Assembly: GCA_024276795.1 (NCBI GenBank)
Contig: JAJRWK010000236.1
Span: forward strand, 1 to 39,347
DNA: 39,347 bases
Origin: an archaeon
GTDB lineage: Archaea; Asgardarchaeota; Heimdallarchaeia; Heimdallarchaeales; JAJRWK01
Direction of reading: 5' to 3'
Of this stretch, positions 1 through 39,347 are shown piece by piece (the stretch's first letter is position 1; each line of letters opens with the position of its first letter). Below the pieces are notes generated by a model, which was not told where the DNA came from, ran no database searches, and saw only the letters and a list, made by a program, of their open reading frames with translations. A program made the position numbers and the translations under genes.

Positions 1-867
1 TGAGGAGCGGTGTTCTCCAGCATAAATGGGGAGTTGAATGTTCTTTTCCTGCACGTAGTTTTCTAGAGCTTCAGTGTATTGGCTAAGCGTGGTGATTTTG
101 ACTTTGATGTTGGAGGGTTTTATGGCTTTGACTGCTTTGAGTACATCAGGGTTGGGGAACATGTGGTCTACTCCATTCATGAGGAGATAGAGGGGGGTTA
201 TGGTGAATGGTTCTAGATCTCGTATTTTTTCAGTGATCGCTTGTTCAAGGGCTTCGGGTTTTGTCGGCAGTTCTGCAGCGTTAAAGTAACCAGTTGCGAG
301 GTAAATGGTTTTGATGTGTGCTTTGCTACGGGTTGTTCTTTTCCAGATGAATGGAGTCGTGGTGATGTCTTTAGGAACCCCTCGCCAGATTACGGCCCAG
401 TGGATGTCTGCAATATCATGAAGTAAATGTGGAATGACGCAACTGTGACCAAATTGGTCGGGTAGATAGCCAACATTACTCAATGGTATGTTGAGAGATT
501 GAGCAAGCTCTACGGAGTATTCCAAGTTGCGAATCAAGCTTTCTCCACTTACTAGCCATTCATCAGCAAGGATGTACCAAGGTCCAACGCTAAGTTTTCC
601 AGAGCGAATCAAGTTTGTGAGAGATTCTTGGTCTTGGGGAAATACTTCTAGGTAGTCTTCCAAAACGACGGTTTGTCCGTCAAAGGTGAAGTAGAAGCCA
701 GGGTTTTCTAATAGTGAGAAAAGACTACGTACTAGTTTTACGAGACGAGTTCTAAAGGATTGGAATGGCAAGTACCATTCTCGGTCCCAGTGAGTATGGG
801 GGACAACATAGGCGTATTTGTGGAGTTCATTGGAACGTGTCTGGGAATGGTTTGTGTCTTTGCTCAT
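1..867 (-). CDS. Glycoside hydrolase family 38-type alpha-mannosidase, N-terminal part (3' end runs off the window)
   Basis: Minus-strand frame open from ATG at 867 to position 1 (absent from the ORF track because no stop lies in the window). Translation includes YAYVVPHTHWDREWYLPFQSFRTRLVKL, LADEWLVSGESLIRNL, VGYLPDQFGHSCVIPHLL and LLMNGVDHMFPNP, typical GH38 motifs. Confidence 0.9.
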   Translation of the reverse strand, partial: MSKDTNHSQTRSNELHKYAYVVPHTHWDREWYLPFQSFRTRLVKLVRSLFSLLENPGFYFTFDGQTVVLEDYLEVFPQDQESLTNLIRSGKLSVGPWYILADEWLVSGESLIRNLEYSVELAQSLNIPLSNVGYLPDQFGHSCVIPHLLHDIADIHWAVIWRGVPKDITTTPFIWKRTTRSKAHIKTIYLATGYFNAAELPTKPEALEQAITEKIRDLEPFTITPLYLLMNGVDHMFPNPDVLKAVKAIKPSNIKVKITTLSQYTEALENYVQEKNIQLPIYAGEHRSS

Positions 868-1038
868 TTGATCTTTATGATAATTTGCTTGGTAATTAAT
901 AGGTTTTTTACAGATATTAGTGAGAGAAGCATTAGGAGAGAATATGAGGGCAGAGTAGTAGGGGAAGCGGGATTGCTGCTCTTGGGGGATATGTTCTTAA
1001 AAATGATTGTCTCTTTTTGTCTTAATTGTCGGTAGTGG

Positions 1039-3696
1039 TTGCGTAAGGTGACTGTTGTGAAGACGAGCACGAATTTGGTATTTATTTTGTTCTTGACGAT
1101 CGTAGCAGTAGTGATTCCGATAATGATTGTTGATCGAAATAACAATCCCTCTGCCTTAGAACTAAGCGTGTTTGTGGTTTCCTCGGTAAAGGATCGCGGA
1201 GTGTTGGATCATTTTAGCGTCGATAAGAGAATAACTGTTAACTTTGGGCCAGAGTTACCTAGTGATTTGTCAGAATACGATTCGTTGATTTTGGTTGATT
1301 ATGTCCCGGATTCTGTAGAACTGAGTTTGATTCAGGATTATGGAGGAGGAATTGTTGTTTTTATGGGGCCGATGCTAACGGCCAATGCATCACTGCTTCA
1401 GAGGATCGGTTTGTCTTCACAGAACCAAGGGGAGGTTATTGCTAGTAAAGTTGGTGATTTGCCAGTTATTCCTGACGGAGTTCCAGAGAATCCTGTGTTA
1501 GAGAATATCGCGTGGAATTCTGTCCCCACCATTTTCAATTACACAGATATTGCCTTGACGAATACGTTTGTGCGCACGTCTTCAACTAGTGAGAACCCGA
1601 ATATTCCGCTTTTTGGTTATAGCAATGACTACAGACATATTGCAGTGAATGTTTGGGTTACTGAGGGGAGAAACCGGGAATTCATTTTATGGCCGTATTT
1701 CAACTATTTAGTCTACGTCTTGTCTTGCATGAGTTCAGGGATTTCTGTGGATAGCTACGCTGTGTGGCCATATAGTCCCGTTCCTCATTTTAAGGCAACG
1801 GTTTTTTTGGGAGCAACCGTTGTGGTGATTACGGTCATCACGATGATTGGGTTTTATATCAGCAAGAAATATTCAGAACGATATGCGATTAGGGAGGAAG
1901 AATTGGAGGAAATCAGCAAAGAGCTTCCGCCACATCCTGATGACTGGGAAGACGTGGGAATGCATCGCCAGCTTGGGGGGTTCTTCGTGCAGTTATTGAT
2001 TGGGATTCTCATAGTCTTGCCAAATGTTGTCATGTCAGCACTGATTTTTCCGCTCTATGTTCTTCCTTCTCCTCAAGCCGTCGGGTTTTATGATTTCACG
2101 GTGAATTTTTTTCAGGCTCTGTGGTTGTTTTTTGACTTAGGAACATCAACCGTTCTTGTCGTGTTTTTCAACAAGCACAGGGTAAAGCGACCGACCTATG
2201 CGATTCGCTTTGTTCAGATTTTCATTTGGTATCAAATGTTAAGCGGGATTGTGCAGGTGTTCTTGGTTTCGTTCTTGGGCTCAATTTTCTTCCCTCACAC
2301 ATTTTTGGCTCATCTTTCATGGGTGTTTGTAACCTATGCCTTTTTCCAATGGCCGGCGTTTTATGTTGTCTTCATGTATTTGTTCCAAGCCATGAATCGG
2401 CACGATTACTATCAGATTCTGAATTTGTTACTGTATGGTGTGTTTAACATCACGGTTCAGTATGTGTTTATTGTTCTGTTCCGATTGTGGCTCGGCCCAA
2501 ATATCTTGATTGGTGAGTCTCTTGCTGGTGCCATTGGATTTAGTGTGGGTAATTATATGGTTCGAGTGTCAACTTTTCTTGTAGGCCTAGTGTTTTTCAA
2601 AAGACTTGGTTTTTCCATGAAAACATTGTTTAGGGTCGATTATGGTTGGCAAGATATCAAAGATGCGCTGAAATTTGGTTTCAAATGGACGGTGGGGAAT
2701 ATTTTTCCTCCTCTTGGGTGGCTCTTCCAAGTGTTTTTGCTTTCCGTGTACTTACCGAATTACACTCAGCAACAAGGATATTTTTCATTGGCGTGGAATT
2801 TTGCCTTGATTGTAATGATTGTGGGATTGTTTGCCCAGTCTCTGCTTTCAGGAGTTTCTGAGTCTTATCACGCAAACAAGCCAGTATTAACCCAGTATTA
2901 CGCATTAAGTGGTCTGAAGTGGGCAGCATTTTTCGATTTGTTTTTCGTTGCAGCACTTCTTGCAGTGGGGCCTCGTTTTATACTAGGAGGAGCAGGAATT
3001 GACTGGAGAGGGGCAGCCATATTGATGCCGTGGTTGTTGCTGTTTCATGCTTTAGGATATTTCTCATGGGTAGGGGATTGGATGTTTGCAGGTTCTGATA
3101 GGCCTGGAATGGCGGCAATAAGCTGGGTTATTGAGCAAACCTTGAGAGCGTTGTTATTGTTCTTGTTCATTCCCCGTTATGAGTTCTTTACAAGAGTCTT
3201 TGATTCACCTTTGGTTGCAGTAATGTTTGCCTATATTCCAGCTTTGATAGTCAAGAATGTCTACATGTGGTGGGGAATCAGAAGATCAGAATATTTCCGT
3301 TTTCCGTGGAAAGATTGGTATTGGCAAGGAATTGTTGCGCCAGTATTGACCGCTGGAACATTCTATATTGTTATTGAAGTGATTGCGAGAGCGATATGGC
3401 GAGTGGATATCGTAACGTCAGTCTTGTTACTTCTCATAGCGACTCTCCCAGGGCTTTATTTGTTTGCATTTCTCTCTGGATTATTTGGGACATTTGACGA
3501 TATGACATTGAGTGAGTTTGAACGTGCCGTTAATATGGCTGGTGCTCTGAAATTCATGACCATTCCTTTGTTTAGGAGCACAAGAATAGGCGCCCGTCTT
3601 TCTCCATTCCACAATCGTTTTCCTATCACGATTTTCCAACAGGCTCAATCGGAAGCAGAGATCCTAACTTCAGAGAAGAAGAGGTTGATCATTTAG
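1039..3696 (+). CDS. Large polytopic membrane protein: N-terminal anchor plus extracytoplasmic GATase-like domain fused to a MATE/polysaccharide-flippase-like multi-TM region
   Basis: 885-aa ORF (TTG start at 1039, exact start uncertain); N-terminal TM, soluble domain LILVDYVPDSVELSLIQDYGGGIVVFMGP, then many hydrophobic segments. Confidence 0.7.
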   Translation: MRKVTVVKTSTNLVFILFLTIVAVVIPIMIVDRNNNPSALELSVFVVSSVKDRGVLDHFSVDKRITVNFGPELPSDLSEYDSLILVDYVPDSVELSLIQDYGGGIVVFMGPMLTANASLLQRIGLSSQNQGEVIASKVGDLPVIPDGVPENPVLENIAWNSVPTIFNYTDIALTNTFVRTSSTSENPNIPLFGYSNDYRHIAVNVWVTEGRNREFILWPYFNYLVYVLSCMSSGISVDSYAVWPYSPVPHFKATVFLGATVVVITVITMIGFYISKKYSERYAIREEELEEISKELPPHPDDWEDVGMHRQLGGFFVQLLIGILIVLPNVVMSALIFPLYVLPSPQAVGFYDFTVNFFQALWLFFDLGTSTVLVVFFNKHRVKRPTYAIRFVQIFIWYQMLSGIVQVFLVSFLGSIFFPHTFLAHLSWVFVTYAFFQWPAFYVVFMYLFQAMNRHDYYQILNLLLYGVFNITVQYVFIVLFRLWLGPNILIGESLAGAIGFSVGNYMVRVSTFLVGLVFFKRLGFSMKTLFRVDYGWQDIKDALKFGFKWTVGNIFPPLGWLFQVFLLSVYLPNYTQQQGYFSLAWNFALIVMIVGLFAQSLLSGVSESYHANKPVLTQYYALSGLKWAAFFDLFFVAALLAVGPRFILGGAGIDWRGAAILMPWLLLFHALGYFSWVGDWMFAGSDRPGMAAISWVIEQTLRALLLFLFIPRYEFFTRVFDSPLVAVMFAYIPALIVKNVYMWWGIRRSEYFRFPWKDWYWQGIVAPVLTAGTFYIVIEVIARAIWRVDIVTSVLLLLIATLPGLYLFAFLSGLFGTFDDMTLSEFERAVNMAGALKFMTIPLFRSTRIGARLSPFHNRFPITIFQQAQSEAEILTSEKKRLII

Positions 3697-3901
3697 CAAG
3701 TCTTGCGAAGGGGAAAAATAGAGGGTTTTCAGGATTTTTTGTGAAGGATTGGAAAAATTTCGTTCTTATTGAATAGGATGAATCTTTGTTTTTTGTGGAA
3801 GGTTATTCACTAATCTGAGAAATGCTAGATGGTAACATGCGTAGGATTTGGGGGGTTCGAAATCCTCTTATGTTTCTGAGCTAGTTTCCTTTTGATTTAT
3901 A

Positions 3902-4549
3902 ATGAGTGACCAAGTGTTTATTTTGAGAGTTTATTGTTTTTTAATGATTGGTTTACTATTGTTTCCCGTTTCACCAATCAACGGACAGGGAACAATCGTG
4001 AGTTTCCCGTTTCTTGACATAGAGGGGAATATTAGGGCGATGGATGAATTCGCGGATAAGCCCGTTATTCTGGAATGGGCCGCTTCATGGTGCACGATCT
4101 GCAAGTCTAACCAAGAAGCGATGAATCAGATTTATCGAACGTATAGGGATTACGTATATTTTGTTTCAATTTCTTACGGAGGGTCCGGAGATAACATAGA
4201 GAAGGTTCGAAAGATGAAAGAAGATAGGGGATATGATTGGCTTTTTGGACTGGATCATGAGAACTTTGCAGCAGATTTTGGTGCGGCAAACGGTCACGTG
4301 TGGATTCTAGATTCTGGGTTGAGCTTGGTGAAAAAATGGGAGTCTCAGTTAGTTTCTGCTTCCCAGTTACATGATGAATTGAAAGAGTTGGTTTCTGTGA
4401 ATGCCTCGGAGATCAGTGTTGAATTTGATACTGAGCCGCCTATCAGTGCTGATTTTGTTTCATTTTCGTTCCTACCGTTGCTATTTGGGATTTTAGCGAC
4501 GGCCATTATGTTTGGAACGAAGGAGAAGAAAAAGTGGAGAAGGATTTGA
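3902..4549 (+). CDS. Secreted/membrane-anchored TlpA/ResA-like thioredoxin-fold protein
   Basis: N-terminal signal-like segment, ILEWAASWCTICKSNQEAMNQIY (CxxC), C-terminal TM. Confidence 0.8.
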   Translation: MSDQVFILRVYCFLMIGLLLFPVSPINGQGTIVSFPFLDIEGNIRAMDEFADKPVILEWAASWCTICKSNQEAMNQIYRTYRDYVYFVSISYGGSGDNIEKVRKMKEDRGYDWLFGLDHENFAADFGAANGHVWILDSGLSLVKKWESQLVSASQLHDELKELVSVNASEISVEFDTEPPISADFVSFSFLPLLFGILATAIMFGTKEKKKWRRI

Positions 4550-4550
4550 G

Positions 4551-5261
4551 ATGGGGTTTTCAGCATTGATGATTGTTTTCTTCCTTGGTGTAACTGCAAG
4601 TTTTTCTCCGTGTTTGTTTCCAATTTTGCCTTCTTTCCTAGCGTTCATCGTGAAGGCGGGTGAAAACCCTCTGCGAGGCTTGATAGCGGCAAGTCTTGTT
4701 ACTCTGGGTGCGATGACTATTTTTGTGCTTCTTGGCTTTGTAACATCAAACGTGCTGTTATTTTTCAGCAAGAATTTCACCTATTTCAAGCTCTTACAAG
4801 GTGTGTTATTATTGGTGATAGGAATATTGATTCTATTGAGAATTGATTTTCAGGCTTCAATGATGTCTGCGATCAATACAAAGATTCAGACACTGTTAAG
4901 TTCTGACCGTAACCCATGGATTGTTTCATACCTACTAGGGCTAGTTTTCACGTTGATTGCTGCTCCTTGTGCTGTGATTTATTTTATCGCAGTGTTTACC
5001 CTGGCAGCGAGTGAGACGGTATTTTTCTCCATGGCGATGATGCTAGTGTTCTCCACGGGTCTTGGTGTTCCTTTTTTCCTTCTCGGTTTTGTTTTTCCCT
5101 TGTTTTCATCTCCTCAGCATCTTTCTCATGACATACAAAGGCTCGTTCAGAATATTTTCCCCCGAATTGCAGGAGGGATTATTGTTCTGGTAGGGTTGTT
5201 CTTGATAATTGATTCAGGGTTATTTGGATTTCTTGAGGTTGTGAGAAGGATTATTACTTGA
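4551..5261 (+). CDS. CcdA/DsbD-type transmembrane thiol-disulfide transporter
   Basis: Multi-TM protein with TASFSPCLFPILPSFLAF and IAAPCAVIYFIAVF; ATG at 4551 lies one base after the TlpA-like stop (the ORF track start at 4512 is upstream in frame). Confidence 0.8.
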   Translation: MGFSALMIVFFLGVTASFSPCLFPILPSFLAFIVKAGENPLRGLIAASLVTLGAMTIFVLLGFVTSNVLLFFSKNFTYFKLLQGVLLLVIGILILLRIDFQASMMSAINTKIQTLLSSDRNPWIVSYLLGLVFTLIAAPCAVIYFIAVFTLAASETVFFSMAMMLVFSTGLGVPFFLLGFVFPLFSSPQHLSHDIQRLVQNIFPRIAGGIIVLVGLFLIIDSGLFGFLEVVRRIIT

Positions 5262-5340
5262 AGAGAAAATGCGGTGGTTTTAGGTTCAGAAGAAGCGAGG
5301 AGAGGAGAGGAAAGACAAGTGGTGAGTAGTTTTGCAGTGA

Positions 5341-6360
5341 TTATTGTGGCCAGTGGTCTTGAATGAATTGCATTGCTAGCTCAAGCAGATAGCCAAAGTT
5401 CGATGCGGAATGTTCTTGACGGTAGGTTGGGAACTTGTAGTCGAAGTAACTAGTTTGCGTTGACTTATACCAGTAGTAGGTTTTTCCAAACCAGACAAAG
5501 TAATCAGTGGAAGGATCGTCAAAGTTCATGGCTGAGTGATAGGGGATAAAGTCAACGGCATTGTTTGAAATCATGGTGTATGATGTTACGGGGTGGTACT
5601 TGGTATGGACTACTAGGTCATCCCAGGTAACAGCCCAGTAGCCTTCTCCGTTTGACATTGCGAATGCTGCGGTTGTCATTGGTCCGATGACGGTGGATAG
5701 GAACGTGGGCGTTTCTACGGAACGTAGCCAGCCGTAGAGCTCATTATAAAGATCGCTTCCATGATACATTTGTTGTCCTGCGGGGGTGAGTGTGAAGAAA
5801 TCAACTATTAGTCCGGCTAATGCGTCGATGTAGTTTGAAAAGTATACGCCATGGTGGGGTGAGTCTAGGGTGAGGAAGATGTCGACACCCATGTTGGAGT
5901 TCTCTTGAGCAAACATTACCCTGGACACAATTCCTCCCATGGAAGCTCCAGCAAGTGCGAGGGGATAATCCCCTGTGAACCAAGTGTCAAGGTATCGTAT
6001 AAAGTCGGCAAGGTTTTCCGCATTTTGCTCGATCCACAAGTCTCCATCATAATAGTCGAAGATGATAACGTCGTATCCTTTGCTATTCATGTCTGCGATT
6101 AGCGTATCATACATGGTTAGGGCGTCGTCTACCGTGAAACTGTTGTCTGGATCAAAGCCCAGGACCACAATGATTGGCTTGTCAAGGTCTCCTGCTATTC
6201 GCCATTCGGTAATGTAGCCTGCGTGGCCGTTGTATGTAGCTTTTTCGTAGTGAAAGCTTGTCACAGCTTGGACGTTTAACAAGCCAAATTGTAGCATGCT
6301 AAATATTAGGATCCCCACGATTAGTGGGAATGATATTTTCCTATTTGCTTTCAGAATCAT
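5341..6360 (-). CDS. Secreted alpha/beta-hydrolase (lipase-like)
   Basis: Signal-like N-terminus; GASMGG nucleophile elbow (GxSxG), LDSPHHGV motif. Confidence 0.7.
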   Translation of the reverse strand: MILKANRKISFPLIVGILIFSMLQFGLLNVQAVTSFHYEKATYNGHAGYITEWRIAGDLDKPIIVVLGFDPDNSFTVDDALTMYDTLIADMNSKGYDVIIFDYYDGDLWIEQNAENLADFIRYLDTWFTGDYPLALAGASMGGIVSRVMFAQENSNMGVDIFLTLDSPHHGVYFSNYIDALAGLIVDFFTLTPAGQQMYHGSDLYNELYGWLRSVETPTFLSTVIGPMTTAAFAMSNGEGYWAVTWDDLVVHTKYHPVTSYTMISNNAVDFIPYHSAMNFDDPSTDYFVWFGKTYYWYKSTQTSYFDYKFPTYRQEHSASNFGYLLELAMQFIQDHWPQ

Positions 6361-6547
6361 TTAGTATCACTCTAGGTGTTTTTGATCTTCGGAGCGATCC
6401 GAAAATCGATTCAATTTTAGTAATGCAAGTTATAAATATATCGGGCGAATTTGTTCAAATGAGCGGTTCGTGCTAAACGGATTAGGGTAAAAGAAAGGGG
6501 AGGAAGCTGAGAGAGGGAGCAGAGATTCGCGATGTGTTCGTGAAGAT

Positions 6548-9500
6548 TCAAGTTGCTTTTTTCTTTCCTAGTTTCTTCTTGAGGAGTTGAATCGCCGTGT
6601 AAGTGGTTACAGCTATGCCCAGCCCAACATAAACACCATACTCTTGTACTGTTGTGTTTACCGATTTTTCTGCTTTGGCAAGGAGATCTTTGGGGTTCTC
6701 CACGTTGTATGATTGGCTGAAAGCTTGAGAGTTCCCAGCATTGTCGAGAACAGTAAAAGTGACGTTGTGAACGCCATTGCTTACTTTTGTTGTATCCCAT
6801 AGCACGGCTAGTGGAGAGGTGCTACCAAGGGACATGGTTTCATTATCTATTGTTAGAGTTAGTTCACTGATGCCACTTCCATCGTCTTGAGCAATTATTG
6901 TGAAATTAACAACTCCGGTTAAGGTTTGATGAGGCAGTGGTCCCAAGACGTTTATTTCTGGCGGGATCAGATCCTTTACGATATAGGCAAGTGGGGAGTT
7001 TTCTGAACCGATTGTGGCTGTTTGTCCATAGATGTCTGCGGCTATGACGTAGTAATTTACAATTGTTCCCCAAGGTTGCGGTGGAATAGTTGCCCAGTAG
7101 AGGATCGTTGATTCATTCATTTGTTCTTGTTTCCACTCGGAGTTGTTGATTTGATAGTAAAGGGTTACATGTCCTATGCTCGAGTTATCTTGTGCACTGA
7201 TATATACGGTGGTGGGTTTTCCATATTGAGGGATTTGAGGATTGAGAACCAAAGAGGACAATAATGGAGCTGAAAAATCGTTAAGTAATTTTAAATAGAT
7301 CCCACTTAGGGTTTTGATGTTGTTTTCCTGGTCGAATGCCCTGATTATTAATTCGTATTTTCCATTGGATAGTTGCCGGGAGTTCCATTCGAAAGAGTAC
7401 GGGCTCTGAGACACATTCTCGATAAGGGTTGAGTTTAAGTAGAATTCAACAAATTTTACTCCGCTACCTTCATCTTGACATATTGTGGAAAACATGATAG
7501 TGTTTTGTAGTATGGAATTGTTTACGGGGTTTTTCAAACCAATTGTTGGTGGTTTGTCGTCTCCTATTCTGACGGTATAGTTTAATCCTGCATTGTCAAA
7601 TATTGCCGAGTTCCCATAAATGTCTGAGAGAGTAATGTAGTAAGAGATTATCGTTCCATACGAGAACGCGGGAAATGTAAATTGAAACCATTGAGAGGCT
7701 GTCTCGTTCTTGGTCCCTAACAATACTGCGGAAGTCTTGCTTGTGGTGTAGGAAAGGGTAATGTTGCTTATTTTTGCATGTTCGTCCATGGCTTTGATTT
7801 CTAAGATTGTTTGCCGGTAGTATACTGGAGGGAATTGTTGCCGCAGTTCTATTAGTTGAGGGGGAGTCGTATCTAAGAAGAATTCCACATTGTCAAATAG
7901 AACGGTTGATGGTGCAGATCCGAAGGTTTGAAGACCAAGATATACGTAAGCAATGTGGTATGTAGCATATCCAAAAGTAGTGTTCAGATCTTTTTGCAAG
8001 TTTCTTTCAAAGACGTTCCATTGACTAGTTATGTTGAACTGAGGAGCTAATAGATACGCACGATAGGAGTCATTGGCGAGGTTAAATGTCCCACCAAGTA
8101 TGTACCATAGTTCGCGGGAATTATCGAAGGTGATCCTAGCATAAGCCATTGTATTTCCTTCTATGTTGAGTTGATCTATCCTCCATGTGAAGGAGAGGTA
8201 CAGAGAATCTGTGACCCGCCAGTTGTTGTAATAGCGTAGCAAATTGGCTTGGTCATTTCCGTAGCTAGTAATGTTAGCAATCCAGTTTTCGGTGTTGGAG
8301 TATTTCACGTGATGTAGGAACGCGTTGTTTCCAATGTTGCGCCATCCAGGGATGGGATATGTCGTGCCGTTATCAACGTATTCAAATTCGGGATCCCCAT
8401 TAAGGTGTGCAAGGAATTTGAGATCATCGAACAATATCGTGCCTGAAGAATTGGCTTGTAAACCAAGTTGTATCCTAAAGGAAAAGGAATAGGTAAGAAG
8501 ATTTGTGTAATTCAGCTTCCAAAATAAGTCATAAAGGTCTATTGTTTCATTTATCCAAGTATTTTTTGTGCCAAGGCTTGGTGAGGAAACAATAATTGTT
8601 TGGGAGGTGTTAGATGGTAGTGGTTCTTGACTATCATAGCTAAGGTAGTATTGAATAACATAGTGTCTACTCGAATTCCGAGCTTGGATTTCTAGATATA
8701 CGTGTTGTCCTCCATTTGAAGTTCCATTGTATTTCCAAGAGAAGGTGACTAGTGTTGTATTGGGTTTGTATGGATAGTGGCCTCGAGGCTCGTAGTAGTC
8801 AGCCCACCGTAGATCCTCGTAGCCAGATGCGTCGGGGGCAAATTTTTTTATTGTCATGTTGAATGATTGGTTTCCTTCTACGCTGTCAGAAGATGTTGTA
8901 TAGTAGCTCTGCGAGGGTTCGTGTCTAGACCAATACATGTTGTCCCCTTGTTCAAAATCACCATTTGCAGCAAAATAGTCGTAGTTTGTACTATTTTTGA
9001 GGCTAACGTCATCAACGATGAGGATAATCTGGTTGCTTGAGCCAACGGAGTTATAGAGATAGTATCGGAAACTGCTAAGATAGAGGGGGGGTGATATTGT
9101 GCCGAATAAGGTTTCAAAGTCACGCGTGAAGTTTCTGGTGAAGAATTGCCATGTTCCAAAGGATGTTGTGTTTAAGATGAGATACTTTGTGTTTGTTTGG
9201 TTGGATGGGATTCCTGTCGCTTCCAACATTAGGTAGTAGTATACGGAGTAATAGCTTGTTGTGTTGGAAAAGCTAACATAAAGATATGCTACATCGCCCG
9301 GATCGATTTTGTTGATTGGGGGGAGGTAGTAGAAGAAAGTTCCTTGCAAATTTTCATCAACGAAAGGGTAGTTTGAGAAATACCTGTGAAGATAGGCATC
9401 CCCACTAAATATTTCCCCGTGACTACTGAGAACCCCACTATAGGAACCCCCATGAGTAATTGCTTGGTAGGTCCCATTTGATTCTGAGTACTCGCTACCA

Positions 9501-9811
9501 TCGAGTGTAAGGGGTGTGAGGGGTTTTCCAGAATTGTCTGTTGCTTCGAAAGAGCCTGATCCATTTAAAAGATCGAAGAGATAAGTATCACGAGTTTTAT
9601 TGGCCGCAATCCCGAGAGGAGCGATGTTGGATTGTTTAGAAGGAAATACTGTAGTTGACTTAGAAGGAGAGACAAGGGCAGGAGGTACTTCAGTTGGGAG
9701 GAGGTTTACATCTAGGGGGGGTTGTTTATTATTTATTGTTGAATTAGCAAGTGGGGGTGATCCTAGTGAACTGGTAATGATGATTGCTAAAATCCAGATT
9801 TTCATCTTCAT
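6548..9811 (-). CDS. Large surface protein: signal peptide, repeated beta-sandwich/CBM-like modules, tandem Ig-like (Big) domains, C-terminal TM anchor with KKK tail
   Basis: 1087 aa; repeated FDD/FDNVEF modules, four DxxxPP...-led Ig-like modules (e.g. DDKPPTIGLKNPVNNSI...VEFYLNSTLIENVSQSPYSFEWNS), very many N-x-S/T sequons, C-term YGVYVGLGIAVTTYTAIQLLKKKLGKKKAT. Confidence 0.75.
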   Translation of the reverse strand: MKMKIWILAIIITSSLGSPPLANSTINNKQPPLDVNLLPTEVPPALVSPSKSTTVFPSKQSNIAPLGIAANKTRDTYLFDLLNGSGSFEATDNSGKPLTPLTLDGSEYSESNGTYQAITHGGSYSGVLSSHGEIFSGDAYLHRYFSNYPFVDENLQGTFFYYLPPINKIDPGDVAYLYVSFSNTTSYYSVYYYLMLEATGIPSNQTNTKYLILNTTSFGTWQFFTRNFTRDFETLFGTISPPLYLSSFRYYLYNSVGSSNQIILIVDDVSLKNSTNYDYFAANGDFEQGDNMYWSRHEPSQSYYTTSSDSVEGNQSFNMTIKKFAPDASGYEDLRWADYYEPRGHYPYKPNTTLVTFSWKYNGTSNGGQHVYLEIQARNSSRHYVIQYYLSYDSQEPLPSNTSQTIIVSSPSLGTKNTWINETIDLYDLFWKLNYTNLLTYSFSFRIQLGLQANSSGTILFDDLKFLAHLNGDPEFEYVDNGTTYPIPGWRNIGNNAFLHHVKYSNTENWIANITSYGNDQANLLRYYNNWRVTDSLYLSFTWRIDQLNIEGNTMAYARITFDNSRELWYILGGTFNLANDSYRAYLLAPQFNITSQWNVFERNLQKDLNTTFGYATYHIAYVYLGLQTFGSAPSTVLFDNVEFFLDTTPPQLIELRQQFPPVYYRQTILEIKAMDEHAKISNITLSYTTSKTSAVLLGTKNETASQWFQFTFPAFSYGTIISYYITLSDIYGNSAIFDNAGLNYTVRIGDDKPPTIGLKNPVNNSILQNTIMFSTICQDEGSGVKFVEFYLNSTLIENVSQSPYSFEWNSRQLSNGKYELIIRAFDQENNIKTLSGIYLKLLNDFSAPLLSSLVLNPQIPQYGKPTTVYISAQDNSSIGHVTLYYQINNSEWKQEQMNESTILYWATIPPQPWGTIVNYYVIAADIYGQTATIGSENSPLAYIVKDLIPPEINVLGPLPHQTLTGVVNFTIIAQDDGSGISELTLTIDNETMSLGSTSPLAVLWDTTKVSNGVHNVTFTVLDNAGNSQAFSQSYNVENPKDLLAKAEKSVNTTVQEYGVYVGLGIAVTTYTAIQLLKKKLGKKKAT

Positions 9812-10001
9812 TTTTGTTTATCCTCCTAGTGGAATAGATTTAATAAAATGAGTTATTGTTTGATTTTCTTTCATCTATGGTGTTTTTAAGTAATAAAACA
9901 TGCGCAGAAGAAATTAAATATGAGAAAACATAGAACCGAGAGGACACAAGAGTATTTGGACTAATGTTGCTGAGAACACAAAACAGTGTATTTGAAAGCA
10001 A

Positions 10002-10661
10002 ATGTGTTTTTCTTTGGATGAGGAATTATTAAGCAAGATTAGTGGTGATATGATGCCTTTTGCGTGGGATAATGATTCCTTTGAATTGCTTTTGGAATCG
10101 CCTCATAGCTTGAGTGTTCCCAATGTTTTGGATCGCTTCTTGCTTACAGGTATTGTTTTCTTGGGTTTTTGTGTAGCTCCTCTTTTTAGTCTTCTAGTAA
10201 TTATCGATGGCTCGGGCTCTTCATTTGGTAAGTTTATCATGCTTCTGCTAGATCCTTACGATCCTTCAGTACTAGTTGGATTCTTGTTTTTTGTTGCATT
10301 TCCTGTTGGGACGGGGCTATTTTTTGTTTACAAATTGCTGTTTTTTCCTTTTTTGCCCCAAGAAGATATTTTAATTAATAGAAAAGGTATTATGATTTTG
10401 TCTTCGCGCTATGTCTTCAGAGGAATTAGGGAAGACTTGGAATTGGTGAGAGAACCCGATTTCTTTTATTCTTGGGACGACATACAAGTGGTTTCACGGC
10501 TCGATATGGATAGATTAGAAGTAATAAGTTTTGATTCGAAATTTGTAATTGATCTAAGTGTTTACCTGAAGAATAATCAAGATCCACTTCTTGAGAGAGA
10601 AAAATTAGTGAATATAATTCAAGGAATGTGGGAAGATCATCTCGTTTTGAGAAGCAAATAA
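10002..10661 (+). CDS. Hypothetical membrane protein (two TM segments, cytosolic PH-like/DUF tail)
   Basis: 219-aa ORF with two hydrophobic segments. Confidence 0.55.
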   Translation: MCFSLDEELLSKISGDMMPFAWDNDSFELLLESPHSLSVPNVLDRFLLTGIVFLGFCVAPLFSLLVIIDGSGSSFGKFIMLLLDPYDPSVLVGFLFFVAFPVGTGLFFVYKLLFFPFLPQEDILINRKGIMILSSRYVFRGIREDLELVREPDFFYSWDDIQVVSRLDMDRLEVISFDSKFVIDLSVYLKNNQDPLLEREKLVNIIQGMWEDHLVLRSK

Positions 10662-10675
10662 TTTTTCTTGGAGAG

Positions 10676-11197
10676 TCAGCTGATTGAGAAAGCCGTATAA
10701 TCAGAAGAAGAAGTCTTAAAGAAAAGAACGGCACCTATCACGAGGGATAAGATTCCGATTATTCCCATCAATACGAAAGCGAGATCGTATAAAGTAAAAG
10801 GACAGAGATAGAGGAAGTCCAATACCAGAAATGGACTTTCGACGAGGAAAAAGGGAATCAATACGATAAAGAGAGTTATCGCTTCATAGTAGTTCCGATT
10901 GAAATAGAGGGTATGCAAATAAGCCCTTGTAAGTATGGCAATGGTTGCGCTTATAGCAAAGGGTAATGCATAGAGAGAAATGAGCTCATGATTTCTTTTT
11001 GCAAAAGATACGCCCACAGAAATCAGAAAGAAGACAGATGAGAAACTGGCGAGACCAAGGAGCGTTTCTGATAGATAGGAGTAAAAGGTAAAGGGACCGT
11101 CAATAACTATCGCAGTTCCGGCAGAACACTCGAGACCAAACGTCATGAAGACAATCCCTATTGCACGGAATCGAGAGCGTAAGTAGTTTTGTATCAT
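10676..11197 (-). CDS. Hypothetical polytopic membrane protein
   Basis: 173-aa ORF, about five hydrophobic segments. Confidence 0.55.
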   Translation of the reverse strand: MIQNYLRSRFRAIGIVFMTFGLECSAGTAIVIDGPFTFYSYLSETLLGLASFSSVFFLISVGVSFAKRNHELISLYALPFAISATIAILTRAYLHTLYFNRNYYEAITLFIVLIPFFLVESPFLVLDFLYLCPFTLYDLAFVLMGIIGILSLVIGAVLFFKTSSSDYTAFSIS

Positions 11198-11236
11198 GAT
11201 TAGATAGGTGTTTTATGAACATATAGTAATTAGCAA

Positions 11237-11725
11237 ATGATGAACAAACCAAACGAAGGGCTGGCCCTCATAAATCTCAGTTCCATCTATCTCTCTCAAA
11301 GCAGAGAGAGAAAAGCTATGCAAGCTCTCGAACAAGCCCTTGCTCTCCTATCTTCCTCCGAAGACTTTGGATTACCCCTATACCAAATCTACGAAATGAT
11401 CAAAGTCACCCTCACAATTGGAGAACGGAACTCCGCCTTACAATATCTTCAACATCTTGAATACTTTGCTAACAAAAGCTATGCTCCTGAAGAGCTCAAA
11501 GGAATGCTTCTCTTAGGAAAAGCAAGATATTATATGAATTGCGGACAAATGCACTGCATTGCCAAAGCCCAAAAGCTACTAGAACAAGCCCTAAAGCTAA
11601 ATTTGAGCAAGCAATCCTGGCTAAAAGCGATGATGCTCCTTTTAGAATTCCTCGTTCTAGAAACCAAAATCTTCCTCGAAGACGAGATCATACAACAAGC
11701 CTCATCAGAGATCGGGCGATTTTGA
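11237..11725 (+). pseudogene. TPR-protein fragment, apparently the inverted C-terminal part of the TPR gene on the opposite strand
   Basis: GLALINLSSIYLSQSRERKAMQALEQALALL is TPR-like; converges on minus-strand TPR fragments and joins them with canonical spacing if re-inverted. Confidence 0.6.
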
Positions 11726-12305
11726 GTGCGTCTTTGAACTGCTTTTCGGCGTTCGAGAGTTCACCGTGCATGAAATAGGAGAGCCCAATGTTGCTTGTAA
11801 GTTGAAAATGAAGTGTTCACAGTTTTTTCTCGCAAAAAACGTTTTCCTTCCATGTAGAGTCGCTGAGCGGTTTTGTATTTATCTGCGTAGCTGGAGAGAT
11901 TTCCTTTAATCTTGTAGAATACACCGATCCATGCGTTTTTACACCTAGAAAACAGAGGGTATTGGTCATTGTTTCTTTGTTTCCTTAGACTCCAAGCGGA
12001 ATCAAGGGTTTTGATTCCTTCGGGAACGTGTCCCAAGCGAAAAAAAGTTGTGTCTGGTACATGAGGGCTGTGAGGAAGAGATCTGGAGAGTTCGTGTTTG
12101 TATTCATCGTAGTGATTAATTGTTCGATAAGATCTGTTCCTTCAGCGATTCTTCCGAGTTCGCTTAGAAGAAATGTTTCCCAGAACAGGAATCTTTGGCG
12201 TTGTTCTTCACTTTCAAGGTTGGTTTTTAGAACGTCGTTGATGAAGTTTAGGGCGTCATTGAGTTTTCTTTGGGCGAACAGACTTTCAACGCTAAAAAGA
12301 TCCAC
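11696..12305 (-). pseudogene. TPR-protein N-terminal fragment, interrupted by apparent frameshifts
   Basis: MDLFSVESLFAQRKLNDALNFINDVLK... shifts frame near 12010-12040 (next to a T7 run) into GIKTLDSAWSLRKQRNND..., and again near 11810 into FQLTSNIGLSYFMHGELSNAEKQFKDALKIARSLM. Confidence 0.6.
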
Positions 12306-12474
12306 TATTATAAATAAGGGTTAGCAATAATAATGGGTTTCTCTCAGTTCTTAAGAAAGAACAAATACATTCTTCTTCTTAGCTTAAATTAGTGGAGAGA
12401 AAAGGATTTCCGTTCGCTAAGCGAAGGAGTGGGAGAGGAAGTCGGTCTTTCGTGTTTGGTTTTTTCCGTAGGTA

Positions 12475-12969
12475 TTACCAAGAATAATTGCTACGACCGG
12501 ATGAATAGCCTCCGCCACGTCGGTTATCACCGTAACGGGAGCGGGGTCTTTCGTGTTCTTGGTCAGATATGTTGTTCTCGGTGTCTACTTCGGGGATATC
12601 TTCGTCAATTTCTTCGAAACTGCCATTCCGGCCTAGTGAAAGACGGATATGGCCTCTGAACAGAATAGTTTTTGCATTCTCAAACTGATAGGTTTTGCCA
12701 ACTTCTACTTTCTCGATGTCTTCATTCCATGCTGAAAAATACACACACCCTGTCTCATCACCGATGAGGACTTCCATCACTTCGTGCTGTTCGCCGGTAT
12801 TTCGATTCGATACTTCTCTTCTTTCCCCAAGCTCTAAGACTTTGGCTTTCAAGGAAAGATCATATGACCTCGGCGAGAGGTCTTCAACTTTTACAACTTC
12901 ATTAGATTGCAATAAGATCACATCAAACTGCGTTCTGAGAGAAAAAACTGTGAAGCTCTTATCTCTCAA
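12475..12969 (-). CDS. Single-OB-fold ssDNA-binding protein (crenarchaeal/Sulfolobus SSB type) with basic Gly/Arg-rich tail
   Basis: VEDLSPRSYDLSLKAKVLELGERREV...EVLIGDETGCVYFSAWNEDIEKVEVGKTYQFENAKTILFRGHIRLSLG, then SRYGDNRRGGGYSSGRSNYSW. The true start may be downstream of 12969. Confidence 0.85.
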   Translation of the reverse strand: MRDKSFTVFSLRTQFDVILLQSNEVVKVEDLSPRSYDLSLKAKVLELGERREVSNRNTGEQHEVMEVLIGDETGCVYFSAWNEDIEKVEVGKTYQFENAKTILFRGHIRLSLGRNGSFEEIDEDIPEVDTENNISDQEHERPRSRYGDNRRGGGYSSGRSNYSW

Positions 12970-13171
12970 TTAATCGTAGGTGTAAGAGTATATCAATGCA
13001 TCGCAATGACCATTTTGTTCTTTTTGTGCTATTTTCCATGTTTTCTTGCCCATAATCGCAAATTAGGCGATTGTGGGGAAAATTAGTAATTTGTACTGGT
13101 TTGGTTAGATCTTGTTTTTTGTTTTTAGCAATGAAGAAAAAGTAGATATTTCTTGGTGCTAGGTTTTTTCC

Positions 13172-13567
13172 ATGCGTATTCCAAAAGACTATCTTGACTT
13201 GTTTTTGGGCCAGCATTTTGTATGTGTTGCTACTGTTAACGAGAATTGCATGCCTCAGGTAACCCCCATGTGGATTGATTATGATGGTGAGAAGGAACTC
13301 GTTGTTGTCAACACTGCTAGGGGGAGAGTAAAAACTCGGAATTTTGAGAGAACTGGGAAGGTTGCGTTGTGTATTCTTGATTCTCAAAACCCATATCGTT
13401 ACATTTCTCTTCAGGGAGAGGTCGTGGAGATCACTGAAGAGGGAGCAGTGGAACATATTCGTGAGCTGGCAAGAAGATATCGTGGCGAGGGTGCTTCATT
13501 TCCTCTGGCTGACGGAGAGGTAAGAGTGAAGGTGTTCATTAAACCGATCACAGTTTCTCCTCATTAG
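13172..13567 (+). CDS. PPOX-class (pyridoxamine 5'-phosphate oxidase-like / F420-dependent) split beta-barrel protein
   Basis: FVCVATVNENCMPQVTPMWIDYDG...VVNTARGRVKTRNFERTGKVALCILDSQNPYRYISLQGEV. Confidence 0.85.
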   Translation: MRIPKDYLDLFLGQHFVCVATVNENCMPQVTPMWIDYDGEKELVVVNTARGRVKTRNFERTGKVALCILDSQNPYRYISLQGEVVEITEEGAVEHIRELARRYRGEGASFPLADGEVRVKVFIKPITVSPH

Positions 13568-13760
13568 TGAGGATTTAGGGGTCTTACTGTCAAGAATTGA
13601 AGAGAATATAATGCGGCGACACACTATGAAAACGTTGTACCTGGACTAGCAAACCAGCCAGGAGAGCAGGAAACAAGTTTTCCTTTTTTCCAAATGGGGC
13701 AGATGGAAGCTGAGAGGACATTTCAGGGGAAAAAACAGGCGAGGCAATCTATTTCTAGTA

Positions 13761-14636
13761 CTACAAGTTTTCTAGTTTTTTCAAGGCTTCCATTAGGGCT
13801 TTTTGATCTTCACTTATCGGTGTAGGAATTTTTCGCTCCTCTTTTGCTTCAGGTTCTGGAGCAGGTGGGTTGAGGGTGTCACCGGCAGGTGTGGGTGGAC
13901 TGGTTGGTGAGGGAATAGAGTCTAAAGAGCCGGGCATGTTAGCCAATGAGTCGGCAGGGGAGGGTGGTAACGGTTTTGTCTCGGGGTGAGTGATAGATGA
14001 AGGAGGTCGTTCTGTGGAAGCGGGAGCCTCGGGGATGGTCTTGGTTAGAGGTTCGGTTTGAGCATTTTCTATGATGATTGGTTTGGCAGGGCTTGAAGGT
14101 ATTGATGCGGGTTCTTTTGTGGATGCGGTGATAGGAGCCGTGGCTGGCGGTGTTGTAGAGGAAAGTGTTGAGCTGATGGTCGGGGGTTCCGTTTCGAGGG
14201 GCTTGGCGGGGGATTCATGAATGATTTCCTGAGGAATGACTTCTTTTTTCTCTTCTCTGGCTACTGGTTTTAGGTCTTCAATAGCCGATTGTAGCACTTG
14301 AATTTGTGAAGAGAGTCTTTTCTCAAGATCATGAAGTTGGTCTCTCAGAGTGGTTACTTCGTCTTTCACTTCGCTTAGATCTGCGCTTTCTGTGATCTGA
14401 GGCATAGGGGGTGGTGAGTGGGGTGGGGCTACCATGCGATTCTCTAATGCCTCCACGGACTTTGCCAGCTGGATGACTTTTTTCTCGAGCTGGTTGATAC
14501 GAGTGTTTGTTTCTTCAAGGCGTTCTTTCATTTGGTCGCGGAGTTTCTCTAGATTAGAAACAATAAGACGAATGGCTTTTGCGACGGTACCAGACTTTTC
14601 ATCGCTTGACACGGCAATCATATGAAGATAGATCAA
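13761..14636 (-). CDS. Coiled-coil protein with long Pro/Ser/Thr-rich low-complexity C-terminal region
   Basis: Heptad-like N-terminal half followed by a P/S/T/E-rich region. Confidence 0.6.
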   Translation of the reverse strand: MIYLHMIAVSSDEKSGTVAKAIRLIVSNLEKLRDQMKERLEETNTRINQLEKKVIQLAKSVEALENRMVAPPHSPPPMPQITESADLSEVKDEVTTLRDQLHDLEKRLSSQIQVLQSAIEDLKPVAREEKKEVIPQEIIHESPAKPLETEPPTISSTLSSTTPPATAPITASTKEPASIPSSPAKPIIIENAQTEPLTKTIPEAPASTERPPSSITHPETKPLPPSPADSLANMPGSLDSIPSPTSPPTPAGDTLNPPAPEPEAKEERKIPTPISEDQKALMEALKKLENL

Positions 14637-14790
14637 TCAATTATCTAAAGTTGTTGGATTGGATACTAGATGATTATTCAGTTGTGGTGGATGTGTTGTG
14701 AGTTGGGGAAGTATGGATGGGGTTGTTGGTTTAACTGGAGAAGAGTAGTGAGTTGAAAAAAGGGAAAGGAGTTAAGGAGGCGAAACGGGG

Positions 14791-16551
14791 TTAAGCAAGG
14801 CTGGTGAGCTCGATTTTTGGTGCAATGCCTAGTGACATCAGTTCTTGAACTAGGAGCTTGAAGGCGTAACTGATTGTAATTTTCGAGACATTAACCTCGT
14901 CTCTGCAGATCGGGCATTCCATTTTGTCCTTGTTTCGGTTGTAGTAGGCAAGGAAGCCACATCGCTCGCATACTAGGATTTCGGATTTATCGGACTCATC
15001 TAGGAGTCGTTCTTTGAGGATGATTGCGCTTCCATGGCCGATTAGACAGTCTCTTTCCATTTCTCCGAATTTCAGGCCTCCTTCCCTTGCTCGTCCTTCG
15101 GTGGGTTGTCTGGTAAGGATTTGAACGGGTCCTCGGGCACGTGCGTGAATCTTGTCGTTTACGAGGTGGTGGAGCTTTTGATAGAATGCGATGCCCACGA
15201 AGACTTCTGCTTCGAGCTTTTCACCTGTTCTCCCGTCATACATGACTCTTCTGCCGTATGGCTGGAGACCGTGTTCTTTTAGTGATGAGATAAGGTCGTC
15301 AGAGCTGATTCCTTCAAATGCTGTTGCGTATACAGGTTTTCCTTGTTCCGAAGCGAGGAGACCAGAGAGAAGTTCTAGGAGCTGTCCAATGGTCATCCGG
15401 CTGGGGATTGCGTGTGGATTGATTATGAGGTCGGGAACGATTCCGTCTTCTGAGAAGGGCATGTCTTCTTGTTTAGCAATGTAGCCGATGACTCCCTTCT
15501 GTCCATGTCGTGAAGCGAATTTGTCTCCCACTTCTGGAATTCTTAAGCTTCGCATTTTAACTTTGACGAGTTTGTTACCTTCTTGGGTTTCAGTGATCAC
15601 GACGAGATCTGCGACTCCTGTTTCACCAAATCTCATACTAACACTGGTTTCTCTTCTGCGTTCAAATTGCATTGGCATGTCGAAGTCTTGGTATTCTTCT
15701 ATGAATCTTGGGGGACTGGTTCGGCCGATGATGACTTCTCCCTTGTTTCCATCTACCTCGGCTTCTGGTTCCACGATACCGTCTTCTGCGAGGTGTCGGT
15801 ATACCTTGGGGTTTTTGTAACCCCGAGCGTCTTCTGAGGGGATTTCGAAACGGTCTTCTTGACCACCCGGATATTTTCGTTCTTCTGATTCGTAGGATCT
15901 GAAGAATGTACTTCGACCTAATCCTCTGTCAATACTTGCTTGGTTGAAGATGAGGGCATCTTCCATGTTGTAACCACCGTAGGAGAGAAGGGCGACAACA
16001 AAGTTTTGGCCTGCGGGACGGTCGTCGAAACCGATTGTTTTCATGGCGTGGGTCTTTACTAGAGGGATTTGTGGGTAATGCAGAACATGTCCTCTGGTAT
16101 CCATTCGTAGCCTAAAGTTGGCAGCATAGATCCCAAGAGCTTGTTTTGCCATTCCTGCTTCGTAGACATTTCTGTCTGAACGGTTATGTTCGGGGAATGG
16201 GATGAGGGATGCGGTAATGCCAAGAATCGTGCTTGGTTCGATTTCAACGTGTGTGTGTTCTTCAGTTACTTGGTCGAGAGACAGTGCGATATATGCGTTC
16301 TCTTCTTCTTCGGCGTCTAAATATTCGATGACTCCTTGTCGTATGAGGTCTTGCCAGCCAAGTTCTCCTTTTTTGATTTTTTCCAAGTGGTTCTCTTTCA
16401 GTAATGGTCGGCCATCTTTAACAATAATGAGCGGCCTACGTACTCGTCCATGATCGCTGTTGATTTGGACTTCTTGAACATCGGGATAGTATGCAACATT
16501 GACCTCGGAGGGCAGTCTTTGTCTTCTGCGATTCAGTCGGATTTGTTCCAC
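14791..16551 (-). CDS. rpoB: RNA polymerase subunit B, C-terminal part (B'-like); GTG start two codons after an in-frame TAA
   Basis: EVNVAYYPDVQEVQINSDHGRVRRPLIIV, ILGITASLIPFPEHNRSDRNVYEAGMAKQALG, GDKFASRHGQKGVIG, zinc-ribbon CERCGFLAYYNRNKDKMECPIC. Confidence 0.95.
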   Translation of the reverse strand: MEQIRLNRRRQRLPSEVNVAYYPDVQEVQINSDHGRVRRPLIIVKDGRPLLKENHLEKIKKGELGWQDLIRQGVIEYLDAEEEENAYIALSLDQVTEEHTHVEIEPSTILGITASLIPFPEHNRSDRNVYEAGMAKQALGIYAANFRLRMDTRGHVLHYPQIPLVKTHAMKTIGFDDRPAGQNFVVALLSYGGYNMEDALIFNQASIDRGLGRSTFFRSYESEERKYPGGQEDRFEIPSEDARGYKNPKVYRHLAEDGIVEPEAEVDGNKGEVIIGRTSPPRFIEEYQDFDMPMQFERRRETSVSMRFGETGVADLVVITETQEGNKLVKVKMRSLRIPEVGDKFASRHGQKGVIGYIAKQEDMPFSEDGIVPDLIINPHAIPSRMTIGQLLELLSGLLASEQGKPVYATAFEGISSDDLISSLKEHGLQPYGRRVMYDGRTGEKLEAEVFVGIAFYQKLHHLVNDKIHARARGPVQILTRQPTEGRAREGGLKFGEMERDCLIGHGSAIILKERLLDESDKSEILVCERCGFLAYYNRNKDKMECPICRDEVNVSKITISYAFKLLVQELMSLGIAPKIELTSLA

Positions 16552-16557
16552 GAGAAT

Positions 16558-18570
16558 TTAAGGATTTTGATGGAATCCGATTAGTCTCCCATTTAAGAAA
16601 ACACTAGCAACTTCTTTTCCAACAGATGTGCGCTCTCCTTGAAAGACGCCTGCATTTTCGCAGAATTCTTCGATGATTTTTTCATCAACACCGGTACAGA
16701 TGTGTGCTTGTAAGGCCAGGTTTTTGACCAGACCACAGTTTGGTCCTTCGGGGGTTTCATTCGGGCAGTTGTGTGTAACAAAGCCGTTTGCAATAAAACT
16801 GTGGGTATTTTCCTTTGTTGTAAAGTCCATTACGATATCGTGGTCGGTCTCTTGAATTGATACGATTGGTTCGTATAGCATGCCGGTTTCCAAAGATGCT
16901 CGAGTGAGTTCTAGGAATTGTGCGGGGTTTAGGCTGGATTTTAGGCGGGCAGCAGAGGATTCATCATAGTTTCGTTGAATGGTTGAGGTTACCACGCGAT
17001 ATTTTTCGCCTAAATGCTCTGCAATTTCCTTTGGTTTCAAGCCTTGTTCGTAGAGTTGAATAACTTTTTCTCTGAGAACGGTTTGTTTTTGGATTTTATT
17101 CTCTCGATATGCAAGATATTCTTGGATCAGTTGTGCTTTGTGCTGTTTTTCAGCACAGTAACGGTATCCAATTCGCTCACAAAGTGCTTTGATGTTTCTC
17201 TTGGATCCGTCGAATAGCATTTGTGCTTTGACTTGACTTTTGTTTTCTAAAGTTCTGACATGAATATTGCTGATTCTGATTCCTAATTCTTCGAACATTA
17301 ATTTTAGAGAGCTCATGAATTGCACAAGACTTTCGGTGAGTGCAGAGTTCTTGTGTATTTCAAAGTGAGGAAGACGGATTTTGTAGCTAGAATCCTTCCC
17401 GCTTCGCTGGTAAAACCAAGGCGCAGAGCCATTCCCACCCATGATTCCTCCAAGGAACTCTCGCTTGACTAGTTTTGAACAGCTCTTAAGCCACCAAGGA
17501 ATGTCATGTGGGATGTCGGTTCTTTTCCCTTGCGGAATCCCAAGAGCTTTCAAAAGATGTCTAAATGCCCCATTTGTTGTTACGTATGTTCGATATTCTG
17601 TTTCTCCAAAGCGTGTTATTTTTTCCTCAAAAACATTGGGGCGAAATCCGAGCCGTTGTAGATCTCGTTGAATAGTCTCTATGTCGTCTCTTGATCGGAC
17701 GTAGAATTCAACGGTAGATGTTCCTACGTGACCGCTAGTAATAACAAGCCCCATTAATCGAGCAATGACAGGGAGCTTTTCATTATCAGAATCTAAAGGT
17801 AATAAACCGAGCTTTCTCAGTTCTGCTATGTCTTGTTGAAGGTTTTCATCACGAACAAGGTCATCTTGATTGGCAACTAAAAAGTCTTCTTCAGAGATGA
17901 TTTCGAAAGTAGCAACATCATTATTTTCGTTTTCTTCTTCAATCTTTTCGAGAACTGGTCTTATGAGGACTTGATCCTTAGGTGTTAGGTCTCCAGCTTC
18001 GATCCATCCTCTTGTTGTCAAGAATGGATGATCTTCGGTAGCTATAATGGATCGACCCGTTATTGTCCGTATTTCAAAAACTCTCTTACCGAGTTCTTTA
18101 GCAGAGACTATCTGGAATGCTGTTAGCTCTGACGGGACTTCTTGCTTGGTTTCAGGGTCGACGGTGAGAACTTTGGCTTGGTCATAACTTGATTTTAGGG
18201 AGTGAATGGGGACAACGCTGAATCCGTCGTCAAGGAGAACATTTGAGTCGGGGGCAACGCATATCTTTCCCCAATGTGTGGGGTGTAAGTCTCGTGCCTC
18301 GAAGTGGGGTTGACTACGGCTTAAGGGGCTAACAACTCGTCGCAGATGGCTGAGGGCAGACATGTAGTTTGTTCGGTCTAGTAGTTGGCTAACACCGGCT
18401 TTTCCACCACTCCAATTGCCTGTTGCGAGAGCGTGTCTGAGTCGTTCAGTGATTACATCTGCCCGGACGGCTGTTTTTAGACTGGGTGTTCGCCCTCTGC
18501 CAGAGTTGCGCTCTAGCTGATACTTGATGTCTCGAGTCAGTGCTCGGAAAGCGTTTCTGAATAGTTGCAT
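16558..18570 (-). CDS. rpoB: RNA polymerase subunit B, central part, containing an intein
   Basis: MQLFRNAFRALTRDIKYQLERN...ARDLHPTHWGKI / intein / CPNETPEGPNCGLVKNLALQAHI...VFLNGRLIGFHQNP*. In frame with both flanking rpoB ORFs. Confidence 0.95.
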   Translation of the reverse strand: MQLFRNAFRALTRDIKYQLERNSGRGRTPSLKTAVRADVITERLRHALATGNWSGGKAGVSQLLDRTNYMSALSHLRRVVSPLSRSQPHFEARDLHPTHWGKICVAPDSNVLLDDGFSVVPIHSLKSSYDQAKVLTVDPETKQEVPSELTAFQIVSAKELGKRVFEIRTITGRSIIATEDHPFLTTRGWIEAGDLTPKDQVLIRPVLEKIEEENENNDVATFEIISEEDFLVANQDDLVRDENLQQDIAELRKLGLLPLDSDNEKLPVIARLMGLVITSGHVGTSTVEFYVRSRDDIETIQRDLQRLGFRPNVFEEKITRFGETEYRTYVTTNGAFRHLLKALGIPQGKRTDIPHDIPWWLKSCSKLVKREFLGGIMGGNGSAPWFYQRSGKDSSYKIRLPHFEIHKNSALTESLVQFMSSLKLMFEELGIRISNIHVRTLENKSQVKAQMLFDGSKRNIKALCERIGYRYCAEKQHKAQLIQEYLAYRENKIQKQTVLREKVIQLYEQGLKPKEIAEHLGEKYRVVTSTIQRNYDESSAARLKSSLNPAQFLELTRASLETGMLYEPIVSIQETDHDIVMDFTTKENTHSFIANGFVTHNCPNETPEGPNCGLVKNLALQAHICTGVDEKIIEEFCENAGVFQGERTSVGKEVASVFLNGRLIGFHQNP
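16768..18261 (-). other. Intein (about 498 aa) with degenerate LAGLIDADG endonuclease domain, inserted in RpoB before CPNETPEGPN
   Basis: Starts CVAPDSNVLLDDGFSVVPI, has block-B-like TGRSIIATEDHPFLTTRGWIEAGDL, ends HSFIANGFVTHN, followed by +1 Cys. Confidence 0.95.
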
Positions 18571-18627
18571 GAGGAGATCTCCAGCTAGGTTGAGTCTTTT
18601 GTTTGCGTAGTGATCTTTGTCGTCTTC

Positions 18628-19656
18628 TTATCTTCTTCCGAGATGGAGCTCTAAAACCCGAGTTGCCATTTGGCAGAGGTAGCGTGCCTTCTCGATTCGT
18701 TCCTCTTCATTATCCCCAATGTGAGGGAGGAGATATTTGTCCAAGACTTGTTTGGTTCTTTCGAGGCGGTATTCCTTGGACTGACCAACAGCGATCCGTT
18801 TTCCGATATAGTCTAGGGCGTCTTCTGTGGTTCTGACTTCCGGTTCTGCTTGTAGGGCGGGAAATAGAGCTTTCCTCAGTTCTGCATCGTTTCCTGCGAT
18901 TTGTATCGTAATGTCTCGGTCTTTTTCCATTCCAAGAGCTTTTAGTAGTACAACGAGGGGGATTTTTCTCGAAACGCTTGGAAAACTGACTCTTAACGTG
19001 CCGTCCTTGTTCAACTCAAGGGTAACGGGTGCACGAAAACCTTGTTTCGTACTGAATACTTTAGCTAGAGCAGTGACGCTACTTTTCCCATCTAGTTTTT
19101 CTGTGAGAATCCTATTTGGAGCAAGGTCTTCTTGGGTTACGATGACTCTTTCACTCCCGTTAATGATAAAATATCCTCCAGGGTCTCTTGGGTCTTCTTG
19201 GAGTTCTTTGGAATCACCTTTTGAACGTGAAAGAGGGCATTTCACAGATTTGAGCATGATTGGTAGATATCCGATCCTAACTTCTTCAGGTTCGCCATCA
19301 CTTACATTTCCATCTTCGTCAATGAAGACGGGAGTCATTTTTAGGATGAGTTCGCCGGCGTAGGTTAGGTTTCGGATTCTAGCTTCCATTGGTTTTACGT
19401 TAGTGAATGACCCGTCAGCTTCTCTGACCGTTGGTTCTTTGACCGTGATATCATCTAGGCGAACATAATATTGGGTTACTTCAGGTGGAAGTTCTAGTTC
19501 GATTTTTTCTTCTTCTTTTATGATTTGCAATAGCCCTTTTTGGATAAAGTCATTGAAACTATCCAAATGCTGTCTGACTAACCCCATTTCTTCAAACATA
19601 GCATTTGCTATTGCCCATTTCTCATCAATTGTTAACTTGCGAGTGATTGCTGCCAT
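18628..19656 (-). CDS. rpoB: RNA polymerase subunit B, N-terminal part, ending at an in-frame TAA after ELHLGRR
   Basis: LIKSVKCPLSR-type motif (MLKSVKCPLSRSKGDS), GGYFIINGSERVIVTQEDLAPNRI; in frame with downstream rpoB ORFs. Confidence 0.95.
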   Translation of the reverse strand: MAAITRKLTIDEKWAIANAMFEEMGLVRQHLDSFNDFIQKGLLQIIKEEEKIELELPPEVTQYYVRLDDITVKEPTVREADGSFTNVKPMEARIRNLTYAGELILKMTPVFIDEDGNVSDGEPEEVRIGYLPIMLKSVKCPLSRSKGDSKELQEDPRDPGGYFIINGSERVIVTQEDLAPNRILTEKLDGKSSVTALAKVFSTKQGFRAPVTLELNKDGTLRVSFPSVSRKIPLVVLLKALGMEKDRDITIQIAGNDAELRKALFPALQAEPEVRTTEDALDYIGKRIAVGQSKEYRLERTKQVLDKYLLPHIGDNEEERIEKARYLCQMATRVLELHLGRR

Positions 19657-19718
19657 GGCCCGTACCCTCTAAAAATCACAGGAGGATTCTGGATATTTTT
19701 CCTCAACTACTGTTCACT

Positions 19719-19739
19719 CTTATATTGCATTAATATAAG
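19719..19739 (-). promoter_or_regulatory. Candidate TATA region / hyphenated palindrome upstream of rpoB
   Basis: CTTATAT-TGCATTA-ATATAAG, 63-83 bp upstream of the rpoB start. Confidence 0.4.
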
Positions 19740-19954
19740 TTTTGAAACAAACTCACTCTCTATTTTAGCCAGATTCTTGTTTTTGGGGTTGGTGGGGGCA
19801 TATCATGAAAGGGTAATGCCACATCATGCAGACCGCTCGTATAGGTTCGTGGTTATGCCGAGTTTTATAAAGAAGAGATAAGAATGGAGAACTATATCGA
19901 GTTTTTGTGGTTTGATTGGAGTATCTTTTATAAGAAGAGATAGATGTCTAAAAT

Positions 19955-21010
19955 GTGAGTAGCAAAGGTCGATACTCCAAGAAGGCACCACTCACCCGTA
20001 GGGGAACACTTTTGGCATTGTCCGTTTTCGTACTTTTTCTCACCTATTATATTATTGAGCCGGTGCTTACGGGAATGTTAGTTGGAGCGGGATTGGCTTA
20101 CATATCGTTTCCGATCTATGACCGGTTGGAAAAGAGAATTAAGGGAAAGAACAGCCGTGCAGTAGTTGTTATGGGTATTGTTTTTGTTCCCATTGTGATC
20201 ATCATTATTATTAGTGCTAAGGCGATCCTAGATATTGCTCAAGGTAATGTTAGTCAAAGCGATTTAGTGCTCGCTGTAAATGAAGTTATCAATTTCTTTA
20301 TTCGGCCCTTTGGCTATGAAAGTGATACGGGAACCCAATTTGTTGAACAAACACTGGGTTTCTTTCAAAACTATGCTATTCGTGCGGTGAATCAGTCATT
20401 TCGAATTCTTGCAGAATTAACAGTGTTTTTTGCTACCTATATTTACACTCTCACTCAGGCTCGAGAAGACTTACATGATATCTTGGAGAACATCCCCGAA
20501 GACACAAAAGCTTTTTTTGCAGAATACCATAGCCACGTTGCTCAACTTCTTGATGCAATGATTTTTAGCACGATTTTAACTTCGGCAATTGCAGGATTCA
20601 TTTCTTTCTTTATTTACTGGTTTGCGGGTTTTAATTTCACCTTGTCATTCATATTGGCAGTTCTCACGTTTTTAGTAGCTCTTTTGCCGGTACTTGGTTC
20701 TCCAATGATTTATTTGCCTGCTGCGGCTCTTGCATATACGATTGAAGGATTGTTCAGTGCAATACTAATTCTTGTTGCAGGAACTATATTTTTGCTATTG
20801 ATTCCTACGTTTGTTCTGACACCCTATTTTGCTGCGAAATATGGCGAAGTGCATTTCATTCTCCCTCTTATTGCATTCGTTGCCGCTCCAATTGCGTTTG
20901 GAGGAGTTAGAGGTTTTGTAGCGGGACCTCTCATTGTGAGTCTAGCCTTTGCGACGATTTCATTCTTACGAGAAAACCCCCAGTTGATATGGGGAAAGAT
21001 TGAAGAATAA
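19955..21010 (+). CDS. AI-2E/PerM family transporter-like membrane protein
   Basis: 351 aa, GTG start; multi-TM pattern with FILPLIAFVAAPIAFGGVRGFVAGPLIVSLAFA near the C-terminus. Confidence 0.75.
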   Translation: MSSKGRYSKKAPLTRRGTLLALSVFVLFLTYYIIEPVLTGMLVGAGLAYISFPIYDRLEKRIKGKNSRAVVVMGIVFVPIVIIIIISAKAILDIAQGNVSQSDLVLAVNEVINFFIRPFGYESDTGTQFVEQTLGFFQNYAIRAVNQSFRILAELTVFFATYIYTLTQAREDLHDILENIPEDTKAFFAEYHSHVAQLLDAMIFSTILTSAIAGFISFFIYWFAGFNFTLSFILAVLTFLVALLPVLGSPMIYLPAAALAYTIEGLFSAILILVAGTIFLLLIPTFVLTPYFAAKYGEVHFILPLIAFVAAPIAFGGVRGFVAGPLIVSLAFATISFLRENPQLIWGKIEE

Positions 21011-21147
21011 AAACAGATTTTGCTGTGTTCTGGTTTGTTTTTTTCTTTTTTTCGGCTGATATTTTTCCAGATGTTGAAAAACCAAGAAAGAACAATTCAT
21101 AAACCCGAAAGAAAAATACTCCTTGATAGCATTGGAGTAAAGGAGAT

Positions 21148-21564
21148 TTGGTTATGTCGGCAACAATACAGCGACTCTTTAATCAAGAGCTGAATATCTT
21201 TATCGGGAAGAGGGTAAAAGTAGATATGGATACAGGGAAACAGTATATGGGAATTTTGCGCGGGATTGGAAGCGATTTTACAATTATTCTAGGCGATGCA
21301 TCTAATGGGAATGAAAAGTTACATCGGGTGTTTATTTCAGGCCGTCACATCGTGGAAATGACTCTTGCGGAAGAGCCATTTGACATCCAAGGTCTGGCTC
21401 AAGAACTCGCACAGATCTTTAAGCCTGAGAACTTGAAGGTTTACGAGGATACTGGTGTGATTAAGGTACTAGATCGGTTTAGAGTCTCTGAAGAAGGAGT
21501 CGAGGGAGAAGGCCCGGTTGCAGAGCGTATCAGAAGGGTTTGGGAGAAATACGCCAAGCACTAA
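21148..21564 (+). CDS. Sm-like (Lsm) archaeal protein with C-terminal extension domain
   Basis: LNIFIGKRVKVDMDTGKQYMGILRGIGSDFTIILGDA...HRVFISGRHIVEM resembles Sm1/Sm2 motifs. Confidence 0.75.
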   Translation: MVMSATIQRLFNQELNIFIGKRVKVDMDTGKQYMGILRGIGSDFTIILGDASNGNEKLHRVFISGRHIVEMTLAEEPFDIQGLAQELAQIFKPENLKVYEDTGVIKVLDRFRVSEEGVEGEGPVAERIRRVWEKYAKH

Positions 21565-21635
21565 CGAGCGATGCTTTCTTTTCTCTTCCCGTTAATTTTT
21601 GGCGTGATTATTTGCAGGACCATTTGAATCAGGGT

Positions 21636-22850
21636 TTAGGAGAAGAACTGTGATGTTGCGAATTGGTCTTTTTGTTGTCTCCTTTTGACCTTTTTCACCG
21701 CTTCAACAAAATGTCTGTGCTTGACTGAGGTTAGTCTTTCTCTAACTGCCAGAATGCCGGCTTCCATACATACATTCTTGATTTCTGCTCCGCTGAAGTT
21801 TTCAGTCATATCCGCTAAAGCGACTAGGTCGACATCGTTGGCTAGGGAAATGCGGCGAGCATGGACTTTGAAGATCTCTAACCGGCCTTCAGAGTTTGGT
21901 AAGGGAACTTCGATGATGCGATCGAAGCGCCCGGGCCGCACGAGGGCACTATCTAGGATGTCGGGTCGATTTGTTGCTGCGATTACTTTTACGTCACCGC
22001 GTGGTTCGAAGCCGTCTAAGCAACTAAGCAATTGCATAAGGGTTCTCTGCACTTCTCGGTCACCGCTTGTGCCCATGTCGAGGCGTTTGCTTCCAATAGC
22101 ATCAAGTTCGTCAATAAAGAGGATTGTTGGGGTGTGTTCTTCAGCGAATCTAAAAATTTCTCTGACTAGACGTGCTCCTTCACCGATGAATTTTTGGACT
22201 AGTTCGCTTCCAATTACCCGAATAAATCGCGCCTCGGTCTCATGTGCCACGGCTCGAGCGAGAAGGGTTTTCCCGGTTCCAGGGGGACCGTGTAGGAGGA
22301 CTCCTTTAGGGGGTTCGATACCTACTTGTTCAAAGAGTTCGGGAGATTTTAAGGGGAGTTCTACTATTTCTCGCAATTCTTCTATTTGTTCTCCTAATCC
22401 GCCAATGTCAGCATAGCTGACTTGAGGACGTTCTTCGATTTCCATGGCCCGAACCATGGGATCATGACTTTCTGGTAAGACATCGACGATTGCAAAAGAT
22501 CGTTGGTTCAGAGCAACCCTAACGTTTGGCTGTAGGAGTTTTCTATCAATTCTGCTACTTATGCTCACAACCATTGTTGGACCCGTTGTGGATCGAATAA
22601 CAGCTGTTTGTTTGTCAAGAACTTCGACTAATTGGCCAGTGAACAGCGGCGGTGCTCGGAGACGTTCCAATTCAGTTCGTAGGTTATTCAATTCTCTTTG
22701 TAGCCTGAGTCGTTCACCTTCTACCACTTGCTTTTCGGTTTCTAAGCGTTTTTTCTGCCGCTCCAGGTGTCGGGTATACGAAAGCAAGTAGCTGGTGTCC
22801 GCTTCGTTTAGGTCCTGCTCCGTGTTTTTGTCTTTGATTCGTGAAGGCAT
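21636..22850 (-). CDS. pan: Proteasome-activating nucleotidase (PAN/Rpt-like AAA+ ATPase)
   Basis: N-terminal coiled coil; DIGGLGEQIEELREIVELPL, GPPGTGKTLLARAVAHET, ILFIDELDAIGSKR, RPGRFDRIIEVPLPN. Confidence 0.95.
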   Translation of the reverse strand: MPSRIKDKNTEQDLNEADTSYLLSYTRHLERQKKRLETEKQVVEGERLRLQRELNNLRTELERLRAPPLFTGQLVEVLDKQTAVIRSTTGPTMVVSISSRIDRKLLQPNVRVALNQRSFAIVDVLPESHDPMVRAMEIEERPQVSYADIGGLGEQIEELREIVELPLKSPELFEQVGIEPPKGVLLHGPPGTGKTLLARAVAHETEARFIRVIGSELVQKFIGEGARLVREIFRFAEEHTPTILFIDELDAIGSKRLDMGTSGDREVQRTLMQLLSCLDGFEPRGDVKVIAATNRPDILDSALVRPGRFDRIIEVPLPNSEGRLEIFKVHARRISLANDVDLVALADMTENFSGAEIKNVCMEAGILAVRERLTSVKHRHFVEAVKKVKRRQQKDQFATSQFFS

Positions 22851-22977
22851 TTCGCATACCCCTCTTCTTTATATTAGGTTTATTGATTTACATTTAAAAC
22901 TATTCTCTAACCTCTATCCTTCCTTTCTTTGAGTTGAAAGTCGTGTCTTTGTAGAGATAAGAGGGAGAGTGGGGGGG

Positions 22978-25050
22978 CTATTCAGGAGGATCCCCTAGCT
23001 TTGAGAGACTTTTTTCAACTTCTTCTTTTGGGTTAAGGAAAACAAAGCGGCTTACACTGATTTCTAATCGTTTCATTTCCTCTCTTAACCGTACTTTGCC
23101 TGTAATTCGAATCTCGTTTAAGAGAAGTTTTTCGTCTAGAAATGCTTGGACAGCCTCTGGACTGTGTTCTTCTTTAAGAGCCTCAAGATCCTCTATGCTG
23201 AGACCGAGAACCCGTTCCACTTGATCTCCAAAAAAAGTACAATGTAGGGTCTCTGTTGCATCATCAACGACTAGGGAGAGTATTCCTCGTTTTGTTGCTT
23301 CTTGAACTAAGCCATGGGTCTCGCACATGTTATCGGGCGTAATTTTCTTGTTGCATTCTGGGCAGGCAGAATAGATCACGGGTTCGAAGATTTTCACGAT
23401 TGTACCTTCTATGGTTACGAATTCACCATCTTGCACGGTAGCGATTTCTCTGGGCTCCTCGGTTCCTACGGGATATGGACGGTTAATGAGAGCATCTGCT
23501 GTCATGAGGATGTCGTCCATGTTCTCTAATTCTATGGGTTTTACATAGCTTCCACGTCCGAATAGCAGTTCAACACCTTGTTCTGTTGTTTTTGGAGAAA
23601 GATTACCGAATTCATAGCCAAGACCTTCTTGAACCTCAGAAAGTTTTTGTGCGCTGTCGTCCCATGCGATGATTCTTACTTGGCCAGTACTGTCAGAGAC
23701 AATTAGGGCTTGGAGCTTGCCTGAAGAGCCGTCTTTTCTAGTGAATTCTCTTAGAGGGTCTTTTCGCAGTATTTTCCCGCGAATTATTACGGAAGCTGAT
23801 TCCTCGGATAGTTCATCGATGGGAGTAGAAAGTTCTGTGAAGGAGGAAGATTCGGAATTGATTGTTTCAATCGTCCCGTATCGTCCAAGAGAAAGTTCGG
23901 GTTGGTCAGTGCCATAGCCTTCTCTTGCCATTGCATTGGAAATCTTGATAGTAGATCCAGGTTCGATAGTGTTGCTTTCTTCTGCTTTTTCGTCCCATAG
24001 GGTTAGGCGAGTGGAACCCGTATCGTCTTTAATGTACAACGTTGCTACTTTTCCTTCGGAACCATCTTTTCGTTGAATTGTGCGAGGTGATTCTTTGCCT
24101 ACAACAACGGCAATAAGTGAGACGTTTTTCATTTCGGGTTTCAGATCTTTGATTTTCACGTCATTTTCTTCGAATTGTTTTTCGGGAAGAGTAATATCTT
24201 GGCATTCGTCGTCGGAGAGTTTACGGAAAACGGTGTACTGCCCGCTGTGGAGCTCTAAGTCTCGTCCTTCTTGTTGTCTTGGCCGCAAGTTAAGTATTTC
24301 CACGCATGCGCCAGGGTCAAGTGACTGGATTGTTTCGGCCTCATTTCCCCAAAAAACAACTCTGATGGTGTTTTCCTGATCTTTAAGAATGAGAGAAGCC
24401 ACCTTGCCTTCGGATCCATCAGATCTGCTGAATGTAGAAACGGGATATATATTTGCAATTTTGCCTTTTATTGAGACTTCGTCAGAATCGCTAGTAATGT
24501 CTTTTATTGCAGTGAATTCTTTTGAAACTTCTGGAATGTTATCATCGCCTTCCATTTTTTCGATTTTCCCGCGATTGCCAATATGAAGCTCTACAGCCGT
24601 GTTTCTTCCAGGTTTTGTATATGCCCCTACAACCTTGACCACGTCTCCGACTTGAAGGTCTTGGTCTTCAACGTAGGCCGTAGCATGATCCCATAGTACT
24701 AATGTGATTGATCCTGTTTCATCGACGAGTTCAATTCTTCTTAGAGCCCCGATGCCACCATCTTTTCTTTGAAATTCACGAATTGCCGATATACGAGTTA
24801 TTCTTCCTTTGATGGAGACGTTATTCATCATAGGATTTAGATCTGCGATCTGGATAGGTTCAAAATGTGTGCTACCAGAAAGGTCAACCCCAAGTTCCCG
24901 GGCAACTATGTGGGCAGCTCCTTGCTCTGTGAGAAAGCCACCCAAATTCTGTATTTTCTGTTGCACCAGGCGGTGTATTTCTTCTCGGGATAGGTTTTTT
25001 TGCTCTTCGATCAATCTAATGATTTCTTCCAATGGGAGATTATGACTCAT
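22978..25050 (-). CDS. RPA-like protein with five predicted OB folds and a C-terminal zinc finger
   Basis: Four repeats of the type IxDLxPxMxNVSIKGRI...RKDGxxGKVxxLxLxDETGxxRxxLWD, plus a C-terminal OB containing CPECNKKITPDNMCETH. Confidence 0.9.
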   Translation of the reverse strand: MSHNLPLEEIIRLIEEQKNLSREEIHRLVQQKIQNLGGFLTEQGAAHIVARELGVDLSGSTHFEPIQIADLNPMMNNVSIKGRITRISAIREFQRKDGGIGALRRIELVDETGSITLVLWDHATAYVEDQDLQVGDVVKVVGAYTKPGRNTAVELHIGNRGKIEKMEGDDNIPEVSKEFTAIKDITSDSDEVSIKGKIANIYPVSTFSRSDGSEGKVASLILKDQENTIRVVFWGNEAETIQSLDPGACVEILNLRPRQQEGRDLELHSGQYTVFRKLSDDECQDITLPEKQFEENDVKIKDLKPEMKNVSLIAVVVGKESPRTIQRKDGSEGKVATLYIKDDTGSTRLTLWDEKAEESNTIEPGSTIKISNAMAREGYGTDQPELSLGRYGTIETINSESSSFTELSTPIDELSEESASVIIRGKILRKDPLREFTRKDGSSGKLQALIVSDSTGQVRIIAWDDSAQKLSEVQEGLGYEFGNLSPKTTEQGVELLFGRGSYVKPIELENMDDILMTADALINRPYPVGTEEPREIATVQDGEFVTIEGTIVKIFEPVIYSACPECNKKITPDNMCETHGLVQEATKRGILSLVVDDATETLHCTFFGDQVERVLGLSIEDLEALKEEHSPEAVQAFLDEKLLLNEIRITGKVRLREEMKRLEISVSRFVFLNPKEEVEKSLSKLGDPPE

Positions 25051-25177
25051 ATTTTACCACTATTTACAGTTACTTATTTTATCTACAATATGTAAAACTC
25101 TTCTTGTATTATATCACTCTTAAGGAGGGCGTGTCAAAACTGAACTGTGATGCGATAAGAGGCGAGAGGCGAGATTC

Positions 25178-25465
25178 TTAGAAATCGGTGCATCTGCAGG
25201 GAGTTTTTCCACATTTTGAGCACCCTTCTCGCGGGTATTTGTCATAAAACGCCTTTTCAATGTTTACATTGTAAAGATTCGCTAGGCTAAGCAACCATGC
25301 GAGAACGTCAGCAAACTCTTCTTCTAATTTTGTTTTTTCATTCTTTAGTAAGGCCTCAGCGAGTTCGCCAATTTCTTCTATGAATTTAAGTATGTTTTGA
25401 ATTAGGGGTCTGTTTTGATCTCTCTGGAGGTACAATTGTTTTATGTGTTCCTGCATTTCTTGCAC
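25178..25465 (-). CDS. MazG-like NTP pyrophosphohydrolase with C-terminal Cys cluster
   Basis: FIEEIGELAEALLKNEKTKLEEEFADVLAWLLSLANLYNVNIEKAF; tail CSKCGKTPCRC. Confidence 0.85.
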   Translation of the reverse strand: MQEMQEHIKQLYLQRDQNRPLIQNILKFIEEIGELAEALLKNEKTKLEEEFADVLAWLLSLANLYNVNIEKAFYDKYPREGCSKCGKTPCRCTDF

Positions 25466-25496
25466 GCGTGTTCATTGCTTGGAGCCTTCTTATTAT

Positions 25497-26396
25497 TTAG
25501 GAATCTTCACCAGATGACGAATTTGTTTTGAAAAGGCCCTCAATGAATACTTCCGCGGCCCGATAAGAACTTCTAACGAGGGGGCCAGCAAAGACTTTCT
25601 TGAAGCCCATTTGTTCCCCTATTTGTTGAAGCTCCTTAAATTCGTAGGGAGTATAGTATTTCTTTAGGGGAAAATGTTGCTGGGAGGGTTGTAAATACTG
25701 GCCAATAGTAAGTATGTCCACGTTTATGGCTCGTAAGTCTTCCATGGCTTCGACGAGTTCTTCTTTTGTCTCTCCGAGTCCCACCATTAGCCCCGATTTG
25801 GTGATCATGTTAGGGTAGGTTTGTTTTACAAGGTGAAGCACTTTCAGGGACTGGTCATAAGTTGCTCGTCGATCTCGAACTTTGGGAGTCAGCCGGCGAA
25901 CGGTTTCTAAATTATGGCCAAAAACATCTGGCATTGCATTTGCAACGGTGAGAATTAGAGTTACGATCCCTTGGAAATCAGGTGTCAGAACTTCAATTCT
26001 TGTGTTTGGGTTGAATTCTCGGATTAGCTTAATGCTTTCCGCAAAATGCTTAGCTCCCTGATCTTCTAAGTCGTCACGGTCAATGGAAGTGAGAACCACA
26101 TATGTTAGACCTAACTTCTTAATGGCACGAGCCAATCGTAGGGGTTCGCTTGGATCCAAGGGTGAGGGATTTTTTGAACTCTTAACTGCACAAAACTTAC
26201 AGCCTCTCGTACAAGTCTCGCCCATGATCATAAAGGTGGCAGTTCCTGCAGACCAGCACTCACCAATGTTTGGGCAGTGGGCTTCCTCGCAGACCGTGGC
26301 TACGCCACTCGTGTTTACAACTCTGCTTGTGGAACGAAATTGGGTCGAGAACGGTTTTAGCTTGGCACGTATCCATTCTGGCTTAGGTGAAGGCAT
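25497..26396 (-). CDS. lipA: Lipoyl synthase (radical SAM)
   Basis: CEEAHCPNIGECWSAGTATFMIMGETCTRGCKFCAV carries both LipA cysteine motifs; TPDFQG. Confidence 0.97.
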   Translation of the reverse strand: MPSPKPEWIRAKLKPFSTQFRSTSRVVNTSGVATVCEEAHCPNIGECWSAGTATFMIMGETCTRGCKFCAVKSSKNPSPLDPSEPLRLARAIKKLGLTYVVLTSIDRDDLEDQGAKHFAESIKLIREFNPNTRIEVLTPDFQGIVTLILTVANAMPDVFGHNLETVRRLTPKVRDRRATYDQSLKVLHLVKQTYPNMITKSGLMVGLGETKEELVEAMEDLRAINVDILTIGQYLQPSQQHFPLKKYYTPYEFKELQQIGEQMGFKKVFAGPLVRSSYRAAEVFIEGLFKTNSSSGEDS

Positions 26397-26483
26397 GGTG
26401 TGTTCAAGCCTATTTTAGAAAACCAATGTAAAAAGATTTCAGAAAAAACAGATAGGAAAGAGTTGAAAGGAATAAATCAAATG

Positions 26484-26915
26484 TCAGGCTCTGCCTTGCT
26501 TAACATCTAACATTCTCTGTAGGGTTAAGAATGCAAGGATTACGATTACAGTTGCAACAGTCATGAGCTTCCAGGCTCGTTGAGTATCGTGGGGGTCTTT
26601 TGCAGCATTATCTAGAAGGAATAGACCGCCAAAACCAACGAACATGAGTAGCCCCGCAACGATCCCTTCTAGTAAGAACTGACGATCAGTTCCATTTGGA
26701 AAGATTAAGAGAGGATTGTTGTTTTGATCGGAACCAATAGTCAATGGTTTCTCGACAAGATCATACATTCCACCGATGTAGATGTAGAATATTGCGAGAA
26801 ATATCAACACGTATAGTATTTTGCCGGGTACCTCTCTCCTCATGGAGAAGGTAAGTTTGTAGAATCTAAAGTTAGGACGGCGTAGTCCTGGAAAAACCCA
26901 TGGAAGTTTTGCCAT
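26484..26915 (-). CDS. OSTC/DC2-like membrane protein (OST3/OST6 family; oligosaccharyltransferase auxiliary subunit homologue)
   Basis: IYIGGMYDLVEKPLTIGSDQNNNP...GTDRQFLLEGIVAGLLMFVGFGGLFLLDNAAKDPH matches, from memory, eukaryotic OSTC (..GGIIYDVIVEPPSVGS...[28 protein letters not shown]..). Confidence 0.8.
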   Translation of the reverse strand: MAKLPWVFPGLRRPNFRFYKLTFSMRREVPGKILYVLIFLAIFYIYIGGMYDLVEKPLTIGSDQNNNPLLIFPNGTDRQFLLEGIVAGLLMFVGFGGLFLLDNAAKDPHDTQRAWKLMTVATVIVILAFLTLQRMLDVKQGRA

Positions 26916-27082
26916 TCATTGAGCACCTCTGTGTTTAGGTGAGACATTGGTCTTTTTAAGGATTAGTTCTTGCTAGCGACCTATGAACTGACCTTGTATA
27001 TATGCAAGGGTTTTATGGGCTCTCATGTGTGCTCAAAATTGCACCCAACCTCGTGAGCAGAACGGGCGGCCCACAACGCCCA

Positions 27083-27220
27083 CTATTCAGTGGCTTTGCT
27101 TGAAAAACGTTGGGAATCTTTCTCTTCAATACTTGCTTTGCTGTAGAGATGTTTGGCAAGTCCACGGTTCTGCACCAAGGCGAAGAGGGGTTTCATCTCG
27201 ATCCTCTCAGTACGAAGCAT
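27083..27220 (-). CDS. Possible small protein (45 aa), unknown
   Basis: ATG..TAG frame: MLRTERIEMKPLFALVQNRGLAKHLYSKASIEEKDSQRFSSKATE; isolated in a roughly 850-bp otherwise empty interval. Confidence 0.3.
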   Translation of the reverse strand: MLRTERIEMKPLFALVQNRGLAKHLYSKASIEEKDSQRFSSKATE

Positions 27221-27771
27221 GTCCCCACGTGCAAGCAAGACACATTTTTATTCTTCCTAAACCTTATTTTTCAACATTTAAGCAAGATTGATTAAGAGGT
27301 GTTTCAAAAAAAGGACAGCTCTCACAAAAAGCAAACAAAATTGAGTCGTCAGTAACCGTGGAAACCAACAGTCTTTTCTCTGGTTTTTCAAAAGAGACAG
27401 CCCTTGAATTCAGATATCTGTCATGATACATAAGGGTCTCTGATTGACAAGCCGGGTTTTTCAATAAGTGTGGTTTATAACCAAAAACTCAATAGTTCTT
27501 ATTGTTGGAGAAAAAAGAAATGGATCAAAAGAATGAAACAAGGTTATGGGGATATTGAGATGCACTGTTTTATGATAACAAACGCATTGAGATTTTGCAA
27601 TGAGCTCTTGAAGCAACAAGCAAGTGGGTTTCTCTTTTTTGATTTCGTACATATAGCTATAGCGATTCCCAGATGTTCTGATATTCATAAAGGACTCTCT
27701 AATGGAGACAACAATGGGAGAAATTCTCAGAATTGTTTGATATTCCATAATGAGAAGGGAGGGAAGGGACG

Positions 27772-28671
27772 ATGATTTCAGAAACTAAAACCATTCAAGA
27801 ATCTGCGTTGCATTTCCGCTTAAGGTGGTTGAAGAAGCAGATACGCTTGATTGTCCTAATGACATGGAGAAATTTACAGGTTGATTTTGCTTATAAGTTC
27901 CAACTCTTAGTTGATCTTTCTTGGATTGCGATCGATATTGCAATTTTCACGATTTGGGGGGGATTGATAGGAGAGGCAGGAGGAGACACGGGCCTAGATG
28001 CCACTACGTATTTATTAGTAACTGTTACATTTTGGGTCTGGCTAGGAAAGGCCTATGATGACACAATTTTGGCTCTCCAAGATGAGGCATCCAGAGGAAC
28101 CATTGGGTATTTGGTTACTAATAATATATCGGTAAATACGATTTTAGTCGCCCGATTTGTTGCCAGCACGATTAAGACAACTATTGTCACGTTCTTTATT
28201 TTGATTCCTAGTTTGGCATTGTTCGGAGTTGTTGATCTTGGCTCGATTTCCTTACAAGCGGGGATTATTGTGCTTTTGTCGTTTTTCATCTCATGGTTAT
28301 TCATGTTGGCGTTTTCAACCCTGGTAGCGAGTTTAACGATTGTTTTTAAGAGAATTGGCGCACTTGCAGGCATGTTACATGCAGGATTGAAGATTGCTTC
28401 GGGATACTATTTCCCTCTGTCAAGGTTCCTAGGAGACGATGTACATCCTCTCGTGAGAGGGTTGATCAAGATTAGCTTTCTTCTCCCAACGACTCAAGGC
28501 GCAGAGATCACTCGACGTGTTCTTGGAGGCGGTAACTATAGCGTTGCAACGTTGTTGACGCGTCTCATGGGATTGCTTATTGGAACTGTTCTAATGATTG
28601 TCCTAGCTTTTTTGGTTGTCTATCGCCTTACGAATCTCTCACGTTATTGGGGAACGCTCGAGCAATACTAG
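27772..28671 (+). CDS. ABC-2 type transporter permease
   Basis: Six-TM permease; immediately upstream of an ABC ATPase gene. Confidence 0.85.
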   Translation: MISETKTIQESALHFRLRWLKKQIRLIVLMTWRNLQVDFAYKFQLLVDLSWIAIDIAIFTIWGGLIGEAGGDTGLDATTYLLVTVTFWVWLGKAYDDTILALQDEASRGTIGYLVTNNISVNTILVARFVASTIKTTIVTFFILIPSLALFGVVDLGSISLQAGIIVLLSFFISWLFMLAFSTLVASLTIVFKRIGALAGMLHAGLKIASGYYFPLSRFLGDDVHPLVRGLIKISFLLPTTQGAEITRRVLGGGNYSVATLLTRLMGLLIGTVLMIVLAFLVVYRLTNLSRYWGTLEQY

Positions 28672-28687
28672 GAGGGGTTAATAGAAC

Positions 28688-29785
28688 ATGAGTAAAGAAG
28701 AAAATGCAATCATTGCCAGAAAACTATCAAAGCGATTCCCCCGAAAGGTTTTTCCTCGTCTTGAATATTTTGATGTGCTTCGAGACGTCTCATTTTCTAT
28801 CAAAAAGGGAGAGAGAGTAGCCCTTATTGGAAGCAACGGTAGTGGGAAAACAACGCTACTAAAAACAATGGCTACAATTTATTTGCCAGATTCTGGTGAC
28901 CTTCTAATCAATGGTTATGATGTGTACAAGCACGCGGAGAAAATTGCAAGCCATACTACTCTTATTTCTCCGGCGCTGGACTTTCAGAAAAAACTCACGT
29001 TGCGGCAAACGTTGAGGTTCTTCCATTCAATTCAGGCACCATACGGAGAGCTTGATATTGCCTTGGATTTTTTAAAACGGATGCACATGGAGTATCTTCT
29101 TGACAAACGGTTGGAAAGCTTTTCAGAAGGGCAAAAAGCGATTACTCGGATTGCGATTGGGATGATGAAAAATCCGGATATCTTTTTCCTAGACGAGATC
29201 ACGACAGGGCTTGATGTCAATAGAAAGGAAGACTTAGTTGACTTTTTGAAGGAAAATATTTCTTCGGAGCAGACTATTGTTATGGTTGACCATGATCCTC
29301 TAATAGTTGAGCGTATTTGTGATAGTTATATCCTTCTTTCTCGGGGAGTTGTTGTTAAACAGGGGCGAGCGAAAGATATTGGTAAAGAATTGGCTTACAA
29401 GTATGAAGTTATGGTCATAATGAAGGATAGGCCTGAGTTTGATGAAATTGTCATGTTGTTTCCAGACCAAGCAGATGACGTTTTGATTGACGGTCACGTG
29501 GTTTATTTCCGAGCGGAAGATGAAGATGAATTGTATTCCATTATTGAAAGACTTCGTCTGAATAGAGAAACCATTACTAAATATGTGGTTTCACTTGTGG
29601 ACTTATCAAACATTTATCATGCGTTAAAACCAGAGACAATTAACGAGATCCGTACGGTTGAAGACGAAAAAGGTTTACCCGAGAGAACACCTACTTTTGA
29701 TGAACTACAAGAAATCATTCGTCTCTTTGGGATTATGATTGATACGAAATCTGGGGTAAAGATACCGCCTCGAAAGCTACCCTAA
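28688..29785 (+). CDS. ABC transporter ATP-binding protein with C-terminal extension
   Basis: Walker A GSNGSGKTTLLK, signature SFSEGQKA, Walker B DIFFLDEITTGLD, MVDHD switch. Confidence 0.95.
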   Translation: MSKEENAIIARKLSKRFPRKVFPRLEYFDVLRDVSFSIKKGERVALIGSNGSGKTTLLKTMATIYLPDSGDLLINGYDVYKHAEKIASHTTLISPALDFQKKLTLRQTLRFFHSIQAPYGELDIALDFLKRMHMEYLLDKRLESFSEGQKAITRIAIGMMKNPDIFFLDEITTGLDVNRKEDLVDFLKENISSEQTIVMVDHDPLIVERICDSYILLSRGVVVKQGRAKDIGKELAYKYEVMVIMKDRPEFDEIVMLFPDQADDVLIDGHVVYFRAEDEDELYSIIERLRLNRETITKYVVSLVDLSNIYHALKPETINEIRTVEDEKGLPERTPTFDELQEIIRLFGIMIDTKSGVKIPPRKLP

Positions 29786-29871
29786 TGATTAGTTCTCAAC
29801 AAGGAGATAGTGACGTTTTCCTTAGGTACGATATTTAAAGTAACAACTCTAAAAAAGATCAAAAGGAAGTA

Positions 29872-30627
29872 GTGACAAGATTGGTTGTAGGTAGTATGTC
29901 TGTGCCCGTGTCGACAGATCACTCTGGTTATCCCGCGTTCAAACTTGTTGTGCATGGTCCCGCCGGTGTTGGAAAAACAACGGTACTGAGAGTTTTGGGA
30001 GCTCTCAAGAAAATAGAGGATCCACCTAAATTAGCAAGTGAATTGGCCTCTATTGAAGCCCCCTCTGGTGAAACACTTTTTTTCGATAAGATAACATTTC
30101 ACGCGGGGGAATTTGACTTAGAGAAGGGGAGCGGTGTGAGGCTTCATGTTTGGGCAACTGCGGGAGCAAAACACCATATCCAGCAACGAAAAATTACCAT
30201 GGAAGGCGCAGATGGAATTATTTTATTACTTTCACCATTTCAAAAAGATCTTCAAGATAATCGAGAAGTGATTGACGAGGTTTCTGCTTTCCTGCCGAAG
30301 CTCCCGTTACAGATTTTGATAAACAAGGCAGATAGCGTAAGTAGACAAGAGTTGCTGGAAACCACCGATGAAATAATGAACTATGCTAGTGAGAAAGGAC
30401 TCAGCTCTATCGAAGAACCGATTGCGGTTAGTGTGCTACATGCAACTCGTGATCTTTTAGCATTACTTAGTAGCCCTAATGTCTATCAGTGCCTTACTAT
30501 TGAAAAGCGACTTAAGAGAGAATGCCGCCCCGAGAGCATGGATCTAATCGCGAAAGGGTTTCGCCTCGTAGCTTACCAGGCGATTCTTAATCGACTTCGT
30601 CATTCGTCTTCTGCTGGTTCGAAATAA
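29872..30627 (+). CDS. Divergent small GTPase-like protein (Arf/Rag/MglA-like)
   Basis: G1 GPAGVGKTT, G3-like VWATAGA, G4 INKAD; 251 aa, start codon uncertain. Confidence 0.8.
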   Translation: MTRLVVGSMSVPVSTDHSGYPAFKLVVHGPAGVGKTTVLRVLGALKKIEDPPKLASELASIEAPSGETLFFDKITFHAGEFDLEKGSGVRLHVWATAGAKHHIQQRKITMEGADGIILLLSPFQKDLQDNREVIDEVSAFLPKLPLQILINKADSVSRQELLETTDEIMNYASEKGLSSIEEPIAVSVLHATRDLLALLSSPNVYQCLTIEKRLKRECRPESMDLIAKGFRLVAYQAILNRLRHSSSAGSK

Positions 30628-30733
30628 TACTTTTCTGCGAAAAATTTGTAATTCAAGAAGAAAGTGTTCGAACGCTACTTATTTAATCCGCAGTCTCTGA
30701 GAACTGCTTAGATATATTTCATGGTGTAATCAG

Positions 30734-31168
30734 ATGACTACTGGCAGAGATGTACCTCCAGACCTTTTAATAGAAGAGCTTACCACACGCCTAAAAGAGC
30801 TACCCGAGATCCAGCCTCCAGAATGGGCAAAATATGTGAAGTTAGGGGTGCACAAAGAACTTCCCCCGGAGAATCCGGATTGGTGGTATGTCCGTGCAGC
30901 TTCAGTACTCAGAAAGATCTATTTACGCGGGCCAATAGGCGTTCAGAGGCTCAGGCTTGAGTATGGCGGACTAAGGAATCGCGGTGTGAAACCGGAGCAC
31001 TTCTACCGAGGAAGTGGCAATGTTTTGAGAAAAATCTTGCAGCAATTAGAGAAAGCAGAGCTAGTGTCTAGGGATCAATCTGGAAAGGGCAGAATAATCA
31101 GCCCAACCGGGATGAAATTTGTGGACAATGCCGCCCGTGAAGTTGCATTAAAAGTAATGTCTGTTTAA
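30734..31168 (+). CDS. rps19e: Ribosomal protein S19e
   Basis: PEWAKYVKLGVHKELPPENPDWWYVRAASVLRKIYLRGPIGVQRLRLEYGGLRNRGVKPEHF. Confidence 0.97.
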   Translation: MTTGRDVPPDLLIEELTTRLKELPEIQPPEWAKYVKLGVHKELPPENPDWWYVRAASVLRKIYLRGPIGVQRLRLEYGGLRNRGVKPEHFYRGSGNVLRKILQQLEKAELVSRDQSGKGRIISPTGMKFVDNAAREVALKVMSV

Positions 31169-31290
31169 AAAATGGTTACTTGCCCGATCTAGAGTCAAAG
31201 GACGAGCTTATTTCGTCTCTTTTGCCCCATCAAAAAAAATATGTTACAATGAATGTATAACTCCAGTAGTAAAGACTCAAGGGGAAGAAA

Positions 31291-31626
31291 ATGAACGATG
31301 ATGAATTAGAAGCAATTCGCCAGCGAAAGTTGGCGGCCTTACAAGAACAGGCTCTTCGGAAGCAACAAGAAGAAGAGAGAAGACAACAGGCTGAGGCACA
31401 GATCCAAGCAATTCTCCGAGGCGTACTTACAGAAGAGGCAAGGGCAAGATTACAAAACATCAAACTTGTAAAGCCGGAGCTAGCACAAGCAGTTGAATAC
31501 CAGTTGGCAACGCTTGCTCAATCTGGCCGACTGCAGGGCAAGATTACCGACGATCAGCTCAAGGCATTACTAAAGCAAATTCAAGAGAAAAAAAGAGAGA
31601 CAAAAATAAGATTCAAGAGGGTCTAA
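31291..31626 (+). CDS. PDCD5-family DNA-binding protein
   Basis: DDELEAIRQRKLAALQEQA...ILRGVLTEEARARLQNIKLVKPELAQAVEYQLATLAQSGRLQGKITDDQLKALL. Confidence 0.97.
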   Translation: MNDDELEAIRQRKLAALQEQALRKQQEEERRQQAEAQIQAILRGVLTEEARARLQNIKLVKPELAQAVEYQLATLAQSGRLQGKITDDQLKALLKQIQEKKRETKIRFKRV

Positions 31627-31627
31627 A

Positions 31628-31783
31628 ATGGCAACCCATAAGCTATACCACAGAAAAAAGCGTTACGCACACGAAATGAAGAAAAATTCGCCCATTCCTA
31701 CGTGGCTCACACTTAAGACTAGCAGAAGGCTTAGGTCCAAGAGCTACGCGAGGAATTGGAGAAACTCTAGGATAAAGCGATAA
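31628..31783 (+). CDS. rpl39e: Ribosomal protein L39e (51 aa; missed by the ORF track)
   Basis: MATHKLYHRKKRYAHEMKKNSPIPTWLTLKTSRRLRSKSYARNWRNSRIKR. Confidence 0.97.
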   Translation: MATHKLYHRKKRYAHEMKKNSPIPTWLTLKTSRRLRSKSYARNWRNSRIKR

Positions 31784-31814
31784 GCGTTTCGAAAAAGAGT
31801 TGGAAGTGATCTAA

Positions 31815-32192
31815 ATGGTCGAGATTATTGAAAGAAGAGAAGGAGTAGTGGTTCCTTTTTATCCACGACTTAACCATATTCCCCGTACCCGCAGAGCCAA
31901 GCGAGCTATTGGGATTTTACGAGAATACGCGAGTCGTCATCTGCATGCAGACATGGACAAAATCCTCATTGATGAGAAGGTCAATCAGTACATTTGGAAT
32001 CGGGGAAGGGAAAAACCACCTCGTAAAATCATTATTGATATGACAAAAGATGATGAAGGATACGTTGAGATTTATCTTGCTGGCGAACAAGCCGTTCAGC
32101 CAGTTGAAGTTGCAGAGATAGAAGCGCCAGTTGGTCCTGAAGAGCCAATCGAGCCGGAAGAGGAAGAAGAAGAGGAAGAAGAAGAGGATTAG
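31815..32192 (+). CDS. rpl31e: Ribosomal protein L31e with acidic C-terminal tail
   Basis: VVVPFYPRLNHIPRTRRAKRAIGILREYASRHLHADMDKILIDEKVNQYIWNRGREKPPRKI. Confidence 0.96.
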   Translation: MVEIIERREGVVVPFYPRLNHIPRTRRAKRAIGILREYASRHLHADMDKILIDEKVNQYIWNRGREKPPRKIIIDMTKDDEGYVEIYLAGEQAVQPVEVAEIEAPVGPEEPIEPEEEEEEEEEED

Positions 32193-32244
32193 TCTTCTTC
32201 ATCCATCTTATTTTTTTTATCAAATAACTTGGGGAGAATAAACT

Positions 32245-32922
32245 GTGCCAGATATTGTTCGTGTTACTATCAAAGGAAATGAAAATGTGGGCTTGTTCGC
32301 GACGGTCTGGGATAACTTGTTGATTATTCCCCCAGAAACAAAACCATCTACAATTTCTCTTTTGAAAGAAACACTTCAAGTGGAAAATGTGGAGCAGACC
32401 ACAATAGCAGAAACTTCATTATTAGGGATTTTCGTAGTCATGAATAGAAGCGGTATTGTTCTTCCGCACACAATTACGCCTCACGAATTAGCGTTTTTCA
32501 AATCTATTGGAAAGCAGTATGGAAGAAATGTCTCTGTTGTTTCAGATACAATCACTGCGATGGGAAACACTATTCTTGCAACAGATAAGAAAGCGATTGT
32601 TAGCCCTAATTTCTCAAAGGAAGCGATTGAGATCATCTCCGATACGTTAGATGTCGAGACGGTTCCAGAATTACTTGTAAGCTCGCCCCTTGTAGGCTCG
32701 GTTGCATATTCCACCTCCAAAGGAACTCTTCTTCATCCTTTGGCAACTAGAGATGACATCCATTTTATTGAGCATGAACTGGGAACTCAAGTAGACATCA
32801 CAACTGTAAATCGAGGGGTGCCGTATCCCCACAGCGGTATTATTGCGACACCTAGGGGTGCCGCAGTCGGGAGTAGTACAACAGGTCCTGAAACCCTCCG
32901 GATCTACCAAGTACTGTTTTGA
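32245..32922 (+). CDS. eif6: Translation initiation factor aIF6
   Basis: Repeated pentein-type modules; VPDIVRVTIKGNENVGLFATVWDNLLIIP; conserved position after L39e/L31e. Confidence 0.95.
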   Translation: MPDIVRVTIKGNENVGLFATVWDNLLIIPPETKPSTISLLKETLQVENVEQTTIAETSLLGIFVVMNRSGIVLPHTITPHELAFFKSIGKQYGRNVSVVSDTITAMGNTILATDKKAIVSPNFSKEAIEIISDTLDVETVPELLVSSPLVGSVAYSTSKGTLLHPLATRDDIHFIEHELGTQVDITTVNRGVPYPHSGIIATPRGAAVGSSTTGPETLRIYQVLF

Positions 32923-32937
32923 TTAATTGGGGAAAGA

Positions 32938-34050
32938 TTAGAGGTCCGGGAAGGTCAGTTCTCCTTTTTTTGCGATCTCAATCAAGAGCGGGACAACGTC
33001 CTGATAGTCTCCAACGATTCCATAGTTGGCGACGGAAAAGATTGGTGCTTCGCTATCTTTGTTTATGGCAATAATATACTTGCTTTCCTTCATGCCTGCG
33101 AGGTGTTGAATGGCTCCGGAAATACCAATAGCGAAATAATAATCAGGACGCACAATTGTTCCTGTTTGCCCAACTTGGTGTTTTGAGGAGATATATCCGG
33201 CTTCTACCGCTCCTCTGCTCGCCCCAAGTTCGGCCTTATAGCCCTTTTCTCGCAGGATTTGCACGAGCTCTCGCAGTAGCTTGAAGCCTTCTTCTCCGAC
33301 GCCTCGGCCACCAGAAATGATGATCTTAGCACCTTTAAGGTCAACTTGTTCGCCTTCAGCAATATGAACATCAACCACTTCGACTAAGAAGTCTTCAGAT
33401 TTGAAATCAATAGCGAATTCAATGATTTCACCAGTCCTTGTTGTATCTTTTGGCAGTGGTTTGAAAACACCAGGTCGAGCAGAAGCCATTTGGGGATATG
33501 TCCATGGTCCCAGAATTGTGGCGAGTTTTGATTCTCCAAAACTTGGGCGTATCATTCGAAGAACTTTTTCGAAACGTTGTTTTCTTCTTCTATTCACGTA
33601 TTCTCCGACGTCAAACATGGTACAATCTGCAGAGAGTCCGGTATGCACTCTTGCTGCGACTCGAGGAGCAAGTTCTCTCCCAAAAGTAGTGGCTCCAAAA
33701 AGAAACGCTTCTGGTTTTAGTTTTTCAATGACAGAAGTAATTACTCGAGTGTAGGGGAGGACAGAGAAGGTTTCTAATTTGGGATCATCCACAATAACGA
33801 CCCTATCTGCACCGTGGTGAATGAGATCTTCAGCGAATTGTTTGACGTTATGTCCGATGAGCACACTAGTAAGGTGGGTTTCTAATTTGTCGGCAATTTC
33901 TCTTCCAATACCTAGGAGTTCGTATGCCACATCATGGGGGAAGCCTTCTGGAGTGATTTGCCCCCAGACGAATACGCCTCGTGCACCCTTGCGGAAGTCC
34001 ACGGTCTTAATCTCATTACTGATATTTTTTGACGCATTGTTTGAACTCAT
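32938..34050 (-). CDS. etfA: Electron transfer flavoprotein alpha subunit (FixB-like)
   Basis: KIIISGGRGVGEEGFKLL...ELGASRGAVEAGYISSKHQVGQTGTIVRPDYYFAIGISGAIQHLAGMKESKYIIAINKDSEAPIF. Confidence 0.96.
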   Translation of the reverse strand: MSSNNASKNISNEIKTVDFRKGARGVFVWGQITPEGFPHDVAYELLGIGREIADKLETHLTSVLIGHNVKQFAEDLIHHGADRVVIVDDPKLETFSVLPYTRVITSVIEKLKPEAFLFGATTFGRELAPRVAARVHTGLSADCTMFDVGEYVNRRRKQRFEKVLRMIRPSFGESKLATILGPWTYPQMASARPGVFKPLPKDTTRTGEIIEFAIDFKSEDFLVEVVDVHIAEGEQVDLKGAKIIISGGRGVGEEGFKLLRELVQILREKGYKAELGASRGAVEAGYISSKHQVGQTGTIVRPDYYFAIGISGAIQHLAGMKESKYIIAINKDSEAPIFSVANYGIVGDYQDVVPLLIEIAKKGELTFPDL

Positions 34051-34053
34051 TCT

Positions 34054-34881
34054 TCACACCTCTGTTTTTTCCTCTTCTACTTGTGGAGACGCAATAGCTT
34101 GGAGGAGGTGTTCGACTTTCTCTTCCACGGTTTCGCCTTCCATGAATTGACACGGGGGTCGGTCGTGGGTTACATTCTTTACTCTCCAGACAATGGTGGG
34201 GGAGCCGATTAGACCGACCTCATCGTCTTTCAACCCGATGTCTGCGACAGAATATGTTTTGATTTCTTTTTTACGAGCTTGAATAGCATATTTTAGCCGT
34301 GGCCCCCGAGGGGTATTTGCGGTATTCGTAATTGTAAGAAGGCAAGGCAATGGTACTTTGTAAGTAATAGATCCACCTTCCAGAATTCTGTGAACGATAA
34401 GGTGATCACCCTTGTATTCAATCCCTTCTACATAGGATACATGCGGGAGCTCCATCCTTTCCGCGACTTGGGGACCAACGTGAGCAGTGTCTCCATCAAT
34501 TGTTTGAAGCCCTGCAAAAATAATGTCGAAATCGACGCCTAAAGTGTTTAGAAGTGCAGATAGGGCTTTGGCTGTGGCATATGTGTCTGAGCCAGCGAGC
34601 TTTCTGTCGGAAAGTAGTACAGCGTGATCAGCTCCCATTGAGAGAGCTTCTCTTAGAGATTGTTCAAAATTAGGAGGTCCCATGCTTGCAACCCAGATTT
34701 CAACTCGGTCTTCACCAATGGTATCCTTGAGTTGAAGTGCGGCTTCGAGGGCGTGCTTGCAGTAGGGATTCATCATGGAGGCAACAGAGCGATCCATCAG
34801 TCCTTCTTTGGTCGCCCTCATTTGTGATGGGATTGGAACTTGTTTGATTAGAACGCCGATTGTGAATTTTTTCTTAGTCAT
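34054..34881 (-). CDS. etfB: Electron transfer flavoprotein beta subunit (FixA-like)
   Basis: MNPYCKHALEAALQLKD...SMGADHAVLLSDRKLAGSDTYATAKALSALL...FDIIFAGLQTIDGDTAHVGPQVAE. Confidence 0.96.
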   Translation of the reverse strand: MTKKKFTIGVLIKQVPIPSQMRATKEGLMDRSVASMMNPYCKHALEAALQLKDTIGEDRVEIWVASMGPPNFEQSLREALSMGADHAVLLSDRKLAGSDTYATAKALSALLNTLGVDFDIIFAGLQTIDGDTAHVGPQVAERMELPHVSYVEGIEYKGDHLIVHRILEGGSITYKVPLPCLLTITNTANTPRGPRLKYAIQARKKEIKTYSVADIGLKDDEVGLIGSPTIVWRVKNVTHDRPPCQFMEGETVEEKVEHLLQAIASPQVEEEKTEV

Positions 34882-34889
34882 GACTTATT

Positions 34890-35207
34890 TCACCCAATTC
34901 TGTATTTTACTCCAAACGATCCCCGTGGATTAGTCCAAGAGACACTGCCTTGATCACACATGATAAAGCAGGTACCACATTCCACACAGTCTTCATACTG
35001 AAACTTAATTTCACCGTCAATGAGATTGTAACACCTGGTTGGGCAGCCATAGATGCACATGTGATGGGGGCAGTCTCGGCAGATATTCGGATCGATAGTG
35101 ATGTGAGAATTGTGTTCGGCGTCTGTGACATAGGTTACTTTGCCGAGCTTGTTTTTGATATCAATCTTTATTCGTTGAATTTTGGTATGCTCTTCTATTT
35201 TGCTCAT
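34890..35207 (-). CDS. fixX: FixX-like ferredoxin
   Basis: CRDCPHHMCIYGCPTRCYNLIDGEIKFQYEDCVECGTCFIMCDQGSVSWTNPRGSFGVKYRIG. Confidence 0.95.
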   Translation of the reverse strand: MSKIEEHTKIQRIKIDIKNKLGKVTYVTDAEHNSHITIDPNICRDCPHHMCIYGCPTRCYNLIDGEIKFQYEDCVECGTCFIMCDQGSVSWTNPRGSFGVKYRIG

Positions 35208-36184
35208 AATTGCCTCACCTGTAGTAAGTCGCGGAGGGTCGAAACGAGGCCTAGTTTCATACGTTTCATGTTGTGTCTGGCCATTTCAAGAATGTGTTTT
35301 CTTGGTTTGTTTTCTTCTCTAAGGAGCATCTCAGAAGTGCTCAAGATGTAGTCCGTATATTCCGAGTACAGCCTTGGATTTGCTTTGAATTTTTCTACAT
35401 TCTTGAATCTGATGAGGTTCTGCAATACATAGGTGTTCATGAGGTTCTTTTGATATGTTTCCAACATTCTTGCAGACGTGTCTCCTTGTTTTATAGCATT
35501 CCCTACAGCTTTTCCGGCTTCGATTCCCGATCGTATTGCGGGTGCGTTACCATTAATTACTAGGCCATTGCTGAAGCAGAAGCCAGCGGCATCCCCAACT
35601 ACAACATAACCATCTCCGAATAGAGGGGGCATCATGTGTAGTCCACCGGCAGGGACAAAATGTGCAGCATATTCAAGAAGGTCTGCATCACCAATGTATC
35701 GTTGGATACGTGGATGTTGCTTGAAGTATTCCAAAATATCGTAAGTGTGAACATTTGAAGGGAGAGTATCAAGTTCGACGACGATGCCTAAGGACAAGGA
35801 TTTCTTATTCGTGTAAAGAAATCCTCCTGAAATGATTCCGCTAGGTAGACCACCGATGAGAAACTCGAATGCTGCGCCTTCTCCAGAATTTACGCCAAAT
35901 CTCGTTTCGATTTCGTCACTTGGCATGTCAAGGACTTCTTTGATTCCAAGGTAGAAATGCTTCTTTTCAAAGGGAACGGTTGTTAGGCCAGAATTGATGA
36001 GAATTCGTGAGTTCGCTCCGTCGGCAACAATTACAGCCTTGCTTGAAAAATGATCGCCTTCCTGAATCAATCCTTTTACCTGGCCTTTTTCGATCCAGAG
36101 TTTTTCAATATTTATTCCCTCGTAAATGTCAGCTCCGGCATCTTTGGCTTGAGCGGCCATCCACTGATCAAATCCCGCACGCAA
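35204..36184 (-). CDS. fixC: FixC-like ETF:quinone oxidoreductase, C-terminal part (TTG start called after an in-frame TAA)
   Basis: LRAGFDQWMAAQAKDAGADIYEGI...VVGDAAGFCFSNGLVINGNAPAIRSGIEAGKAVGNA; overlaps fixX by 4 bp. Confidence 0.93.
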   Translation of the reverse strand: MRAGFDQWMAAQAKDAGADIYEGINIEKLWIEKGQVKGLIQEGDHFSSKAVIVADGANSRILINSGLTTVPFEKKHFYLGIKEVLDMPSDEIETRFGVNSGEGAAFEFLIGGLPSGIISGGFLYTNKKSLSLGIVVELDTLPSNVHTYDILEYFKQHPRIQRYIGDADLLEYAAHFVPAGGLHMMPPLFGDGYVVVGDAAGFCFSNGLVINGNAPAIRSGIEAGKAVGNAIKQGDTSARMLETYQKNLMNTYVLQNLIRFKNVEKFKANPRLYSEYTDYILSTSEMLLREENKPRKHILEMARHNMKRMKLGLVSTLRDLLQVRQL

Positions 36185-36208
36185 TATGCTAAATCCAATA
36201 TAGGGTTC

Positions 36209-36502
36209 TTAGCTCCATTCTTCAAAAAACCAATCAAAAATTAGAGAATTGCTCTCATTCAGCATTCCTATTTTCTTGGACACAATCGGGCGCTCCACCG
36301 GAGCTTTTTTCCACCAGTCTGGCTCGAGCAGTGCAAGATCATGACCCCATAGAACTCCTCCGGAGAGATTCTTGCTCCCGATAGGGGAGCCTCTATCGAT
36401 CAGCGCTACGCTTATCCCTTCTTTTGCTAATTGCCAAGCAGCAGCGGAACCTGCGGGGCCAGCTCCAATCACATAAACATCGTAATCTGAAATGTCATCC
36501 AT
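36209..36502 (-). CDS. fixC: FixC-like protein, N-terminal FAD-binding part, terminated by in-frame TAA
   Basis: DYDVYVIGAGPAGSAAAWQLAKEGISVALIDRGSPIGSKNLSGGVLWGHDL; same frame continues into 36208..35204. Confidence 0.93.
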   Translation of the reverse strand: MDDISDYDVYVIGAGPAGSAAAWQLAKEGISVALIDRGSPIGSKNLSGGVLWGHDLALLEPDWWKKAPVERPIVSKKIGMLNESNSLIFDWFFEEWS

Positions 36503-36732
36503 GCTTATCCACCAATTTGGGTCTTAATCAAGATTAACTAGCCCTTGATCTGCCATGCCAATGTTCCTCCAATTATGGAGGACGGAAATTTCAAGCTTGG
36601 CGGAGCTTTTAGGGCCGAAATATAGCCTACGACCGCGTAACTATTTTTTATTGATAAATATTCTCTTTCCAGAAGTGGATGGATTCCTTTATTCTTCACG
36701 TATTGCCTTCTTTCAGACAAGAAAGAAACTAG

Positions 36733-36820
36733 TGGAGCCCTGGGCGGGTCTTGAACCCGCGACCTCGTCCTTTTTGGAGAAAGATACCAAGGACGCGCTC
36801 TACCCCTGAGCTACCAGGGC
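36733..36820 (-). tRNA. tRNA-Thr(GGT) with a 13-nt intron at 36772-36784; CCA encoded
   Basis: GCCCTGG..GCTC AGGGGTAGA GC..CGTCC-TTGGTA[TCTTTCTCCAAAA]A-GGACG..GCGGG TTCAAGA CCCGC..CCAGGGC-T-CCA; U73 fits archaeal tRNA-Thr. Confidence 0.93.
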
Positions 36821-36968
36821 TGAAAGATCAAGCTGTTTTTTTCTAGTTAGCAAAAAAAATTTTCCATTCCAACGCGATTTGATTGGTGAGGAAAATATTT
36901 CCAGCCATGATCCCGATCGTGGGAGATGATTACTCTTTCTTTAGAGGGAATTGGTTATGCTAAATTCG

Positions 36969-38051
36969 TTATTCGCTTTTGATTACAAACTGTTCTGCAA
37001 TCACCTTTGAGCGTTCGGCAAGTTCTGCGAGGGATTGGGCTGAGTTGGTGATCTCAGCCATCGTTGAGGCCTGTTCTTCGCTCGCGGCAGCCGCTTCTTC
37101 CGCACCAGCAGCGGTGGATTCTGCAACAGACGCAACTTGATTCATAGCATCTTCGATGGCCTTTACAGTGTTTTCTAAGCGTGTTTGAACTTCCAAGATG
37201 GTTTTACGAATCTGGTTTGCGGATTGCTTTGACTGCACAGATAGTTTTCGCACGTTTTCGGCAACCACACCAAAGCCTTTACCATAGTCGCCAGCTCTTG
37301 CTGCTTCGATCGCAGCATTAAGTGAAATCAGGTTGGTTTGCTCAGCAATGTCTTGTGTTAATTTGCTGGCCTTATTGATTTGAAGAATTGATTCTTCACT
37401 GGCTCGTACTAGTTCTCGGAGAATAGTGTTCACTTCATCTAAGCGTTTTACTTGTTCAGCGGCACCTTCTGCAATGGATTGAATCGTTCCGGTTACTTCT
37501 TCTGTGGTCGCGCTGACTTCTTCGGCTCCAGCAGCAAGTTCTTCTGATGCTTCAGCAAGCGATACGGAAGTTCCTTGCATTTGTTCAACAATTTCTCTCA
37601 GACGATTCATGAGAGTTTCCGTTGTGTGTACTAAGGTCTTGATTTCCCCAATTCCCCGGTGTTTGAATTGAGGTGTTTCCATGATTTCACCTTGAGCTAC
37701 GCGACGCTGGAAGTTAGAGGCTAAGACTATGGGGTTAACTATGTATTTTTGTGTAACTCCATTCAACATTGTAGCGACGATGACTACGAAGGAGGATCCC
37801 CAGATCCCGATGACAATTGCATTGTCTGGAACAATGGTTCTACCCAACAGCTGTTGATCACTAAACATGAAAAATGTGAACAAAAATGCTAGAGCAGACC
37901 CTACAAGGATGCTCGAAAAGATCAGAACCGTCATCAATGATCTGTACCGTATGTAAACTAGGATCATAGCTAGAATAAACACAAGTCCCGCAACAATTGC
38001 GCCAAGCATGAAATTTTCAAAATTACCCACAAGGTATTCGACAGTTGCCAT
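36969..38051 (-). CDS. Methyl-accepting chemotaxis-like protein (TM segments plus signalling coiled coil, no sizeable sensor domain)
   Basis: [47 protein letters not shown] hairpin-tip motif. Confidence 0.95.
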
Positions 38052-38154
38052 ATGTTTCCCTCGGAAGAATTGGGTGTTTCTCTGACATGTTCACAAGAAA
38101 TGATTCCTTATTTTACTTTTGGGCACAATACTTGCTTAGTGTAAAAATATAGAA

Positions 38155-38562
38155 TTATTCCCACGTTGCTCGGAGAATAGAAAAACGAAGATTTAGAAAG
38201 GGATTTTCCTGTTCTTCTTCCAGAATCTCCCCAACAACTTCACTTCGATGCTTTCTTTGGGAAACATTGAAACCCATTGCTTCTAATAATTTTGGGGAGA
38301 TTTCTCGTTTTGCAAATTCGCTTCCCTCGATTACGATTGTTTCATAAATGACTCGATCAAAGCCCTGATCCTTGAAGATGTCTCCGAGATTGCATGCCTT
38401 AATTGCTTTTTCACTTGCTCTTTTTCCTTTTCTAATCCAGTGAATGATTCCGATTCCAGGCCGTTCTCCTTGCCGAATGAGCAATTGAACGATAGGGTGT
38501 TTTTCCAAAAAAGCAGTTATTAAAAGATATCCTTCTGCTTCTAGAGAATGGTACCGAGGCAC
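38155..38562 (-). CDS. Hypothetical protein
   Basis: 135-aa ORF, no recognised motif. Confidence 0.5.
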   Translation of the reverse strand: MPRYHSLEAEGYLLITAFLEKHPIVQLLIRQGERPGIGIIHWIRKGKRASEKAIKACNLGDIFKDQGFDRVIYETIVIEGSEFAKREISPKLLEAMGFNVSQRKHRSEVVGEILEEEQENPFLNLRFSILRATWE

Positions 38563-38660
38563 AAGTATTAGTTCGTAGGCTTCTAATTTTAGACTTGTGA
38601 TGGATTTTCAATTATTCTCTATGTTCAAAAATAATTTCGATAATCAAAACATGATAATAT

Positions 38661-39164
38661 ATGACAATACTTGCGGTAAACGTTGCTATTTTGTTTTCAG
38701 AAGGTAACGAAGTTCTTCTTTTGAAGAGAAAACAAGATCCATATGCTGGGTGGTGGTCATTCCCAGGAGGCAAATTAAAGCAAGGCGAGCCATTAAGAGA
38801 GGGTGTTAGAAGAGAAATAAGGGAAGAGACGGCGTTGGAGATCCGGGAACCTTTACTTAGGGTTTTACTGAATGAGCGTTATTACGAAGAGGCAAGACTG
38901 TCAGCTCATTTTCTCTTATTTTATTGGGAGGATAGACATCGGGTTTCATTAGCTGACATGCAGAAAATTTCTACTTCAGAAGAGGGTGAACTTTCATGGT
39001 TTGCAGGTGATACGCTTCCAGATCGGTTCGTACCCTCCGATAGGAGAGTTCTAGAGCATATTTTGAGAGAAAAAACTTCTCAGCATCTTATTGTTTTTGA
39101 CGGATCCCTTGAAAGAATCAAACCTAACGAGCTAATACTTAGGGAGTGGGCCAAGCTCACTTAA
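38661..39164 (+). CDS. NUDIX hydrolase
   Basis: Nudix box GGKLKQGEPLREGVRREIREETALEI. Confidence 0.95.
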   Translation: MTILAVNVAILFSEGNEVLLLKRKQDPYAGWWSFPGGKLKQGEPLREGVRREIREETALEIREPLLRVLLNERYYEEARLSAHFLLFYWEDRHRVSLADMQKISTSEEGELSWFAGDTLPDRFVPSDRRVLEHILREKTSQHLIVFDGSLERIKPNELILREWAKLT

Positions 39165-39347
39165 TGTATGTGTTAGTTCGAGTGTGAAAATGTAGTGAGG
39201 AGACCTCTACTCTTGCTTGCTTTATGCACTCGATCACGTCTTCAACGGTCTCGATGTCTTTCTTAAGCACAGATACACTCTTACCCAGTTGATTCAAATT
39301 ATGTGCATCTGATCCCCCGACAAGTGGGAGTCCTAATTCATGAGCAA
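39157..39347 (-). CDS. PHP-domain metal-dependent phosphoesterase, C-terminal part (5' end off window)
   Basis: AHELGLPLVGGSDAHNLNQLGKSVSVLKKDIETVEDVIECIKQARVEV...YIK*; GSDAH motif. Confidence 0.8.
   Translation of the reverse strand, partial: AHELGLPLVGGSDAHNLNQLGKSVSVLKKDIETVEDVIECIKQARVEVSSLHFHTRTNTYIK

Follow-up and report, generated by a model that had tools for sequence, protein, structure and literature searches.

The rpoB gene of this archaeal draft genome, whose nearest named relatives are Heimdallarchaeota MAGs, is interrupted by two in-frame TAA codons that are most probably base errors in a thinly covered metagenome assembly. Stray stops of all three kinds also occurred in other genes of the draft, which makes base errors the most likely explanation rather than a new genetic code. 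The cell itself would then have sense codons at both sites (Glu in the sister genome) and would make a single RpoB precursor of the ordinary kind and splice the intein out of it. A preliminary description of this DNA had offered three possibilities: that the stop is read through or recoded, that a base is wrong, or that the mutation is very recent. In our ranking base error comes first, a real and recent nonsense allele second, and readthrough or reading of TAA as Glu a remote third. Genuine stops would mean that an essential gene of an archaeon depends on reading through UAA, which would be a striking departure from the genetic code. As it is, the case cautions that recoding can be mimicked by stops in Asgard drafts of low depth; the two are told apart by a genome-wide count of all three stops, by the tRNAs, by the release factor and by same-genus sisters.

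Organization of the rpoB locus

The window, i.e. the whole stretch of DNA analysed, is a complete contig of 39,347 bases from a 2.72 Mb MAG in 295 contigs with a completeness of 87%. The features of the locus are listed below together with the codons found in two genomes of the same genus (G001 and G002).

19656 to 14791, minus strand: rpoB, in three open pieces
18631..19656, minus strand: rpoB part 1, 342 aa, Rpb2 domains 1-2 (Pfam)
18628..18630, minus strand: first in-frame TAA, rpoB frame codon 343; GAA in G001, GAC in G002
16561..18627, minus strand: rpoB part 2, 689 codons open, with the end of domain 1, domain 3 and an intein (Pfam)
18573..18582, no strand assigned: palindrome GGAGATCTCC, preceding the ATG at 18570
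16768..18261, minus strand: rpoB intein, in frame, 498 codons, with a splicing domain and a weak LAGLIDADG match
16558..16560, minus strand: second in-frame TAA, rpoB frame codon 1033; GAA in G001 and G002
14791..16557, minus strand: rpoB part 3, 588 aa and stop, Rpb2 domains 4-7 (Pfam)

The first TAA stands in the assembly as previously described: the minus strand reads CTCGGAAGAAGA TAA GAAGACGACAAAGATCACTACGCAAAC, with the TAA at 18630-18628 closing an upstream ORF (19656-18628) of 342 aa. The next ATG (18570) lies 19 codons further on, and no ATG, GTG or TTG occurs in between. The second TAA, in the context GFHQNP*ILVEQIR, was missing from the preliminary description. The palindrome reported there just before the ATG is indeed present, but it looks like a chance occurrence: none of the six relatives examined has it, and perfect 10-bp palindromes number 26 in the window. 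No second copy of rpoB was found in the bin, which is 87% complete.

Upstream of rpoB and on the same strand are genes for a proteasomal-type AAA ATPase (21636-22850, minus strand) and for an RPA-like protein of 690 aa containing several OB folds (22978-25050, minus strand), and both are conserved on the contig of the sister genome. The gene downstream of rpoB (13764-14636, minus strand) is a single frame in the window and occupies two frames in G001 (L031, 872-1731), the latter state being likely due to a frameshift in that 2.67x contig. Further along, the product of 6548-9811 (minus strand), which is 1087 aa long and carries bacterial Ig-like (Big_7) domains, is probably a surface protein.

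Conservation of rpoB in related genomes

Both sites were intact in the close relatives, as is to be expected of base errors. In G001 (contig 216, L031), rpoB and its intein formed one open frame of 1626 codons, and rpoB of G002 was likewise free of stops; comparison with sister genomes had been a check suggested at the outset. The contig title of G001, a comparable MAG, gives a coverage of 2.67x, a figure from which the depth of the present genome does not follow. The extein protein sequence was almost the same in G001 and in this genome, and the two exteins diverged by 0.36% at second codon positions and by 41% at third positions. This contrast indicates that the frame downstream of both stops was under strong purifying selection until very recently.

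Both stops fell in variable columns of the alignment with 81 homologues. The first column, previously believed to hold Glu throughout the family, contained G, D, E, N, P, T, K and S, and the second E, K, L, Q, R and others. (The junction Cys is counted double in the extein numbering past the intein, which makes columns after 466 one too high.) In a test of little power, no missense change was recorded in this genome at 228 near-invariant rpoB columns; private missense changes, considered as an independent sign of error, thus gave the error model no support. Two nonsense changes in a single gene, both at tolerant columns and accompanied by 0/228 near-invariant missense changes, are mildly improbable under random error because missense errors are expected to exceed nonsense errors by ~16 to 1.

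The stops could instead be real and very recent nonsense mutations, carried by a dying or duplicate rpoB or by a defective population haplotype, with an intact copy outside the bin. We regard this as unlikely, and less so than the other alternatives discussed below. The completeness of 87% would allow an intact copy to be absent from the bin, and in two of the other interrupted genes a frameshift accompanies the stop, as in pseudogenes. Yet rpoB is an essential gene with one copy in the bin, no near-invariant column was violated, and lesions in many unrelated genes would require genome-wide decay. Constraint was not relaxed along the gene as it would be in a pseudogene, although a very recent lesion would show no relaxation either.

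Stray stops elsewhere in the draft

Base errors would be expected to leave similar lesions in other genes, and such lesions were spread over the draft and less frequent in better assemblies. In a 763 kb sample of the genome, a codon-usage scan for frames that stay coding past a stop and lack a start codon in the eight codons that follow returned 24 candidates (31 per Mb), mostly unverified individually. The same scan gave 2 candidates in 400 kb (5 per Mb) of the single-contig genome G010 and 1 in 400 kb (2.5 per Mb) of G005. Proteins of G010 and G005 were also searched against the sample, each search covering ~20,000 codons. Six genes other than rpoB were pursued with Pfam and sister sequences, and two further candidates had weaker homology:

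L036:4420, TAG: methyltransferase, Q in sister
L113:1598, TGA: aminotransferase, L in sister
L118:6523, TAA: ABC transporter subunit, D in G002
L091:1284, TAA: MacB-like protein, K in sister
L130:5796, TAA: amidohydrolase, E in sister
L136:1453, TAA: second aminotransferase, E in sister
L113:737, TAA: weaker-homology candidate
L036:5906, TAG: weaker-homology candidate

All six genes were interrupted here and intact in the sisters; Pfam domains spanned five of the six stops, and the sixth stood at a domain edge. One-base deletions relative to the sister were found near L113:2604 and L136:1130. Lesions were grouped by contig, with three in contig 49 and two in each of contigs 2, 90 and 165. A survey of PF00005 recorded no interrupted domain among the matches listed for this genome.

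These features resemble the base errors that fragment genes in draft assemblies, where isolated stops and one-base deletions hit constrained genes, involve all three stops, cluster by contig and are absent from sisters. The present case differs in that its stops lean towards GAA>TAA and that error is called by inference. The full tally was eight strong cases (the two rpoB stops included) and two weak ones, i.e. seven TAA, two TAG and one TGA. With the genome's own codon usage, random substitution would be expected to yield TAA, TAG and TGA at ~44:30:26, GAA>TAA making up 12% of nonsense changes, a share that would reach 37% if only G>T/C>A changes occurred. Judged from inferred ancestral codons, ~5 of the ten stops were probable GAA>TAA changes, against 12% expected under uniform error; this excess weakens the case for uniform random error and hints at, without proving, a G-to-T type of error. 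The set is small and not free of bias, since the window entered the analysis on account of its stop and sister sequences were retrieved for selected candidates only; within these limits, a G>T-leaning error process fits its composition better than a uniform one.

Comparison with split B subunit genes

Separately open rpoB pieces recall the split archaeal RNA polymerase B subunit (B''/B'), and rpoB might be truly split here into three separately translated pieces, a reading that we hold to be very unlikely. In its favour, a GTG is found two codons past the second stop, and the natural break of the B subunit in Methanothrix loci (near extein residues 495-510) lies in a similar region. The stops here fall at extein residues 343 and ~535, however, the second some 25-40 residues beyond the Methanothrix break, and the first would remove the conserved DDKDHYANKRL segment; the preliminary description was right that a simple split would drop this nearly universal stretch. 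Moreover, rpoB is unsplit in G001 and G002. A B''/B' gene was rejected, as the stop positions do not fit.

Tests of stop codon recoding

Under another explanation, a suppressor tRNA or natural readthrough would place an amino acid, mostly Glu, at UAA codons in tolerant sites, so that full-length RpoB is made while UAA still terminates most genes. This has very little probability in our estimate. In its favour, sisters have Glu at the two rpoB stops and at no fewer than two others, and the two rpoB columns are variable and would tolerate any residue. On the other side, TAA has not been lost as a terminator, since it ended 145 of the 368 ORFs with 250 or more codons in the 763 kb sample. Nor does it stand alone in frame as a reassigned codon would: TAG and TGA interrupt conserved genes too.

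The tRNA complement spoke against such decoding as well. Rfam revealed 41 tRNAs, and every anticodon was readable once archaeal introns were allowed, the last one resolved (on contig 145) being CAT by inspection. None of the 41 had a UUA, CUA or UCA anticodon, the genome being 87% complete so that a gene may be missing; the suppressor tRNA with anticodon TTA, proposed earlier as a check, was thus not among them. Since all 41 were resolved and none reads a stop, recoding by a suppressor tRNA was rejected. Two tRNAs called SeC by ARAGORN (L066, L074) read as Arg(tct) and Arg(tcg) with introns, and the tRNA of the window (36733-36820, minus strand), called Lys(ctt), reads as Thr(ggt) with an intron. 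Intron-bearing tRNAs are misread when intron settings are absent.

Ciliate release factors vary at the NIKS-type motif, and the NIKD found in aRF1 of this genome (contig 235) at first looked suggestive of an altered release factor. This candidate was rejected, as NIKD is normal for the whole order: it was present in aRF1 of all order members examined. Both NIKD and YVCDNIF were equal to those of the same-genus sister, so aRF1 motifs give no sign of altered specificity. Two other class members had NIKS in aRF1, as do most release factors (loci of the comparison: L296, L294, L295 and L326-L331); S, L, N or D have been reported at that motif position in published alignments (PMC2613156).

Reassignment of stop codons such as UAA/UAG to Gln or Glu in ciliates resembles the present case in that stops fall within the frame of an essential gene, at sites where relatives mostly carry a sense codon, for example Glu. 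Here, in contrast, TAA is a common terminator, TAG and TGA are premature too, no tRNA matches and the release factor is unchanged. A Codetta screen of prokaryote genomes noted that stops in pseudogenes can yield false reassignments (PMC8629427), and our literature search returned nothing relevant on stop readthrough in Asgard archaea. A UAA-reading system is without positive support beyond the stops themselves.

The rpoB intein

The middle piece of rpoB gave Pfam matches to Intein_splicing and, weakly, to LAGLIDADG. The intein is inserted in HPTHWGKI|CPNETPEGPN, and G001 has an intein at the identical site; G002 has none. Both stops lie outside the intein, which does not explain them. Of loci L181-L187, L182 (Helarchaeota) and L183 (Borrarchaeum) matched the whole query, intein stretch included, at 56% identity, and L185-L187 did so at 31-34%, indicating that the intein is sporadic across distant archaea.
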